Source: Thermus antranikianii DSM 12462
GTDB taxonomy: Bacteria; Deinococcota; Deinococci; Deinococcales; Thermaceae
Direction of reading: 5' to 3'
Assembly: GCF_000423905.1 (NCBI RefSeq)
Contig: NZ_AUIW01000001.1
Span: 248,001-312,000, forward strand
Length of the DNA: 64,000 bases
The notes beneath the pieces were generated by a model. That model saw only the letters and a list, made by a program, of their open reading frames with translations, was not told the DNA's origin and made no database searches. Both the position numbers and the translations under genes were made by a program. Positions within the stretch are counted from its first letter, which is position 1. Every line of letters begins with the position of its first letter. This document shows positions 1 through 64,000 of the stretch, one piece after another.

Positions 1-1
1 G

Positions 2-355
2 CACCGGGTGGAGAAGACCGCCGATCCCAGGCGGGTCCTCTACCTGGCCGCCCAGGCGGGGTACGTGATCTCCATGCGCCTGCACGGCCTCATCCTGGCC
101 GCGGCCGCCGGCACCCCCTTCGCCGCCCTTTCCTACGACCCCAAGGTGGCCGCCTTCGCCAAGGAAACCGGGGCCTACTACCAGGAACTCCCTGGGGATC
201 CCATCAAGCTTTCCAAGGCCGCCATGTACGGCCGCTACCCCGACTGGGAAAAGGTGGCGGCCCTGAAGGAAAGGGCCCGGCAGAGCTTTGACCTGGCCCT
301 GGGGGAGGCCAGCCTGGTCAAAAAGACCCACGGACGCGGCTCAAGCGGCTCCTAA
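2..355 (+). CDS. csaB: CsaB-type polysaccharide pyruvyl transferase, C-terminal part
   Basis: This is the last 117 codons of a gene whose start lies before the window; the frame is open from base 2. The conserved segment with S-M-R-L-H-G-L, followed by A-A-A-G-T-P and Y-D-P-K-V, is the C-terminal signature of the CsaB/polysaccharide pyruvyl transferase family. These enzymes put pyruvate ketals on secondary cell-wall polysaccharide so that SLH-domain S-layer proteins can bind it. Thermus has an SLH-anchored S-layer, which fits. The 3' end overlaps the convergent gene at 318-1427 by 38 nt. Family assignment is fairly safe; the substrate is inferred. Confidence 0.8.
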   Translation, partial: HRVEKTADPRRVLYLAAQAGYVISMRLHGLILAAAAGTPFAALSYDPKVAAFAKETGAYYQELPGDPIKLSKAAMYGRYPDWEKVAALKERARQSFDLALGEASLVKKTHGRGSSGS

Positions 356-1427
356 GTCCCTGGGCGAAGGCCTCGAGGTCGGAAAGCGCTTCCTCCACCC
401 CCTGCCTCAAGAGGAACTCCCCTGGGGAAAGGCGCTTGAGCACAAGGAAGGGAGGCTGGGAAAGCACCTCCACCCCCTGGCGCACCACCTCGGGGATGAG
501 GCCTTCCTCCAAGGCCTCCGCCTCCAGATCCGCCAGCAAAAACACCTCCCCCATGGACTTGCGGGAAAGCAAGAGGAGGAAGGCGGCGAAGGCCCCGCGC
601 TCGGAAAGCTCGGCCACCAGCCGGTCCTCCAGGGACTCCACCGCCTCGAGGTCCACAAAACCTTCCCGAAGAAGGTCCTCCAGGTCCAAAGGCGAAAGGG
701 GAAAGCGGGCCTTAAGGCGCACCAGGCGGCTCACCGCCTCCGGGGAAAGGTATCCCACTCCCTCCGGCACCCCTTCCTTCTGGGATTCCGGCGCCAGGAT
801 GGCCACGTACGCCCCTTGCTGGCGGTAGGACTTGAGCAGGCTGGGCTCCCCTTCCCCCGGACGCAGCAACACCAGAAGCACTTGGCGGCGCCCCAAGGGG
901 GCTTTGTACACCCACGGCGGGCCACCTTCCAGGAGGAAGCCAAGCCGCCTCAAGTCCTCGGTAACCCCAGGGGGCTCCAAGGCCCTTTGCGGCTCGTTGG
1001 GGAAAAGCACCTCCTTGGGATAGGGTGTCACCCGTACCCGCCGCTTCTCCGGCTTGGGATCCCCTATCTCCTTGGATTCCTTCCCGGAAGCAGCCGGCCT
1101 CGCCTCCCGCCTCTCGGGCTGGGCAGGCTCCCTGGACTCCGCCTGCCCAAGCCGGGGGAGGCCCCTAGGGGTGGCCTTGAGCTCCACCTCCTCCCCGCGG
1201 AAGTGGAGGAGGATGGTCTCGTTCACGGCAAGGCGGCGCTTTTGGTAGTAGGGCAGAAGCCCCCGCACCACCCCCTGTTTCCAGTCCACCTCCACCTCGT
1301 ACACCTCCCCATCCTCGTCCACGAAGCGCACCCGCTCCTTGCCGAGGAGATGCTGGCGGAGGGAGACGGTTAGGGCCATGGTTCCCGTTTGAATACAGGT
1401 GCTGGTCAGCACATAGCGTGCGGTCAT
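318..1427 (-). CDS. Conserved protein of unknown function, 369 aa
   Basis: I do not recognise a named family. The N-terminal ~90 residues form a compact, beta-rich looking domain (V-R-F-V-D-E-D-G-E-V, then I-L-L-H-F). A proline- and charge-rich linker of about 50 residues follows, then a C-terminal domain of ~200 residues with alternating strands and acidic leucine-rich helices. No signal peptide or membrane helix is visible. The start is placed at the ATG preceded by GGGAGGTGAT; it lies one base after the TGA of the exonuclease gene, so the two are probably translationally coupled. This pairing hints at a nucleic-acid role, but nothing in the sequence proves it. Confidence 0.75.
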   Translation of the reverse strand: MTARYVLTSTCIQTGTMALTVSLRQHLLGKERVRFVDEDGEVYEVEVDWKQGVVRGLLPYYQKRRLAVNETILLHFRGEEVELKATPRGLPRLGQAESREPAQPERREARPAASGKESKEIGDPKPEKRRVRVTPYPKEVLFPNEPQRALEPPGVTEDLRRLGFLLEGGPPWVYKAPLGRRQVLLVLLRPGEGEPSLLKSYRQQGAYVAILAPESQKEGVPEGVGYLSPEAVSRLVRLKARFPLSPLDLEDLLREGFVDLEAVESLEDRLVAELSERGAFAAFLLLLSRKSMGEVFLLADLEAEALEEGLIPEVVRQGVEVLSQPPFLVLKRLSPGEFLLRQGVEEALSDLEAFAQGLRSRLSRVRGSF

Positions 1428-1428
1428 A

Positions 1429-2172
1429 TCACCTCCCGAGGTCCACCAAGGGACGGGGAATCCCTGAAGTGAGCATATAATACACCTCGTAGGCCACGGC
1501 GAGGGTGCGCTCCACATCCCCAAGGGCCCGGTGGGCTTCCCTGGGAGGAAGCTCCAGGACCTGGGAAAGAGCGTCCAGGCCGTAGCGCCTGAGGCCAGGC
1601 ATGGCCCTTTTGGCCAGGCGGAGGGTGTCCACCACCGGGTTCTCCAGGGAATAGCCCATGCCCTCCAGGACAGGCCGCAGGAACCCCAGGTCAAAGCTGG
1701 CGTTTTGGATGACCAAGGTGGCCCCCCGCAAGAGGGGGTAGGCCTTCTCCAGAACCTCCTCGAGGGAAGGAGCCTCCTCCAGCTCCCAAGCGCGAATCCC
1801 CGTAAGCCTCTCGATAAAGGGGCTGGGAGGGCGGCTCGGGCGCACCAGGCTCTGAAAGCTCCTGCGCTCTCCCTGCTCCAGCCGCACCAAGCCCACTTCG
1901 ATCACCTCGTTGAGGCCGGGGGAAAGCCCGGTGGTCTCCAGGTCCAAGACCACCACCGCCTCCCCGGGATAGGGGAAAGGGTAGTGCCACTCCCAAAGCC
2001 CCACCTCCTCCCCCAAGCGGAAGCGCCCGTCTAAGAGGGGCCGCACCACGGGCTCCACCGGACCCCTTAGCCCCAGGGCTTCCCCCAGGGCGGGAAGGGG
2101 CAAGGGCCTGCCCTCGGCCCTGAGCCTTCGGGCCAAACGGGTGGCCAAACGGTGGCGAAAGAAAGCCTCCAC
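1429..2172 (-). CDS. DEDDh 3'-5' exonuclease (DnaQ/epsilon-like)
   Basis: A 247-residue protein with an N-terminal extension of ~70 residues, then an exonuclease fold. Exo I is V-L-D-L-E-T-T-G (acidic residues near 77 and 79), Exo II is N-A-S-F-D-L-G-F, and Exo III is H-R-A-L-G-D-V with the DEDDh histidine. Such enzymes remove nucleotides from DNA or RNA 3' ends using two metal ions. It is a stand-alone domain rather than part of a DNA polymerase, so a proofreading or repair role cannot be separated from RNA trimming. The GTG start overlaps the gatA stop (TAGTG), indicating coupling within the leftward operon. Confidence 0.85.
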   Translation of the reverse strand: MEAFFRHRLATRLARRLRAEGRPLPLPALGEALGLRGPVEPVVRPLLDGRFRLGEEVGLWEWHYPFPYPGEAVVVLDLETTGLSPGLNEVIEVGLVRLEQGERRSFQSLVRPSRPPSPFIERLTGIRAWELEEAPSLEEVLEKAYPLLRGATLVIQNASFDLGFLRPVLEGMGYSLENPVVDTLRLAKRAMPGLRRYGLDALSQVLELPPREAHRALGDVERTLAVAYEVYYMLTSGIPRPLVDLGR

Positions 2173-3587
2173 TACAAAGCCTCGCCCAAGGGGGTACGAA
2201 GGAAAGCCCGGTCGGTAGCTTCTTCAAAAGCCAAGGCCGCCTGCAGGAGGAGTTCATCCCTCGCCCAGGGAGCGAAAAGCTGAAGGCCCACGGGAAGGCC
2301 ATCCTCAAAGCCGGCGGGGAAGGATAGGGCGGGGAGGCCCGCCAGGTTAGCCCCCACGGTGTAGAGGTCCTCCCGGTACATGGCCAGGGGATCGGGCCTG
2401 CCTCCTAGGGGAAAGGCGGGATGGGGGGTGGTGGGGAGGAGGAGGAGGTCCACCTCCTGGAAAAGGGCCTGGGCCTCCGCCTTAAGCCGCCTGCGGAAGG
2501 CCTGGGCGCGGCCGTAGTAGGCCTCGTAGTACCCGCTGGACAGCACGAAGGTGCCCACCAGGATGCGGCGCTTCACCTCGAGGCCAAACCGGGCCCGCGT
2601 CTCCTCCACCACCCGCCACAGCTCCTCCCCTTCGGCCCGATAGCCGAAAAGGGTCCCGTCGTAACGGGCCAGGTTGGAGCTGGCCTCCGCAGGGGCCAGG
2701 ATGTAGTAGGCGTTTAGGGCCAGGGGCAGGGAAGGCCAGGAGACCTCCTTCACCTGAAGGCCAAGCCCCCGGAAAACCTCCAAGGCCTGCCGCAAAGCCC
2801 CCTCCACCCCGGGGCTATTCCCGGAAAGGGCCTCCCGCACCACCCCAAGCCGCAAGGAGGGCAGGGGCTCCGCCAGGGCCTCCTGAAACCGGGGCTTCAG
2901 GTTCAGGCTGGTGGCGTCCAAGGGATCGGGACCGGAGATGGCATCCATGATCAGGGCGAGATCCCGCACCGAGCGGGCCATGGGGCCGATCTGGTCCAGG
3001 CTCGAGGCGTAGGCGATAAGGCCATAGCGGCTTACCCGGCCATAGGTGGGCTTAAGGCCGTAGATCCCGCAGAAGGCCGCAGGCTGGCGCACGCTTCCCC
3101 CGGTATCCGACCCCAAGGCCAAAGGCGCCAGATCCGCCGCCACCGCCACCGCGCTTCCCCCGCTGGACCCCCCGGGCACCCGGGTGGGGTCAAAGGGATT
3201 CCGGCTGGGGAAAAAGGCGGAGTGCTCGGTGGAGGAACCCATCCCGAACTCGTCCAGGTTGGTCTTGCCTATGACCAGGGCGCCAAGGGCCTTTAGCCGG
3301 GCCACCGCCGTGGCCTCGTAAGGGGGCAGGAAACCCTCCAGAAGCCGGCTTCCCGCCGTGGTAGGGATTCCCTTGGTGACGATGTTGTCCTTAACCGCCA
3401 CGACAAGCCCCGCAAGGGGAAGGGAAGGATCCAGGGAACGGGCCTCCTCCAGCACCCCCTCGTTTACCGTGAGGAAGGCTCCAAGGCCTGGGTCCAAGGA
3501 GCGGATCCGCTCCAGGTAAACCTGGGCCACCTCCAGGGGAGATACCTCCCCTTGCGCCACCTTGGCGCGGATCTCGTGGGCCAACAT
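2172..3587 (-). CDS. gatA: Asp/Glu-tRNA amidotransferase subunit A
   Basis: A 471-residue amidase-signature protein. The catalytic triad is visible as Lys66 (V-A-V-K-D-N), Ser141 (P-G-G-S-S-G-G-S) and Ser165 (G-S-D-T-G-G-S). GatA liberates ammonia from glutamine and channels it to GatB, which converts mischarged Glu-tRNA(Gln) or Asp-tRNA(Asn) to the amide; in Thermus the enzyme mainly serves Asn-tRNA formation. gatB and gatC are not in the window. The ATG at 3585-3587 is chosen because TATAGT lies 6 nt upstream, indicating a leaderless start nested in the miaA stop codon. The 10-residue longer reading from 3617 would run through that box. Confidence 0.95.
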
Positions 3588-3593
3588 GCCCCT

Positions 3594-3599
3594 ACTATA
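3594..3599 (-). promoter_or_regulatory. Leaderless -10 box for gatA (TATAGT)
   Basis: TATAGT, then 6 nt, then ATG. The box contains the TAG stop of miaA, so gatA can be transcribed separately from miaA. No convincing -35 is visible. Confidence 0.55.
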
Positions 3600-4503
3600 G
3601 CCCGAAGTGGAGATCAAGCCAGTCCCGAAAGCCCCGGTAAGCCTCCTCCCCTCCCCTCGGCAAATAGGTGACGTCCCCGGGTTCGTGGCGGAACCAGGTG
3701 TACTGCCTTTTGGCGTAGGCCTTCACCGCCCGGATATCCCGGGCCAGGGCTTCCTCCAGGCTGTACGCACCCTGAAGGTACCCCACCACCTCCTTGTAGC
3801 CGATGGCCTGAAGGGCGGTCGGCATGGCGGGGTACCGCTCCAACAGGCGCTTCACCTCCTCCACCAGACCCCGGGCGAACTGGCGCCTGGCTCTTTCCTC
3901 CAGCTTGGGAAAAAGCCAGGTGCGCTCAGGCCAGAGAACCAGTTTCCTGTAGGCGAACCGGGGTGGGCGAAGGGGAAAGCGGGCAGGGGGCGTTCCCGTG
4001 CGCCTTACCACCTCCAAGGCCCGCACCAGCCGCCTGGGGTTCCTATCCACCCGCAGGGCATCCTCCAGGCTAACCCGGGAAAGCTCGGCCACCAAGGTCT
4101 CAAGACCCCTTTCCTCGAGCTCCCGCCAAAGGGCCTCTTGGACCTCTGGATCAGGCGGGGGCAGGGTGGGAAGCCCCTGGGAAAGGGCCCGGATGTAGTA
4201 CCCCGTCCCCCCGACCACCAAAGGCACCTTTCCCCGGGCCAGGATATCGGCGATGGCCGCCTCCGCCAGCTCCACCCAGCGCACCACGCTCAGGGCTTCG
4301 GAGGGCTCCAGGATGTCCACCAGGTGATGGGGAACCCTTTGCCTTTCCTCCGGACTGGGCTTGTCCGTGCCGATGTCCAGGCCCCGATAGACCATGGTGG
4401 CGTCGGCGGAAACCACTTCGAGGGGAAGCTCCTCCCCAAGCCTCAAGGCCAGGAGGGTCTTCCCGCTCCCCGTGGGGCCCGCCAGGACCGGGATCGCCTC
4501 CAC
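3595..4503 (-). CDS. miaA: tRNA dimethylallyltransferase
   Basis: A 302-residue protein that adds a dimethylallyl group to N6 of A37 in tRNAs reading UNN codons, the first step towards ms2i6A. Walker A is G-P-T-G-S-G-K-T (residues 9-16). The family motifs [15 protein letters not shown] and V-G-G-T-G-Y-Y follow, and the C-terminal K-R-Q-Y-T-W-F-R segment that binds tRNA is present. Length is normal for the family. The start is a GTG; TAGCAT lies 7 nt upstream, so a leaderless start is likely. It starts 18 bp from the divergent Hsp20-like gene and ends 7 nt before gatA. Confidence 0.95.
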
Positions 4504-4509
4504 ATCCCT

Positions 4510-4516
4510 TATGCTA
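4510..4516. promoter_or_regulatory. Shared divergent -10 element (TATGCTA) for miaA and the Hsp20-like gene
   Basis: Read rightward, TATGCT is followed by 6 nt and the ATG of the Hsp20-like gene. Read leftward, TAGCAT is followed by 7 nt and the GTG of miaA. One near-palindromic heptamer therefore could serve both leaderless promoters. No clear -35 was found in either direction. Confidence 0.5.
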
Positions 4517-4521
4517 AGGGC

Positions 4522-4929
4522 ATGCTGGAGCGCTTAGACCGCCTGGAGACCTTGCGCAAGCTGAAAGAGCTACAGGAGCGCATCGCCGAGCTGGCCTACC
4601 AGCTCACAGGGGAGGAACCCGCCGCCTGGACCCCCAAGGTGGACCTCCTCGAGGACGAGGACCACTACGTCCTCCTCGTGGACCTCCCCGGGGTGCGCCC
4701 CGAGGATTTGGAGCTTCTGGAGGAGGGAAGCCGCATCACCCTGGCCGGGATCCGCCATCCCTTGCCCGGGGTCTACCTCCTGGAGGAACGGCCCATGGGC
4801 ACCTTCCGCCGCACCCTGGACCTGCCCGGCCCCATCGAGGAGGGCACCGCCCAGGCCAGCCTGCGCCAGGGGGTACTGGAGGTACGGTTCAAGAAGCGCA
4901 AAGGGGCTCCCCTGCCCCTCTCTCAGTAG
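4522..4929 (+). CDS. Small Hsp20/alpha-crystallin-like protein
   Basis: 135 residues. After a charged helical N-terminus comes a short alpha-crystallin domain: [21 protein letters not shown], the [16 protein letters not shown] turn, and [11 protein letters not shown]. The family normally ends with an I-X-I/V tail; none is obvious here, so oligomer assembly may differ. Expected role is ATP-independent holding of unfolding proteins. The start at the second ATG is chosen because TATGCT lies 6 nt upstream. The 3' end overlaps tdk by 7 nt, tail to tail. Confidence 0.8.
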
Positions 4930-5501
4930 CGCACCTGGTGGCAGGCCCGGCAACGGGGCTCGTAGTGCTCCTTGGCTCCCACCAGGATCACGGGGTCCGT
5001 GTAGCGGGCGGGCTTTCCGTTCACCAGGCGCTGCGTGCGGGTGGCAGGAGCCCCGCACTGGGCGCAGATGGCCGTAAGCTTCTCCACGAACTCCGCCCGG
5101 GCCAAAAGCTCCGGCATGAGGCCGAAGGGCTCACCCCGGAAGTCCAAATCCAACCCCGCCAGGATCACCCGTACGCCCTGGCGGGCCAGATCCTCCGCCA
5201 AGGGGAGCAGGCCGGCATCCAGAAACTGGACCTCGTCCACCGCCACCACCTGGGGCAAGGGGGATAGGTACGCCTCAATTTCCCTGGCCTCGCCCACGGG
5301 GATGGCCTCTACCCGCTGGCCGTCGTGGCTCACCACCTGGCTTTCGTGGTAGCGGGTGTCCAGCCGGGGCTTGAACACCAAAACCCGCTGCCGGGCGATG
5401 AGGGCCCGCTTGACCCTGCGGATGAGTTCCTCGCTCTTGCCCGAGAACATGGGCCCGGTGATAACCTCAATCCAACCCTGGCGGTGCAGTACCGGGGGCA
5501 T
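4923..5501 (-). CDS. tdk: Thymidine kinase (type II)
   Basis: 192 residues. P-loop G-P-M-F-S-G-K-S (residues 16-23), Walker [10 protein letters not shown], the lasso region with [10 protein letters not shown], and zinc-binding cysteines in C-A-Q-C and C-R-A-C are all present, as in TK1-like enzymes. It phosphorylates thymidine to dTMP in the salvage pathway. The ATG at 5499-5501 fits the usual family N-terminus; TAGAAT lies 10 nt upstream, so the leader is absent or very short. It stands alone between a convergent and a divergent gene. Confidence 0.95.
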
Positions 5502-5511
5502 CCTGGCCCAG

Positions 5512-5517
5512 ATTCTA
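5512..5517 (-). promoter_or_regulatory. -10 box for tdk (TAGAAT)
   Basis: TAGAAT 10 nt before the tdk ATG, giving a leader of a few bases at most. It lies 13 bp from the divergent -10 at 5531-5536. Confidence 0.45.
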
Positions 5518-5530
5518 CCCGGGCATAGGG

Positions 5531-5536
5531 TATACT
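5531..5536 (+). promoter_or_regulatory. -10 box for the small frameshifted ORF (TATACT)
   Basis: TATACT preceded by GGG and followed after 9 nt by ATG at 5546. Together with the tdk box this makes a compact divergent promoter region of 44 bp between the two start codons. Confidence 0.45.
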
Positions 5537-5545
5537 TTCTCCAAA

Positions 5546-5741
5546 ATGGGTGCCTTGGACCGGGTTCGGAGGACGCTGGAGGAAGGCTCCGATGAGGAGG
5601 CCCTGGCCTTTCTCCGCCACCCCCCCTCCCCTGAACCCCCACGAAGAGGCCCTGGCCCACGCGTATGACGGGGAGCTAGCGGAGGGAGCGATCTTGGGGA
5701 AGTGGGGACGATCAAAGCACACCTGCCCCCCTCCCCAATAG
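5546..5741 (+). pseudogene. Small ORF broken by a frameshift in a C7 run
   Basis: The reading frame from ATG 5546 begins [14 protein letters not shown] and continues with good Thermus codon use up to a run of seven C (5620-5626), after which it soon stops. Removing one C continues the protein as [19 protein letters not shown] and ends at the TAG at 5739-5741, giving a ~64-residue acidic helical protein. I do not recognise a family. Either the C run is a sequencing error or the gene is phase-variable or decayed. Confidence 0.5.
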
Positions 5742-5806
5742 AAGTGCTGGGAATAAGCCGAAGGCTACCGCCACGGGCAACCTTGTTCCTGACCCTAACC
5801 ACAGAA

Positions 5807-5834
5807 GCGGCGAGGCCTTAAAGGGCCTCGCCGC
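5807..5834. terminator. Bidirectional hairpin after rpmE
   Basis: A perfect 11-bp stem (GCGGCGAGGCC / GGCCTCGCCGC) with a 6-nt loop lies between the small ORF and rpmE. There is no long T tract, which is common for Thermus terminators. It could end transcripts from both sides. Confidence 0.6.
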
Positions 5835-5851
5835 AGACCAAAAACCTGCCC

Positions 5852-6067
5852 TTACCGTCCCTTGCGGTAGGAATCCCCGTAGCGGCGCTGGAAGCGCTCC
5901 ACGCGGCCTTCCGTGTCCACAAAGCGCTGCTGCCCCGTGTAGAAGGGGTGGCAGCTGCTACAGACCTCCACGTGGATCTCCGGGCGGGTGGAGTAGGTGT
6001 GGATGACGTTGCCGCAACCGCAGATGATGCGGGCGGGAACCAGCTTGGGGTGGATGCCTTCTTTCAC
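5852..6067 (-). CDS. rpmE: 50S ribosomal protein L31, zinc-binding type
   Basis: 71 residues with the complete L31 pattern. K-E-G-I-H-P-K is at the N-terminus, and a zinc site is formed by Cys16, Cys18, Cys36 and Cys39 (I-C-G-C-G and V-C-S-S-C-H-P-F-Y-T-G). It bridges the large subunit central protuberance to the small subunit head. Four cysteines make it the zinc-containing form rather than the zinc-starvation paralogue. The GTG start is fixed by AAAGGAGG eight bases upstream. A 7-bp hairpin sits directly before that ribosome-binding site (see 6082-6101). Confidence 0.97.
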   Translation of the reverse strand: MKEGIHPKLVPARIICGCGNVIHTYSTRPEIHVEVCSSCHPFYTGQQRFVDTEGRVERFQRRYGDSYRKGR

Positions 6068-6081
6068 GTTTCGCCTCCTTT

Positions 6082-6101
6082 CGCACGGTCTTGGCCGTGC
6101 G
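6082..6101 (-). promoter_or_regulatory. Hairpin in the rpmE leader next to the ribosome-binding site
   Basis: CGCACGG and CCGTGCG form a 7-bp stem with a 6-nt loop. In the rpmE mRNA it ends immediately before AAAGGAGG. The position suggests an autoregulatory L31 leader, as known (with different structures) in other phyla; this is inference. Confidence 0.4.
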
Positions 6102-6115
6102 CAAAACCATCTCCT

Positions 6116-6145
6116 ACTCTACCAGGACCCCGGGGCATCCCGCAA
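6116..6145 (-). promoter_or_regulatory. Predicted rpmE promoter
   Basis: TTGCGG, 18 nt, TAGAGT on the minus strand. The predicted start would give a leader of about 40 nt that includes the hairpin at 6082-6101. Confidence 0.4.
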
Positions 6146-6147
6146 CC

Positions 6148-6330
6148 TCAAGGCGGGGGCAGGCGGCGCCACCTGGGTCCGAAGAGGCGGCGGCGTAGCC
6201 GCTCCCAGGCCACCCAAAACACCCCTACCCCCAGGCCCAAAACCGCCAGGAGCCAGAGAATCCCCAAAACCCCAAGCCCCACCAGGGCGAAAAAGAGGAG
6301 GAGAAGGGGCAGGTACCAGGGAAGCCTCAC
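6148..6330 (-). CDS. Small hydrophobic membrane protein, 60 aa
   Basis: I do not recognise a family. The protein is almost entirely one or two hydrophobic helices (residues ~5-40) followed by a basic tail with R-L-R-R-R-L and R-W-R-R-L-P-P-P, so the C-terminus is probably cytoplasmic. The GTG start has only a modest upstream AAGG. The TATTCT on the minus strand at 6359-6364 could be its -10 and overlaps the divergent rnpB -10. It lies upstream of rpmE in the same direction. Coding status rests on composition and codon use only. Confidence 0.5.
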   Translation of the reverse strand: MRLPWYLPLLLLFFALVGLGVLGILWLLAVLGLGVGVFWVAWERLRRRLFGPRWRRLPPP

Positions 6331-6333
6331 GCC

Positions 6334-6362
6334 TTCACTTTACTCCCTAACTGGACTAGAAT
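6334..6362 (+). promoter_or_regulatory. rnpB promoter
   Basis: TTCACT, 17 nt, TAGAAT; the -10 ends 8 nt before the first base of the RNase P P1 helix, exactly where the RNA should start. Confidence 0.7.
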
Positions 6363-6370
6363 AAAGGATG

Positions 6371-6742
6371 CCCCAGGACAGGGGGGCGGTCGCGCCCGGG
6401 AGCCGAACCTCCCGGGTGAGGAAAGTCCGGGCACCATAGGGCAGGGTGCCAGCTAACGGCTGGGCGGGGTAACCCGACGGAAAGTGCCACAGAGAAAAGA
6501 CCGCCAGCGGCCAGGCCACGGCCTGGTGCGGGCAAGGGTGAAACGGTGGGGTAAGAGCCCACCGCGCCTCCTGGAAACAGGGGCGGCACGGCAAACCCCA
6601 CCCGGTGCAAGGCCCAGTAGAGGGGAAGGGCTTGCCCGGCCCGCCACAACCCCTGGGATGGGCCGCTTGAGGCCGGCGGCGACGCCGGTCCCAGAGAGAT
6701 GACCGCCGAAAACAGAACCCGGCTTACGCCCTGTCCTGGGGC
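6371..6742 (+). ncRNA. rnpB: RNase P RNA (bacterial type A)
   Basis: The catalytic RNA that removes 5' leaders from tRNA precursors. Its ends form a perfect 12-bp P1 helix (CCCCAGGACAGG at 6371-6382 with CCTGTCCTGGGG at 6730-6741). The universal core GAGGAAAGTCCGGGC is near the 5' end, and AGAGATGACCGCC with ACAGAACCCGGCTTA is near the 3' end. The length of about 370 nt is normal. Promoter and terminator abut it, so it is a single-gene unit just upstream of mraZ. The GC-rich helices are typical of a thermophile. Confidence 0.97.
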
Positions 6743-6743
6743 T

Positions 6744-6772
6744 CCCCAAGCTTCGGCTTGGGGTTTTTCTTT
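6744..6772 (+). terminator. rnpB terminator
   Basis: CCCCAAGC-TTCG-GCTTGGGG followed by TTTTTCTTT: an 8-bp stem with a UUCG tetraloop and a U tract, starting two bases after the RNA. Confidence 0.95.
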
Positions 6773-6781
6773 GCATCCGGG

Positions 6782-6829
6782 GTGGGAATAAAGTGGGACA
6801 TGAGTGGGACCTAGTGGAAAACTGTGGGG
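6782..6829 (+). promoter_or_regulatory. Array of five MraZ boxes upstream of mraZ
   Basis: GTGGGA occurs at 6782, 6793 and 6804, GTGGAA at 6814 and GTGGGG at 6824, a helical-turn spacing of 11, 11, 10 and 10 bp on one DNA face. This is the known MraZ operator layout (TGGGN repeats about every 10 bp) and covers the -35 region of the dcw promoter, so MraZ probably represses its own operon. Confidence 0.8.
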
Positions 6830-6835
6830 AATCCG

Positions 6836-6844
6836 TGCTATACT
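6836..6844 (+). promoter_or_regulatory. dcw operon promoter, extended -10
   Basis: TGCTATACT is an extended -10 (TGN-TATACT). No good -35 is present; the expected position is occupied by MraZ boxes. A transcript starting near 6852 would have a leader of roughly 77 nt before mraZ. Confidence 0.65.
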
Positions 6845-6911
6845 CCTGGGCAAGAACTCCTCTGCGGGTAAGGCTCCAAACCGGACGCCCAAGCCCAGCC
6901 AGCCCCAGAGG

Positions 6912-6927
6912 GTGGGACCAGGTGGGA
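6912..6927 (+). promoter_or_regulatory. Two further MraZ-box-like repeats at the mraZ start codon
   Basis: GTGGGA at 6912 and 6922, again 10 bp apart, end one base before the ATG. The second copy (AGGTGGGAA) doubles as the only Shine-Dalgarno-like sequence, so protein bound here could block elongation or initiation. Confidence 0.5.
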
Positions 6928-6928
6928 A

Positions 6929-7363
6929 ATGCCCTTCGGCGAGTACCAGTACAGCCTGGACGACAAGGGGCGGGTGGTGATCCCCGGCCCCTTCCGGGAT
7001 TTTCTCGAGGACGGCCTGGTGCTCACCCGCGGAATGGAGGGCTGCCTCTACGTCTTTCCCTCGGACCGCTGGCGCAAGATTGAGGAGCAACTGGTCAACC
7101 TCCCCCTCACCGACGCCCAGGCCCGGGCCTTCGTACGCTTCTTCTACTCTGGAGCCCACAAAACCCGCATGGACAACGCCTCCCGGGTCCTGATTCCCCC
7201 GCCCCTCCGCCAGTTCGCTGGCCTCAAGGAGGGGGGTGAGGTGGTGATCGCCGGTGCCCCGGGACGGCTGGAGATCTGGAGCCAGGAACGCTGGTGGAAG
7301 ACCATTGAGGAGATCATGCAAAACCCCCCGGCCCCCGAGGCCCTCAAGGGGCTTATCGGATAG
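6929..7363 (+). CDS. mraZ: Transcriptional regulator MraZ
   Basis: 144 residues with two AbrB/SpoVT-like swapped-hairpin domains, each carrying the signature D-X-K/A-X-R-V: S-L-D-D-K-G-R-V-V-I-P near residue 10 and M-D-N-A-S-R-V-L-I-P near residue 82. MraZ forms rings that bind tandem GTGGG boxes and controls the dcw operon, of which it is the first gene. The matching box array lies directly upstream. rsmH follows after 6 nt. Length is normal. Confidence 0.95.
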   Translation: MPFGEYQYSLDDKGRVVIPGPFRDFLEDGLVLTRGMEGCLYVFPSDRWRKIEEQLVNLPLTDAQARAFVRFFYSGAHKTRMDNASRVLIPPPLRQFAGLKEGGEVVIAGAPGRLEIWSQERWWKTIEEIMQNPPAPEALKGLIG

Positions 7364-8229
<866 letters not shown>

Positions 8230-8230
<1 letters not shown>

Positions 8231-8493
8231 TGCACCGCCAAGGAAGCCTGGGCACAACCCTTCGCTTCGGCCTCCTCTACCTCTTAGCCCTTCTCTTGGT
8301 CTTCGCCGTGGGCCACCGCAACCAAATGGAGAAGGCGCACCTGGCCAAGATGGAGGAGGAGCTCACCAGACTAAACGCCCAGGAGGAAGCCTTGCTCAAG
8401 GAGAGGTGGCAGGCCACCGAGCCCCATCGGGTGCTCTCCTGGGCCAAGGAAAAGGGCTTCGTGCCCATGAGCCAAGGGAGGTGGGCGGAGTGA
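8230..8493 (+). CDS. ftsL: FtsL-like division protein
   Basis: 87 residues: a short cytoplasmic N-terminus, one membrane helix (about residues 11-28), then a heptad-like charged segment that should form a coiled coil (E-K-A-H-L-A-K-M-E-E-E-L). Sequence similarity within FtsL is always weak; the call rests on size, topology and position between rsmH and ftsI. FtsL, FtsQ and DivIC/FtsB form the complex that activates FtsWI at the septum. The next gene starts inside its stop codon (GTGA). Confidence 0.8.
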
Positions 8494-9809
8494 CCGTAGG
8501 GGTAAACCGGGTCTCCTGGGTTTTTCTGGGGTTCGCCCTCTGGATGGCCCTCTTCGGCTTGGGCCTTTACAGCCTCATCGCCCGCCCTCCAAGGCTCTCC
8601 GCTCCCCTGCCTCCCGCCGCTCCCCCTCGAGGCACCCTGTATGCCCAGGATGGCACCCCCTTGGCCCTGGACCTCAAAGAAGGGCGCTACTACCCCTTGG
8701 GAAAAAGCGCCAGCCAGCTCCTGGGCTTCGGGGAACGGGGCACGGGGAAGGGGCTTGAGGGGCTGGAACGGGATTTGAACGGGGCCCTGGAGGCGGGCCG
8801 CTCCTTCACCCTCACCCTGGACCCCTGGATCCAAGCCCTGGCAGAGAAGGCCCTCTGGGAGGGCCTGGCACGAAGCCGGGGAGCCTTTGGCACCCTGCTG
8901 GTCATGGACCGGGAAGGCAACCTCAGGGCCGTGGCCAACGGGCCAGCCTTTGATCCTCTAGCCCCCAGGGGGGATCCCAACCGGGACATCTCCTGGCGGA
9001 ACCACGCCTTTCTCGTACCCCTGGAGCCCGGCTCCACCATGAAGGCCCTCACTGCTGCCATGCTCCTGGAGGAAGGAGTAGCCAGCCTCACCACCCGCGT
9101 GGAAGCCCCCATGCAGCGGGTGGTGGACGAATGGACCATCCGGGACGTCATTCCTCACCCCCCCATCCTCACCCTGACCGAGGTGCTTCGCTACTCCTCC
9201 AACGTGGGCATCAGCCTGCTGGCCGAGGCCCTGCCCAAGCAGGTGTTTTACCGTTATATGGAACGTCTACACCTCACCGATCCCACCCCCCTGCCCGGGG
9301 TAAGGGTGGCTAGCCCAATCGTTACCCCTCCCCACACCTGGAGCCCCGCCGCCTACGCCAACCATACCTTCGGCCAGGGTTTCCTTATCACCCCCCTTCA
9401 CCTCACCGCTGCCTTCAACACCCTGGTGGACGGCCTCTACCGCCCACCCAGGCTCTTCGCCCACCAGAAAGGCCAGGCGGAGCGGGTCTTTTCTCCCACC
9501 ACCGCCAAGGCCATCCGCCAGGCCCTGCAAGAAGGCCTTGCTCCCCGTGCCTCCCTGGCAGGGTACCCCTTGGCGGGCAAAACCGGAACCGCCCAGGTGG
9601 TGGTAAACGGAAGGTATTCCCAGGAAGTCTTCACCGCTTGGTTTGCCGGCTTCGTGCCCGGGGATGAACCCCTCTACACCGTGGTGGTGGCCGTCCACCA
9701 TCCCAAAGGAGAGATCCACGGTAGCCTGGTGGCCGCCCCCATCTTCCGGGAGGTGGCCGCCGGGCTCTTGGCGTACCGGGGCGTACCCCCCTATGCTGAA
9801 GGGCGGTGA
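8490..9809 (+). CDS. ftsI: Septal peptidoglycan transpeptidase (PBP2x/FtsI type)
   Basis: 439 residues, short for a class B penicillin-binding protein (usually 550-650). One N-terminal membrane helix is followed by a much reduced pedestal domain, then the transpeptidase domain. Active-site motifs are S-T-M-K (nucleophile Ser182, Lys185), S-S-N (237-238 region) and K-T-G (364-366). It cross-links septal peptidoglycan together with FtsW. The GTG start overlapping the ftsL stop is preceded by GGGAGG. An earlier reading from 8406 would run through ftsL. Confidence 0.93.
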   Translation: MTVGVNRVSWVFLGFALWMALFGLGLYSLIARPPRLSAPLPPAAPPRGTLYAQDGTPLALDLKEGRYYPLGKSASQLLGFGERGTGKGLEGLERDLNGALEAGRSFTLTLDPWIQALAEKALWEGLARSRGAFGTLLVMDREGNLRAVANGPAFDPLAPRGDPNRDISWRNHAFLVPLEPGSTMKALTAAMLLEEGVASLTTRVEAPMQRVVDEWTIRDVIPHPPILTLTEVLRYSSNVGISLLAEALPKQVFYRYMERLHLTDPTPLPGVRVASPIVTPPHTWSPAAYANHTFGQGFLITPLHLTAAFNTLVDGLYRPPRLFAHQKGQAERVFSPTTAKAIRQALQEGLAPRASLAGYPLAGKTGTAQVVVNGRYSQEVFTAWFAGFVPGDEPLYTVVVAVHHPKGEIHGSLVAAPIFREVAAGLLAYRGVPPYAEGR

Positions 9810-9816
9810 GTGGCTT

Positions 9817-11103
9817 GTGTATCTTCATCATGTTAGGGAAGTAACGCCGGAGTGGGTGGCCAGGGCCACCGGCGGAAGGCTTCACCCTGGGGGAAAACCC
9901 GTGCGCGACCTCCACTGGGATAGCCGCGAGACCACCCCCGGCAGTCTCTTCGTGGCCTTGCCCGGGAAACGGGTCCATGGACGGGAGTATGTGGACGAAG
10001 CCCGGGCCAAAGGAGCCCACCTGGTCCTCTCCGACCGTCCAGGACCCGCCACGGTGGAGGTGGCGGACACCCACCAAGCCCTTCTCCGCCTGGGAAGGGC
10101 CTTGCGGGAGCTCTTTCCTGGCCAGGTGGTGGCGGTGGGAGGCAGCTCGGGTAAAACCACCACCAAGGAAGCCCTGGCCCAAGGCTTGGGGTTCCCCGCT
10201 CCCCCCGGCAACCAGAACACGGCCCCGCCTCTTGCCCGCTTTCTCCTGAGGCTGGATCCCCAGGCCCCGGGTTGCGTGGTGGAGCTCGGGGTAGATCGGG
10301 TGGGCGAGATGGCCGAGCTCATGGGCCTGGCTAGGCCGCACCTTGCGGTGCTTACCGCCTTGGGAGAGGAACACCTGGAAGCCTTCGGCAGCCTCCAGGG
10401 AGTGGTGGAGGAAGAAGCAGGCCTGCTGTCCGCCCCCCAGGCCTTGGTAAGCCTCCAGGCGGCGGAGGTCCTGGAGCGCTTTGGCCTGGGCCGGGGCCTC
10501 CCCACTTACGGCTTTGGCGAGGCCACCTTCCGGGGAGAGGACCTGAGGCTTCTCCTTCACGAAAGCCGCTTCCGCTACGGGGCCCTCGAGGTCCATATCC
10601 CCTACCCCGGTATAGGCCCGGCCCTGGCCGCCTTGGCCGCCTTGGGGGTGGCGGAGATGCTGGGCCTGGATCCCAAGGAAGTGGCGGAGAGGCTAGCCCA
10701 CCTGGTGCTTCCCCCGGGGCGGATGGAGCGGCGGGAAAAGGATGGGGTGGTGTTCTTGAACGACGCGTACAACGCCAACCCCCTTTCGGTGAAAGCGGGC
10801 CTGGCCTGGCTGGCCCTGCAACCCGGCAGGAAGTGGGTGGTCTTGGGAGAGATGCGGGAGCTGGGAGAGGAAGCCCTAAGGCTTCACCTGGAAGTGGCCA
10901 AGGAAGCAGCCCGGTTGGGCCTTAAGCCCCTGTACCTGGGCCCCTACGCCAAGGACCAGGCCTCCTTAGGCGGGGAAGCGGTGGAAGGCCTCGAGGAAGC
11001 CGTAGGTTGGCTCAAGGAACGGGTTCAGCCTGGGGACCTGGTCTACCTGAAGGCCTCGAGGAGCGTGGGCCTGGAAAGGATTCTGGAGCTATGGGACGCC
11101 TGA
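9817..11103 (+). CDS. murF: UDP-MurNAc-tripeptide-D-Ala-D-Ala ligase
   Basis: About 428 residues. The N-terminal domain has D-S-R-E-T-T-P-G-S-L-F-V-A-L-P-G, the ATP-binding loop is G-G-S-S-G-K-T-T-T-K-E, and the C-terminal domain has N-D-A-Y-N-A-N-P, all specific to MurF. It adds D-Ala-D-Ala to the nucleotide tripeptide, the last cytoplasmic step. I prefer the GTG at 9817, 7 nt after the ftsI stop; an in-frame ATG at 9793 would overlap ftsI but has no ribosome-binding site. murE, normally the gene before murF, is missing here. Confidence 0.94.
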   Translation: MYLHHVREVTPEWVARATGGRLHPGGKPVRDLHWDSRETTPGSLFVALPGKRVHGREYVDEARAKGAHLVLSDRPGPATVEVADTHQALLRLGRALRELFPGQVVAVGGSSGKTTTKEALAQGLGFPAPPGNQNTAPPLARFLLRLDPQAPGCVVELGVDRVGEMAELMGLARPHLAVLTALGEEHLEAFGSLQGVVEEEAGLLSAPQALVSLQAAEVLERFGLGRGLPTYGFGEATFRGEDLRLLLHESRFRYGALEVHIPYPGIGPALAALAALGVAEMLGLDPKEVAERLAHLVLPPGRMERREKDGVVFLNDAYNANPLSVKAGLAWLALQPGRKWVVLGEMRELGEEALRLHLEVAKEAARLGLKPLYLGPYAKDQASLGGEAVEGLEEAVGWLKERVQPGDLVYLKASRSVGLERILELWDA

Positions 11104-11798
11104 ACGCCCTGCCCCTTCTCGCCCTCCTCAGCGCCTGTGCTCCCCTCCAGGCCACCGCCCCCCTGCTTCCCTACCCAGGCGGCTTCGCCGAGGGAGGGTG
11201 GGTGACGGGCCGCTTCTTTGTGGCCCTGCCAGGGGCTCCCCTCTTGCTGGATGCTGACCAGCAAAGCTTCTATGCCGCCTACCCGTACCAGCTTCTCATC
11301 TACCGGGATGGTCTTTGGCAAAGCCTTCCCCTGCCGGGCATCCCACGATTTCTTAGGGCTTCTTCAGGGAAAGTGGTGGTGGGGCTAGGAGAAGGCGTGT
11401 ACACGGAGGAAGGATTTCTCCCCTACCCTGCCCGGGACGCCGCCTGGAGCCAAGAAGGGCTCTTCTGGGTAGGAGAAAAGGGGCTTTACCGGGAAGCCAT
11501 CCTTCTCCGCCCGGGGGCTTTCTCCCAAGTGGTGGCCTTGGACACCGGGGTGGTAGCCCTGGGCCAGGAAGCCTACTTCTACCCGGAAGGCCTCCTCCTC
11601 CCCCTGCCCCAGGTTGTCCGCAAAGCCCAGGCCGGGGCCTGCGGGGTGGTGGCCCTCATGAAGGGCTGGGTCTACTTGGTGCGGCCCGAGGGAGCCAAAC
11701 CGGTGGCGGAGGCCCAGGACTTTGCCGCCTGGGGAGAAACCCTCTACCTCATCCCGGGCAGGCGGGTGGTTTCCTGCAAGGAGGTGGTATGGCCCTAG
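11091..11798 (+). CDS. Predicted lipoprotein of unknown function inside the dcw cluster
   Basis: 235 residues with a lipoprotein signal: basic start, hydrophobic stretch, and lipobox L-L-S-A-C with Cys16. The mature part is rich in short repeats of aromatic and glycine residues (Y-R-D-G-L-W, E-G-L-F-W-V-G, K-G-W-V-Y-L-V), which look like beta-propeller blades, but I cannot assign a family. It overlaps murF by 13 nt and mraY by 10 nt, so it is made with the murein enzymes. An envelope-anchored role in wall synthesis or division is plausible from context only. Confidence 0.8.
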   Translation: MGRLNALPLLALLSACAPLQATAPLLPYPGGFAEGGWVTGRFFVALPGAPLLLDADQQSFYAAYPYQLLIYRDGLWQSLPLPGIPRFLRASSGKVVVGLGEGVYTEEGFLPYPARDAAWSQEGLFWVGEKGLYREAILLRPGAFSQVVALDTGVVALGQEAYFYPEGLLLPLPQVVRKAQAGACGVVALMKGWVYLVRPEGAKPVAEAQDFAAWGETLYLIPGRRVVSCKEVVWP

Positions 11799-12646
11799 CC
11801 CTTCTCCTCTCCTGGTTCCTCACCGCAGTCTGGATCGTGTTCATGAGAAGCCTGGGCCTGGGCAAGAAGGTGCGTACCGACGGGCCTCAAAGCCACCTGG
11901 CCAAGCAGGGTACCCCCAGCATGGGGGGTGTGGCCTTCCTCCTGGCGGGCTTTCTGGCCTACAGCCTGATAGGGCGGGACGGGTTCGCCGGCCTTTGGCT
12001 GCTGGGCCTGGGCTTCGCCCTCCTGGGGCTTTTGGACGACCTAGCGGGAAGCCTCGCCCGGCCCCTAAGGGCCCGCGAGAAACTCGCCCTGCAAACCCTC
12101 ATGGCCCTGATCTTTGCCCTTTGGGCAGTGCGGCAGGTGGCCTACACTCCCTGGCCCCTTGCGGATGTGCTCCTTATCCTCCTGGCGGTGGTGGGCGCGG
12201 CCAATGCCTTCAACTTCACGGATGGCCTGGATGGGCTTTTAGCCAGCATCGCCGCCGTGCTCCTTCTTCCCTTTTACCCTTACCCCTTTGCCCAAACCCT
12301 CCTGGGCGCCCTCCTGGGATTCCTCTGGCACAACGCCCCCCGGGCCAAGGTCTTCATGGGGGACACGGGAAGCCAAGCCCTGGGGGCCATACTGGCCGGG
12401 CTTTTCACCCTTACGGGAAAGCTTTGGCTTCTACCCTTGGCAGGCATCATCCCCGTACTGGAGGTGCTCTCCGTGGTGGTTCAGGTCCTCTACTTCCGGA
12501 GGACGGGGAAGCGCCTTCTGCGCATGAGCCCCCTGCACCACCACCTGGAGCTTTCCGGATGGGAGGAAAGCAAGATCGTCTTCCGCTTCACCGTCCTCAC
12601 CGCCTTGGCCACGGCCTTGGCCTTCAGCCTGGGGGGAGGAGCATGA
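11789..12646 (+). CDS. mraY: Phospho-MurNAc-pentapeptide translocase
   Basis: 285 residues, shorter than the ~360 of E. coli but with the core intact and about 9-10 membrane helices. Signatures are G-T-P-S-M-G-G, N-A-F-N-F-T-D-G-L-D-G-L (catalytic aspartates), V-F-M-G-D-T-G-S, and M-S-P-L-H-H-H-L-E. MraY transfers phospho-MurNAc-pentapeptide to undecaprenyl phosphate to make lipid I. The ATG has GGAGGTGGT upstream. The stop overlaps the murD start as ATGA. Confidence 0.96.
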   Translation: MALALLLSWFLTAVWIVFMRSLGLGKKVRTDGPQSHLAKQGTPSMGGVAFLLAGFLAYSLIGRDGFAGLWLLGLGFALLGLLDDLAGSLARPLRAREKLALQTLMALIFALWAVRQVAYTPWPLADVLLILLAVVGAANAFNFTDGLDGLLASIAAVLLLPFYPYPFAQTLLGALLGFLWHNAPRAKVFMGDTGSQALGAILAGLFTLTGKLWLLPLAGIIPVLEVLSVVVQVLYFRRTGKRLLRMSPLHHHLELSGWEESKIVFRFTVLTALATALAFSLGGGA

Positions 12647-13896
12647 TCCTGGTCTATGGGCTGGGACGAAGCGGACTTGGGGTTCTGCGCTTCTTGAGGA
12701 AGCGGGGACTCCCCGCCCGCTTCTACGACGACCGTCCCAAGGAAATGGAGGTGCAGGAGGCTTTGAACCTGGGCTTCACCCCGGACTGGAACCTGGAGGG
12801 GGACTACCCGGAGGTGGTGGCCGCCCCCGGGGTACCCCTCTCCCACCCCCATCTCGAGGCCCTGAAGGCCCGCGGGGCCCTGATCCTTGGGGAAGCGGAG
12901 CTGGCCTACCGCCTCTCCCCCACCCCCATCATCGGCATCACCGGCACCGCCGGCAAAACCTCCACCACCCTCTTCACCGCCCACCTCCTTAGGGGGCAGG
13001 GGCTTAGGGCCCTCGAGGGGGGCAACGTGGATCCCCCCCTGGTGAGCGTGGTGGACGAGGCCGAGGTGGCGGTGGCCGAGCTTTCCAGCTTCCAGCTGGA
13101 AAGGATCCACGCCTTCCGCCCCCGGGTGGCGGTCCTCCTCAACCTGGGGGTGGACCACCTGGACCGGCACGGAAGCGTGGAAGCCTACCACCAGGCCAAG
13201 CTGAACCTCCTCAAGAACCTCACCCCCGAGGACGCCCTGGTCTACAACGAAGGGGACCCCAAGGTGCGGCAGGCGGCCCTGGCCTCCCCTGCCCGGCTCT
13301 ACCCCTTTACCCCCGGGAACTCCCCCAGGGAAACCAACCTGAGGGCGGCCCTCGAGGCGACCCGGGCCTACCTGGAACTCCTGGGCCGCCCCTTGAACAC
13401 CGATCTTCTTCAAGAAAGCTTAAAAACCCTCCCCTCCCCTCCCCATCGCTTCCAGATCTTTGCCAGGAAGGGGGAGGTGGTTTTCATCGATGATTCCATC
13501 GCCACCCGCACTCCCTCGGTGGCCGCTGCCCTGGAAGCTGCCCCGGCCCCCATCGCCTGGATCCTGGGTGGGGAGGACAAGGGAGCCGACCTCGAGCCCC
13601 TACGCCCCCTCCTTTCCCGGGTACGGGTGGTTTTGGCCATCGGCCGGGATGGCCCCAAGATGGCCGAGGCCTTAGGGGGTGGGGTGGAGGTGGTGGTCCT
13701 CCCCCAGGCCGATGGGCGGGCCGCCCTACGGCAAGCGGTGGCCGAGGCCTTAAAGCGCCTGGAACGGGGAAGCGTCCTCCTGGCTCCCCTGGCCGCCAGC
13801 TTCGATCAGTTCAGGGACTACCAGGACCGCGCCCAGGCCTTCCGGGAAGCGGTCTACGCCCTAGGAGGTGAGCCATGGACCCCGTCCTCCTCTTAA
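12643..13896 (+). CDS. murD: UDP-MurNAc-L-Ala:D-Glu ligase
   Basis: 417 residues. The N-terminal nucleotide-binding fold starts V-Y-G-L-G-R-S-G-L-G-V; the ATP loop is G-I-T-G-T-A-G-K-T-S-T-T; and the Mur ligase blocks N-L-G-V-D-H-L-D-R-H and D-D-S-I-A-T-R-T-P are present. It adds D-glutamate to UDP-MurNAc-L-Ala. The ATG overlaps the mraY stop and follows GGGGGGAGGAGC. The last 22 nt overlap ftsW. Confidence 0.96.
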   Translation: MILVYGLGRSGLGVLRFLRKRGLPARFYDDRPKEMEVQEALNLGFTPDWNLEGDYPEVVAAPGVPLSHPHLEALKARGALILGEAELAYRLSPTPIIGITGTAGKTSTTLFTAHLLRGQGLRALEGGNVDPPLVSVVDEAEVAVAELSSFQLERIHAFRPRVAVLLNLGVDHLDRHGSVEAYHQAKLNLLKNLTPEDALVYNEGDPKVRQAALASPARLYPFTPGNSPRETNLRAALEATRAYLELLGRPLNTDLLQESLKTLPSPPHRFQIFARKGEVVFIDDSIATRTPSVAAALEAAPAPIAWILGGEDKGADLEPLRPLLSRVRVVLAIGRDGPKMAEALGGGVEVVVLPQADGRAALRQAVAEALKRLERGSVLLAPLAASFDQFRDYQDRAQAFREAVYALGGEPWTPSSS

Positions 13897-14933
13897 GCGC
13901 CCTTCTCCTCATGGCCTTCGGCCTCCTGGGCGTGGGGGTGGCCGAGCCAAACCTCCTCCCAAACCATCTCCTTCGCATCAGCGTGGCGCTTGGGGCCATG
14001 ATCCTGGGCCTTCTCCTGCCTCCCGAAAGGCTCCTTCGCCATGCCCGCTTCCTGCTTGTCGCCACCATGGTTCTCCTCGTGGCGGTCCTCATCGTGGGAA
14101 GCGGCCCAGGAGGAGTACGGCGGTGGTTTTACCTGGGGCCCTTAGCCTTCCAGCCCTCGGAACTCGCCAAGGTGGTGCTGGTCTACTACCTGGCCTCCTT
14201 CGTGGGGCGAAAGGGAAACGACTACCCCATTGTGGGCGCCGCGGGCTTGGTGGGCCTCGCCGCAGGGTTGGTGCTGGTGGAACCCGACTTCGCCACTGCC
14301 CTCTTCCTGGTAACCCTGGCTGGCCTCCTCTTTATCCTTGCGGGGGTACCCTGGCGGAGGCTCATCATGGTGAGCCTGGCGGGGGCCATGGCCCTAGCCC
14401 CCTTCTCCGGCCTCTACTTCGCCCGCTTCCGCTATGTGTCCGAGCGTTTCACAAGCTTCTTGGATTATCTCCAGGGCGAAGCCAACCCTTCCCAGACCGC
14501 CTACCAGGTTCTCCAAGCCCAAAAGGCCTTGATCCTGGCCGGTCCCCTTGGCCAGGGTCCTTCGGGCAACCTGCCGCACCTGCCCGAGGCCCACAACGAC
14601 ATGGTCTTTGCCAGCGTGGTCTTCGCCACCGGCTGGCTGGGAGGGTTCATGGTGCTCTTGCTCTACTTCCTTCTCTTCGCCCGGGGACTCTCCCTGGCCC
14701 TCAGGCTTCCTGGACCCTTGGGGTTGGTGGCCATGGGCCTTACCCTTTACCTCACCCTGCAGGCCGCCTTGAACATCGGGGTGACCGTGGGATTCCTGCC
14801 GGTCACGGGGGTACCTCTCCCCCTGGTTTCCTATGGGGGAAGCTCCCTTTTGGTTTCCGGCTTCGCCGTGGGGGCCCTGATGCGCCTGGCCCGGGAAGCG
14901 CCCAGGAAGGGGGTGGGGCCATGGTCCTCCTGA
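13875..14933 (+). CDS. ftsW: SEDS glycosyltransferase FtsW
   Basis: 352 residues with around ten membrane helices. SEDS signatures are F-Q-P-S-E-L-A-K, E-P-D-F-A-T-A, the E-A-H-N-D-M/V-F segment in the large loop, and the C-terminal G-V-P-L-P-L-V-S-Y-G-G-S-S-L. It polymerises lipid II at the septum with FtsI. The acidic residue in the loop that is catalytic in RodA/FtsW appears retained. The ribosome-binding site GGAGGTGAGCC lies inside murD, and murG begins 13 nt before its end. Confidence 0.95.
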   Translation: MDPVLLLSALLLMAFGLLGVGVAEPNLLPNHLLRISVALGAMILGLLLPPERLLRHARFLLVATMVLLVAVLIVGSGPGGVRRWFYLGPLAFQPSELAKVVLVYYLASFVGRKGNDYPIVGAAGLVGLAAGLVLVEPDFATALFLVTLAGLLFILAGVPWRRLIMVSLAGAMALAPFSGLYFARFRYVSERFTSFLDYLQGEANPSQTAYQVLQAQKALILAGPLGQGPSGNLPHLPEAHNDMVFASVVFATGWLGGFMVLLLYFLLFARGLSLALRLPGPLGLVAMGLTLYLTLQAALNIGVTVGFLPVTGVPLPLVSYGGSSLLVSGFAVGALMRLAREAPRKGVGPWSS

Positions 14934-15940
14934 CCGGGGGCGGAACCGGGGGGCACCTTTTCCCCGCCTTGGCGGTGGCGGAGGAACTTAGGAAGCGGGG
15001 CCTCGAGGTCTTCTACCTGGGAAGCCAAGGGGGCCTCGAGGCCCGCCTCCTCCCCGAGACCTCTATCCCCCACGCCTTGATCCCCGCAGGCAAGCTGGAC
15101 CGGAGTGCCTTCAAACCAAAGGAAGCCCAGAAACTCCTCCTAGGCCTTGGGGCCGCCTGGCGGCTTCTCGCCGAGAGAAGGCCCAGGGCCATCCTCTCCA
15201 CCGGAGGGTATGCCGGGTTTCCCGGGGCCATGGTGGGGGAACTTAAGGGGATTCCCGTCCTCCTCCACGAGCAAAACGCCAAGCTGGGTCTGGCCATAAG
15301 GCTCCTCGCCCCCATGGCCCGGGGTCTTGCCCTCTCCGTGCCGGTAACCCTTTCCCCTGGGCTTGCCCGCAAGGCCCGGGTCACCGGTTACCCCGTGCGG
15401 GAGGTACGCTACCCCAAGGCCGAGGCCAAGGCCAGGCTGGGCTTTCCCCCGGACAAGCCCTTGCTCCTCATTCTCGGGGGAAGCCAGGGCAGCCTGGAAC
15501 TCAACGAGAAGCTCCCTCCCCTGCTGAAACCCCTAAACCTCCCTGTCCTTCACCAGCTGGGGGAGCGCTGGCTGGAGCGCTACCGGCATCTGGAGGAAGA
15601 GGACTACCGGGTTGCGGGGTTCGTGGACACCCCCTTGGCCATGAGCGCCGCGGATCTCCTCCTCGCCCGGGCCGGGGCGGGCACCCTGGCGGAAGCCGCC
15701 TACCACCGCCTGCCCGCCTTGCTGTTTCCCCTTTCCCCCAGCCTGGACGGAGGTGCCCAGGCGGCCAACGCCCAAGTCTACCGGCAGGCAGGCGGGGCGG
15801 AGCTTGGGGATCTGGCGAGGCTTGCCAAGCAGGTGGAAGGGATCCTGTCCCACCCCGAGCCCTACCGGGAGGGTATGGCCCGCCTTTCCCCTGAGGGCGC
15901 CGCGGGCAGACTTGCAGATTGGCTGGAGGAATTCCTATGA
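14921..15940 (+). CDS. murG: Lipid II-forming GlcNAc transferase
   Basis: 339 residues of the GT28 family. G-G-G-T-G-G-H-L-F-P-A-L-A at the N-terminus (lipid I side), H-E-Q-N-A near residue 109, the G-G-S-Q-G-S nucleotide loop, and A-D-L-L-L-A-R-A-G-A-G-T-L-A-E are all family motifs. It adds GlcNAc from UDP-GlcNAc to lipid I on the inner membrane face. It overlaps ftsW by 13 nt and murC by ATGA. Confidence 0.96.
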   Translation: MVLLTGGGTGGHLFPALAVAEELRKRGLEVFYLGSQGGLEARLLPETSIPHALIPAGKLDRSAFKPKEAQKLLLGLGAAWRLLAERRPRAILSTGGYAGFPGAMVGELKGIPVLLHEQNAKLGLAIRLLAPMARGLALSVPVTLSPGLARKARVTGYPVREVRYPKAEAKARLGFPPDKPLLLILGGSQGSLELNEKLPPLLKPLNLPVLHQLGERWLERYRHLEEEDYRVAGFVDTPLAMSAADLLLARAGAGTLAEAAYHRLPALLFPLSPSLDGGAQAANAQVYRQAGGAELGDLARLAKQVEGILSHPEPYREGMARLSPEGAAGRLADWLEEFL

Positions 15941-17277
15941 CACGGGTACACATCATGGGCCTCGAGGGAGTGGGCATGAGCGCCTTGGCCCGCCTCCTAC
16001 TGGGAGAAGGAATAGAAGTAACCGGGTGCGACCTAGCCCCTGGCCGGCGGGCGGAAAGCCTAGGGGTCCCGGTCCATAGGGGCCACGATCCTGCCCATCT
16101 CCGGAAGGAGGACACCCTGGTGGTTCCCACCCCCATCTCCCTGGACCACCCCGAGGTGGAGGAAGCCAGGCGCAAGGGAATGCGGGTGCTGAGGAGGATG
16201 GAGCTTCTTGCCCATCTGCTAAGGCAAAGACCCTCCTTGGGGGTCACCGGTACCCACGGCAAGACCACCACCACGGGGATGCTGGCCAGCATCCTCCTGG
16301 CCGCGGGCCTGGATCCCTGGGTGCTCCTCGGGGGCGAGCTCTCCCTCCTACCTGGAAACGCCCGCTTCGGCCTCGGCCCCCGCCTGGCGGAGGTGGACGA
16401 GTCCGATCCCCTCTTCCAGGAGGTGGAGGTGGCGGTGGCAGTGGCCACCAACCTCGAGGCGGACCACATCGCCCCCGCCGGGCAAAGGGCCCCCAACTAC
16501 CATGCGAGCCTGGAGGAGTTGGAAAAAGCCATGCGGGGCTTTTTGAGCAGGGCCAAGACGGTGGTGGTGCCCACCTTCGACCCCAGGCTTCTAAGGCTTT
16601 CCCAGGGACTCCCCAGGAAACTTTTCGGAGAGGGAGGGGACCTTTGGGCCGAGGAAACCGAGCTTGGACCCACGGGAAGCCGTTTCCAACTCGTGTACCA
16701 AGGCCGGACCCTGGGGGAGGCTAGGCTCCAAGTCCCGGGCGCTCACAACGTGCAAAACGCCCTGGCTGCCGCCTTAGCCGCCCTAAGCTTCGGGGTGGAA
16801 CCCAGGGCCATCCTCGAGGGCCTGGCCCTTTTCCCGGGGGTGGGGCGCCGGTTCCAAAAAATTGGGGAGGTACGGGGTGCATGGGTGGTGGACGATTACG
16901 CCCACCACCCCACGGAGGTGAAGGCCACCTTGGCCACCGCCAAGCTCCTGGGCCGCCGGATACGGGTGCTCTTCCAACCCCACCGCCTCCTCCGTACCCA
17001 GGAGCTTTGGGAAGGCTTTGCCGAGGCCCTATCCTCCGCGCACGAGGTGGTGGTTCTTCCCGTGTACACCGCGGGGGAAAAGGCGGGTATCTCCCCCGAA
17101 GCCCTTTCCCGAAGGATCGCCGAACGGCTTCTGGCCCTGGGGAAATCCGCCCGTTTTCTGGACAAGGAGGAGGCCCTGGCCTACGCCAGGGCCACCGCCG
17201 CTCCCCAGGACCTCTGGCTCACCTTGGGAGCAGGGGACGTGACGGAACTCGCCTGGAGGCTCGTCCATGAGGGTTGA
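15937..17277 (+). CDS. murC: UDP-MurNAc:L-alanine ligase
   Basis: 446 residues. The N-terminus reads V-H-I-M-G-L-E-G-V-G-M-S-A-L-A, the ATP loop is G-V-T-G-T-H-G-K-T-T-T-T-G-M, followed by E-V-D-E-S-D-P and D-D-Y-A-H-H-P-T-E-V-K, which together define MurC. It attaches the first residue of the stem peptide. The start at 15937 is set by GGAGGA and by the ATGA overlap with murG; the longer frame from 15919 has no such support. The end overlaps murB by 11 nt. Confidence 0.96.
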   Translation: MTRVHIMGLEGVGMSALARLLLGEGIEVTGCDLAPGRRAESLGVPVHRGHDPAHLRKEDTLVVPTPISLDHPEVEEARRKGMRVLRRMELLAHLLRQRPSLGVTGTHGKTTTTGMLASILLAAGLDPWVLLGGELSLLPGNARFGLGPRLAEVDESDPLFQEVEVAVAVATNLEADHIAPAGQRAPNYHASLEELEKAMRGFLSRAKTVVVPTFDPRLLRLSQGLPRKLFGEGGDLWAEETELGPTGSRFQLVYQGRTLGEARLQVPGAHNVQNALAAALAALSFGVEPRAILEGLALFPGVGRRFQKIGEVRGAWVVDDYAHHPTEVKATLATAKLLGRRIRVLFQPHRLLRTQELWEGFAEALSSAHEVVVLPVYTAGEKAGISPEALSRRIAERLLALGKSARFLDKEEALAYARATAAPQDLWLTLGAGDVTELAWRLVHEG

Positions 17278-18064
17278 ACGGGTGCTTCTCAAGGACTACA
17301 CCACCTTAGGGGTGGGAGGCCCGGCGGAGCTTTGGACCGTGGAAACCAAGGAGGACCTCCTAAAGGCCACGGAGGCTCCTTACCGGGTCCTGGGGAATGG
17401 CTCCAACCTTCTGGTAATGGACGAGGGAGTGCCCGAAAGGGTGATCCGCCTTGCAGGGGAGTTCGCCACCTATGACCTAAGGGGCTGGGTGGGAGCGGGA
17501 GTCCTCCTTCCCCTCCTGGTACAGGAGGCAGCCCGCCAAGGGCTTTCCGGCCTCGAGGGCCTCCTCGGCATCCCCGCCCAGGTGGGAGGTGCGGTCAAGA
17601 TGAATGCGGGCACCCGGTTTGGGGAGATGGCGGATGCCCTCGAGGCAGTGGAGATCTTCCACGAGGGCCGTTTTCACATCTACCTCCCCCAGGAACTGGG
17701 CTTCGGCTACCGCCAAAGCCGCCTCCCCCCCGGGGGCATCGTGACCCGGGTCCGCCTGAAGCTGAAAGAGCGCCCCTTGGAGGAAATCCGGCGGCGCATG
17801 GCCGAGGTGGACGCCGCCAGGAAGGGCCAGCCCAAGCGGAAAAGCGCCGGCTGCGCTTTCAAAAACCCCCCAGGCCACTCCGCAGGAAGGCTTATAGACG
17901 AACGGGGCCTCAAGGGCCTCAGGGTGGGCGACGCCATGGTATCCCTTGAACATGGAAACTTTATCGTTAATCTGGGACAAGCCACAGCTAGGGACGTGTT
18001 GGAACTCCTAAAGCGGATCCAGGAAGAACTGCCCCTGGAGCTGGAGTGGGAGGTGTGGCCTTGA
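17267..18064 (+). CDS. murB: UDP-N-acetylenolpyruvoylglucosamine reductase
   Basis: 265 residues, the type II length lacking the extra fold of E. coli MurB. FAD-binding features are L-G-V-G-G-P-A-E-L, L-G-N-G-S-N-L-L-V and G-I-P-A-Q-V-G-G-A-V-K-M-N-A-G. R-K-S-A-G-C-A-F-K-N-P carries the proton-donating position (Cys instead of Ser) and the family's substrate loop. It reduces the enolpyruvyl group to make UDP-MurNAc with NADPH. A 33-nt gap follows before ftsQ, one of the larger gaps within the operon. Confidence 0.95.
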   Translation: MRVERVLLKDYTTLGVGGPAELWTVETKEDLLKATEAPYRVLGNGSNLLVMDEGVPERVIRLAGEFATYDLRGWVGAGVLLPLLVQEAARQGLSGLEGLLGIPAQVGGAVKMNAGTRFGEMADALEAVEIFHEGRFHIYLPQELGFGYRQSRLPPGGIVTRVRLKLKERPLEEIRRRMAEVDAARKGQPKRKSAGCAFKNPPGHSAGRLIDERGLKGLRVGDAMVSLEHGNFIVNLGQATARDVLELLKRIQEELPLELEWEVWP

Positions 18065-18097
18065 GGTTTAGTCGCTTTTTCACAGGGAGAGATTAAG

Positions 18098-18682
18098 ATG
18101 TGGGCGATGAGGCTTCTGCTGGCCTTGCTTCTCGCCGCCACCTTATATGTGGCCAGCCTGGTGCTCTTCCCCGTGGAACACATCGTGGTGATAGGCAACA
18201 AGCATTTAAAAACGGAGGACATCCTTGCCCGCACGCAGCTCCATGTTGGCGAACCCTGGCTTTGGATCCGCTCCGACCGCCTCCAAGGCCTTCGGCGGGA
18301 TCCCTGGGTGGCAGAAGCCCGGCTGGAGAAGCCTCGGATAGGAGAGGTTCGCCTGATCCTCAGGGAGCGGGAACCCTTCCTTCCCCTGACGGACGGCAAC
18401 GCCTTGGCTACCGATGGGACCGTGCTTCCAGGAGGGGCCCGCATGGCCAAGGGCCCTCAGGTGGAGGGCCAAGGTCCCCTGCCGGTCCAAGACCTCCTCG
18501 CCTTAGCCCGCGCCTATCCCGAGGCCACCCGGCTGCGCTACACGCCCGCCGGGTTTTGGGTGGAAACACCCCAGGGCGTGGCCTTTGCTCCGGAAGCTCG
18601 GCTTCTAGTAAAGTATGCCCAGGCGGGCGCACCAAAGGGCAGGGTTTACCTGTATTCTTGGGGGGTGAGTGTAAGCCCATGA
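18098..18682 (+). CDS. ftsQ: FtsQ/DivIB-like division protein
   Basis: 194 residues: one N-terminal membrane helix (about residues 4-24), then a POTRA-like domain starting V-E-H-I-V-V-I-G-N-K-H-L-K-T-E-D-I. The beta domain is shorter than in E. coli FtsQ (276 residues). FtsQ links early and late divisome proteins through FtsL/FtsB. GGGAGA lies upstream of the ATG; a second in-frame ATG three codons on is an alternative. The position between murB and ftsA supports the call more than sequence alone does. Its stop overlaps ftsA (ATGA). Confidence 0.88.
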   Translation: MWAMRLLLALLLAATLYVASLVLFPVEHIVVIGNKHLKTEDILARTQLHVGEPWLWIRSDRLQGLRRDPWVAEARLEKPRIGEVRLILREREPFLPLTDGNALATDGTVLPGGARMAKGPQVEGQGPLPVQDLLALARAYPEATRLRYTPAGFWVETPQGVAFAPEARLLVKYAQAGAPKGRVYLYSWGVSVSP

Positions 18683-19923
18683 TTATCGCTGGATTGGACG
18701 TCGGCACCAGCAAGGTCACCACCGTGATCGGGGAACTGGCCCCCGATGGCGTGCTGGACATCATCGGCGAGGGCAGCGTGCCCTCCCAGGGCTTGAAGCG
18801 GGGCGTGGTGGTCAACTTGGAGCGCACCACGGAAGCCATCCGCCAAAGCGTCCACCAGGCGGAGAGGGTAGCTGGGGTCAAAGTGGAGCAGGTCATCCTG
18901 GGGGTAGGAGGACCCCATCTCAAAAGCGTGACCAGCCATGGCCTGGCCGCCATCCGCCGGGGCCAGAGCATCAGCGCCGCCGACGTGGAGCGGGCCATAG
19001 AGCAGGCCAAGGCCTACCCCTTTGATGCCGACCTGGAGCTTCTGCACGCCCTGCCTCTGGAGTTCAAGGTGGACGGCCAAGAAGGCATCCGCGATCCCGT
19101 GGGCATGGCGGGAGTACGCCTCGAGGTGGACGTGCACTTGGTGGCAGCCGGCCGGGGACCCTTGGCCAACCTGCGCCGAGCCGTGGGGGAAGCAGGTTTG
19201 GCGATTGAGGCCCTGGTGGCCCAACCCCTGGCCAGCGGCCTCGGCGTGCTGTCCCCCGAGGAGGAACACATGACTGTACTCCTCCTGGACGTGGGTGGAG
19301 GCACCACCGAGGTGGCGGTCTTCCGGGAAGGCCGTCTGGCCCACTCCTCCGTTCTGCCCTTGGGTGGGGACCACGTAACCCAAGACATCGCCCAGCTCCT
19401 CAAGATCCCCTTTGAGGAGGCGGAAAGGGTGAAGCGCAAGTACGGGGCGGCCTTGCCGGAACTGGCGGATCCCGAGCTGGTTCTGGAGATCAACCAGGAA
19501 GGAGGGTCCTTGGGCGAGGTGCCCGCCCCCGAGCTCGCCCGCATCATCCGCCCCCGCCTGCGGGAGATCCTGCACCTGGCCCGTCAGTCGGTGGACGAGG
19601 CCTTAGGGCCCTTGGAAATCAAGGTCAATCGGGTCATCCTCACCGGGGGAAGTGCCCTTCTTAAGGGTTTCGACCTCCTGGCAAGGCAGCAGTACAGCCT
19701 CCCCGTGCGGGTGGGCAAGCCCCATGGGGTCTCCGGCCTCACCGACGTGGTGGCTACCCCCGCCCATGCCACCGCCGTGGGTTTGGTCCGGTACGCCACC
19801 ACCTTGCCCCTCACCGCACCCGAGGCCCGGAGGGCCAGGGAAAGGAGGGAAAGGCGTGAGGAACAAGCTAAGGGTGAGGGCCTTTGGGCACGGATCAAGG
19901 AGATTCTGAACAACTTGTTCTAG
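18679..19923 (+). CDS. ftsA: Cell division protein FtsA
   Basis: 414 residues of the actin/HSP70 ATPase superfamily. Phosphate-1 is G-L-D-V-G-T-S-K-V, phosphate-2 L-L-D-V-G-G-G-T-T-E-V-A, and the adenosine motif L-T-G-G-S-A-L-L-K-G. The C-terminus ends in an amphipathic helix (L-W-A-R-I-K-E-I-L-N-N-L-F), the membrane-targeting element. FtsA tethers FtsZ filaments to the membrane. The start follows GGGGGTGAG and overlaps the ftsQ stop. ftsZ follows after 30 nt with its own strong ribosome-binding site. Confidence 0.97.
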   Translation: MIIAGLDVGTSKVTTVIGELAPDGVLDIIGEGSVPSQGLKRGVVVNLERTTEAIRQSVHQAERVAGVKVEQVILGVGGPHLKSVTSHGLAAIRRGQSISAADVERAIEQAKAYPFDADLELLHALPLEFKVDGQEGIRDPVGMAGVRLEVDVHLVAAGRGPLANLRRAVGEAGLAIEALVAQPLASGLGVLSPEEEHMTVLLLDVGGGTTEVAVFREGRLAHSSVLPLGGDHVTQDIAQLLKIPFEEAERVKRKYGAALPELADPELVLEINQEGGSLGEVPAPELARIIRPRLREILHLARQSVDEALGPLEIKVNRVILTGGSALLKGFDLLARQQYSLPVRVGKPHGVSGLTDVVATPAHATAVGLVRYATTLPLTAPEARRARERRERREEQAKGEGLWARIKEILNNLF

Positions 19924-19953
19924 TTCTGGATTTATTGGGGGGAGGAGGCAGAG

Positions 19954-21009
19954 ATGGAGGGAGCAGTCATCAAGGTCATCGGTCTCGGGGGAGCAGGGAA
20001 CAACGCGGTGAACCGCATGATTGAGGCGGGCCTCGTGGGGGTGGAGTTCATCGCCGCCAACACCGACGCCCAGGTGCTGGCCAAGAGCCTGGCCGACCAG
20101 CGCATCCAGCTTGGGGAGAAGCTCACCCGGGGCCTTGGGGCCGGGGCCAACCCCGAGATCGGGGAGAAGGCGGCCCTCGAGGCCGAGGACTTGATCGCCG
20201 AAGCCTTGGACGGGGCCGACCTGGTCTTTATCACCGCCGGCATGGGGGGCGGCACCGGAACGGGAAGCGCCCCGGTGGTGGCGGATATCGCCAAGCGGCT
20301 TGGAGCCCTCACCGTGGCCGTGGTGACCCGCCCCTTCAGCTTCGAAGGCCCGAAACGCCTCAAGGCGGCGGAAGAGGGTATCAAGCGCCTTAAGGAGCGG
20401 GTGGACGCCATGGTGGTGGTGCAAAACGACCGCCTCCTCTCTGCCGTGGACAAGAAGGTAAGCCTCAAGGATGCCTTCCTCATCGCTGACCGGGTCCTCT
20501 ACCACGGGGTCAAGGGCATCACCGACGTCATCAATCTCCCAGGCCTCATCAACGTGGACTTCGCCGACGTGAAAACCCTTTTGGAGGGAGCAGGCCAGGT
20601 GCTCATGGGCATCGGGGCGGGACGGGGGGAAAACCGGGTAGAGGAAGCCGCCAAGACCGCTACCCACAGCCCCCTCCTGGAACGCTCCATCGAGGGAGCC
20701 AAGCGGCTTCTCCTCAACGTGGTGGGCTCCGAGGACCTCTCCCTTATGGAGGCAGCGGAGGTGGTGGAGCGGGTGCGGGAGGCCACGGGCAACGAGGATG
20801 TGGACATTCTCTACGGGGTCACCTATGACGATCGGGCCCAGGACGAGCTCAGGGTGATCCTCATCGCCGCAGGTTTCGGGGAAAGCACCGTGGTGCCCAA
20901 GCCGCTTAGGCCCGTGGACTTCCCCACCCACCCCGATCCCTACAACTTCGACATCCCCGCCTTTATCCGCTACGGGGATGCGGACTACCCCCCCAGAAAG
21001 GGCAACTAG
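19954..21009 (+). CDS. ftsZ: Cell division GTPase FtsZ
   Basis: 351 residues. The tubulin signature [10 protein letters not shown], the N-terminal [13 protein letters not shown], and the T7 loop region [10 protein letters not shown] are present. The C-terminal tail is short, and F-D-I-P-A-F-I-R-Y is the conserved peptide that binds FtsA. FtsZ forms the Z ring. The GGGGGGAGGAGG upstream is the strongest ribosome-binding site in the operon, as expected for the most abundant division protein. Confidence 0.98.
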
Positions 21010-21021
21010 GAACCTCGAGGC

Positions 21022-21522
21022 ATGGTGGTTTTGGGCATAGACCCCGGCATCACCCACCTGGGCCTGGGGGTGGTGGAGGTGGAGCCCAAGGGCACCCTAA
21101 AAGCCCGCCTCCTCCACGGGGAGGTGGTGAGGACCTCCCACAAGGAACCCGCCCAGGAACGGGTGGGGCGCATCCACGCCCGGGTAAAGGAGGCCCTTGC
21201 CCGCTTCCACCCCGAGGCCCTGGCGGTGGAGGAGCAGTTCTTCTACCGGCAGAACGAGCTGGCCTACAAGGTGGGCTGGGCCCTGGGGGCGGTGCTGGTG
21301 GCGGCCTTTGAGGCCGGGGTTCCCGTTCACGCCTACGGTCCCATGCAGGTAAAACAGGCCCTAGCTGGGCACGGGCACGCCGGTAAGGAAGAGGTGGCCT
21401 TGATGGTCCGGGGCATCCTGGGTTTGAAGGAGGCTCCCAAGCCCAGCCACCTGGCCGATGCCCTGGCTATTGCTTTGACCCACGCCTTTTACGCCCGCCT
21501 AGGAGCGGGGAAGCCCTTATAA
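21022..21522 (+). CDS. ruvC: Holliday junction resolvase RuvC
   Basis: 166 residues. Catalytic acidic residues are visible in G-I-D-P-G-I-T-H-L-G (Asp7), A-V-E-E-Q-F-F (Glu70) and the C-terminal H-L-A-D-A-L-A-I-A. It nicks four-way junctions symmetrically after RuvAB branch migration. It starts 12 nt after ftsZ and probably shares its transcript, an arrangement outside the classical dcw set. ruvA and ruvB are not in the window. Confidence 0.96.
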   Translation: MVVLGIDPGITHLGLGVVEVEPKGTLKARLLHGEVVRTSHKEPAQERVGRIHARVKEALARFHPEALAVEEQFFYRQNELAYKVGWALGAVLVAAFEAGVPVHAYGPMQVKQALAGHGHAGKEEVALMVRGILGLKEAPKPSHLADALAIALTHAFYARLGAGKPL

Positions 21523-21780
21523 GACCTCTCCCAAGGGCAAAGGCCCACGCCCTCCAGCTGGAGGGCCGGGTTGGGCAAAGCATACCCCACGCATCCCAGG
21601 GGCCGTCACCGGATGCCAAGCCCTTGCCCGCGGGGCTAGCATCTTCCTTCCCCCAACAGGGACGGTACGTTCCCCTTTGCATGGCCGAAATCCACCCCAC
21701 CTGGTGGACTTGGGGACGTTCCCCACGGGACATCCCTCCCCTGATACCCGTGATACAGTCGGCATAGTAGGAGGTGAACG
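21523..21780. other. Intergenic region with repeats and a palindrome
   Basis: No coding potential was recognised. It holds an 18-bp palindrome (GCCCTCCAG/CTGGAGGGC, 21549-21566, possible ruvC terminator). The direct repeat ACGTTCCCC occurs at 21667 and 21716, and TGATACCCG at 21742 is repeated exactly at 21782 across the next start codon. TACAGT at 21754-21759 is a possible -10 for the downstream gene, which has AGGAGGTGA as ribosome-binding site. Confidence 0.4.
21549..21566 (+). terminator. Palindrome downstream of ruvC
   Basis: Perfect 18-bp palindrome 27 bases after the ruvC stop, without a T tract. It may end the dcw-ruvC transcript. Confidence 0.4.
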
Positions 21781-22218
21781 GTGATACCCGCCTTCAGAAG
21801 CGCCCAAACCCAAACCCAGTGGGCCCTGGAGTTCATCCGCCTGGTCATGCTTCTTCTGTGCTTGGTGGGATGGGTGATGTATCCGGTGGAGCTTCTCCTC
21901 CTGGACCACTGGACGGAAAGCTGGCAGAGTAGGATTCCCTTCTTTGTGGCCATCCCTGGATTCATTTTCACCCTGTGGGTGCTCTTTGACCGGAAAACCC
22001 CCTGGGTGAGGTGGGCCTTCATCCTCACCATGTGGGCTTCGGTGTTCACCGGTCTAATTGGGGCCTACTTTCACTTGCTCTGGAACTTTGAGGGGGAGGT
22101 GGCTTGGGAGTTTGAGGCTGCCATGGAGGCCATGGCCGGAAGCCGCCCCGTCCTGGCGGCCCTGGCCTTTACCCACATAGGGGTAACGGGGCTTCTGGCC
22201 ATCTACCGGGCCAGGTAG
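21781..22218 (+). CDS. Four-helix membrane protein, paralogue A
   Basis: 145 residues with four predicted membrane helices (about 18-38, 50-66, 76-98 and 121-140). The loop after helix 1 carries L-D-H-W-T-E-S-W-Q-S-R-I-P-F-F-V, shared almost exactly with the next gene. Histidines in the third helix region (Y-F-H-L-L-W) and the fourth (A-F-T-H-I-G) are conserved in both copies and could bind a metal or heme. No family name comes to mind. GTG start with AGGAGGTGA. It is followed 10 nt later by its paralogue and then a secreted DOMON-like protein. Confidence 0.85.
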   Translation: MIPAFRSAQTQTQWALEFIRLVMLLLCLVGWVMYPVELLLLDHWTESWQSRIPFFVAIPGFIFTLWVLFDRKTPWVRWAFILTMWASVFTGLIGAYFHLLWNFEGEVAWEFEAAMEAMAGSRPVLAALAFTHIGVTGLLAIYRAR

Positions 22219-22228
22219 GAGGTGAGGT

Positions 22229-22672
22229 ATGATCGAAGCCCTCATCAAAGCCCAAACCGAGGAGGAAAGGCTTTTGGAGTTCTTGCGGTCCACCTTTCTC
22301 CTCATCGCCCTGGTGGGCTTTGCCTTCTACAGCATGGAGCACTGGATCTTGGACCACTGGACGGAAAGCTGGCAAAGCCGCATTCCCTTCTTCGTGTCCC
22401 TGGTGGGGTTTCCCCTGACCCTTCTCATGTTCTTCCACCGGGGCAAATGGGTTCGCTACCCCTTCCTACTCTGGATGCTGGTAACCGTGGCCACAGGCCT
22501 CCTGGGGGCCTACTATCACCTCCTTTGGAATGCCCAGGATGCCGAGGTAAGCCTTTGGAACCTCAAGGGGTTCCTGGAGGCATTTGAAGGAAGCCGCCCT
22601 GTGCTGGCAGCCCTGGCGCACACGCATGTGGGGGCGGTGGCCTTTGTGGTGGGCATAACCATAAGGGACTAA
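22229..22672 (+). CDS. Four-helix membrane protein, paralogue B
   Basis: 147 residues, clearly a tandem duplicate of the preceding gene. It has the same four-helix layout, the same L-D-H-W-T-E-S-W-Q-S-R-I-P-F-F-V loop, G-A-Y-Y-H-L-L-W-N in helix 3 and G-S-R-P-V-L-A-A-L-A-H-T-H-V-G before and in helix 4. Conserved tryptophans and histidines in both suggest a shared cofactor site, and the two may form a heterodimer. Function unknown. The DOMON-like gene follows after 15 nt, so one operon of three genes is likely. Confidence 0.85.
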   Translation: MIEALIKAQTEEERLLEFLRSTFLLIALVGFAFYSMEHWILDHWTESWQSRIPFFVSLVGFPLTLLMFFHRGKWVRYPFLLWMLVTVATGLLGAYYHLLWNAQDAEVSLWNLKGFLEAFEGSRPVLAALAHTHVGAVAFVVGITIRD

Positions 22673-22687
22673 CGGGAGGTAAGAGGT

Positions 22688-23242
22688 ATGAGAAAGGGCA
22701 TCGTCTGGCTTCTGGTTCTGGTCCTGAGTGGGGCGCTGGCCCAGGCACCCAAGGTGGATGGGAAGATCGCCAGCGGGGAGTACGCCAAAACCTACAAGCA
22801 CGAGAAAAGCGGCATCACCCTGCACTGGAGCATCGTGGGGGACACCCTGTATTTGGCCCTCGAGGGCAAGAGCAAGGGCTGGATCGGCATTGGCTTCCTG
22901 CCAGAGAAGACCGACAAGAAGAAGGGGGCGGACCAGTACCTCTTCTACATGGAGGGGGGCAAGCTGGTGGCCCTGGACATGTACCAGACCAAGCGCACGG
23001 GAGCCCCGGTAACCGATGAGAAGGAGGGGGGTAAAAACTCCATCCTGGCCGCTGCGGCCACCTACGAGAACGATACCTGGGTGGTGGAGTTCAGCCGCAA
23101 GCTGAAAACCGGGGAAGCCACCGACGTGGAGATCACCCCGGGGAAAAAGCTCATCGTCCTCCTGGCCCACGCGGAAAAGATGGACCCCAAGGAGGAGCAT
23201 AAGAAGACCGAGCGCTGGTACCTGGAGGACTTCACCTTCTAG
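22688..23242 (+). CDS. Secreted DOMON-like domain protein
   Basis: 184 residues. A signal peptide (residues 1-19, cleaved after A-L-A-Q-A) is followed by a single beta-sandwich domain starting V-D-G-K-I-A-S-G-E-Y. It contains the DOMON pattern I-T-L-H-W-S-I-V-G-D-T-L-Y-L-A-L-E-G and G-W-I-G-I-G-F, then N-D-T-W-V-V-E-F-S-R-K-L. DOMON domains bind heme b or sugars outside the membrane. Paired with two membrane proteins carrying paired histidines, electron transfer or ligand relay is possible but unproven. The gene ends with a strong terminator. Confidence 0.8.
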   Translation: MRKGIVWLLVLVLSGALAQAPKVDGKIASGEYAKTYKHEKSGITLHWSIVGDTLYLALEGKSKGWIGIGFLPEKTDKKKGADQYLFYMEGGKLVALDMYQTKRTGAPVTDEKEGGKNSILAAAATYENDTWVVEFSRKLKTGEATDVEITPGKKLIVLLAHAEKMDPKEEHKKTERWYLEDFTF

Positions 23243-23255
23243 GAGGCAGCTTTCT

Positions 23256-23287
23256 GGGACCCTGGGTTTGCCCAGGGTCCCTTTTGT
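23256..23287 (+). terminator. Strong intrinsic terminator after the DOMON gene
   Basis: GGGACCCTGGG-TTTG-CCCAGGGTCCC followed by TTTTGTT: an 11-bp perfect stem, 4-nt loop and U-rich tail. Confidence 0.95.
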
Positions 23288-23306
23288 TGCACCCCGGCTT
23301 ATACCC

Positions 23307-23334
23307 TTGACTTTTATAGGCTCATGGGTACCAT
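23307..23334 (+). promoter_or_regulatory. Promoter of the YeeE/YedE gene
   Basis: TTGACT, 16 nt, TACCAT, then 7 nt to ATG 23342. It argues that translation starts at 23342 on a leaderless mRNA and not at the ATG at 23324, which lies inside the promoter. Confidence 0.65.
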
Positions 23335-23341
23335 AAGGGGC

Positions 23342-24547
23342 ATGGAGCGGACAGCGCGCCCCCAACCCCTGCCCCTCCTCCTCTTCGCCCTCCTGGCCTC
23401 GGGGCTTTCCTATGCCGTCCATCTGGCTTCGGGAACCCGGCTCGTTTTGGCCTTCTGGGTGGCGGTCCTCCTGGGCTTAGCCCTCTTCCACGCCAAGTTC
23501 GGCTTCGCCTCCGGCTTCCGCCGCTTCCTCCTCACCGGGGAAAGCCGCCTTCTCAGGGCCCACTTCCTCCTCTTTGCCCTCACCGCCCTCCTCTTCTTCC
23601 CCTTCCTGGTCCAGGGGGAGGCCTTCGGCCAGGCGGTCCAGGGCTTCGTGGTGCCCCTGGGGGTGGCCCTGGCGGTGGGGGCCTTCCTCTTCGGGGTCGG
23701 CATGCAACTGGGGGACGGGTGCGCCTCCGGTACCCTCTACCACACGGGAAGCGGGGACACCCGGGGGATTTTGGTTCTCTTGGGCTTCATGGTGGGCTCT
23801 TTGCTGGGGGTCTACCACCTCCCTTACTGGCAAGCCCTTCCCGCCTGGAGCCCAGGTAGTGCCCTCACTTGGTTTCCCTCCCCCTACATGGGCCTTCTCC
23901 TCTGGATAGGCCTTTTGGCCTTCCTCTACCTTCTGGTTTCCCGGGTGGAAAAAAGGCGCACGGGCCAGGTGGTACCTCTCTGGCAACGGGAAGCCACCCA
24001 CCCCCTCTTCGGCCCTTGGAGCCTGGTGGGAGGTGCCGCAGTCCTAGCCCTAGGAAGCCTCCTTATCCTCCTATTATTGGGCCGCCCCTGGGGGGTAACG
24101 GCGGCCTTCGCCCTTTGGGGAGGCAAGCTGGCCCAACTTCTGGGGATCCCGGTGATGGATTGGGCCCTCTTCAACAACCCGGCCTTCGCCGAAAAACTAG
24201 AGCAGAGCATCCTTAAAGACCCCACCAGCGTGACCAATTTCGGGGTCTTCCTGGGAGCTTTCCTGGGAGCCACCCTGGGTGGGGCCTTTAGGCTTCAGGA
24301 CCTGCGCCGCATCCCCTGGACCACCCACCTAGGGGTCTTCCTGGGAGGGGTGCTCATGGGCTACGGAGCCCGGCTGGCAGGGGGTTGCAACATCGGGGCC
24401 TACCTGGGGGGCACTGCCTCCTTCAGCCTCCACGGTCCCCTCTGGGGGGTCTTCGCCCTCCTGGGCACCGCCCTGGGGGTGCGGCTTAGGCCCGCCTGCC
24501 GCCTGGAAAACGAAGGCAAGACGGGAAAGAGCCTGCCTAGCACTTGA
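23342..24547 (+). CDS. YeeE/YedE-family (TsuA-like) sulfur-compound transporter
   Basis: 401 residues and roughly nine to ten membrane helices forming two related halves. Each half has the family cysteine motif: G-D-G-C-A-S-G-T-L-Y-H-T-G-S-G and A-G-G-C-N-I-G-A-Y-L-G-G. In known TsuA proteins these cysteines relay thiosulfate or similar ions through the membrane. No rhodanese or TusA partner gene is adjacent, so the substrate remains uncertain. It is monocistronic, ends with an 11-nt convergent overlap with the epimerase gene, and lies at the left edge of the light-response island. Confidence 0.88.
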   Translation: MERTARPQPLPLLLFALLASGLSYAVHLASGTRLVLAFWVAVLLGLALFHAKFGFASGFRRFLLTGESRLLRAHFLLFALTALLFFPFLVQGEAFGQAVQGFVVPLGVALAVGAFLFGVGMQLGDGCASGTLYHTGSGDTRGILVLLGFMVGSLLGVYHLPYWQALPAWSPGSALTWFPSPYMGLLLWIGLLAFLYLLVSRVEKRRTGQVVPLWQREATHPLFGPWSLVGGAAVLALGSLLILLLLGRPWGVTAAFALWGGKLAQLLGIPVMDWALFNNPAFAEKLEQSILKDPTSVTNFGVFLGAFLGATLGGAFRLQDLRRIPWTTHLGVFLGGVLMGYGARLAGGCNIGAYLGGTASFSLHGPLWGVFALLGTALGVRLRPACRLENEGKTGKSLPST

Positions 24548-25400
24548 GGTAGGTGGGAAGGACCTCCTCCAGGGCCTTGGGCGCCGGGAAGAGGTCCTTT
24601 AGGGCTTCGGGAAAGGGAGCGGTGTTCCCCTCCTTCAGCATGAGGTACTGGTCCCGGGTGATGGGGGCGAAGGGAAGACGGGATAGGAGGGGTACGGCCA
24701 GGTCCATCAGCCAAAGGGGTATGGGGACAAAGGGTTTCCTCCGGCCCACAACCCTCATGCAAAGCTCTAAAAGCTCCCGGAAGGTGTACTCCTTGGGCCC
24801 CACCAGGTCAAAGGTGCCCCGAAGACCCCGCTCCAGGGCGCCGGCAAAGGCCTCGGCCACGTCCCCCACATAGACCGGGCGGAAGGGAAAGCTCCCGTCC
24901 CCGATGAGGGGGACAAAGGGCAGGGGGGCGCAGACCAGCCCCTTGAGGACCTGGCCAAAGAACTCATCCCCCGGGCCGAAGATGAGGCTGGGGCGGAAGA
25001 TGGTCCAGGCCAGGCCGCTTTCCCGCACCAGGGCCTCCCCCTCCGCCTTGGTCTCGTGGTAGCGGCTTCCCGTGCCCTTCCCCACCCCCAGGGCGGACAT
25101 GTGGAGGAGGCGCTCCACCCCGGCTCGGCGCATGCCCTGGAGGAGGTTTTTCACCCCCTCCACGTGCACCGCCCGGAAGGTCTGGCCCCGTTCGCGGATG
25201 ATGCCCGCCAGGTAGATGGCGGCCTCCACCCCAGCAAGGTCCGGCACCTCCCGGGTGATGTCCCCCTCCACGAAAACGGCCCCCGCGGGCAGGTCCCGGG
25301 GGGTGCGGGCCAGAACCAGGGGGGTGTGCCCCCCCTGGAGGAGGCGGCGCACCAGGGCCTGGCCCACGAAGCCCGTGCCCCCTACCACGAAGACCCGCAT
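24537..25400 (-). CDS. NAD(P)-binding epimerase-like protein (NDUFA9/SDR-a5 type)
   Basis: 287 residues, atypical extended SDR. The Rossmann motif is V-V-G-G-T-G-F-V-G at the N-terminus; Y-H-E-T-K replaces the classical YxxxK context, and F-R-P-S-L-I-F-G-P-G-D marks the family. Relatives include the complex I accessory subunit NDUFA9 and ubiquinone-related or carotenoid-pathway reductases. Its ATG overlaps the ldrP stop (TGATG), so it is the third gene of the litR-ldrP operon and should be light-induced. The substrate is unknown; a role in quinone or isoprenoid metabolism is a guess. Confidence 0.82.
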   Translation of the reverse strand: MRVFVVGGTGFVGQALVRRLLQGGHTPLVLARTPRDLPAGAVFVEGDITREVPDLAGVEAAIYLAGIIRERGQTFRAVHVEGVKNLLQGMRRAGVERLLHMSALGVGKGTGSRYHETKAEGEALVRESGLAWTIFRPSLIFGPGDEFFGQVLKGLVCAPLPFVPLIGDGSFPFRPVYVGDVAEAFAGALERGLRGTFDLVGPKEYTFRELLELCMRVVGRRKPFVPIPLWLMDLAVPLLSRLPFAPITRDQYLMLKEGNTAPFPEALKDLFPAPKALEEVLPTYLKC

Positions 25401-25987
25401 CAGGCGGCTTCCAAGACGCCCTGGGCCTCCCGCTCCAGGGCCGAGAGGTCCAGGAGGTAGACCTTGCGGTAGGCGGTGGCGATGAGGCCCTCCTGGCGGA
25501 GGTCGGAGAGGATCTTGGAGACCGACTCCCGGGTGGAGGCGGTGGCGTCGGCAATCTCCTCGTGGGAGGCGGTCACGTAGAGGCCCTGGGCGTCCCGGAA
25601 GGAGGCGGGGGTATCCGCCAGGAAGAGGAGGTAGCGGGCGATGCGGGCCCGGAGCTCCCCGGTCTGCAGGTGGGTCTCGTAGGCCTGCACCCGGCGCATC
25701 TGCCGCGCCAGGTTGCGGGCCACCTGGTGGAGCTCCTCGTGGGACATGGCCTTGGGGTCATACCCCCGCACCACCCCGTCGGTGAGGGCCTCGGCGGCGT
25801 AGCGGTAGCGCTTGCCCTCCAGGGCCTCCTCCCCGAAGAAGTCCCCCGGGAGCACGTGGCGCAGGGTGAGGGTGCGCCCGTCGGGCAAAAGCTCCACAAT
25901 GCGCACCAGGCCCTCCTCGAGGCGGTACAGGGTGTCCGCCCGATCCCCGGCCAGATAGACCACTTCCTTACGTGCAATCCGCTTCAT
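25400..25987 (-). CDS. ldrP: CRP/FNR-family light-dependent activator LdrP
   Basis: 195 residues. An N-terminal cyclic-nucleotide-like beta barrel without the cAMP-contact residues is followed by the long dimer helix and a C-terminal winged helix ([20 protein letters not shown]). It is shorter than E. coli CRP, as is LdrP. In T. thermophilus the gene next to litR encodes LdrP, which activates the light-inducible crt genes without cAMP; the identical neighbourhood here supports the same role. It overlaps the litR stop (ATGA) and has a GGGGGAAGC ribosome-binding site. Confidence 0.9.
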
Positions 25988-26832
25988 GCTTCCCCCTTTT
26001 GCCCCATCTCCAGCAGCCTAGGCAGTTCCTCCAGGCTCTCTGCGTACACCGCTCCTAAGCGCTCCGCCTCCTCCCGGGAGGCCCCCGGTCCCCCCAGGAC
26101 CACCAGGGGGGCCAGGTCCTTGAAGGCCCCTGTGGGCAGGGCCTGGAGGCACTCGGAAAGGAGGGCGGAGAGCACCACCCCCTTGGCCCCCACCTGGTGG
26201 ACCATGGTCCGCAGGTCCTGAAGCGGGGTGTCGGGGCCCAGGTACATGGCGGCAAAGCCCCGGCGTCGGAGCACGTAGGCCGCCAGCATGGCCCCAAGTT
26301 CGTGCCGCTCCCCTGGGGGCGTGGTGACCAGGACCGCCTGGCTCCTGGGGTAGCCCGCCAGGTCCAGAAGCTCGTGGAGGCGGGCCCTGAGGAACTGGGT
26401 GGCCAGGTGCTCCTGGGCCACGCTCACCTCCCCCCGGTGCCAGGCCTCGCCGATCTCCCGCAGGACCCGGGCCACCAGGGTCTGGGTGGTCCCCTCCGGC
26501 CCCAAGAGGCGGACCCCCTGGCGGAAAAGGGCCTCCGCCTGGGAGAGGTCAGCCCGCAACAGGGCCTCCTTGAGGGCCTGGGCCAGCCCCTCGGGGCGGG
26601 CCTCCTGGGCCAGGTAGCGCCGGATGGCCGCCTGGGGAGTGGCCCCTTCCTCCAGCCAGCGCCGGATGAGCTTAAGGGCCTCCACCTCCTCCTCCCGGTA
26701 GAGGCGGTGGCCCCCCGGGGTGCGCTCCGGGCGCGGGAAGCCGTAGCGCCGCTCCCACTGCCGCAGCACCTCGGCGGAAAGGCCGGTCATGGCCTCCACC
26801 TCCGCGATGGTGTACACCCCAGGCCGGGTCAT
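25984..26832 (-). CDS. litR: B12-dependent photoreceptor repressor LitR/CarH
   Basis: 282 residues: MerR-type DNA-binding domain (1-75: [12 protein letters not shown]), four-helix bundle, and cobalamin-binding Rossmann domain. Trp131, Glu141 and His142 (W-X9-E-H) cap the adenosyl group, and His177 (G-E-R-H-E-L-G) is the lower cobalt ligand; with the start at 26832 the numbering equals that of T. thermophilus CarH. Adenosyl-B12 tetramers repress in the dark, and light breaks the Co-C bond and releases DNA. The ATG follows GGAGG. It is divergent to crtB across a 109-bp control region. Confidence 0.96.
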
Positions 26833-26857
26833 GCCTCCAGGGCAGCCGACTGAACAA

Positions 26858-26879
26858 CTATTGTCAAGTTCTTGTACAA
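26858..26879. repeat. Two 11-bp direct repeats, candidate LitR/CarH operator
   Basis: TTGT cores at 26861 and 26872 are exactly 11 bp apart (CTATTGTCAAG, TTCTTGTACAA). CarH of T. thermophilus is known to bind tandem ~11-bp direct repeats between its gene and crtB. A third, weaker unit is not clear on either side. Confidence 0.5.
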
Positions 26880-26896
26880 CCTGGGGAAGTGTAGGC

Positions 26897-26926
26897 GGGA
26901 CAAAAGTCCCCAAACCGTGTTAGGAT
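26897..26926 (+). promoter_or_regulatory. crtB promoter (weak -35, extended -10)
   Basis: GGGACA, 18 nt, then TGT-TAGGAT. The -10 is extended and the -35 poor, as expected for a promoter that needs an activator such as LdrP. A start near 26933 leaves a leader of about 9 nt before the ATG. Confidence 0.5.
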
Positions 26927-26941
26927 GAACGTAGAAAGTAT

Positions 26942-27805
26942 ATGGAACCCGACTGGAAAGCCCTGGCAGGGATCATCCGCCGCTATTCCACCACCTTTTA
27001 CCTGGGGAGCCTTCTCTTCCCCAAGGAGGAGCGCAAGGGGGCCTGGGCCGTCTACGCCGCCTGCCGCTTGGGGGACGAAGCGGTGGACGGTCCCGCCGGG
27101 GGCCCGGAGGCCCTTCGGGCCTGGTGGCAGGGGGTGGAGCGGGCCTACCGCGGCCGGCCCCTGGAGGCCTGGGAGAAGGGCCTGGCCTGGGCTCTAGCCC
27201 GCTGGCCCATCCCCCAGGAGGCCTTCTGGGACATGCGGGAGGGGTTCCTCACCGACCTGGGCCCTGTGCGCCTGCAAAGCGAGGCCGAGCTCATGGAGTA
27301 CTGCTACCGGGTGGCGGGCACCGTGGGCCGGATGATCGCCCCCATCGCCGGCGGAGGCCCCGAGGTGGAGGAGAAGGCCGTGCGCCTGGGCCAGGCCATG
27401 CAACTCACCAACATCCTCCGGGACGTGGGGGAGGACCTGGAAAGGGACCGGCTCTACCTGCCCCGGGAGCTTTTGGAGCGCTTCGCCATCTCCCTGGCCG
27501 ACCTCCAGGAGGGCCGCCTCACCCCGGGGTACCGGGCCCTCATGGCCCACCTCGAGGCCAAGGCGCGAACCCTCTATCGCGAGGGGCTTTCCGGCCTTTC
27601 CGGCCTCAAGGTGGGGCGGGGAGCCATCGCCCTGGCCGCCCTGCAGTACCAGGGCATCCTGGACAAGCTACGGCTTTCCGGCTACGACAACCTGGGCAAG
27701 CGCGCCCACCTCAAGGCCTGGGAGCGGCTCAAGCTCCTCCCCCAGGCCCTCTGGATGGCACGAACCGGGTTCCAGGCCACGGAAACCCCGGCGCCGGGCC
27801 CCTAG
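26942..27805 (+). CDS. crtB: Phytoene synthase
   Basis: 287 residues of the squalene/phytoene synthase family. The first aspartate-rich motif is D-E-A-V-D near residue 45, the second N-I-L-R-D-V-G-E-D-L-E-R-D, with R-L-Y-L-P following. It condenses two geranylgeranyl diphosphates to phytoene, the committed carotenoid step. First gene of the rightward light-induced cluster, opposite litR. Only a weak GAAAG precedes the ATG. Photolyase follows after 9 nt. Confidence 0.96.
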   Translation: MEPDWKALAGIIRRYSTTFYLGSLLFPKEERKGAWAVYAACRLGDEAVDGPAGGPEALRAWWQGVERAYRGRPLEAWEKGLAWALARWPIPQEAFWDMREGFLTDLGPVRLQSEAELMEYCYRVAGTVGRMIAPIAGGGPEVEEKAVRLGQAMQLTNILRDVGEDLERDRLYLPRELLERFAISLADLQEGRLTPGYRALMAHLEAKARTLYREGLSGLSGLKVGRGAIALAALQYQGILDKLRLSGYDNLGKRAHLKAWERLKLLPQALWMARTGFQATETPAPGP

Positions 27806-27808
27806 CCT
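27803..27808 (+). promoter_or_regulatory. Possible leaderless -10 for phr (TAGCCT)
   Basis: TAGCCT includes the crtB stop codon and is followed by 6 nt and the phr ATG. No other ribosome-binding site is visible, but a TAG stop makes chance matches easier. Confidence 0.35.
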
Positions 27809-27814
27809 GGCCCC

Positions 27815-29071
27815 ATGTACCTGGTCTGGCACCGCGCCGACCTGCGCCTTTCCGACCATCCCGCCCTGCTGGAAGCCCTGCAGAGGGGGCCCGTGGTGGG
27901 CCTGGTGGTCCTGGACTCCGCCAACCTGGAGACCAGCCCCAGGCGGCGGGCCTGGTTTTTGGAAAACGTGCGGGCCCTGCGCACAGCCTACCGGGCCCTG
28001 GGCGGGGCCCTTTGGGTCCTGGCCGGCCCCCCCTGGGAGCGGGTGCCCGAGGCGGCCAGGCGGCTTAGGGCCAGGGCGGTCTTCGCCCTGAGGAGCTACA
28101 CCCCCTACGGCCGCTACCGGGACGAGCGGGTGCGGGAGGCCCTGCCCGTTCCCCTCCATCTTCTCCCTGCCCCTCACCTGATTCCCCCCGACCTCCCCCG
28201 GGCCTACCGGGTCTACACCCCCTTCAGCCGCCACTTCCAGGGGGCCGAGCCCCCCCTCCCGCCCCCCGAGGGCCTGCCCCGGGCCGAGGAGGAGGGGGAG
28301 ATTCCCCAGGAGGCCTCCGAGGTGCCCCTGCCCGAACCCGGGGAGAAGGCGGCCCGGGCCCGGCTTTTCGCCTTCCTGGAAGAAGGGCTTACCCACTACG
28401 CAAAGAGGCGGGACCGGCTGGATGGGGAGGGGGGCTCGAGGCTCTCCCCCTACTTCACCCTGGGGGTCCTCTCCCCCCGGGAGGCCGCCTGGGAGGCCCT
28501 GAAGCGGGGGGGAGAGGGGGCGAGGAAGTGGGTGGCCGAGCTCCTCTGGCGGGACTTCTCCTACCACCTCCTCTACCACTTTCCCTGGATGCGGGAAAGG
28601 GCCCTGGACGGCCGCTTTGAGGCCCTGCCCTGGAACCAGGACGAGGCCCTTTTCCAGGCCTGGCTTTACGGCAAAACCGGGGTGCCCCTGGTGGACGCCG
28701 CCATGCGGGAGCTCTGGCAGACGGGCTTTCTCTCCAACCGGGGGCGCATGGCCGTGGCCCAGTTCGCCGTGAAGTACCTCCTCCTGCCCTGGAGGCGGGC
28801 CGAGGCCGCCTTCAAGGCCCTCCTCCTGGACGGGGACACCCCCCAGAACCTTCAGGGGTGGCAGTGGGCGGGAGGGCTTGGGGTGGACGCCGCCCCCTAC
28901 TTCCGGGTCTTCAACCTGGTGGAACAGGGCAGGCGCCACGACCCCGAGGGGAGATGGCTTCGGCGCTGGGCCCCGAAATACGCCTCCTACGAGCCCCAGG
29001 ACCCCGTGGTGGACCTGGAGCAGAGCAGGCGGCGCTACCTGGCCCTGGCCCAGGGCCTCGTGCGAGGGTAG
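27815..29071 (+). CDS. phr: Deoxyribodipyrimidine (CPD) photolyase
   Basis: 418 residues. The N-terminal antenna domain begins V-W-H-R-A-D-L-R-L-S-D-H-P-A-L. The C-terminal FAD domain has L-S-P-Y-F-T-L-G, E-L-L-W-R-D-F, W-R-T/Q-type helix region M-R-E-L-W-Q-T-G-F-L-S-N-R-G-R-M, and W-Q-W-A-G-G-L-G-V-D-A-A-P-Y-F-R-V-F-N. It uses blue light to split cyclobutane dimers. T. thermophilus photolyase carries FMN as antenna; the same is likely here. Placement within the carotenoid operon ties DNA repair to photoprotection. Confidence 0.96.
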   Translation: MYLVWHRADLRLSDHPALLEALQRGPVVGLVVLDSANLETSPRRRAWFLENVRALRTAYRALGGALWVLAGPPWERVPEAARRLRARAVFALRSYTPYGRYRDERVREALPVPLHLLPAPHLIPPDLPRAYRVYTPFSRHFQGAEPPLPPPEGLPRAEEEGEIPQEASEVPLPEPGEKAARARLFAFLEEGLTHYAKRRDRLDGEGGSRLSPYFTLGVLSPREAAWEALKRGGEGARKWVAELLWRDFSYHLLYHFPWMRERALDGRFEALPWNQDEALFQAWLYGKTGVPLVDAAMRELWQTGFLSNRGRMAVAQFAVKYLLLPWRRAEAAFKALLLDGDTPQNLQGWQWAGGLGVDAAPYFRVFNLVEQGRRHDPEGRWLRRWAPKYASYEPQDPVVDLEQSRRRYLALAQGLVRG

Positions 29072-29111
29072 CCTGGCCCACAGGGCCCTTCGCCCTGGAA
29101 GCCCTGGGGGG

Positions 29112-29117
29112 TATCCT
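29112..29117 (+). promoter_or_regulatory. Leaderless -10 for CYP175A (TATCCT)
   Basis: TATCCT, 6 nt, ATG, in the 52-bp gap after phr. Confidence 0.4.
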
Positions 29118-29123
29118 GGAACC

Positions 29124-30287
29124 ATGACGGCCACCCTGGACCTGAAAGCCGCTCTCCCCCAGCTCAGACGCCTGCGGGAAGCCCCCCTGGAGGTGCTCTT
29201 GGCCTGGGGGAAGGGCCATGCCCGCCTCCGCCTGCCCGTACCCGGGATGCCCCTCTTCCTGGTCTTTGACCCCGAGGGGGTGGAGCGGGTCCTCCTGGGG
29301 GAGGAGAACAAGGCCACCTTCCAGTACCGGGAGCTCTCCCGCCTCACGGGGCGGGGCCTCCTCACCGACTGGGGGGAAGGCTGGAAGAGGGCGCGCCGGG
29401 CCCTCAAGGACCCCTTCCTTCCCCGGGCGGTGGCGGGGTACCGGAAGGCCTGGGAGGAGGAGGCCAGGGCCTTCTTCGGGGCCTGGAAGGAGGGGGAGCG
29501 GCGGGACCTGGACAAGGAGATGCTCCACCTGTCCCTCAGGCTCCTGGGGCAGGCCCTTTGGCAGCGTCCCCTCCCCGAGGCCCTGGCCGAGCGGGCCCTT
29601 TCCGCCTTGGAAAGGATCATCGCCCGCACGCAAAACCCCCTGGCCCGGCTGGACCTCCTGGGGGAGTGGCGCTTCCAGAAGGACAAGGGGGCCCTGGAGA
29701 AGGAGGCCGAGGCCCTCCTCCAGGTCCCCCCCCTCTCCGCCCTGCCCCGGCCAAGGGCCATGGCCGAGGCCAAGACCCTGCTGGTGGCCGGGCACGAGAC
29801 CGTGGCCAGCGCCCTCACCTGGAGCCTCTTCCTCCTCTCCCGCAGGCCGGACTGGCAGGGGTTGGTGGCCCAAAGCTTCCCCCACGCCTTGGCCGCCTTC
29901 CAGGAGGCCCTCAGGCTCTACCCCCCGGCCTGGATCCTCACCCGCAGGGCCGAGACCCCCCTGGACCTGGGGGGAGACCGGGTCCCCCGGGGGGCCACGG
30001 TGGTCCTCTCCCCCTACGTGACCCAGCGGCTCCACTTCCCCGAGGGGGAGGCCTTCCGGCCCGAGCGCTTCCTGGAGGAGAGGGGAACCCCGTCAGGGCG
30101 CTACTTCCCCTTCGGCCTGGGGAAAAGGCTCTGCCTGGGGCGGGACTTCGCCCTCTTGGAGGGGCCCATCGTGCTTCAGGCCTTCTTCCGGCGCTTCCGC
30201 CTCTCTCCCCTCCCCGAGCCCAAGGTGCACGCCGGGGTCACCCTCAGGCCCGAGGGGGGCCTTTGGGCCCCACTGGAGGCCGCATGA
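29124..30287 (+). CDS. cyp175A1: Cytochrome P450 CYP175A, beta-carotene 3-hydroxylase
   Basis: 387 residues, a short thermostable P450. The I helix is L-V-A-G-H-E-T-V-A-S, the K helix E-A-L-R-L, and the heme loop F-P-F-G-L-G-K-R-L-C-L-G with ligand Cys337. The T. thermophilus homologue hydroxylates both rings of beta-carotene to zeaxanthin, receiving electrons from a ferredoxin and its reductase encoded elsewhere. Downstream gene lycopene cyclase starts inside its stop (ATGA), so the pathway enzymes are translated together. Confidence 0.95.
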   Translation: MTATLDLKAALPQLRRLREAPLEVLLAWGKGHARLRLPVPGMPLFLVFDPEGVERVLLGEENKATFQYRELSRLTGRGLLTDWGEGWKRARRALKDPFLPRAVAGYRKAWEEEARAFFGAWKEGERRDLDKEMLHLSLRLLGQALWQRPLPEALAERALSALERIIARTQNPLARLDLLGEWRFQKDKGALEKEAEALLQVPPLSALPRPRAMAEAKTLLVAGHETVASALTWSLFLLSRRPDWQGLVAQSFPHALAAFQEALRLYPPAWILTRRAETPLDLGGDRVPRGATVVLSPYVTQRLHFPEGEAFRPERFLEERGTPSGRYFPFGLGKRLCLGRDFALLEGPIVLQAFFRRFRLSPLPEPKVHAGVTLRPEGGLWAPLEAA

Positions 30288-30985
30288 CCTACCTGGAGTT
30301 CCACCTGGTCTTCCTCCTGCCCCCCCTCTTCCTCCTCCTCCTCTGGGCCAGGCCCAGGCCCCCCAGGCTCTGGGCCTACCTCCTGATGCCCCTCATCGCC
30401 CTCCTCTACACCACCCCCTGGGACAACTACCTGGTGTGGAAGGGGGTCTGGGGCTACCCCGAGGGCCGGGTCCTCCTCCGCCTGGGCTATGTGCCCCTGG
30501 AGGAGTACCTCTTCTTCCTCCTGCAACCCCTCCTCACCGGGGCCTTCCTCCTGCGCCTGGCCCATAGGCCCCCGGCCCCGGGACCCGGCCTGGCCCGGGT
30601 GGTGGGGGGAGGGGTGTGGCTCCTCCTGGCCGCCCTGGGGGTGATGCTCCTGGCCCTGGGGGGGCCTTACCTCTACCTGGGCCTCATCCTGGCCTACTTC
30701 GCCCCGGTCTTCGTCCTGCAGTGGGCCTTCGGCGGCGACCTCCTTTGGGCCTGGCGGGGGCCTTTCCTCCTGGGGGTGAGCCTCCCCACCCTCTACCTTT
30801 GGGCCGCGGACTTCTGGGCCATCACCCGGGAGGGCATCTGGTGGATTGCCCCGGAGTACACCCTGGGCTATGGGGTGCTGGGACTACCTCTGGAGGAGAT
30901 GGTGTTCTTCCTCTTCACCAACCTGGCGGTGGTCCAGGGACTGCTCCTGGCCTGGCATCCCGAGGCCCTGAGGCGCCTGCGATGA
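30284..30985 (+). CDS. crtY: Lycopene beta-cyclase (fused CrtYc-CrtYd type)
   Basis: 233 residues with about six to seven membrane helices made of two repeats of the lycopene cyclase domain. The catalytic P-X-E-E motif occurs twice: V-P-L-E-E-Y-L-F-F near residue 66 and L-P-L-E-E-M-V-F-F-L-F-T near residue 205. In actinobacteria the two halves are separate genes (crtYc, crtYd); here they are fused, like the cyclase half of fungal CarRA. It closes the beta rings of lycopene. Overlaps both neighbours by ATGA. Confidence 0.9.
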   Translation: MTYLEFHLVFLLPPLFLLLLWARPRPPRLWAYLLMPLIALLYTTPWDNYLVWKGVWGYPEGRVLLRLGYVPLEEYLFFLLQPLLTGAFLLRLAHRPPAPGPGLARVVGGGVWLLLAALGVMLLALGGPYLYLGLILAYFAPVFVLQWAFGGDLLWAWRGPFLLGVSLPTLYLWAADFWAITREGIWWIAPEYTLGYGVLGLPLEEMVFFLFTNLAVVQGLLLAWHPEALRRLR

Positions 30986-31650
30986 GGCTTTCCCCTGAGC
31001 GCCCCGCCGCCCGCCTCCTCAGGTTTTTTGTGGAGGGCCTCCTCCTCCTGAGCCTCAAAGGAAGCCTGCGGGGGGTTTACCTGCGGGGAGAGGTCCCCCC
31101 GGGACCCCTGGTGCTGGCCATGAACCACCACGGGTTTTACGACGGCCACCTGGTGTGGTTCTTAGGCAAACTCCGGGGAAAGCCCGTGAGCCTCCTGGTG
31201 GCGGAGGAGAACCTGAAGGCCTTTCCCGTGCTGGCCCTGGCGGGGGCCCTCGAGGCCCCCCGGGTACGGGAGGCCCTGAGGCGGCTTGGACGGGGGGAGT
31301 GGGTGGCGGTGTTTCCCGAGGGGGAGATGCGCTACCCAGGCCCCTTGGGCCCCCTGCGCCCCGGGGCGAGGTGGCTGGCCGAGCGGGCAAGGGTCCCCCT
31401 CCTCCCCGTGGCCTGCCGGGTGGTCCTGAGGGGGTTTGAACACCCCGAGGCCTTCCTCTGGGCAGGAAGGCCCCTGTCCCCCGGGGAGGACCTAGGGGAG
31501 GCCCTGGGAGGGCTTCTGGCCCGGCTGGACGCCCTCCTGGCCCAGACCCACCCCCGGGAGGTCCCCGAGGGGTTCCGGGAGGTCCTCAAGGGGCGGCGGA
31601 GCCTGGAGGAGCGGGTGCGCCCTCTGGTGGAAGCCCTGAGGCGGGTATGA
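30982..31650 (+). CDS. PlsC-like acyltransferase, probably carotenoid glucoside acylation
   Basis: 222 residues. The 1-acylglycerol-phosphate acyltransferase motifs are N-H-H-G-F-Y-D (catalytic His/Asp, variant of HX4D) near residue 49, F-P-E-G-E-M-R-Y near residue 113, and a following proline-rich block. Thermus makes thermozeaxanthins, zeaxanthin glucosides esterified with branched fatty acids. An acyltransferase beside a glycosyltransferase in the carotenoid operon fits that final esterification, an inference from context. It could instead serve phospholipids. ATGA overlaps on both sides. Confidence 0.75.
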   Translation: MRLSPERPAARLLRFFVEGLLLLSLKGSLRGVYLRGEVPPGPLVLAMNHHGFYDGHLVWFLGKLRGKPVSLLVAEENLKAFPVLALAGALEAPRVREALRRLGRGEWVAVFPEGEMRYPGPLGPLRPGARWLAERARVPLLPVACRVVLRGFEHPEAFLWAGRPLSPGEDLGEALGGLLARLDALLAQTHPREVPEGFREVLKGRRSLEERVRPLVEALRRV

Positions 31651-32675
31651 CCGGGGACTTCTTCTTCGGCGTCCTCCTCTTCCTCCTCCTGCGGTGGTTC
31701 ACCCTCCTCTACAACCTTCTCCGCTTCCCCCAGCTCCTGCCCGCCCCCACCCCCCCTGGGGCCAGGGTCTCCATCCTGGTGCCCGCCCGCAACGAGGCGG
31801 AAAACCTAAGGCGCACCCTTCCCTCCCTCCTCCGCCAGGGGGCCCTGGAGGTCCTGGTCCTGGACGACGGCTCCCAGGACGGCACCGCCCAGGTGGCCGA
31901 GGCCGTGGCCGGGGGGCACCCGGGCTTCCGCCTCCTCCGGGGCCGCCCCCTCCCCCCGGGCTGGAGGGGGAAGAACTGGGCCTGCTGGCAGCTGGCCCAG
32001 GAGGCCAAAGGGGAGGTCCTGGTCTTCACCGACGCCGACGTGTACTGGCAGGAGGGGGCCCTGGGGGGATTGCTGGCGGCCTTGGAGGGAAAGGAACTGG
32101 TCTCCGCCCTCCCGCGGCAAGAGCCGGGCAAGGACCTGGGCACGGCCGGGGTGGTGCCCTTCGTCATGGGGGGACTCTTCTCCTTCCTGCCCCATCCCCT
32201 TCTGGAAGCCCTGCGGGTGGCCAACGGCCAGGTGCTGGCCTTTTCCCGGGAGGCCTACTTCCGCCTAGGGGGGCACCGGGCGGTGCGGGAGGAGATCCTG
32301 GAGGACGTGGCCCTGGCCCGGAAGGTCCCAGGCTACCGCCTGGTCCTGGGCACCCGCCTCTTCCGGGTGCGGATGTACCCCAGCTACCCCGAGGCCGTGG
32401 CCGGGTTCGGCAAAAACTTCCTGGAAATCCACCTGAAAAACCCTGCCGTCCTCCTGGGCTCCGCCTTCTACCACCTGGCCCTCTACACCCTGCCCTGGGC
32501 CTTTGGCCGGCCGGAGCTGGGGCTTTTGGGCCTGGGGGAGCGCCTCCTGGTGCAGGTGGCCCTGGGGGGTCCTGCGTGGCCCGCCCTCCTCACCCCCCTG
32601 GCCCCCCTTCTCCTCTTGCCCGTCTACCTGCGGGCCCTTTTGCCCGGCAAGCGCTGGAAGGGCCGGGTGCTCTAG
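31647..32675 (+). CDS. Membrane-associated family 2 glycosyltransferase
   Basis: 342 residues. One N-terminal helix, then a GT-A domain: V-S-I-L-V-P-A-R-N-E-A-E-N-L, V-L-D-D-G-S-Q-D-G-T, and the metal-binding D-A-D-V; E-D-V-A-L-A-R-K sits where the catalytic base is expected. Two to three C-terminal helices follow. It resembles CrtQ/HpnI-type transferases acting on isoprenoid lipids. The likely job is adding glucose to zeaxanthin (thermozeaxanthin backbone), inferred from the operon. A short GGCCC/GGGCC hairpin follows its stop. Confidence 0.78.
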   Translation: MTGDFFFGVLLFLLLRWFTLLYNLLRFPQLLPAPTPPGARVSILVPARNEAENLRRTLPSLLRQGALEVLVLDDGSQDGTAQVAEAVAGGHPGFRLLRGRPLPPGWRGKNWACWQLAQEAKGEVLVFTDADVYWQEGALGGLLAALEGKELVSALPRQEPGKDLGTAGVVPFVMGGLFSFLPHPLLEALRVANGQVLAFSREAYFRLGGHRAVREEILEDVALARKVPGYRLVLGTRLFRVRMYPSYPEAVAGFGKNFLEIHLKNPAVLLGSAFYHLALYTLPWAFGRPELGLLGLGERLLVQVALGGPAWPALLTPLAPLLLLPVYLRALLPGKRWKGRVL

Positions 32676-32699
32676 GCCCGTGTGTGGGCCACGCTCAAC

Positions 32700-32726
32700 T
32701 TGCAAAGGACCCAAGCCCGGTAAACT
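32700..32726 (+). promoter_or_regulatory. crtI promoter, leaderless
   Basis: TTGCAA, 15 nt, TAAACT, then TCTCCC and the crtI ATG 6 nt after the -10. Spacing of the -35 is short. It separates crtI-fni from the upstream operon. Confidence 0.5.
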
Positions 32727-32732
32727 TCTCCC

Positions 32733-36237
<3,505 letters not shown>

Positions 36238-36243
36238 GACCCC

Positions 36244-36249
36244 ATGGTA
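36244..36249 (-). promoter_or_regulatory. Leaderless -10 for rudS (TACCAT)
   Basis: TACCAT, 6 nt, ATG on the minus strand. No clear -35. Confidence 0.45.
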
Positions 36250-36296
36250 CAGGGTGGGGGAAGGGAGGCGGCCCAAGAGGGACCCCAGGGAAGCCG

Positions 36297-36302
36297 TAGA
36301 AT
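36297..36302 (+). promoter_or_regulatory. Leaderless -10 for the DUF72 gene (TAGAAT)
   Basis: TAGAAT, GGAGGG, GTG. The intervening GGAGGG could also act as a Shine-Dalgarno sequence but is too close to the start codon to work well. Confidence 0.5.
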
Positions 36303-36308
36303 GGAGGG

Positions 36309-37223
36309 GTGGCGGAAGTCCGCGTGGGCACGGCAAGCTGGACCGACCCCACCCTCCTCGCCTCCGGCTGGTACCCCCCCGAGGCGAGAAATGACCCAGA
36401 AAAGCGCCTCCGCCACTACGCCCGTTTCTTTGACACCGTGGAGGTGGACAGCACCTTCTACGCCCTGCCCCGCCTCGAGGTGGTGCGGAAGTGGGCGGAG
36501 AGGACCCCCGAGGGCTTCCTTATCCACGTCAAGGCCTTCTCCGCCTTCACCGGCCACGGCCTCGAGGCGAACGCCCTCCCCAAGGACCTCCGATCCCTTC
36601 TTCCCCGGCAAGAAGGCCACCTGGCCCAGCGGGAGGTTCCCAAGGAAGTGGTGGAGGAAGCCTGGAACCGCTTTTTCGCCGCTATACAGCCTCTCAGGGA
36701 AGCGCACAAACTGGGTTACCTGCATTTCGGCCTCCCTCCCTGGACCGAACCCAAGCCCCGAAGCTTTCGCTACCTGGAGCGCCTGGCGGAGAGGACCCAG
36801 GGCTACTGGGTGGCGGTGGAGTTTCGCAACCCCAAGTGGTATGTGGCCTGGGGATTCGTGCGCAGGGAGCTGGAACGACTTGGCCTCATCCACGTGAGCG
36901 TGGATGCCCCACTCCATCCCGAGGCCCCACCCCGGGTCCTGGAACCCACCCACCCCGTGGCGGTGCTTCGATGCCACGGAAGAAACGCAGAGTCCTGGAA
37001 AGGCCCTCACCAAAAGCCCTACGAGCGCTTCAACTGGCGTTACTCAGAGGAGGAGCTTCAAGACCTGGCCCAGGCCACCCAGGCCCTGGCGGAACGGGCG
37101 GAGCAGGTCTTTGTAATCTTCAACAACAACTACGGCACCCAGGGGGTGGAGGCAGCCCTCGGGCTTAAGCGGCTCCTAGGGCTTGGACCCCCACCTTGGG
37201 CAGGGGAAGCGTCTCTTCTTTAG
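36309..37223 (+). CDS. DUF72 family protein (YecE-like)
   Basis: 304 residues with the TIM-barrel-like DUF72 pattern: V-G-T-A-S-W-T-D-P, W-Y-P-P-E-A, F-D-T-V-E-V-D-S-T-F-Y, E-F-R-N-P-K-W, R-C-H-G-R-N, Y-E-R-F-N-W-R-Y-S and the C-terminal F-N-N-N-Y. The biochemical function of DUF72 is not established; acidic residues at strand ends suggest an enzyme acting on a sugar or nucleic acid. It is divergent from rudS across 71 bp and precedes a DtxR regulator by 22 nt. Confidence 0.9.
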   Translation: MAEVRVGTASWTDPTLLASGWYPPEARNDPEKRLRHYARFFDTVEVDSTFYALPRLEVVRKWAERTPEGFLIHVKAFSAFTGHGLEANALPKDLRSLLPRQEGHLAQREVPKEVVEEAWNRFFAAIQPLREAHKLGYLHFGLPPWTEPKPRSFRYLERLAERTQGYWVAVEFRNPKWYVAWGFVRRELERLGLIHVSVDAPLHPEAPPRVLEPTHPVAVLRCHGRNAESWKGPHQKPYERFNWRYSEEELQDLAQATQALAERAEQVFVIFNNNYGTQGVEAALGLKRLLGLGPPPWAGEASLL

Positions 37224-37232
37224 CGGGCGTGC

Positions 37233-37238
37233 TACCTT
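37233..37238 (+). promoter_or_regulatory. Leaderless -10 for the DtxR-family gene (TACCTT)
   Basis: TACCTT, GAAGGGG (7 nt), ATG. The AAGGGG directly at the start codon is an alternative initiation signal. Confidence 0.4.
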
Positions 37239-37245
37239 GAAGGGG

Positions 37246-37917
37246 ATGGCCCGTCCCCCTCTCTCCGAGGCCCAGGAGGACTACCTCAAACACCTCCTCC
37301 TCCTGGAAACCGAGGGGCAAAACCCCGTCCCCACCCAGGCCCTTTCCGAGCGGCTAGGGGTGAAACCCCCTTCGGTAACGGAGATGCTCAAAAAGCTCTC
37401 CGCCCTAGGCCTGGTGGAGCACGCCCCCTACCGGGGGGCCCGGCTCACCGAGGCCGGCCGCCGCATCGCCCTGGAGGTCCTGAGGCACCACCGGCTCCTC
37501 GAGGCCTACCTGCACCAGGCCCTCGGCTACGGTTGGGAAGAGGTCCACCAGGAGGCGGAACGGCTAGAGCACGTGATCAGCGAGGCCTTTGAGGAAAGGA
37601 TCGCCGAGTTGTTAGGCCACCCTCCCTTTGACCCCCACGGGGACCCCATCCCCACCAAGGACCTGGCCCTGCCGGAAGCCCCAGCCCTCCCCCTCTCCCA
37701 GGCCCCCTTGGGGAAGGCCCGGGTGGTGCGGGCCCTGGCCCAGGACCGGGGCACCCTCAACCTCCTGGCCAAGCTGGGCCTGGTTCCTGGAAAGGTCCTT
37801 AGGGTGGTGGAGAAAGGTGACGGGGTGGGCATCGAAATGGCAGGGGAGGTATTGCGCCTTCCCGAGGAGCTGGCCCAGGCCGTTGGGGTAGAGGCCCTTC
37901 AAGAAAGGGCCCCGTAA
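37246..37917 (+). CDS. DtxR/MntR-family metal-dependent regulator
   Basis: 223 residues: winged helix (E-D-Y-L-K-H-L-L-L-L, L-G-V-K-P-P-S-V-T-E-M-L-K-K-L), dimerisation and metal domain with H-H-R-L-L-E and E-R-L-E-H-V-I-S, and a C-terminal SH3/FeoA-like domain (L-L-A-K-L-G-L-V-P-G-K-V). It should sense Mn(II) or Fe(II) and repress uptake genes. No metal transporter is adjacent, so its targets lie elsewhere. The ATG at 37246 is preferred over the upstream frame that overlaps the DUF72 gene. Ends in a 19-nt convergent overlap. Confidence 0.9.
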   Translation: MARPPLSEAQEDYLKHLLLLETEGQNPVPTQALSERLGVKPPSVTEMLKKLSALGLVEHAPYRGARLTEAGRRIALEVLRHHRLLEAYLHQALGYGWEEVHQEAERLEHVISEAFEERIAELLGHPPFDPHGDPIPTKDLALPEAPALPLSQAPLGKARVVRALAQDRGTLNLLAKLGLVPGKVLRVVEKGDGVGIEMAGEVLRLPEELAQAVGVEALQERAP

Positions 37918-39065
37918 ACCAGGGTGCGGAAGGCCAGGCCAAACCGCTGCCCAAGCCGCGAGTGAAGGACCTTTTCCGGCTCCAGCACGGAAAGGAGATT
38001 GGGGGCCTGGGTGAAAAGCAAGGCGCTCAGTTCCAGGGCGGGATCCACCAGGAAATACGTGCCGGCAAACCCCCACCAGTAGAAGTCCCCGGGGCTTCCC
38101 GGCGCCAGACCCCCAGGGCCCAAACGCACCGCCACCCCCAGGCCAAAGCCGTAACCCGGGCCTGGGGTGTACTCCAAGCCCCGCCGCAACCCGGCCTCGT
38201 AAAGGGGACCCAGGTGGTCCTGGGTCATGAGGCGGCACAGGCTCGGGTGCAACACACCCCGGCCCGTGCGCAGGGCCTCCAGGAACCGCAGGTAGTCCCA
38301 GGCCGTGCTCACCCCACCCAGGCCCCCCGCATACCGGGGAGGCTCCGCCTCCACGGGGATCAGGCGGATGGACCTGCCCGTTTCCGGGTCTTGGGGGAAG
38401 GGCTTTGCCAAACGGGTGGGATCCTTGGCCAGAAAACCCGAGTCCCGCATCCCCAAGGGGGCGAACACCCGTTCCCCCAAGAGCTCCGCCAGGCTTCTCC
38501 CCGAAAGCACCTCCAAAAGATGCCCAAGCACATCGGTGGAAAACCCGTACTCAAAGGCCTCTCCCGGCTGAAAGCGCAGGGGCAAAGCGGCCAGGCGCCC
38601 AAGAAACTCCTCCCGGGAAAGGTCAAACCGGTCCACCCCCGCCTCCAGGTAGAGCCGCTTCACCGGGGAGCGGAAGAAGACCCCATAGGTAAAGCCCGCC
38701 GTGTGCCGCAGGAGGTCGTAGACGGTGAGGGGCCGCCTCAGGGGCTCGAGGGCCACCTCTTCCCCCACTTCCCGCCCCACCTTCACCCCGGCGAACCCCG
38801 GCAGGTACTTTTCCACAGGGTCCAGGAGGGAAAGGCTGCCCTCCTCCACGAAGGTAAGGGCTAGGGCGGAAACCCAGGGCTTGGTCATGGAGTAGATGCG
38901 GAAAAGAGCGTCTTCCCGCATGGGAAGAGCCGTTTCCGGATCCAAATACCCCCCCACTCCCTGGTAGACCACCTCTCCCCCCCGGGCCACCAGGGCCACG
39001 TACCCGGGAAGAAGGCCCTCAGCCACCTGCCTCTTCAAAAAATCCTCCAGCCGGGAAAAATCCAT
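37899..39065 (-). CDS. Serine hydrolase, beta-lactamase class C/esterase family
   Basis: 388 residues without a signal peptide, so cytoplasmic. The S-X-X-K motif is Y-S-M-T-K-P-W near residue 60. E-Y-G-F-S-T-D-V-L-G near residue 160 carries the conserved tyrosine, and the C-terminal H-G-G-like region is W-W-G-F-A-G-T-Y. The family contains esterases such as EstB and transesterases rather than true beta-lactamases when cytoplasmic. The ATG is preceded by AGGGGGG and a 7-bp hairpin. It follows the SDR gene by 32 nt. Confidence 0.87.
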   Translation of the reverse strand: MDFSRLEDFLKRQVAEGLLPGYVALVARGGEVVYQGVGGYLDPETALPMREDALFRIYSMTKPWVSALALTFVEEGSLSLLDPVEKYLPGFAGVKVGREVGEEVALEPLRRPLTVYDLLRHTAGFTYGVFFRSPVKRLYLEAGVDRFDLSREEFLGRLAALPLRFQPGEAFEYGFSTDVLGHLLEVLSGRSLAELLGERVFAPLGMRDSGFLAKDPTRLAKPFPQDPETGRSIRLIPVEAEPPRYAGGLGGVSTAWDYLRFLEALRTGRGVLHPSLCRLMTQDHLGPLYEAGLRRGLEYTPGPGYGFGLGVAVRLGPGGLAPGSPGDFYWWGFAGTYFLVDPALELSALLFTQAPNLLSVLEPEKVLHSRLGQRFGLAFRTLVYGALS

Positions 39066-39083
39066 GGTTCCCCCCTGGGAACC
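39066..39083 (-). repeat. Hairpin at the start codon of the serine hydrolase
   Basis: GGTTCCC-AGGG-GGGAACC directly precedes the ATG and includes the ribosome-binding site, so it could lower translation or partially terminate the SDR transcript. Confidence 0.4.
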
Positions 39084-39097
39084 TAGCCTCCCTACCC

Positions 39098-39835
39098 TCA
39101 GGCAGGAGCAGCCCCCACCGTCCTACCCCCGTCCACGAAGAGGACCTGGCCGGTGATGAAGCTGGACTCATCCGAAACCAGGAAAAGAGCAGCGTAGGCC
39201 ACCTCTATGGGCTGGCCGACGCGGCCCAAGGGCGTGGCGGCGATGGCCTTCTCCCGCACCTTCTCCGGCACCTTGGCCGTCATCCGGGTCTCGATAAACC
39301 CCGGGGCCAGGGCGTTCACCCGGATCCCGTACCGCCCCAGCTCCAGGGCCAGGGTGCGGGTAAGCCCCACCACCCCCGCCTTGGAAGCCGCATAGTTGGC
39401 CTGCCCCAGGTTACCCAGGTACACCCGGGAACTGGTGAGCACAATGGAACCAGGGTTCCGCTCCCGCATGGCCTCAGAAGCCGCCCTGGCCACCAGAAAG
39501 CTCCCCGTAAGGTTCACCCTCAACACCGCCTCCCAGTCCTCCAGGGGCATCTTCCAGTGGAAGTTGTCCCGGGTGATGCCGGCATAGTGCACCACCCCGT
39601 CCAGGCGGCCCATGGCCTGAAGGGCCTCCCGGAAACCCCTCTCCACGGAAAGCGGATCGGCCACGTCCATGGGAAGGGCCAAGGCCCCCGTGGCCGCCGC
39701 CGCCTCCCTTAGGGGCTCCTCCTCCAGATCGCAGGCCACCAGCCTGGCCCCCTCCCGGGCAAACAGCTCCAAGGTAGCCCGCCCAATCCCGTGGGCCGCC
39801 CCCGTGATCAGCACCACCTTGTCCTTTAGCCGCAT
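39098..39835 (-). CDS. Short-chain dehydrogenase/reductase, FabG-like
   Basis: 245 residues, classical [13 protein letters not shown] cofactor loop, the N-X-A-G-equivalent Y-A-G-I-T, catalytic Ser-Tyr-Lys in the region [18 protein letters not shown], and the C-terminal F-V-D-G-G. It reduces 3-oxoacyl or 3-hydroxyacyl thioesters in fatty-acid metabolism, or a related ketone. GGGAGGTGG precedes the ATG. A TetR-type operator of PfmR consensus sits at the promoter, supporting a role in fatty-acid or related catabolism. Confidence 0.9.
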
Positions 39836-39856
39836 CCACCACCTCCCGTGTTTGGC

Positions 39857-39872
39857 GACCGAACGGTCGGTA
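39857..39872 (-). promoter_or_regulatory. TetR-family (PfmR-type) operator
   Basis: On the minus strand TACCGACCGTTCGGTC matches the published Thermus PfmR consensus TACCGACCGNTNGGTN at every fixed position. It lies just downstream of the -10 box, where a bound repressor would block the polymerase. Confidence 0.75.
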
Positions 39873-39877
39873 AGTTC

Positions 39878-39907
39878 ACCCTACCCCGTGGCGGGCCTTC
39901 CCGTCAA
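39878..39907 (-). promoter_or_regulatory. Promoter of the SDR-serine hydrolase operon
   Basis: TTGACG, 18 nt, TAGGGT. The predicted start falls inside or next to the operator at 39857-39872. Confidence 0.65.
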
Positions 39908-39939
39908 GGGCCAGCTAGCTCCCACCGCGACCCTCCCAC

Positions 39940-39953
39940 GCCCCATACGGGGC
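39940..39953 (-). terminator. Short hairpin after the btu operon
   Basis: GCCCC-GTAT-GGGGC, 7 nt after the last gene of the leftward operon, without a T tract. Confidence 0.4.
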
Positions 39954-39959
39954 TCCTGC

Positions 39960-40271
39960 CTACAGCCGCCAGGCGTAGTAGGGGGTTTCCACAAAGGCCG
40001 GAGGCCCTCCCAGATACACCCTGAGCCCCGGAAGGATCAGGGTCTCCCCCTCCCACTCAAAGGCCAGGGGATCCACCGCCAAAGGGTAGTGAAGAACCCC
40101 TTCCCGGGGCAGGCCAAGCCGTAAGCGCTCGGGCAGGGAAAGCTTACCCACCAGGAGGTAACGGGCCCTCTTGGGCCCGGACTCCGTGTAAAAGGCCACC
40201 TCCTCCCCAAGGTCCAAGAGGAAAGCCCGGCCCCGGATGTAGAGCCTAGCCCTATCCGTCCAGGTAGACAT
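39960..40271 (-). CDS. Hypothetical protein, last gene of the btu operon
   Basis: 103 residues, beta-rich by appearance (alternating hydrophobic strands such as R-A-R-Y-L-L-V-G-K-L and T-L-I-L-P-G-L-R-V-Y), no signal peptide or membrane helix. I recognise no family. It overlaps the ATPase gene by 20 nt and so is co-translated with the B12 importer. A role linked to cobalamin or to the transporter is possible from position only. Confidence 0.65.
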   Translation of the reverse strand: MSTWTDRARLYIRGRAFLLDLGEEVAFYTESGPKRARYLLVGKLSLPERLRLGLPREGVLHYPLAVDPLAFEWEGETLILPGLRVYLGGPPAFVETPYYAWRL

Positions 40272-41004
40272 GGGGCCTCCCCATGAGGTGGGCCACCCGC
40301 ACCCCTGGGCCGTAGAGGTTTTGCAGAAGGGTTTCCGTGAGCACCACCTCCGGCTTTCCCTCCGCCAAAAGCCGTCCCCCTTTCAACACCGCCACCCGCC
40401 CAGCCAAAGCCGCCTGGTTGGGGTCGTGAAGGACGGAAAGAATCCCCATCCCCTTGGCAACCAGGTTTTGGAAGAGGGCCAGAAGCCCACCCTGGTATTC
40501 CAGGTCCAGGAAGGTGGTGGGTTCGTCCAGAAGGAGGTAGCGGGGCCTCGCCGCCAGGGCCCGGGCCAGAAGAACCCGCTGGCGCTCCCCGCCGGAAAGG
40601 CTACCCAGGTACCGGCCCCGGAAACGGGAAGCCCCAGTAACCTCCAAAGCCCACTCCACCGCTTCCACATCCTCCCGCCCCTCCCGCCCCCAAAGGCCCA
40701 GGTGGGGAAGCCTTCCTAAGCGCACCACCTCCTCCACCAAGAGCCCCTCCGGGTAGGGGCCTCCCTGGGGCAAGTAGGCGAGGAGCCGGCCCCGGGCATA
40801 GCTTCCATAGGCCCGAAGGGGCTTTCCCTCCAGAAAGACCCCTCCCGCCCTGGGCCGGAGGAGCCCCGCCATAACCTTTAGAAGGGTGCTCTTCCCCGAT
40901 CCATTGGGGCCCAAAAGGGCCACCCACTCCCCTGGCCTTACGGCCAGGTCCACCCCTAAAAGGGCATAGGGCCCCACGATCCCCTTGGCCTCAAGCCCTT
41001 CCAC
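40252..41004 (-). CDS. btuD: Cobalamin ABC transporter ATP-binding protein
   Basis: 250 residues. Walker A is G-P-N-G-S-G-K-S-T, the Q loop Y-L-P-Q-G, the signature L-S-G-G-E-R-Q-R-V-L-L-A-R-A-L, Walker B Y-L-L-L-D-E-P-T-T-F-L-D, and the switch histidine V-L-H-D-P-N. This is the FecE/BtuD class of importers. Specificity for B12 comes from the riboswitch upstream of the operon. Overlaps the permease gene by 14 nt. Confidence 0.9.
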   Translation of the reverse strand: MEGLEAKGIVGPYALLGVDLAVRPGEWVALLGPNGSGKSTLLKVMAGLLRPRAGGVFLEGKPLRAYGSYARGRLLAYLPQGGPYPEGLLVEEVVRLGRLPHLGLWGREGREDVEAVEWALEVTGASRFRGRYLGSLSGGERQRVLLARALAARPRYLLLDEPTTFLDLEYQGGLLALFQNLVAKGMGILSVLHDPNQAALAGRVAVLKGGRLLAEGKPEVVLTETLLQNLYGPGVRVAHLMGRPHVYLDG

Positions 41005-42019
41005 GCCGCCTCCACATCAGGTACAGGAAGAATGGCCCCCCAAGAAGAGTGGTCACCACCCCCACGGGAAGCTCCGCCGGCCGGGTAAGGGTGCGGGCCA
41101 GGAGGTCCGCCAGCGTTAGGAGGGCCGCCCCGCCTAAGGCAGAAGCAGGCAGAAGCAGGCGATAGTCCTCATCCAAGAGGCGCCGGAGGAGATGGGGAGT
41201 TATCAGGCCCACGAAACCGATGATCCCCGCCTGGGCCACGGCAGCAGCCACCAACAGGCTTGCGGCAAGGAGGAGGAGGAGTTTCAGGCCCTCGAGGGGT
41301 AGCCCCATACTCCGGGCCACCTCCTCCCCCAGCTGGAGGGCGTTCAACACCCGGCCCAGAAGCAACAGCGGGGGAAGGGCCAGAAGGAAAAAAAGGACCA
41401 TGGCCTTCACCGAAGGCCAGCCCATGAAGGCCAGGTTGCCCAGGGTGTAGGCGAAGACCGCCCGCACCCGGTCGGCGTCCTGCATCATCAGGTAGGTGGT
41501 GGCCCCGGTCAGAACGCTCCCCACCACCACCCCCGCCAGGACCAGCTCCCCCGTCCGGGCCGCGCCCCCTGCCAGAACCAGGGTGAGGAAGGTGGCGGAG
41601 AGGGCCCCAAGGAACCCGAAGAGGGTGGCGGAAAGGGGAAGGCTTTGGAAGATGGCGTGCTGGGCAAAGGCGGGGGCCAGGCCCCCCAGCAAGCTGGCCA
41701 GAAGGGTCACGGCGAAGGCCGCCCCCGCCGCCGAGCCCATGAGGTAGGGGTCGGCCAGGGGATTGCGGAAAAGCCCCTGGAAGCTGGCCCCCGCCACCCC
41801 CAAGGCCGCCCCCACCAGCATCCCCCCCAGGACCCTGGGGAGCCGCATCTCCGTGACGATGGGATTCTCCTTTAGGCCCAAAAGGGCTTGGAGCACCTCG
41901 CCCGGCGGCAGGCTCACCGCCCCCATGGCTACCCCCAGCACCAAGGCCAGGAGGAGCAGGAGGAGGAGCCAGAAAAAGACCAGGCTCCGCCTAAGGGCCA
42001 GGGGGAGGGCCCGGGTCAT
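40991..42019 (-). CDS. btuC: Cobalamin ABC transporter permease
   Basis: 342 residues, FecCD/BtuC family with about ten membrane helices. Family marks are L-P-R-V-L-G-G-M-L-V-G-A-A-L-G-V-A-G, F-R-N-P-L-A-D-P-Y-L-M-G, and F-V-G-L-I-T-P-H-L-L-R. It forms the translocation dimer for cobalamin. It starts 3 nt after btuF with no clear ribosome-binding site, implying coupling. Confidence 0.9.
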   Translation of the reverse strand: MTRALPLALRRSLVFFWLLLLLLLALVLGVAMGAVSLPPGEVLQALLGLKENPIVTEMRLPRVLGGMLVGAALGVAGASFQGLFRNPLADPYLMGSAAGAAFAVTLLASLLGGLAPAFAQHAIFQSLPLSATLFGFLGALSATFLTLVLAGGAARTGELVLAGVVVGSVLTGATTYLMMQDADRVRAVFAYTLGNLAFMGWPSVKAMVLFFLLALPPLLLLGRVLNALQLGEEVARSMGLPLEGLKLLLLLAASLLVAAAVAQAGIIGFVGLITPHLLRRLLDEDYRLLLPASALGGAALLTLADLLARTLTRPAELPVGVVTTLLGGPFFLYLMWRRRGRA

Positions 42020-42022
42020 GGC

Positions 42023-42877
42023 CTAACGCCCGTGGAAGCAATCCACCAGAAGCCTAAGCCCCTGGGCCACCCGGGGGCCTGGGCGGGAAAGGAGGCTATC
42101 CTGGCCCCCGGTAAACACGCAGATGCGCCCTGTCTGCACCGCCTTCACCCGGCTCCAGCCAGGCCTGGCCCGGATGGTTTCCAGGGCACCCGGGTAGGTG
42201 GCCACGATCACCTCGGGGTTCTTCTCCACCACGAACTCGGGGGCGATCTTGGGGAAAAGGCCCAGCTCCTTGGGGATGATGTTCACCCCCCGGGCCTTTT
42301 GGATCAGGACCCCGATGAAGCTCTCGGGCCCCACGGTGTAGGGGGTGGGGTCAATCTCGTAGTAAACCCGGGGCCGGGTCTTGGCCTTGGCCGCCCGGGA
42401 TTCCTCCTGGTATACCTCCCGCTGGATCTGGGCCACCACGCGCTCCGCCTGGCCCTCGAGGCCAAGAAGCCTCCCCAGGGTGCGGGTGGTGCGGAAGATG
42501 TCCTCGTAGGTCTCGGTGCGCACCGCATACACCGTTAGGCCTGCCCGCTCCAGGGTTTCGTACAAACGCCCGTACTTGGAAACCAAAACCAGATCCGGCT
42601 TCAGGGAGACGATGAACTCGGGGTTGGGATTGTAAAGCCCCCCCGCCTTGGGCAGGGCCTTCACCCTCTCGGGCCAGTCGGAGTAGTCGTCGGTGGCCAC
42701 GATGCGATCGCAGGCCCCGAGGGCGCACACCGTTTCCGTCACCGATGGGAGCATAGTAACGATGCGCTTTGGGGGTGCCTTGACCGTGACCGTGCGCCCT
42801 AGGTCGTCGGTAAGGGTTAAGGGAAAAGCGAAGGCCAAGGCCAAAAGGACCGAAAGAACCGCCCAAACTCTCTTCAT
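42023..42877 (-). CDS. btuF: Cobalamin-binding periplasmic protein
   Basis: 284 residues: signal peptide (1-21, ending A-F-A-F-P), then a helical-backbone type III binding fold with T-D-D-L-G-R-T-V-T-V-K-A-P-P-K-R-I-V and L-K-P-D-L-V-L-V-S. No lipobox is present, so it may be retained in the periplasmic space by other means. The ATG at 42877 follows AGGGAGG; the longer frame reading from 42967 would translate the riboswitch terminator. It is the first gene controlled by the cobalamin riboswitch. Confidence 0.9.
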   Translation of the reverse strand: MKRVWAVLSVLLALAFAFPLTLTDDLGRTVTVKAPPKRIVTMLPSVTETVCALGACDRIVATDDYSDWPERVKALPKAGGLYNPNPEFIVSLKPDLVLVSKYGRLYETLERAGLTVYAVRTETYEDIFRTTRTLGRLLGLEGQAERVVAQIQREVYQEESRAAKAKTRPRVYYEIDPTPYTVGPESFIGVLIQKARGVNIIPKELGLFPKIAPEFVVEKNPEVIVATYPGALETIRARPGWSRVKAVQTGRICVFTGGQDSLLSRPGPRVAQGLRLLVDCFHGR

Positions 42878-42923
42878 GCCTACCTCCCTAAGGCCGCTAG
42901 GGCCAGGCCCGGGGGAGGTAGGG

Positions 42924-42950
42924 AAAACCCCTGCCGGAAAGCGGCAGGGG
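42924..42950 (-). terminator. Riboswitch-controlled terminator before btuF
   Basis: On the minus strand CCCCTGCCG-CTTTC-CGGCAGGGG-TTTT: a 9-bp stem with a U tract between the aptamer and btuF, the expected off switch when B12 is bound. Confidence 0.85.
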
Positions 42951-42999
42951 CGCAAATGGCTTTGCAAACCCCCATCGCTCCCCCATCCGCGTGAGGTGC

Positions 43000-43023
43000 C
43001 CGCCTAAGGGGTTTGGCGGGCGG
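43000..43023 (-). repeat. Hairpin between aptamer and terminator
   Basis: GCCCGCC and GGCGGGC pair across a 10-nt loop right after the aptamer, a likely part of the expression platform. Confidence 0.45.
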
Positions 43024-43168
43024 CCCTGGCAGGTATTCGGGCTTCCGGCCTGCGAAGAAGAGCCTGAGGCTGGGCCGGTTACCGTTGCGGGACAGCGCCG
43101 GACTTGCACCGGACTTCCCCACTTTAAGCCTGGACTACGCGCCCAGGCACCAGGGCAACGGACCTGGC
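43022..43168 (-). ncRNA. Cobalamin riboswitch
   Basis: The minus strand has the aptamer core in order: GGTGCCTGGGCG near the 5' end, GGGAAGTCCGGTGCAAGTCC, GGCGCTGTCCCGCAACGGT, and at the 3' side GCCGGAAGCCCGAATACCTGCC. These are the conserved blocks of class I cobalamin (adenosylcobalamin) riboswitches. It lies 145 nt upstream of btuF with a terminator in between, so B12 should shut off its own uptake genes. Exact ends are approximate. Confidence 0.95.
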
Positions 43169-43195
43169 TTTGAGGCCCTAGCGGGCCTTAAGGCC

Positions 43196-43224
43196 AGGCT
43201 AAGCCTAACGGGGCAAAAAGGCAA
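43196..43224 (-). promoter_or_regulatory. Promoter of the btu operon
   Basis: TTGCCT, 17 nt, TAGCCT on the minus strand, placing the transcript start just before the riboswitch. Confidence 0.6.
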
Positions 43225-43228
43225 GGGC

Positions 43229-43257
43229 TTGACACATCCGGGGACGGGTGATTTACT
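43229..43257 (+). promoter_or_regulatory. Promoter of the ROK-sugar ABC operon
   Basis: TTGACA, 17 nt, TTTACT: a consensus -35 with ideal spacing, the best -35 in the window. Confidence 0.75.
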
Positions 43258-43277
43258 TAGTCCCGAGAACGAACTAA
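43257..43277 (+). promoter_or_regulatory. Candidate ROK repressor operator
   Basis: Inverted repeat TTAGTNC-N7-GNACTAA starts at the last base of the -10. The outer half sites TTAGT/ACTAA are those of many ROK (XylR/NagC-like) operators, so the downstream regulator probably represses itself and the transporter. Confidence 0.65.
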
Positions 43278-43300
43278 AGGGCAAAGGGAAAGGAGCTGGG

Positions 43301-44494
43301 ATGCGCAAAGGGGACACGCAGGAAATCCGCAGGCTCAACCGCCGGGCCATCCTGGCCCACCTGAGGCAGGGCCCCCTTACCCGCGCGGACCTTTCCCGGC
43401 TTACCGGTTTGGCTAAAAGCGCGGTAAGCCGCCTGGTGGATGAGCTTTTACAAGAGGGCCTTCTGGAGGAAGGGGCCTTTACCTCTCCCCCCGTGGGCCG
43501 GCCCGGCACCCTCTTGCACCTGCGCCCTGGCGCACGCTTTGCCCTAGGCGCGGAACTGGGGGTGGAGGGAACCGTCCTTCTGGCCCTGGACTGGCGGGGG
43601 GAGGTCCTATGGGCCAAGGAATGGAGCCACCCCCGGGAAGCTGGTCCCAGGGAACGTCTGGAACGGCTTCTGCAGGAGGTTCTTCCCCATGTACCGGGAC
43701 CCTTGGGCCTAGGGTTCACCCTGCCTGGGGTGGTAGTGGAGGACCGGCTCCTCCTGGCCCCCAACCTGGGCTGGAAAAACCTGGACCTGCGGCCCCTGCT
43801 CTCCCACTTTCCCCTGCCCACGGCCTTGGAAAACGATGCCAAGGCCTCAGCCCTGTCCGAGGTCTTCTTTCACGGAGAGGCCAACCTCGCCTATCTAGTG
43901 CTCAGCACGGGCTTGGGAATCGGGGTGGTATCGGATAGCCGGATCCTGCGGGGAGCGGGTGGGGCCGCTGGGGAGCTGGGCCACTGGCTCGGCCAGGGGC
44001 ACAAGCCCTGCGCCTGCGGCCGGGTGGGATGCTTGGAAACCGAACTGGGCCTCGGTGCCCTCTTGGAGCACTACCGGTCCCTGGGCGGAAAGGCGGGGGA
44101 CCTCGAGGCCCTGCTCCAGCAGGCCAAGCAGGGGGAGGCTTTGGCCCTCGAGGCCATCCACCACTTGGGCGAGGCCTTGGGCCGCTTCCTGGCCAACCTG
44201 GCTGTGGCCTACGACCCGGCCCGGGTGGTCATAGGGGGCAAGGCGGCCGAGTTCTTCCCCTACCTGGAGCAATCCTTGCGCCAGTCCTTGGCGGCCCATG
44301 CCTTCCTGGAAGCCCATCGTTCCTTGCCCGTGCAACCTTCCCTTTATGGTCACCTGGCCCCGGCGGTGGGTGGGGCCAGCCTCTTTTTGGTGAGGTTTTT
44401 CGAGCTGGGCGGCCTGTGGGCGGAAAGCCCACGTCGCAATGGAGGTAGGTATGAGGAAGTGGCTTTTGGCGATCGGCGTGGCCTTGGGGCTTAG
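43301..44494 (+). CDS. ROK-family transcriptional regulator of sugar uptake
   Basis: 397 residues: winged helix ([17 protein letters not shown]) plus a sugar-kinase fold. E-N-D-A-K-A (sugar binding), [14 protein letters not shown] and the zinc motif [10 protein letters not shown] are present. It likely binds glucose or a related sugar and releases DNA. AAAGGAG precedes the ATG. The last 44 nt overlap the sugar-binding protein gene, an unusually long same-strand overlap; the extra C-terminal tail (after F-F-E-L-G-G) may be a readthrough of a lost stop. Confidence 0.9.
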
Positions 44495-45686
44495 CGCCCT
44501 GGCCCAGACGGGCAAGCTGGAGATCTTCTCCTGGTGGGCGGGAGACGAAGGCCCGGCCCTCGAGGCCCTCATCCGGCTTTATAAGCAAAAGTATCCCGGT
44601 GTGGAGGTCATCAACGCCACGGTTACCGGCGGGGCAGGGGTGAACGCCAAGGCGGTCCTGAAGACCCGCATGCTGGGCGGTGACCCGCCCGATACCTTCC
44701 AGGTGCACGCCGGACAGGAACTCATCGGCACCTGGGTGGTGGCCGAGCGCATGGAGGACCTCACCAGCCTCTTCCGGCAGGAGGGTTGGCTCCAAGCCTT
44801 CCCCAAGGGCCTCATCGACCTCCTCTCCTACAAGGGAGGCATCTGGAGCGTGCCCGTCAACATCCACCGCTCCAACGTCATGTGGTACATCCCCGCCAAG
44901 CTGAAGGAGTGGGGGGTGACCCCGCCCAAGACCTGGGCGGAGTTCCTCGCCACCTGCCAGACCTTGAAGCGGAAGGGCCTTGAAGCGCCCCTGGCCCTGG
45001 GCGAGAACTGGACCCAGCAGCACCTTTGGGAAAGCGTGGCCCTGGCCACCCTGGGAGCCGACGGCTGGAATAACCTCTGGAGCGGCAAGCTGAAGTTCAC
45101 CGACCCCAAGGCGGTGGCCGTATGGGAAACCTTTGGCAAGGTGCTGGATTGCGCCAACAAGGACGCCGCGGGGCTTTCCTGGCAACAGGCGGTGGACCGG
45201 GTAGTCCAGGGCAAGGCCGCTTTCAACATCATGGGCGACTGGGCCGCCGGCTACATGAGCACCACCTTGAAGCTCAAGCCCGGCACCGACTTTGCCTGGG
45301 CCCCGTCCCCTGGCACCTCCGGGATCTTCATGATGCTCTCCGACTCCTTTGGCCTACCCAAGGGAGCCAAGAACCGGCAAAACGCCATCAACTGGCTCAA
45401 GCTGGTGGGCTCCAAGGAGGGGCAGGACACCTTTAACCCCCTGAAGGGCTCCATCGCCGCCCGGCTGGACTCCGACCCCGCCAAGTACAACGCCTATGGC
45501 CAGTCGGCCATGAAGGACTGGAAGTCCAACCGCATCGTGGGCTCTTTGGTGCACGGGGCGGTGGCACCCGAAAGCTTCATGAGCCAGTTCGGCACGGTGA
45601 TGGAGATCTTCTTGCAAAGCAGGAACCCGCAAGCGGCGGCCAATGCCGCCCAGGCCATTGCCAACCAGGTGGGCTTGGGCCGCTAG
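44451..45686 (+). CDS. Glucose/galactose-type sugar ABC substrate-binding protein (TtGBP-like)
   Basis: 411 residues. A signal peptide (1-18, cleaved at A-L-A-Q) precedes a family 1 solute-binding fold: [41 protein letters not shown] and I-M-G-D-W-A-A-G-Y. It is very similar to the T. thermophilus glucose/galactose-binding protein. GGAGGTAGGT gives a strong start inside the ROK gene. A strong terminator follows, so it should be made in excess over the permeases, as usual for binding proteins. Confidence 0.93.
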
Positions 45687-45695
45687 AACCCCTCG

Positions 45696-45727
45696 GCCCG
45701 TGGGGGCAAAAGCCCCCACGGGCTTTT
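45696..45727 (+). terminator. Intra-operon terminator after the sugar-binding protein
   Basis: 12-bp perfect stem (GCCCGTGGGGGC / GCCCCCACGGGC), AAAA loop, TTTT tail. Partial readthrough would set binding protein above permease levels. Confidence 0.85.
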
Positions 45728-45739
45728 CCCGGAGGCCTC

Positions 45740-46849
45740 ATGCGCGACCGGATCACGGCCTTTTTGGTCCTCCTTCCCTCGTTAGGGGCGGTGGCCATCT
45801 TCGTCTATGGCTTCATCGGGCAAAACCTCTGGGTTTCCCTCACCGACTGGGGAAAGAACCCAGCCCAGGCCCTGGCCCTGAGGCCGGAGCTCCACTTCGT
45901 GGGCCTGGAAAACTACCGTGAGCTCTTCACCGGCTTCGTGGACGTGCGTTTCCGCCAAAGCGTGGTCAACCTCATCTTCTTTACCCTCTTTTTCATGGGG
46001 GGAAGCCTGGGCCTAGGCCTCCTCCTGGCCATGGCCCTGGACCGCGGGCCCAAGGGAGAAGGCTTTTTCCGCACCGTCTTCCTCTTCCCCATGGCCCTCT
46101 CCTTCGTGGTCACCGGCACCATCTGGCGCTGGCTCTTGCAGCCCCAAGGTGGGGTCAACGTCCTGCCCACCCTCTTTGGCCTCCCCCCCTTCCACTTCCC
46201 TTGGCTCACCACCAGGCAGCAGACCTGGGTCTTTGACTGGAACCAGCTGCCCTTTTACACCGCCTTGGCGGTGGGCCTAACCCTCTTGTACGTGGCTTGG
46301 AAAGCCCACCGGGAAGGGGAAAGGAAGCGGCTTTTCTGGAGCCTGTTGTCCAGCGGGGTCCTCCTGGTTTGGGCCTTCACCCTGGGCAGAACCACCCACC
46401 TTCTCCCCTATCCCGAGCCCCACGGCTTCAGCCTGGCCCTGGTGGGGGTGATTGTGGCGGCGGTCTGGCAGATGTCCGGCTACACCATGGCCCTTTATCT
46501 GGCGGGTCTAAGGGGAATTCCCGTGGAGGTGCTGGAAGCGGCCAAGGTGGACGGGGCCAGCGAGTGGCAGACCTACCGCTACGTGATCCTTCCCCTCCTC
46601 GCCCCCATCACCCTTTCCGCCATGATCGTCCTGGGGCATATCGCCCTGAAGATCTTCGACCTTATCTTCGCCATGGCCGGGTTGGATTACGCCCCCACCG
46701 ATGTACCCGCCATCTACATGTACCTCCTCGCCTTCCGCGGCAACCAGTTCGCCAAGGGGGCGGCCATCGGCATACTCCTCTTGCTCTTGGTGGCCTTGGT
46801 GGTCATCCCCTACCTGGTAAGCCAGCTTCGGAAGGAGGTCAGGCGCTGA
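45740..46849 (+). CDS. Sugar ABC transporter permease (MalF-like)
   Basis: 369 residues with about seven to eight membrane helices. A large extracytoplasmic loop holds [12 protein letters not shown], and the EAA loop that contacts the ATPase reads [20 protein letters not shown]. It pairs with the next permease. GGAGGCCTC precedes the ATG. No ATPase gene follows, so a shared MsiK/MalK-type ATPase encoded elsewhere must power it. Confidence 0.92.
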
Positions 46850-47655
46850 TGGGCCGGTTCTTCCTGTACGCCTTCTTACTCCTCGCCACCCTCTTCTTCC
46901 TTCTCCCCGTCTATCTGGTGATCCTCACCGCCCTGAAGGAACCCGCCAAGATTACCCTGGACACGGTCTGGCGCTGGCCGGACCCCGTGTACTGGGAAAG
47001 CTTCAAAATCGCCTGGGATGCCTTCCGGCCCAAGTTCCAAAACAGCGTGGTCCTGGCCCTTTCCGCCACGGCGCTGTCCGCCCTGGTGGGAGCCCTCAAC
47101 GGCTACGTCCTGGCCAAGTGGCCCTTTAGGGGTTCCAACCTCCTGTTTGCCCTCATGCTCTTCGGGATGTTCATCCCCTACCAGAGCATCCTCATCCCCC
47201 TTTTCCAGTTCGTAAAGGCCATAGGCCTTTACGGCACCCTATGGGGCCTCATCCTGGTCCACGTGGTCTACGGCATCCCCATCGTCACCCTTATCTTCAA
47301 GAACTACTACAGTGAAATCCCCGATGAGCTGGTGGAGGCTGCCCGCATAGACGGGGCAGGCTTCTTCGGCATCTTCCGCCACGTAATCCTGCCCCTTTCT
47401 GCCCCCGCCTTCGTGGTGGTGGCCATCTGGCAGTTTACCCAGATCTGGAACGAGTTCCTCTTCGCCGTGACCCTGACCCGGCCGGAAAGCCAGCCCATCA
47501 CCGTGGCCCTGGCGCAATTGGCAGGCGGTGAGGCAGTGAAGTGGAACCTGCCCATGGCCGGGGCCATTCTGGCCGCTTTACCCACCCTTCTGGTCTACAT
47601 CTTCCTGGGCCGGTACTTCCTTCGGGGACTCCTGGCTGGCTCGGTGAAGGGGTAG
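46849..47655 (+). CDS. Sugar ABC transporter permease (MalG-like)
   Basis: 268 residues, six membrane helices. The EAA loop is [20 protein letters not shown], and [15 protein letters not shown] is typical of MalG-type permeases. The start overlaps the previous stop (TGATG). Its stop codon TAG is part of a -10 box for the next gene. Confidence 0.92.
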
Positions 47656-47658
47656 ACT
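47653..47658 (+). promoter_or_regulatory. Leaderless -10 for the quinone oxidoreductase (TAGACT)
   Basis: TAGACT, 6 nt, ATG; contains the TAG stop of the permease gene. Confidence 0.45.
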
Positions 47659-47664
47659 CCTGCC

Positions 47665-48573
47665 ATGCGCGCCTGGGTGCAAGAACGCCTTCAAGGCCCC
47701 ATGACCCTTAAGGAGATCCCCGACCCCACGCCGGGCCCAGGAGAGGTGGTGTTGGAAGTGGAGGCAGTGGGCCTAAACTTTGCCGACCACCTCATGCGGC
47801 TTGGCGGATACCTCACCCGGATTCATCCGCCCTTCGTGCCGGGCATGGAGGTGGTGGGCCGGGTGGAGGGGCGGCGCTTTGCCGCCTTGGTGGGGCATGG
47901 GGCCCTGGCGGAGAAGGTAGCCGTGCCCAGGGAAGCCCTTCTACCCGTGCCCGAGGGGCTCTCCCCGGAGGAGGCCGCCGCCTACCCGGTTTCCTTCCTC
48001 ACCGCCTACCTGGCCCTGAGGCAGGCGGGGGCCAAGCCCGGGGAAAAGGTCCTGGTGCAGGCGGCGGCGGGAGCTTTGGGAACAGCTTTGGTGCAGGTGG
48101 CGAAGGCCATGGGCCTAAAGGTGCTGGCCTCCGCCTCGAGGCCCGAGAAGCTGGATCTTCCCCAGGCCCTGGGGGCTGAGGCCGTCGCCACCTATGCGGA
48201 GCTCCCCGAAAAGGCCAAGGCATTCGGCGGGGTGGATATCCTTCTGGAGGTGCGGGGTAGCCAGCTGGAGGAAAGCCTTTCCCTTCTGAACCCAGGGGGA
48301 AGGCTGGTCTATATTGGGGCCGCCGAGGGAGAGGTGGCGCCCCTGAATCCCTTGCGCCTCATGCGGAGGAACCTCACGGTAATGGGCTTTTGGCTTGCTC
48401 CCCTCCTCAGGGAAAAAGCCCTGGTGCAGGAGGCCTTGCGGTTTCTCCTGCCCCGTTTGGGCCGGGAGCTCAAGCCCGTGGTGGGAAGGGTTTTCCCCTT
48501 CCCCGAGGCTGAAGCCGCCTTCCAAGCCCTCCTGGACCGGGGCCATGTGGGCAAGATCGTCGTCCGCCTTTAG
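47665..48573 (+). CDS. qor: Zinc-independent quinone oxidoreductase (MDR family)
   Basis: 302 residues of the medium-chain dehydrogenase/reductase superfamily. V-E-A-V-G-L-N-F-A-D-H and A-A-A-G-A-L-G-T-A-L-V-Q-V-A-K are the quinone-reductase forms of the substrate and NADPH loops; the zinc cysteines of alcohol dehydrogenases are absent. It probably reduces quinones with NADPH by one-electron or hydride transfer. No Shine-Dalgarno is seen; TAGACT 6 nt upstream suggests a leaderless start. Its end overlaps the convergent gene by 4 nt. Confidence 0.9.
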   Translation: MRAWVQERLQGPMTLKEIPDPTPGPGEVVLEVEAVGLNFADHLMRLGGYLTRIHPPFVPGMEVVGRVEGRRFAALVGHGALAEKVAVPREALLPVPEGLSPEEAAAYPVSFLTAYLALRQAGAKPGEKVLVQAAAGALGTALVQVAKAMGLKVLASASRPEKLDLPQALGAEAVATYAELPEKAKAFGGVDILLEVRGSQLEESLSLLNPGGRLVYIGAAEGEVAPLNPLRLMRRNLTVMGFWLAPLLREKALVQEALRFLLPRLGRELKPVVGRVFPFPEAEAAFQALLDRGHVGKIVVRL

Positions 48574-49418
48574 TCCAAGCCCAGGAGGTGCCGCACCGCC
48601 GCCAGGTCAAAAAGGGCGTGGCCCACGCTCTTGAAAAGCACGGGGTCCCCTTCCGACCGCTTGCCCAAAAGGGCTTCCCTTAAGGTCACCACCGGCTTCG
48701 AAAGACCCTGAAGCTCCCCGGCCTCCACCAGGGCATCCTCCGTGTCGCAATAAACCGCCGCCCGCTCCACCAAGGCCCCTGGCACCTCGCGCATCTCCGG
48801 GCGGAAGCTCCCCACAGCGGCGATGAAGGTGCCCTCCGGCACCCTCTCGGGTAGGACGGGGGTGGAGCTCGAGGTGGCCGTGACGATGAAGGCCACCTCC
48901 TCAGGCACCTCAGGGGCCACCCACTCCTCCGCCTCGAGGCCCACACCCCTGGCCTTGGCCAAAAGGGCCTCGGTCCGCTCCCTGCTCCTTCCCCGGATCC
49001 ACACCCGGCGCAGGGTAAATCCCTCGGCGAAGGCCTCGAGGTGGGCTTCCCCCTGAACCCCAGGCCCCACCAGGAGCAGGGCCCCCTCGTGCCTGGGGGC
49101 AAGGAGCCGGGCTGCGAGAAGGGAAAGTGCAGCGGTGCGCCTTTTCGTGATCTCCTCCCCTGGCAGGTGAACAACCTCCCCGGTATCCAGCCTCTTGACC
49201 CAGACCTCCGCCTGCACCGCAGGCTGGCGGTGGGCCTCAGGCTGTTCCCTTCGGGAAGCCTCCACCGTGACCAGCTTGCAAAGGGCCACCTCTTGGTCTG
49301 CGGCGGGCATCACCAAAAACTGCCCTCCTGGGATGGGAAGAACCTGCCTTCTCGGAACCTCCGCCTTCCGGAGGAGCACCCTCTCTATAGCCTTGGAAAG
49401 CGCCAGATAGCCTGCCAT
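48570..49418 (-). CDS. Ornithine cyclodeaminase/mu-crystallin family protein
   Basis: 282 residues. The N-terminal domain keeps K-L-V-T-V in the substrate area; the Rossmann loop is V-G-P-G-V-Q-G-E-A-H (G-X-G-X-Q), and T-A-T-S-S-S-T-P-V-L and A-V-G-S-F-R-P-E-M-R-E-V are family blocks. Members are ornithine cyclodeaminases, alanine dehydrogenases or cyclic-imine reductases; I cannot choose. The start at 49418 is preferred because CATTCT lies 6 nt upstream. It is divergent from the AEC transporter with only 18 bp between start codons. Confidence 0.87.
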   Translation of the reverse strand: MAGYLALSKAIERVLLRKAEVPRRQVLPIPGGQFLVMPAADQEVALCKLVTVEASRREQPEAHRQPAVQAEVWVKRLDTGEVVHLPGEEITKRRTAALSLLAARLLAPRHEGALLLVGPGVQGEAHLEAFAEGFTLRRVWIRGRSRERTEALLAKARGVGLEAEEWVAPEVPEEVAFIVTATSSSTPVLPERVPEGTFIAAVGSFRPEMREVPGALVERAAVYCDTEDALVEAGELQGLSKPVVTLREALLGKRSEGDPVLFKSVGHALFDLAAVRHLLGLD

Positions 49419-49423
49419 GCCCT

Positions 49424-49430
49424 TAGAATG
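49424..49430. promoter_or_regulatory. Shared divergent -10 element (TAGAATG)
   Basis: Rightward TAGAAT is followed by 7 nt and the AEC transporter ATG; leftward CATTCT is followed by 6 nt and the cyclodeaminase ATG. Same layout as at 4510-4516. Confidence 0.55.
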
Positions 49431-49436
49431 CCTCAC

Positions 49437-50330
49437 ATGCAGGCCCTCCTCAACACGGTCCTTCCCGTGGCCCTGGTGGTCTTCTCCGGGTATCTGTTGG
49501 GAAAGCGCATCCCCATGGACCTCACCACCTTAAGCCGCCTTACCCTCTACCTCCTGGTGCCCGCCCTCATCTTTGACGCCATGTATCGGGCGGAGTACTC
49601 CCGGGAAGGCCTGGTGGGCCTTGCCTTGGGCTTTGCCCTCACCTACCTCCTCCTCTTTCTGGCCATCACCGGGATAGCCAAACTCCTTGGCCTCTCCCCC
49701 GAGGCCGCTAAGTCCCTTCTCGTCTGCAGCCTGTTCCCCAACTCCGGCAACATGGGGCTTTCCCTGGTCTACTTTGCCCTAGGAGAAGAGGGCCTAAGGC
49801 GGGCCGTGGTGTACTTCATCCTCTCCAGCGTGGTCATGTTCGGCCTGGGGCCGGCCTTCATAAGGGGAGGCGGCCTCAAGGAAGGGCTCCTTTTCACCCT
49901 GCGCCTGCCCCTCTTTTACGCCCTCCTTCTGGGCCTGCTGCTGAAGGCCCTGGGGGTAAGCCTTCCCTTCCGCCTGGACGAGGGCCTACACCTCATGGGC
50001 CAAGCGGCCATCCCCGTTCTCCTCCTCACCCTGGGAATGCAGATGAGCCAGACCCGCTTCCAGGTGGGGGCCTTTGAGGGAGTGGCCAGCAGCCTGCGGC
50101 TCCTCCTGGCCCCCCTTCTGGCCTACGGGGTGGGGTTCATCCTGGGCCTTCCCCGCCTGGAGCACCAGGTCCTGGTCCTGCAGTCGGCTACCCCTGTGGC
50201 GGTGAACGCCTTCCTCCTCACCCGGGAGTTTGGGGGGGAAGCCCTGCGGGTGGCCAGGAGCGTGGTGGTTTCCACCTTCCTAGCCTTCCTGACCATTCCC
50301 CTTTTCCTCCTCCTCATCGGGGTCCGGTAG
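49437..50330 (+). CDS. AEC-family (auxin efflux carrier-like) transporter
   Basis: 297 residues, nine to ten membrane helices in two inverted halves. The family features are L-Y-L-L-V-P-A-L-I-F near residue 38, the broken-helix F-P-N-S-G-N-M-G-L near residue 100, and the late T-P-V-A-V-N-A-F-L-L. Bacterial members export or take up organic acids or amino acids. ATG at 49437 is supported by TAGAAT 7 nt upstream; the in-frame ATG at 49428 would overlap that box. The substrate may relate to the divergent amino-acid-metabolism gene, an inference. The 3' end overlaps the lipoprotein gene by 51 nt. Confidence 0.88.
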   Translation: MQALLNTVLPVALVVFSGYLLGKRIPMDLTTLSRLTLYLLVPALIFDAMYRAEYSREGLVGLALGFALTYLLLFLAITGIAKLLGLSPEAAKSLLVCSLFPNSGNMGLSLVYFALGEEGLRRAVVYFILSSVVMFGLGPAFIRGGGLKEGLLFTLRLPLFYALLLGLLLKALGVSLPFRLDEGLHLMGQAAIPVLLLTLGMQMSQTRFQVGAFEGVASSLRLLLAPLLAYGVGFILGLPRLEHQVLVLQSATPVAVNAFLLTREFGGEALRVARSVVVSTFLAFLTIPLFLLLIGVR

Positions 50331-50690
50331 CCTGGGCGTCCCCAGGTCCAGCTGGAAAAGAACCCCACCCGCCCAAAGCCCCACCAGGCGGTGGTAGCCC
50401 TGGCTCAAGGGAAAGGAAACCCGGTAGGAGCCCGGCTCCTCTAGAAACAGGGCTTTCTCCTGGAGCAAAGCCTCCTCCCGGAACCACTTGAGGTGAAGGT
50501 AGCCCGGGGAAGGAAGGCGCTCCACCCTGAGAACCAGGAAGGCCTCCTCTGAGCCCTTCTCCAGGCGGGCCACCACAAAAGGCCTTTCCAGGGGCAGGGG
50601 CTTGCCCGGGTCCAGGGGCAGGAAGGTGTAGCGGCAGCCCGCGAGGAAAAGGAGGAGCGCCACACCCCCAAGCCAGCCGAAGGTCTTCAC
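50280..50690 (-). CDS. Small predicted lipoprotein
   Basis: About 136 residues. The lipoprotein signal has the lipobox L-F-L-A-G-C with Cys19. The mature part has beta-strand-like alternation (F-V-V-A-R-L, A-F-L-V-L-R-V-E-R-L, Y-R-V-S-F-P-L-S-Q-G-Y-H-R) and an acidic, highly charged tail. No family recognised. The GTG start at 50690 fits a GGGGAGG upstream; it overlaps the rsmE end by 4 nt, so the two are co-transcribed. Its unusually long convergent overlap with the AEC gene makes the C-terminus less certain. Confidence 0.75.
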   Translation of the reverse strand: MKTFGWLGGVALLLFLAGCRYTFLPLDPGKPLPLERPFVVARLEKGSEEAFLVLRVERLPSPGYLHLKWFREEALLQEKALFLEEPGSYRVSFPLSQGYHRLVGLWAGGVLFQLDLGTPRLPDPDEEEEKGNGQEG

Positions 50691-51373
50691 CTCCCCTCCC
50701 CGGCGGTGCACAAGGCCAGGAGGGCGATGGCCGCCGTTTCCGCCCGCAGAATCCTCCGGCCCAGGAAGACCGGGGTAAAGCCCTTTTCCTGCAAAAGCTC
50801 CACTTCCTCCTCCGCGAATCCCCCCTCCGGCCCCACCGCTAAAGCCAAGGGTTTCTTTAGGTCCAACACCTCCCGCACCAAGACCTTGGCTCCCAGATGG
50901 GCCACTAGCCCTTGGCCCACCTGGGGCACCTCTTTAAGGGGAATGGGAGGCAGGACCTCTGGCACCCTTAGCCTCCCCGACTGCTTGGCCGCCTCCACGG
51001 CGATGGCCTGAAGCCTTTTCAGCTTCCCCTCCCCCATCTCCTTGGGCACGGAGTGCCGGGTGACGAGGGGTTGGATGCGGGTGGCCCCGAGCTCCGTGGC
51101 CGCGCGCACCACCTCGGAAAGCTTGTCCCCCTTTAAAAGGGCGGGGTAGAGGGCCACCTCCACCCCCACCTCCCGCTCCGGGCGCCGTTCCTCCAGGATG
51201 CGGTAGCGCACCGGTGGCCCCAGCTCCACCACCTCCGCCAGGGCCTCCCGGTCCGCGTCAAAGACGGTGAACCGGTCTCCCACCTTGGCCCGCAGCACCT
51301 CCAGGAGGTGCCGGCTTTCCCTTAAGGGAAGCACCCCGGTAAGGCCTGGGCTATAGGCGCGGTGCGGGCGCAT
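50687..51373 (-). CDS. rsmE: 16S rRNA m3U1498 methyltransferase
   Basis: 228 residues: an N-terminal PUA-like domain (R-E-S-R-H-L-L-E-V-L-R) and a C-terminal SPOUT trefoil-knot domain with V-G-P-E-G-G-F, L-G-R-R-I-L-R-A-E-T-A-A-I and K-G-D-K-L-S-E-V. It methylates N3 of U1498 in the small subunit. It begins 4 nt after prmA, which methylates ribosomal protein L11; the prmA-rsmE pairing is common in bacteria. Confidence 0.96.
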   Translation of the reverse strand: MRPHRAYSPGLTGVLPLRESRHLLEVLRAKVGDRFTVFDADREALAEVVELGPPVRYRILEERRPEREVGVEVALYPALLKGDKLSEVVRAATELGATRIQPLVTRHSVPKEMGEGKLKRLQAIAVEAAKQSGRLRVPEVLPPIPLKEVPQVGQGLVAHLGAKVLVREVLDLKKPLALAVGPEGGFAEEEVELLQEKGFTPVFLGRRILRAETAAIALLALCTAGEGR

Positions 51374-51376
51374 GGC

Positions 51377-52141
51377 TCAGATCCCGTAGGCCAGCAACAC
51401 CCACTCCCCTTCCCTCTCCTCCTCCAGGAGGGAGAAGCCTTCCCTGGCCATGGCCTCCTTCACCAGGGAAGCCTTTTCCAAAAGGATCCCCGTGAGGAGG
51501 AGCCTCCCCCCAGGGGCCAGAGCCTGGCGGTAGCGGGAAGCAAGCTCCCGGTGAAGCTCCGCAAACAGGTTGGCCACCAGGAGATCAAAGGGCCCGTGAG
51601 GTAGGGCTTCCTCGAGGCTACCCGGGAGGAAGCAGACCCCGGCCCCGTTTCTTCTGGCGTTCTCCTCCGCCTGGGGAAGCACGGTTTCGTCAATATCCAC
51701 CCCCAAGGCCTTGCCCCCCAGCTTGGCAGCGGCGATGGCCAGGATGCCCGAGCCCGTGCCCAGGTCCAGCACCCTTTCCCCAGGACGCAGGTGGCGGGCC
51801 AAGGCGGAAAGGGCCAGGCGGGTGGTCTCGTGGTGCCCGGTGCCGAAGGCCATGCCGGGCTCGATCACCAAAGGAATCCCCTCCCCCTCCCAGGGGTGCC
51901 AGGGAGCCAGCACCACGAAGGGCCCAGCCCACACGGGCTTAAGGTCTCGCCGCCAGGCGGAAAGCCAGTCCTCGTCGGGGAGCTCCTCCCATACTCCCCC
52001 AAAGGGGAGGTCCAGAGGAGCAGGGAAATAGGCCCACACCTCCCCCTCCCGCTCCTCGAGGCCCCGGGCCCCCCGGTCAAAGAGATCGGGGATCAGGGGG
52101 TCCAGTTCCGCCGCCGTGCCCTTCAGGCGGTAAACCCACAC
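51377..52141 (-). CDS. prmA: Ribosomal protein L11 methyltransferase
   Basis: 254 residues. The N-terminal L11-binding domain is followed by a class I methyltransferase with F-G-T-G-H-H-E-T-T-R, V-L-D-L-G-T-G-S-G-I-L-A-I and N-L-F-A-E. The T. thermophilus enzyme trimethylates several L11 residues, and the sequence here is of that type. The GTG start has TAGAAT 6 nt upstream, overlapping the stop of the regulator gene, so it can be expressed on its own. Confidence 0.95.
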   Translation of the reverse strand: MWVYRLKGTAAELDPLIPDLFDRGARGLEEREGEVWAYFPAPLDLPFGGVWEELPDEDWLSAWRRDLKPVWAGPFVVLAPWHPWEGEGIPLVIEPGMAFGTGHHETTRLALSALARHLRPGERVLDLGTGSGILAIAAAKLGGKALGVDIDETVLPQAEENARRNGAGVCFLPGSLEEALPHGPFDLLVANLFAELHRELASRYRQALAPGGRLLLTGILLEKASLVKEAMAREGFSLLEEEREGEWVLLAYGI

Positions 52142-52145
52142 CCCG

Positions 52146-52742
52146 CTATTCTACCCGGTACCGGCAACAGCTTCCCCCCTCCGCCAGCCTCTCCTCCCGC
52201 AACAAGGGCAGGCCCAGCAACTCCTGGTAGGCGAGGAGTTCGCTTTGGCAAAGGGCCTCGTGCTCCCGGGAGAGGGCCAGCTTGGGGCAGCGCTTCTGGC
52301 AAAGGTACAGCCTTCCCCCTTCCTCCACCACCTCCGCCTCATAGCCCTGCTCCCTCAGGAACTGGGCCAGGCGGGCGAGCCGTTCCCTGAGGGGAAGGGC
52401 CTCCAGGTTCAAGGAAGCAAAAAGGCTACGGTTCCTTTCCAAAAGGAGGCGCACCACCCCCTCCCGGCCCAGAACCCTCTCCATCTCCCTAAGCACATCC
52501 CCGCAAAGGGCAGCGTAGGGAGCCTCTCTATCCTGGGCCATGTAAAGGCGGTAAGGCCGGCCCCGGCCCAGGCACTTCCGCACCTCCGAGCGCACCAGGC
52601 CCCGGGCCTCGAGGTCCTGTAGGTGCTTCAGAACCGCCACCCGGCTTACCCCCAGGGCTTCGGCCAGCTCCTTGGCGGTATAGGGCCTTAGCCTCAGGAG
52701 GTCCAAAACCCGTTCCTTGGTGCCTTCCAGAACTAGGGCCAT
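52146..52742 (-). CDS. SufR-like transcriptional regulator with C-terminal cysteines
   Basis: 198 residues. A DeoR/ArsR-type winged helix (Y-T-A-K-E-L-A-E-A-L-G-V-S-R-V-A-V-L-K-H-L) is followed by a helical region and cysteines at about 148, 152, 165, 192 and 193 (C-Q-K-R-C-P, A-L-C-Q-S, S-C-C-R). This matches SufR-type regulators that hold an iron-sulfur cluster and repress its assembly genes. It sits one base after mrp, an iron-sulfur carrier, which supports such a role. Starts at ATG (TGATATG junction). Confidence 0.8.
   Translation of the reverse strand: MALVLEGTKERVLDLLRLRPYTAKELAEALGVSRVAVLKHLQDLEARGLVRSEVRKCLGRGRPYRLYMAQDREAPYAALCGDVLREMERVLGREGVVRLLLERNRSLFASLNLEALPLRERLARLAQFLREQGYEAEVVEEGGRLYLCQKRCPKLALSREHEALCQSELLAYQELLGLPLLREERLAEGGSCCRYRVE
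52148..52153 (-). promoter_or_regulatory. Leaderless -10 for prmA (TAGAAT)
   Basis: TAGAAT, AGCGGG, GTG; overlaps the end of the upstream regulator gene. Confidence 0.5.
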
Positions 52743-52743
52743 A

Positions 52744-53856
52744 TCAGGCCATGGGCAAGGCGATAAAGGCTTGCACGCTCAAGGCAGCCGCCAGCTCCCG
52801 GGCCGCCCTTCTGAAGGCCTCCGCCTCCGGGCCTTCCGGGTTCTCCACCAGGATGGGCCTTCCCCTATCCCCGCTCTCCCGCAAGGGTAGGGTAAGGGGA
52901 ATCTCCCCTAGGAAGCGGGTCTTGAGCTTTTCCGCAAGCCGCCGGCCCCCACCTTCCCCAAAGATGGGGGTGGGCTTTCCGCAGTGGGGGCAGAGGAAGT
53001 GGCTCATGTTTTCCAGTACCCCCAAAAGGGGCACCTGCACCTTCTTGAACATATCGGCAGCCCTTTCCGCATCGATTAGGGCCACCTCCTGCGGGGTGGT
53101 CACGATCACCCCGCCGGAAACCTTGGTGAGCTGGGCCAGGCTAAGCTGCACATCCCCGGTACCTGGGGGTAGGTCCACCACCAGGTAGTCCAGCTCCCCC
53201 CAGTTCACCTCCTCCAGAAACTGTTTGATGGTTCCGTGGAGAATGGGCCCCCGCCAGATCATGGCCTGGCCAGGGGGAACGATGTTGGCGATGGACAGGA
53301 CCTTGAGGCCAAAGGCCTCGAGGGGAAGGATCTTCCGGTGCTGGTCCACCTTGAGCCTCTCCCCCTCCAGGCTGAACATCTTGGCCTGGCTGGGCCCGTA
53401 GAGGTCAGCGTCCAAGAGGCCCACCCGGGCCCCCTCCTGCAAGAGGGCCAGGGCCAGGTTGGCGGCCACGGTGCTCTTGCCCACCCCCCCCTTGCCGGAG
53501 CCCACCGCCACCACGTGCTTCACCCCGGGGATGGGGTACTGCTCGGGAGCCTTAACCCCACCGCCGAAACGCACCCGCACCTCCTCCACCCCCAAAGGAT
53601 GAAGGGCCCGCCTGATGTCCGCTTCTATCTGGCCCTTTAAGGGACAGGCGGGGGTGGTGAGGTTGATCAGGAGGTCCACCCGGCCTCCCTCCAGATTTAT
53701 CTCCCCCACCATGCCCAAGGAAACCAGGTCTTTCCCCAGCTCGGGGTCCATCACCGTGCGCAGGGCCTCGAGGACCCGCTCTTCCGTAAGCGCCATACCG
53801 GGCTCAGGGTATACCCGGATATGGTTTTGGGCAAGGGGGGGACTCACAGTTTTCAT
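52744..53856 (-). CDS. mrp: Mrp/ApbC iron-sulfur cluster carrier ATPase
   Basis: 370 residues: an N-terminal DUF59/MIP18 domain (L-R-T-V-M-D-P-E-L-G, T-T-P-A-C-P-L) and a deviant Walker A P-loop NTPase (G-S-G-K-G-G-V-G-K-S-T, D-L-P-P-G-T-G-D) with the cluster-binding C-P-H-C. It delivers Fe-S clusters to target proteins. Two starts are possible: ATG at 53856 with GGAGG 6 nt before (chosen), or ATG at 53796, which matches the usual family N-terminus but has no ribosome-binding site. Divergent from the next gene. Confidence 0.93.
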   Translation of the reverse strand: MKTVSPPLAQNHIRVYPEPGMALTEERVLEALRTVMDPELGKDLVSLGMVGEINLEGGRVDLLINLTTPACPLKGQIEADIRRALHPLGVEEVRVRFGGGVKAPEQYPIPGVKHVVAVGSGKGGVGKSTVAANLALALLQEGARVGLLDADLYGPSQAKMFSLEGERLKVDQHRKILPLEAFGLKVLSIANIVPPGQAMIWRGPILHGTIKQFLEEVNWGELDYLVVDLPPGTGDVQLSLAQLTKVSGGVIVTTPQEVALIDAERAADMFKKVQVPLLGVLENMSHFLCPHCGKPTPIFGEGGGRRLAEKLKTRFLGEIPLTLPLRESGDRGRPILVENPEGPEAEAFRRAARELAAALSVQAFIALPMA

Positions 53857-53879
53857 CAAAACCCTCCTGAGGCCTGGGC

Positions 53880-53885
53880 TAATAT
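53880..53885 (+). promoter_or_regulatory. Leaderless -10 (TAATAT) for the 53894 gene
   Basis: TAATAT, 8 nt, ATG. The complementary strand reads ATATTA, which may serve as part of the mrp promoter. Confidence 0.5.
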
Positions 53886-53893
53886 GGATTTGC

Positions 53894-54499
53894 ATGTACC
53901 CCGAGTGGCGGAAGCAACCCTTCTTTGAACTCCACCTGGCCTGGCTGATTCAGGGACCCAGGGGCTACGATCTCCTCTTCAAGATCAACCCCTATAGCCT
54001 TTACAAAACCCGTGAGGAAGCCCTGGAGGCCGCCAAAACCCTCCTTAAAGGGGAGAGGCTGGACCAGGATCCCAAGGTGGGAAGGAACAAGGCTCCCGTG
54101 CTCCTTTCCTCGGAGGACCGCACCCGCTTCCTGGTCCTGTTGGAAAGCGGCAAGGCCCTTTTGCCCCTGGACCGCTATGCCCTTTTGGGGGAGATCGCCT
54201 TGGTGGAGGAGCGCCTTCTCCACCGGGCTCCCTTCCGGGACCCCAGCAACGTCCTCCATAGCCTCGAGGGCCTTCCCGTCCGGCTCCTCCACACACCCAT
54301 CAACGACCCCGAAGCGGATTCGAGGGAGGTATCCCAGGGGATCCTCCAGCTGGAACCGGAAGGGATCCGGGTGGGGGAAACCTTCCTGGCCATCCCTGGG
54401 GAAACCCCGATAGAGGGCCTGGCCTACGAGGATGCCTTCTTCGACCTGGGGGAGGGCCACTACTACCTCTATGCGCTTTCCAGCTCCACGCCCTCGTAG
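53894..54499 (+). CDS. Conserved hypothetical protein
   Basis: 201 residues, soluble, mixed alpha/beta, no signal peptide. It begins Y-P-E-W-R-K-Q-P-F-F-E-L-H-L-A-W and ends in an acidic E-D-A-F-F-D-L-G-E-G-H-Y-Y-L. I know no family or motif. Good Thermus codon use throughout supports it as a real gene. It is divergent from mrp. Its last 31 nt overlap a decayed Uma2 gene on the other strand. Confidence 0.75.
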   Translation: MYPEWRKQPFFELHLAWLIQGPRGYDLLFKINPYSLYKTREEALEAAKTLLKGERLDQDPKVGRNKAPVLLSSEDRTRFLVLLESGKALLPLDRYALLGEIALVEERLLHRAPFRDPSNVLHSLEGLPVRLLHTPINDPEADSREVSQGILQLEPEGIRVGETFLAIPGETPIEGLAYEDAFFDLGEGHYYLYALSSSTPS

Positions 54500-54774
54500 G
54501 GGGCTTCGAGGTCCAAGGCCGCTTCCGGGCAAGGCAGAACTACCCGCCCCGCCGCGTAACGCCTCCCACCTGAAGCCTCCTTCCCCCCTACGGTAAAGCT
54601 CCAGGCGCGGCTCCCGGGTGCTCACCAGAAGATACGCCTGAGGTTATGGGTCTTGCTGGTCCCGGCCATAGCGTGGGGGAAACCGCCCATCAGCCCATGG
54701 CGCACGGGGCTTCCTTCCTCCATTTCTAGGTAGGCAGTGAAGGACATGGGCAAGGCCCGAGCTACTTCCCCCAT
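54469..54774 (-). pseudogene. Decayed Uma2 (DUF820) family endonuclease gene
   Basis: From ATG 54774 the first ~46 codons read as a Uma2 N-terminus: S-F-T-A-Y-L-E-M-E-E-G-S-P-V-R-H, then M-A-G-T-S-K-T-H-N-L. The frame jumps directly to the family's C-terminus, A-Y-L-L-V-S-T-R-E-P-R-L-E-L-Y-R-R, in a different phase. After another frame change it ends D-L-E-A-P-Y-E-G-V-E-L-E-S-A at the TAG at 54469-54471. About 90-100 codons of the PD-(D/E)XK core are missing. Uma2 genes are abundant in Thermus; this copy cannot make a nuclease. Confidence 0.8.
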
Positions 54775-54821
54775 GCCAACCTCATCCTAACACCCCCTGA
54801 ACGCACCCCACCCAGCTTGGG

Positions 54822-54827
54822 TAAACT
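54822..54827 (+). promoter_or_regulatory. -10 box for valS (TAAACT)
   Basis: TAAACT ends 10 nt before the valS ATG at 54838, leaving a leader of about 3 nt or none. It rules out the in-frame TTG at 54817 as start. Confidence 0.5.
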
Positions 54828-54837
54828 ATCGGACAGC

Positions 54838-57426
54838 ATGGACCTACCCAAGGCCTACGACCCCAAGACCGTGGAACCCAAGTGGGCGGAGAAGTGGGCG
54901 AACAACCCCTTCGTGGCCAACCCCAAAAGCGGCAAGACCCCCTTCGTCATCTTCATGCCACCCCCCAACGTGACGGGAAGCCTCCACATGGGCCATGCCC
55001 TGGACAACTCCCTACAGGATGCCCTCATCCGCTATAAGCGCATGCAAGGGTATGAAGCCGTGTGGCTTCCCGGAACCGACCATGCGGGCATCGCCACCCA
55101 GGTGGTGGTGGAAAGGCTTCTCCTGAAGGAGGGCAAGACCCGGCACGACCTGGGACGGGAGGCCTTCCTGAAGCGGGTTTGGGAGTGGAAGGAGGAATCG
55201 GGGGGTACCATCCTAAAGCAACTCAAACGCCTTGGGGCCAGCGCCGACTGGAGCCGGGAGGCCTTCACCATGGATGAGGTCCGCTCCAAGGCGGTGCGCT
55301 ACGCCTTCAGCCGCTACTATCACGAGGGCCTGGCCTACCGAGCCCCCCGCCTGGTCAACTGGTGCCCCCGGTGCGAGACCACGCTTTCGGACCTGGAGGT
55401 GGAAACGGAGCCCACCCCGGGCAAGCTCTACACCCTGGCCTACGAGGTGGAAGGCGGCGAACGCATCGCCATCGCCACCGTAAGGCCGGAAACCGTCTTC
55501 GCTGACCAGGCCATCGCCGTCCACCCCGAGGACGAGCGCTACCGGCACCTTATCGGCAAAAAGGCCCGCATCCCCCTCACGAGCATCTGGATCCCCATCC
55601 TGGCGGACAGTGCCGTGGAGCGGGAGTTCGGTACCGGGGCCCTCAAAGTGACCCCAGCGCACGACCCCTTGGACTACGAGATCGGGGAACGGCACGGACT
55701 CGAGGCGGTTTCCGTCATCAACTTGGAAGGGCGTATGGAAGGGGAACGGGTGCCGGAAGCCCTAAGGGGCCTGGACCGGTTTGAGGCCAGGAAAAAGGCC
55801 GTGGAGCTTTTCCGGGAAGCGGGGCACCTTCTCAAGGAGGAGGACTACACCATCCAGATGGCCACCTGCTCCCGCTGCGGCACCCCCTTGGAGTACGCCA
55901 TCTTCCCCCAGTGGTGGCTTTCCATGAAGCCCCTGGCGGAAAAGGTGATCAGGGGCCTGGAACGGGATGAGATCGCCTTCGTACCCGAGCGCTGGAAGAA
56001 GGTAAACCTGGACTGGCTAAAGAATGTTCGGGACTGGAACATCTCCCGCCAGCTCTGGTGGGGGCACCAGATCCCTGCCTGGTACTGCCAGGACTGCCAG
56101 GCGGTGAACGTGCCCCACCCCGAGCGCTACCTGGAAGACCCCAGCACCTGCGAGGCCTGCGGAAGCCCAAACCTCAAGCGGGATGAAGACGTCTTTGACA
56201 CCTGGTTCTCCTCGGCCCTTTGGCCCCTTTCCACCCTGGGTTGGCCCGAGGAAACGGAGGACCTTAAGGCCTTCTACCCCGGGGACGTCCTGGTCACGGG
56301 CTACGACATCCTCTTCCTATGGGTGAGCCGCATGGAGGTCTCCGGTTACCACTTCCGGGGGGAAAGGCCCTTTAAGACCGTACTCCTCCACGGCCTCGTC
56401 CTGGACGAGAAGGGACAAAAGATGTCCAAATCCAAGGGGAACGTCATAGATCCCCTGGAAATGGTGGAGCGCTATGGAGCGGACGCCCTCCGCTTTGCCC
56501 TCACCTATCTGGCCACCGGAGGCCAGGACATCAGGCTGGACCTCCGCTGGCTGGAAATGGCCCGGAACTTCGCCAACAAGCTCTATAATGCCGCTCGCTT
56601 TGTGCTCCTGAGCCGGGAGGCCTTCCAGGCCAAGGCGGAAGAGCCCACCCTGGCCGACCGCTTCATGCAAAGCCGCCTGAGCCGAGGGGTGAAGGAGATC
56701 ACTGCCCTTTACGAGGCCCTGGACCTGGCCCAGGCGGCCCGGGAGGTGTATGAGCTGGTCTGGAGCGAGTTCTGCGACTGGTACCTGGAGGCCAGCAAGC
56801 CAGCCCTCAAGGCAGGAAACGCCTTTACCCTACGCACCCTCGAGGAAACCCTCGCCACCCTCCTGAAGCTCCTCCACCCCATCATGCCCTTCCTCACCAG
56901 CGAGCTCTACCAGGCCCTCACGGGCAAGGAGGAACTGGCCCTCGAGGCCTGGCCCCAACCCAAGGCCACGGACGAGGAAGCCGAAGCCCGGTTTGAAGCC
57001 CTCAAGCAGGCGGTAACGGCGGTGCGGGCCCTAAAGGCCGAAGCCGGGCTTCCCTTGGCCCAGGAGGTGCGGGTCTACCTGGAAGGGGAAGCTACGCCCG
57101 TGGTGGAAAACCAGGAGGTCTTCCGCTTCTTGGCCCGGGCCGAGCTGTTATCCGAGCGGCCCAATAGGGCCCTGGTGAAGGCCATGCCCAAGGTGACGGT
57201 GCGCATGCCCTTGGAGGGCCTTCTGGACGTGGAGGAGTGGAGGCGTCGGCAGGAGAAGCGCCTGCAAGAACTCCTGGCCCTGGCGGAAAGGAGCCAGAAA
57301 AAGCTTTCCGCCCCTGGCTTCCGGGAGAAGGCTCCCAAGGAGGTGGTGGAGGCCGAGGAGGAAAGGCTTAAGGAAAACCTGGCCCAGATCGAGCGCATCC
57401 GGGAGGCCCTCAGCCAAATAGGGTAA
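54838..57426 (+). CDS. valS: Valyl-tRNA synthetase
   Basis: 862 residues, class I. The HIGH motif appears as P-P-N-V-T-G-S-L-H-M-G-H (residues 42-53) and KMSKS at 528-532. The editing domain has T-L-S-D-L-E-V-E and the anticodon domain W-S-E-F-C-D-W-Y. Zinc-type cysteine pairs are C-S-R-C-G and C-Q-D-C/C-E-A-C-G, and the C-terminal coiled coil runs from about residue 800. It matches T. thermophilus ValRS closely, which also fixes the start. The end overlaps a convergent gene by 17 nt. Confidence 0.98.
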   Translation: MDLPKAYDPKTVEPKWAEKWANNPFVANPKSGKTPFVIFMPPPNVTGSLHMGHALDNSLQDALIRYKRMQGYEAVWLPGTDHAGIATQVVVERLLLKEGKTRHDLGREAFLKRVWEWKEESGGTILKQLKRLGASADWSREAFTMDEVRSKAVRYAFSRYYHEGLAYRAPRLVNWCPRCETTLSDLEVETEPTPGKLYTLAYEVEGGERIAIATVRPETVFADQAIAVHPEDERYRHLIGKKARIPLTSIWIPILADSAVEREFGTGALKVTPAHDPLDYEIGERHGLEAVSVINLEGRMEGERVPEALRGLDRFEARKKAVELFREAGHLLKEEDYTIQMATCSRCGTPLEYAIFPQWWLSMKPLAEKVIRGLERDEIAFVPERWKKVNLDWLKNVRDWNISRQLWWGHQIPAWYCQDCQAVNVPHPERYLEDPSTCEACGSPNLKRDEDVFDTWFSSALWPLSTLGWPEETEDLKAFYPGDVLVTGYDILFLWVSRMEVSGYHFRGERPFKTVLLHGLVLDEKGQKMSKSKGNVIDPLEMVERYGADALRFALTYLATGGQDIRLDLRWLEMARNFANKLYNAARFVLLSREAFQAKAEEPTLADRFMQSRLSRGVKEITALYEALDLAQAAREVYELVWSEFCDWYLEASKPALKAGNAFTLRTLEETLATLLKLLHPIMPFLTSELYQALTGKEELALEAWPQPKATDEEAEARFEALKQAVTAVRALKAEAGLPLAQEVRVYLEGEATPVVENQEVFRFLARAELLSERPNRALVKAMPKVTVRMPLEGLLDVEEWRRRQEKRLQELLALAERSQKKLSAPGFREKAPKEVVEAEEERLKENLAQIERIREALSQIG

Positions 57427-57973
57427 GCCGGGGGTCTTGGGCCTCCCCCGGAGCCTCGGCCACCGCCTCGGCCAGGCGCAGGTTTAAAGTAATGAAGGGA
57501 AAGCTTTCCAGAGGCGTAAGGTCCACGATGGGTTTGTTGGGGGTGAGGACGTACAGCTTGGCCTCGAGGAGGGTCTGGAAGGGTTTGGTTTGGGAAAGAT
57601 GGTCGGAAAGCCGGACCCCCCGGGGAAGCAGAAGGTCGCCCGCAAGGAGGTAATCCCCATAGAGAAAGGCAAGCCTCCGCCTTTCCAAAAGGGACGGGCT
57701 GGTACGGGGCTCGCTGGGCTTCCCACCCACCACCCACTGGATCCGCTCCTTGCGCAAGGCCAGGAATCCGGTGCTGGCCTTGAGGTCCTTGGCCTCCGGG
57801 GGATGGGTGTAGCCCGGGGTGTAAAGGAGGGCGCCAGTGACCGGAAGATAGGGCTTCTCCTGGTTCAAAAGATCGGCGGTGCCTGCCCCGGGCACCAGGT
57901 AGATGAGCCCGTAGACCCGGTAAGCCTGAGTGTAGATCCTGGCCTCATGAACTTCCCGCGGCTGCTTGTACAC
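57410..57973 (-). CDS. Conserved hypothetical protein downstream of recJ
   Basis: 187 residues, soluble, with strand-like segments (I-Y-T-Q-A-Y-R-V-Y-G-L-I-Y-L-V-P-G, Y-L-P-V-T-G-A-L-L-Y-T-P-G-Y). No motif or family recognised. The GTG start has GGGGGTGA upstream and lies 14 nt after recJ, so it is the second gene of that transcript. A role in DNA metabolism is only suggested by position. Confidence 0.75.
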   Translation of the reverse strand: MYKQPREVHEARIYTQAYRVYGLIYLVPGAGTADLLNQEKPYLPVTGALLYTPGYTHPPEAKDLKASTGFLALRKERIQWVVGGKPSEPRTSPSLLERRRLAFLYGDYLLAGDLLLPRGVRLSDHLSQTKPFQTLLEAKLYVLTPNKPIVDLTPLESFPFITLNLRLAEAVAEAPGEAQDPRLTLFG

Positions 57974-57987
57974 CCTTCACCCCCTGC

Positions 57988-60045
57988 TCACACCAACGCA
58001 TCTGCCCTATCGGACAAAACCGCCCAGTAAGCCAAAAGAGCCTCGCTGAAAAGGGGGGCATGCCCTCGCTGATAGGCGAAGAGGAGCCTCTGCCCCACCA
58101 AGGCCCTAAGCCGCCCTTCCCAGGTGTCGAGGACAGGCAGGGCGGCGAGCCGCTTTTGGGTAACCGACCCCAGGGCCACATACACCGGCCCCCGGGGTAC
58201 CCAAACGTAGCCCTTTCGGGCCGATCCCACGGGAGAAGGCGGCAGGCCCAACCAAAGGGAGGCCTCCTCCGGGGCCAGCAGGCGAAACCCCGCCTTCTTC
58301 GCGTACTCCAGTCCCTCGAGGTTTTCCTCTGGAACATAGACCCCTTCCCCCATCTTGGCCCTGGCCAAGGCCTCCGCCAGGGAGATGGGAAAGGCAAAGG
58401 GGGATATCCCCCCCTCCAGCTCCCCTGGCTCCCGGAAGTCCAAGGCCTGGGCCTCATAGGACACGGTACCGTTCCAGCGGTTTTCCACCAGCAAGACGGC
58501 GGCTTCCAACTCCGAGGGCATAGCGGCCGCCCGCTCCCCCATGCGCCAGGCCACCACCCGAATCCCCCTCAGGCGGAAGGAGAGGTGCTTGCCCCCCAGA
58601 TGGCTCCTTTGAGGCTGACCCCCCATGGAGCGGACCTCCTCTGGGGAGCCGGTTAGGAGGAAAAGGGGCTCGGGGTTACCCTCTCCAAAAGGCTCCAAGG
58701 CCACCAGGGCTTCATAGAGCTCGGGGAGGAAGGACTGAGGGGGCAAGAACCCCACCAAGGGCACTTCCCGCACAGGGTCGGGGAAAGAGGCGGCAAAGGC
58801 CTCCATCCGCTCCTTAAACCGGGGGAAATGAGCCTCATCCACGGCAAAGCCCGCAGCCTCCCGGTGGCCTCCATAGCGGAGAAGAAGGTCCTCGGCACTC
58901 CTTAAGGCCTCCACGGCGCTGATGGGGGGGAGGCTTCGCACCGTGCCCTTCCCCTGGACCACGATGAAGACCGGGCGCAAGGTAGCCTCGAGGATGCGGC
59001 TCGCCACGATGCCCATCACCCCCGGGTGCCCCTCGGGATCGTGCAGAACGATGGCCTTGGCCTCGGGGTCAGCCTGGGGAAGAAGCCTTTTTAGCATCTC
59101 CTCCTCTATGGCCTGGCGGCGGGTGTTCAGCCGATTGAGCTCCTCCACCAAACCCTTAGCCTCCTCCTCGTCCTCCGTGAGAAGAAGCCTAAGGGCTTTC
59201 TCCGCCTCCCCCAGGCGGCTTGCCGCATTGATGCGGGGAGCGATGCGGAAGGCTACCTCGTGGGCCTTTCCGGTGTAACCCACGCTCTCCGCAAGAAGGC
59301 GAAGCCCCAAGAGGCGGGAGTCCTTAAGGCGCTCAAGCCCTTCCCGCACCAACGCCCGGTTCCACCCCCAAAGGGGGGCCACGTCGGCGATGGTGCCCAC
59401 CGCCGCCAGGTCGGCATACTCCAGGGGCGGGGGCAGGCCCAGCCGCTCATGGAGGGCCCAGAGAAGCAGGAAGGCCACCCCGGCTCCCGTGGGGTGCTCC
59501 TTAAGGTCCGGGGTGTAGGCGGGGTGAAGGATGAGGCCCGGAGGAGGGGTATCGCGGGGCGTGTGGTGGTCGGTCACCAGAACCTCCACCCCGTTTTCCA
59601 CAAGCTCCCGAAGCTCGGCATGGTTGGCGATACCGCAGTCCACCGTTAGGAAAAGATCGGCGGCTTCCAGGTGCTCGGGGATGCGCTTGGGGTGGACTCC
59701 ATACCCTTCCTCGAGGCGATGGGGGATAAAGGGATGCACCTCCGCCCCCAAGGCCCTGAGGCCCCGCACCAGGATGGCGGTCCCGGTGAGGCCATCCGCA
59801 TCGTAGTCCCCGTGGATGCGGATGCGCTTCCTCCCCTCTAGCGCCCAAAGGAGAAGCTCCACCGCCTCCTTCAGGCCCCTGAGGGGAAGAAGGCCCAGGG
59901 AAGGCTTCAGGTCCTCCGGGCGGCGCACCCCCCGGTGCCAGTAGGCCAAGGCAGCCTCCGGCCCCACCCCAAAGGCCTCCATCACCTCCCGCCACTCCTT
60001 CAAGGGCGGCAAGGGAAGAAGACGCCAGCGCACCCGGTCCTTCAT
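57988..60045 (-). CDS. recJ: Single-strand-specific 5'-3' exonuclease RecJ
   Basis: 685 residues, DHH superfamily. Motif I is H-G-D-Y-D-A-D-G, motif II V-D-C-G-I, motif III V-T-D-H-H-T-P (DHH), motif IV A-D-L-A-A-V-G-T-I-A-D; the DHHA1 domain has Y-G-G-H-R-E-A-A-G-F, then OB-fold and C-terminal domains as in the T. thermophilus structure. It resects DNA in recombination (RecFOR pathway) and mismatch repair. AGGGGG precedes the ATG. TAGTAT at 60088-60093 is a possible -10 in the preceding gap. Confidence 0.96.
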   Translation of the reverse strand: MKDRVRWRLLPLPPLKEWREVMEAFGVGPEAALAYWHRGVRRPEDLKPSLGLLPLRGLKEAVELLLWALEGRKRIRIHGDYDADGLTGTAILVRGLRALGAEVHPFIPHRLEEGYGVHPKRIPEHLEAADLFLTVDCGIANHAELRELVENGVEVLVTDHHTPRDTPPPGLILHPAYTPDLKEHPTGAGVAFLLLWALHERLGLPPPLEYADLAAVGTIADVAPLWGWNRALVREGLERLKDSRLLGLRLLAESVGYTGKAHEVAFRIAPRINAASRLGEAEKALRLLLTEDEEEAKGLVEELNRLNTRRQAIEEEMLKRLLPQADPEAKAIVLHDPEGHPGVMGIVASRILEATLRPVFIVVQGKGTVRSLPPISAVEALRSAEDLLLRYGGHREAAGFAVDEAHFPRFKERMEAFAASFPDPVREVPLVGFLPPQSFLPELYEALVALEPFGEGNPEPLFLLTGSPEEVRSMGGQPQRSHLGGKHLSFRLRGIRVVAWRMGERAAAMPSELEAAVLLVENRWNGTVSYEAQALDFREPGELEGGISPFAFPISLAEALARAKMGEGVYVPEENLEGLEYAKKAGFRLLAPEEASLWLGLPPSPVGSARKGYVWVPRGPVYVALGSVTQKRLAALPVLDTWEGRLRALVGQRLLFAYQRGHAPLFSEALLAYWAVLSDRADALV

Positions 60046-60090
60046 ATAACCCCCTAAGCCTCCCTCCCCTATCCTCCCAGAGCGGGGATA

Positions 60091-60405
60091 CTACACCTCT
60101 TCCCGATCGGGGATTCTGGGAATCTCCTCAATACGTTCCCGTTTTAAGGCGTTGACCTCGCCCTGAAGCCGCCGCACCTCCCTGAGAAGGGCGCGCCTTT
60201 CCCCCACGCCCCAAAGCCAAAGAACCAGGGCATACACTCCCCCCACCAAAAACCCCAGGACATAGGCCCCCGGAAGAAGGTAGTAAAGGGGCCAGGAACC
60301 CAAGGGCGTGGGCACCTCCAGGAAGGGGAAGGCCAGGTACAGGTAAAACCCCGCTCCCGCCACCCCCAAGGTGACGAGGAGAAACACCCAGTGGGCCAGC
60401 TTCAT
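60091..60405 (-). CDS. Small two-helix membrane protein with coiled-coil tail
   Basis: 104 residues: helices at about 5-27 and 41-70, then a charged heptad-like tail (E-R-R-A-L-L-R-E-V-R-R-L-Q-G-E-V). This is the layout of LapA/YciS-like proteins that work in lipopolysaccharide assembly in other Gram-negatives, but Thermus lacks typical LPS, so I do not assign the function. Start at ATG 60405, 6 nt after TATTCT; it lies between hisA and recJ in the same direction. Confidence 0.75.
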   Translation of the reverse strand: MKLAHWVFLLVTLGVAGAGFYLYLAFPFLEVPTPLGSWPLYYLLPGAYVLGFLVGGVYALVLWLWGVGERRALLREVRRLQGEVNALKRERIEEIPRIPDREEV

Positions 60406-60409
60406 GGCC

Positions 60410-61120
60410 TTAGAATACCCCCTCTTTGTAGTCGGAAAGGCGCACCCGCCCCTCGTAGAGGGCCTTGCCCAAAAGGGCACCCTCCACCCCCAGGCGCTTT
60501 AAACCCAGAAGGTCCTCCGGGCCAGCGATCCCCCCGCCTGCGATGAGCTCATGGGGCCAGGCTTCCCGTACCCGGGCCACCACCTCCAGGTCCAAGCCCT
60601 TCAGGGTCCCATCCCGCCGCACATCGGTGTAGATCACCGTGCGCACCCCCATGGCTTCCCAACGCCCAAGGAGGTCCAGGGCGGAAAGGGAAGCAGCCTC
60701 CTGCCAACCTGAGACCACCACCTCGAGGCCCCGGGCATCCAAGGCCACCGCTAGCCTTGCGGGCCCCACCTCCGCCAACATGGCTTCCAAGAGAGCAGGA
60801 TGCTTCACCGCCACCGTGCCCACCACCACCCGGGAAGCCCCGAGCAGGAGGATCTCCCGGAGAACCTCCAGGGAACGCACCCCACCCCCCACCTCAAAGG
60901 GAATGCGTATCTCCTGGGCGATCCGCCGGAGGGCCTCGAGGTTATCCCCCTTTCCCAGAGCCCGGTCCAGGTCCACCAGGTGCAGGAGCCTGGCCCCCTC
61001 TTCCTGCCAGCGCAAGGCGGCCGCCACCGGATCCCCGTACGGGGTTTCCCGCCCCGGGTCCCCCTCGTAAAGCCGGACCACCTTGCCCCCCTTCAGGTCC
61101 ACGGCGGGAATCAGCAACAT
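60410..61120 (-). CDS. hisA: Phosphoribosylformimino-AICAR ribotide isomerase
   Basis: 236 residues, TIM barrel. The two catalytic aspartates are in P-A-V-D-L-K-G-G (Asp8) and Y-T-D-V-R-R-D-G; phosphate loops are V-G-G-G-V-R-S and A-G-G-G-I-A-G. It isomerises ProFAR in histidine synthesis. Apart from trpC upstream, no other his gene is nearby. TAGGAT 6 nt before the ATG, overlapping the trpC stop, indicates a leaderless start. Confidence 0.95.
   Translation of the reverse strand: MLLIPAVDLKGGKVVRLYEGDPGRETPYGDPVAAALRWQEEGARLLHLVDLDRALGKGDNLEALRRIAQEIRIPFEVGGGVRSLEVLREILLLGASRVVVGTVAVKHPALLEAMLAEVGPARLAVALDARGLEVVVSGWQEAASLSALDLLGRWEAMGVRTVIYTDVRRDGTLKGLDLEVVARVREAWPHELIAGGGIAGPEDLLGLKRLGVEGALLGKALYEGRVRLSDYKEGVF
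60412..60417 (-). promoter_or_regulatory. Leaderless -10 for the small membrane protein (TATTCT)
   Basis: TATTCT, AAGGCC, ATG; overlaps the 3' end of hisA. Confidence 0.5.
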
Positions 61121-61124
61121 GGGG

Positions 61125-61892
61125 CTATCCTACCAGCGCCCTCAGGGCTTCCTCCAGATCGGGGCTTTTCATGAGGCTGGTGCCGATGAGCACGGCGTCG
61201 AAAAGCCCCTCCAAGGGCTTCAGCTCCTCCCGGCGGGAATAGCCCGACTCCGCCACCAAAACCCCGCCAAAGCCAGCCTCCCGGGCCAAGCGGCCAAGCC
61301 TCGGGGCCGTGGTGAGGTCTATCTGCAGGGTGGTGAGGTTCCGGTTGTTGATGCCCACCATCTCCGCCCCCGCCTCGAGGGCCAGCTCCAGCTCCCTTTC
61401 CGTGTGCACCTCCACCAGGGCATCCAGGCCAATGCGCCTCGCCTCCTCCAGGTAGACCCCGGTGAGTTCCCCCAAAAGGGCCACGATGAGGAGAACCGCG
61501 CTGGCCCCGTAGGCCCTGGCCTCCTTGAGCATGAAGGGATCCACCACGAAGTCCTTGCGCAGCAGGGGTAGGTCCACCGCCTGGCGGACCCTAAGAAGGT
61601 CCTCGAGGCTGCCCCCAAAGTAATGGGGCTCGGTGAGGACGCTGATGGCCCTGGCCCCGCCCCGCTGGTAGGCCAGGGAAGCTGCCACGGGATCCAGCGC
61701 CCTTATGGCCCCTTCCGAGGGGCTCGACTTCTTCACCTCGGCGATCACGGAAAGCCCTGGCTGAAGCAGGGCCTCCCGGAAGGAGGGCACCGCCTCGGGA
61801 GCAGGGGGAAGGGGATAGGGAACCACCTCTTCCGCCCGCCTACGGGCAATCTCCCCTAGCACACCGGGAACCCTACTCAAGTGGGGGCGCAT
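61125..61892 (-). CDS. trpC: Indole-3-glycerol-phosphate synthase
   Basis: 255 residues, TIM barrel. [11 protein letters not shown] (catalytic lysine), [27 protein letters not shown] and A-E-S-G-Y are all present. It closes the indole ring in tryptophan synthesis. The start at 61892 is supported by TATAAC 6 nt upstream; the longer frame reaching 62042 would run through the patatin promoter region. It stands apart from other trp genes and beside hisA, a functional relative. Confidence 0.95.
61127..61132 (-). promoter_or_regulatory. Leaderless -10 for hisA (TAGGAT)
   Basis: TAGGAT, AGCCCC, ATG; includes the first base of the trpC stop codon. Confidence 0.5.
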
Positions 61893-61898
61893 GCCCAC

Positions 61899-61904
61899 GT
61901 TATA
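61899..61904 (-). promoter_or_regulatory. Leaderless -10 for trpC (TATAAC)
   Basis: TATAAC, 6 nt, ATG on the minus strand, in the 55-bp gap to the divergent patatin gene. Confidence 0.55.
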
Positions 61905-61911
61905 CCATGGC

Positions 61912-61940
61912 TTCATACGTTGCCTTTTTACGTGTAGGGT
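61912..61940 (+). promoter_or_regulatory. Promoter of the patatin gene
   Basis: TTCATA, 17 nt, TAGGGT, then 7 nt to the GTG at 61948. Confidence 0.55.
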
Positions 61941-61947
61941 AAGGATT

Positions 61948-62787
61948 GTGCGGGGGGTAGCCTTGGCCTTAGGAGGGGGCGGCGTGCGCGGGTACGCCCA
62001 CCTGGGGGTGCTGGCGGTTTTGGAGGAGGCCGGAATACCCATCCGAGGCCTTGCGGGAAGCTCCGCCGGGGCCTTGGCGGCCGCCGCCTACGCCTTCGGC
62101 CACAAGGATCCCTGGAGGGTTCACGAGGCCATCTTTGACCGGGAGATCGCCGGGCTCCGCCAGGGGGGAAACCTCCGCACCCTGGCCAGGCTCTTCACCG
62201 CCTTCCGGCGCCCCCATCTTTTTGAAGCGGAAAGGATCGCCCTGGGGTTACAGCGCCTCTTCGGGGAGGCGCACCTCGAGGCCAGCTCCATCCCCTTAGC
62301 CATCCAGGCGGCGGACCTCCTCACGGGGGAACGGGTAATCCTCCGCCAGGGCCCGGTGTGGAAGGCGGTTCTCGCCAGTATAGCCATTCCTGGCCTCTTC
62401 CCTCCCGTGCCCTGGGGGGGAAGGCTTTTGGTGGATGGAGACGTGGTGGAAAAGGTGCCGGTGCGAGCGGCCAAGGAGCTTTTCCCCAAGGTGGTGGCCG
62501 TGGATGTATCCAACCCTCCACCCAAGGAAGGGCCAAAAACAGCCCTGGAGGCAGCGCTTTTAGCCGGGGAGGCGAGCCGTAGGCGCCTGAAGGACCTGGC
62601 CCTGCAAGAAGCTGACCTGGTCATCGCCCTCAATCCCCCCATGGCCATCGACACCTTTGACCACGAGGCCCTCCCCTTGGTTTACCAGCTTGGGCAGAAG
62701 CGGGCCAGGGAACACCTCGAGAGGATCAAGGCCCTGTCCCGGGTGCGCCTAAAGGATGTGGCCCGGGCCCTGAGGCTTTCCCAATAG
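61948..62787 (+). CDS. Patatin-like phospholipase (RssA/NTE type)
   Basis: 279 residues. Oxyanion loop [12 protein letters not shown], nucleophile elbow G-L-A-G-S-S-A-G (G-X-S-X-G), and the D-G partner V-D-G-D-V-V. There is no signal peptide, so it acts in the cytoplasm or at the inner membrane on acyl lipids. The GTG at 61948 is chosen because TAGGGT lies 7 nt upstream; the frame extends further but without support. Divergent from trpC. Confidence 0.88.
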
Positions 62788-62790
62788 AAA

Positions 62791-63216
62791 CTACTTTCTG
62801 GCCAGCAAGGCCCGTTCCGAGCGGGACCAAAGGTACAAAAACCCAAGGACCCCCAGGAGAAAAAGCAGAAAACCCCCTGGCCAAAGGAGGAGGCCCATCA
62901 CCCCCAAAAAGAAGAAGAGGGCTCCCCCCAAACCCACCACCCGCAAGGGGGTGAGGGGCTCCTCCCCTTCCCTCCGCCAACTGGCCTCCGCCTGAAAAAG
63001 AAGCCATAAAGCGCCTCCCAGGGCCAAGGCCCAAAGCAGGGGGTGGGATGCCCGGGGCACCACCCAGGCCAGGAGAAAGAGCACCCCCCCTTGGAGAACC
63101 AGGAGGAAACCCGCATAAAGCCTAAGGCCCCGAAGGCGCAAGGAAGAAGGGGCCTTCGGATCCAGGAGGGCTTCCAAAAGCCCCCAAAGACCTTCTTTGC
63201 GCTCGGGTGCAGGCAT
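62791..63216 (-). CDS. Four-helix membrane protein of unknown function
   Basis: 141 residues with about four membrane helices between residues 32 and 130 and a charged N-terminus (A-P-E-R-K-E-G-L-W). No family recognised. It begins 4 nt before the end of the amino-acid ABC ATPase gene's downstream spacer and so ends that operon; whether it takes part in transport is unknown. Convergent with the patatin gene with a 3-nt gap. Confidence 0.75.
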   Translation of the reverse strand: MPAPERKEGLWGLLEALLDPKAPSSLRLRGLRLYAGFLLVLQGGVLFLLAWVVPRASHPLLWALALGGALWLLFQAEASWRREGEEPLTPLRVVGLGGALFFFLGVMGLLLWPGGFLLFLLGVLGFLYLWSRSERALLARK

Positions 63217-63220
63217 GGGC

Positions 63221-63964
63221 CTAGTGGTGCAGGACCCGTTGCAGGAAGGCCCGGGTCCTCCCCTCCCTGGGGGAGGAGAAGATCTCCTCCGGCCTCCCCT
63301 CCTCCACAATCTGACCCCCGTCCATGAAGATCACCCGGTCCGCCACCTCCCGGGCAAACCCCATCTCGTGGGTCACCACCAGCATGGTCATCCCCCCTCG
63401 GGCCAGGTCCCGCATCACGTCCAACACCTCCCCCACCATCTCCGGGTCCAGCGCACTGGTGGGCTCGTCAAACAGCATCACTTTGGGCTCCATGGCCAAG
63501 GCCCGGGCAATGGCCACCCGTTGCTGCTGGCCCCCGGATAACTGCCCCGGGTACTTCCTCGCCTGGTCCAGGATCCCCACCCGCTCCAAAAGCTCCAAGG
63601 CCTTCCGCTCCGCCCGCTCCCGGGTCCAGCCCCTCACCCGCATGGGGGCCAGAACGATGTTCTCCAGCACCGTCATGTGGGGGAAGAGGTTGAACTGCTG
63701 GAAGACCATCCCCACCTCCCGCCGCACCTCCTTGAGGGCCCGCTCCTCCTTCACGTTGTGGCCGTCCACCACCACCTCCCCCTCCTGGAAGTCCTCCAGG
63801 CGGTTGATGCAGCGGATCAGGGTGCTCTTCCCCGAGCCCGAGGGACCGATGATCACCAGCTTCTCCCCAGGGGCCACCTCCAAATGGATCCCCTTCAGCA
63901 CGTGCAGGGTACCGAACCACTTCTGCAGGTTGTGGATGCGGATGATGGGGTCCACCGCCTTCAT
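63221..63964 (-). CDS. Polar amino acid ABC transporter ATP-binding protein (GlnQ-like)
   Basis: 247 residues. Walker [11 protein letters not shown] loop [10 protein letters not shown], signature [15 protein letters not shown], Walker [14 protein letters not shown], and switch histidine V-V-T-H-E. The [15 protein letters not shown] sequence is typical of the glutamine/polar amino acid class. The start overlaps the permease stop (ATGA). Confidence 0.94.
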
Positions 63965-64000
63965 TTTCGCACCCGTTGCATGGCGTAGACCAGGAGGAAG
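63961..64000 (-). CDS. Amino acid ABC permease, C-terminal end only
   Basis: The last 12 codons, [12 protein letters not shown] and a TGA overlapping the ATPase start, enter from the right edge. A hydrophobic helix ending in a basic tail just before a GlnQ-like gene is what a HisM/GlnP-type permease would show. Confidence 0.6.

Follow-up and report, generated by a model that had tools for sequence, protein, structure and literature searches.

A four-helix membrane protein pair and a DOMON protein form a conserved unit in Thermus and may serve in place of NrfD in molybdoenzyme operons

Sulfolobus cytochrome b558/566 includes CbsA, an exported DOMON-like haem protein, and its membrane partner CbsB. 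The commonest charge-translocating membrane subunits are the NrfD-like and the di-haem cytochrome b-like types, and each NrfD-like subunit comprises a pair of four-helix bundles and has, on the P side, a quinone site formed by His/Asn/Tyr-type residues (PMC8076601). In the DOMON domain of the plant CYBDOM protein HYP1 a Met and a His have been proposed as haem ligands by way of CDH structures (PMC10784544), and in the gamma subunit of ethylbenzene dehydrogenase (EbDH), of the type II DMSO-reductase family, the haem ligands are Met and Lys (PMC8840923). Here we describe a three-gene unit, A-B-D, for which we found no description in the open-access literature, and we lean, with modest conviction, towards its being a membrane module for electron transfer with the function of an NrfD-type subunit.

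The unit lies within a stretch of 64,000 nucleotides (the window) of a Thermus chromosome, with ftsZ and ruvC upstream and crtB and a photolyase gene downstream. All three genes are on the + strand and each has a strong ribosome-binding site. Gene A (21781..22218) codes for a four-transmembrane (four-TM) protein of 145 residues and is followed after 10 bp by gene B (22229..22672), which codes for a four-TM paralogue of 147 residues, and after a further 15 bp by gene D (22688..23242), which codes for a DOMON protein of 184 residues with an N-terminal signal sequence recognized by inspection. An intrinsic terminator (23256..23281, + strand), a hairpin of 11 pairs with a T tail, stands 3′ of D. 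These open reading frames and the terminator agree with the initial annotation of the locus, and its description of A and B as tandem paralogues holds; they are ~54% identical over 136 residues. The 16-residue string that it had noted, LDHWTESWQSRIPFFV, is exact at residues 41–56 of both proteins (21901..21948 in A and 22349..22396 in B, both + strand), and the DNA core of the string occurs exactly twice in the genome. The unit is situated 3′ of ruvC and 5′ of a gene for a YeeE/TsuA-like sulfur transporter (23324..24547, + strand; PF04143, 1.5e-60), which is found 3′ of D in most Thermus A-B-D loci; as judged by this synteny the transporter is associated with A-B-D, and it is outside the transcript as bounded by the terminator. 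Further to the right, and on the same contig as ftsZ, we note an apparent carotenoid/light-response cluster (window:24537-30287), which by inspection contains CRP-type and B12-binding MerR-type regulators, crtB, photolyase and a cytochrome P450.

Relatives of A-B-D form a conserved operon in Thermus, in one Meiothermus MAG and in Trueperaceae, and the genes occur together as a set. A and B are adjacent in all 17 loci, with B always next to the A orthologue, and D is next in 16, the one locus lacking it (L042) being interrupted by a contig end. Profile matches to A/B are present in 33 of the 111 genomes of the phylum, two of which (G053 and G072) have a distant single-copy relative only. Twelve Thermus genomes have both A/B and the DOMON gene and seven have neither, and this joint presence and absence, together with the constant adjacency, argues that the unit is not a product of chance. 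The A and B proteins each form a 100/100 clade, and both clades contain Thermus and Trueperaceae members, so the duplication is old and predates the split of these lineages. Values of dN/dS of ~0.05–0.2 between the window and other Thermus orthologues indicate, at the level of sequence, that A-B-D is under purifying selection. In one Trueperaceae genome a Fur-family regulator gene lies directly 5′ of A (L043:4964-5431). Searches of phages, plasmids and viral contigs gave no relative of A, B or D except one distant gene on a Deinococcus aetherius plasmid.

Neither A nor B matches a Pfam or NCBIfam model above cut-off, those for the cytochrome b561 and cytochrome b families included. The AF2 model of B (pLDDT 94.7) has four helices (residues 11–40, 48–69, 73–105 and 125–144), and there is no clear match to the A/B fold in the PDB: no Foldseek match to B has an E below 0.18, and the VIA-align matches are generic helix bundles, such as the copper storage protein Csp and tetraspan proteins, at Z ~11, which is inside helix-bundle noise. 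The identification of A/B as cytochrome b561 proteins is thus not supported, and we likewise reject them as NrfD homologues, for which there is no Pfam match and an hhalign E of 0.3. Among 103 aligned sequences (15 A, 18 B and 70 others) H43, H97 and P124 are invariant, and P53, G93 and N101 are strongly conserved, P53 to near-invariance; at position 37 every A and B sequence has Glu, and the others mostly have Glu (90%), with Asp in 7%. Helix 1 carries H43 at its periplasmic end, and H97 is in helix 3; H43 and P53 both lie within the shared string. Conserved histidines had been claimed for helices 3 and 4, and this stands for helix 3 with H97; those of helix 4, H131 and H133, are invariant, as is H38, only in the B sequences compared, and in A position 131 is Phe or Tyr and position 133 is His in Thermus and Asn in Trueperaceae. 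The tryptophans thought to be conserved are not so family-wide. By the positive-inside rule and the helix borders of the B model, E37, H43, H97 and N101 are predicted to be at the periplasmic face.

The idea that D is paired with a b561-like membrane protein was not upheld. The two bis-His pairs on opposite sides of the membrane that characterize b561 are absent, and the only two family-wide histidines, H43 and H97, are both on the periplasmic side as judged by helix borders and charge. It is nevertheless conceivable, if rather unlikely, that A and B are haem-b cytochromes, with H43 and H97 as ligands (and H38, H131 and H133 also in B), which form a small trans-membrane relay like that of a b561-DOMON pair. 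Such a relay would fit the invariance of the two histidines in all members, the additional histidines of B and the haem-type character of D, as well as the location of some relatives beside a cytochrome c7, beside genes for a cytochrome c and a b561-type (DUF4405) protein, or beside Rieske proteins. It fits poorly with the placing of both histidines on one side of the membrane, with the failure to match any cytochrome b family or to find a clear counterpart in the PDB, and with the conservation of E37 and P124, which is about as strong as that of the histidines.

The third protein had been called exported and DOMON-like, and both its profile and its fold agree. D matches PF03351 (6.6e-20, 72 bits, with a gathering score of 32.7) and also EB_dh, and has a weak similarity to the NCBIfam CbsA model (E 0.013) that is far under the cut-off, although like CbsA it is an exported DOMON-like protein of haem type with a membrane partner. 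Its AF2 model (pLDDT 90.3) aligns with the DOMON folds of DBH (Z 15.1), EbDH gamma (13.7), CDH cytochrome (12.7) and NXR-C (12.6), and the haem DOMONs score Z 12–15 as against 9–10 for CBM9. D is without the canonical Met/His axial pair: H171, at the axial His position, is invariant in the alignment, and the usual Met position is occupied by K78, which is invariant among the A/B-linked D proteins. Single secreted DOMON proteins that keep Met/His are encoded by three genomes from a different family of the same order (L099-L101), all without A/B. Because H171 is kept and the Met is replaced by K78, Lys/His ligation, which would depart from the usual pair, is predicted, and we infer from the model and alignment that D is a candidate haem-b DOMON subunit ligated by these two residues. 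D is like EbDH gamma in its DOMON fold, its secretion and its linkage to iron-sulfur and molybdenum proteins in ten genomes (see below), but EbDH has Met/Lys ligands, whereas in D the Met position is taken by Lys and the His position keeps its His, and EbDH is soluble in the periplasm and has no pair of membrane proteins. In type II molybdoenzymes the haem gamma subunit serves the FeS subunits. The combination of a DOMON domain and a membrane redox partner is shared with the CYBDOM or cytochrome b561-DOMON proteins, from which A-B-D differs in that the partner matches no b561 model, the genes are separate and Lys replaces Met.

Immediately 5′ of A in T. caliditerrae and T. brockianus are genes for a 4Fe-4S protein (FeS) and a molybdopterin oxidoreductase (Mo), whose best NCBIfam matches are TtrB and TtrA, respectively; with scores of 181/416 bits for TtrB and 402/1750 bits for TtrA, both under the equivalog cut-offs, these are the nearest named relatives only. 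A search for the Mo protein throughout the Deinococcota, followed by a check of its neighbours, revealed two exclusive architectures: FeS-NrfD-Mo at 16 loci, none with A-B-D, and FeS-Mo-A-B-D in 10 Thermus genomes, none with NrfD. The NrfD proteins of the former match PF03916, and these loci are spread over several genera of the family, with a paralogue in Thermus among them, and over further families of the order, one of which contains the Trueperaceae-type genomes. In a tree that included the NrfD-type Mo proteins, those adjoining A-B-D are one 100/100 clade, and the exchange of NrfD was probably a single evolutionary event, so that the 10 and the 16 are not independent observations. Every genome with a Mo protein of this clade also has A-B-D, including one (G049) where no NrfD adjoins the Mo gene and A-B-D is on another contig, and in all 10 genomes A is on the same strand as the Mo gene and ~80–95 bp 3′ of it. 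Divergent genes upstream of the block code for a PhnD-like protein, a histidine kinase and a LuxR-type regulator, an arrangement that we take to resemble TtrSR.

In TtrAB-like operons A-B-D has the same operon role as NrfD, PsrC or TtrC, A-B-D and NrfD never being present together, and this context, hidden from the initial annotation, is a better one for the unit than the b561 pairing proposed there. A/B and the NrfD-type proteins are alike in their four-helix bundles and in having conserved polar residues of the His/Asn type near the periplasmic side, but the latter are single proteins of 8–10 TM helices whereas A and B are two separate four-TM proteins, there is no detectable homology between them, and A-B-D has the DOMON protein as an extra subunit. 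No test identified A/B as homologues of NrfD, so they would work like NrfD without being NrfD.

About seven Thermus genomes, and also Trueperaceae, have A-B-D without the molybdoenzyme. Thermus loci with and without the block have common flanks: RuvC-[RR, PhnD, FeS, Mo]-A-B-D-YeeE corresponds to RuvC-A-B-D-YeeE, and UvsE-[block]-A-B-D to UvsE-A-B-D. In Thermus sp. 2.9 (L036:4900-7010) the gap between ruvC and A holds fragments: a piece from the C-terminal end of the response regulator, part of the Mo-A junction and part of the region 5′ of FeS; judged by these remnants the gap is a deletion scar, and the enzyme block can therefore be lost. The reading frame of D is broken in this strain, which may reflect decay or an assembly error. 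In the window all that is left of the block is the leader adjoining A, where the leader and start of A (21727..21800, + strand) are ~75% similar to the Mo-A junction of the FeS-Mo-A-B-D operons. The window genome has no Mo protein of the A-B-D type at E 1e-60, and, with Trueperaceae, speaks against reading the unit as an NrfD substitute. A single NrfD-family gene lies at another place in the window genome and could act in trans. These solitary units, and a block that looks mobile or dispensable, are what would be expected if A-B-D were an unrelated neighbour of an enzyme that had lost its NrfD and relies on a soluble carrier or on another NrfD acting in trans. We consider so incidental an association quite improbable given the constant strand and spacing in all 10 genomes, the presence of A-B-D in every genome with that Mo clade, and the resemblance of D to molybdoenzyme gamma subunits.

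If A-B-D does work in the manner of NrfD, then A and B would pair in the inner membrane as a heterodimer, each contributing one four-helix bundle, and quinol would be bound or protonated at the conserved Glu/His/His/Asn cluster of the periplasmic face. D would be periplasmic and docked on A/B, its haem b held between Lys78 and His171, and would donate electrons to periplasmic partners or accept electrons from them, so that electrons would move between menaquinol and periplasmic enzymes by way of the unit. In the ten Thermus genomes the partner would be the directly upstream TtrA/TtrB-like molybdoenzyme, which has no NrfD of its own and may act on a sulfur substrate. In the window strain, where A-B-D is beside the thiosulfate-type transporter, it might have another redox partner or be a leftover under purifying selection. 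The early suggestion of a transmembrane redox or haem-linked system thus keeps its redox part, through the haem-b fold of D, the linkage to a redox enzyme and the conserved histidines, but its b561-like partner is not supported. Were this electron-transfer role correct, a small thermostable four-helix pair that replaces NrfD would be a third solution beside the NrfD-like and di-haem cytochrome b-like subunits.

A and B belong to a multi-phylum family of four-TM proteins that neither Pfam nor NCBIfam names, and profile searches show distant single-copy relatives in Deinococcota and two further phyla. The electron-transfer reading would give this widespread family a function, testable in cultivable Thermus. 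A secreted helix-hairpin-helix protein with Pfam HHH_3 and PsbU-like scores (e.g. L138-L178, L123-L127) adjoins 44 of the 55 relatives that lie outside A/B, a count in which a few loci are included twice, and no D-like DOMON protein adjoins any of these relatives. The prevalence of this partner, which is not a known redox carrier, counts against a role as NrfD substitute. Some relatives adjoin VIT, catalase and ferritin-like genes, and others CopA-like and CsoR-like genes (by inspection) and two-component systems. These neighbours, the Glu/His/His/Asn cluster and the Fur-family regulator gene of the one Trueperaceae locus could all be accommodated if A/B were a metal-site membrane protein for transport, storage or sensing, with D binding a non-haem ligand such as a sugar; we regard this as improbable, since it leaves the exclusion of NrfD from the molybdoenzyme operons unexplained, and since D has retained the axial His of DOMONs and is closer to haem DOMONs than to CBM9. 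A broader form of the electron-transfer reading, which we advance tentatively, is that A/B are quinol-reactive membrane subunits of a new class, with no sequence relationship to NrfD or di-haem cytochrome b. On this view the class would be in use in several phyla, its periplasmic partners (DOMON, helix-hairpin-helix, multihaem cytochrome c and Rieske proteins) would be interchangeable, and the DOMON partner would have Lys/His-ligated haem b. A second Thermus locus (L129:3430-9185, L135:2164-7314) contains a distant four-TM paralogue together with genes for YceI, a multihaem cytochrome of the c7 type and a two-component system.
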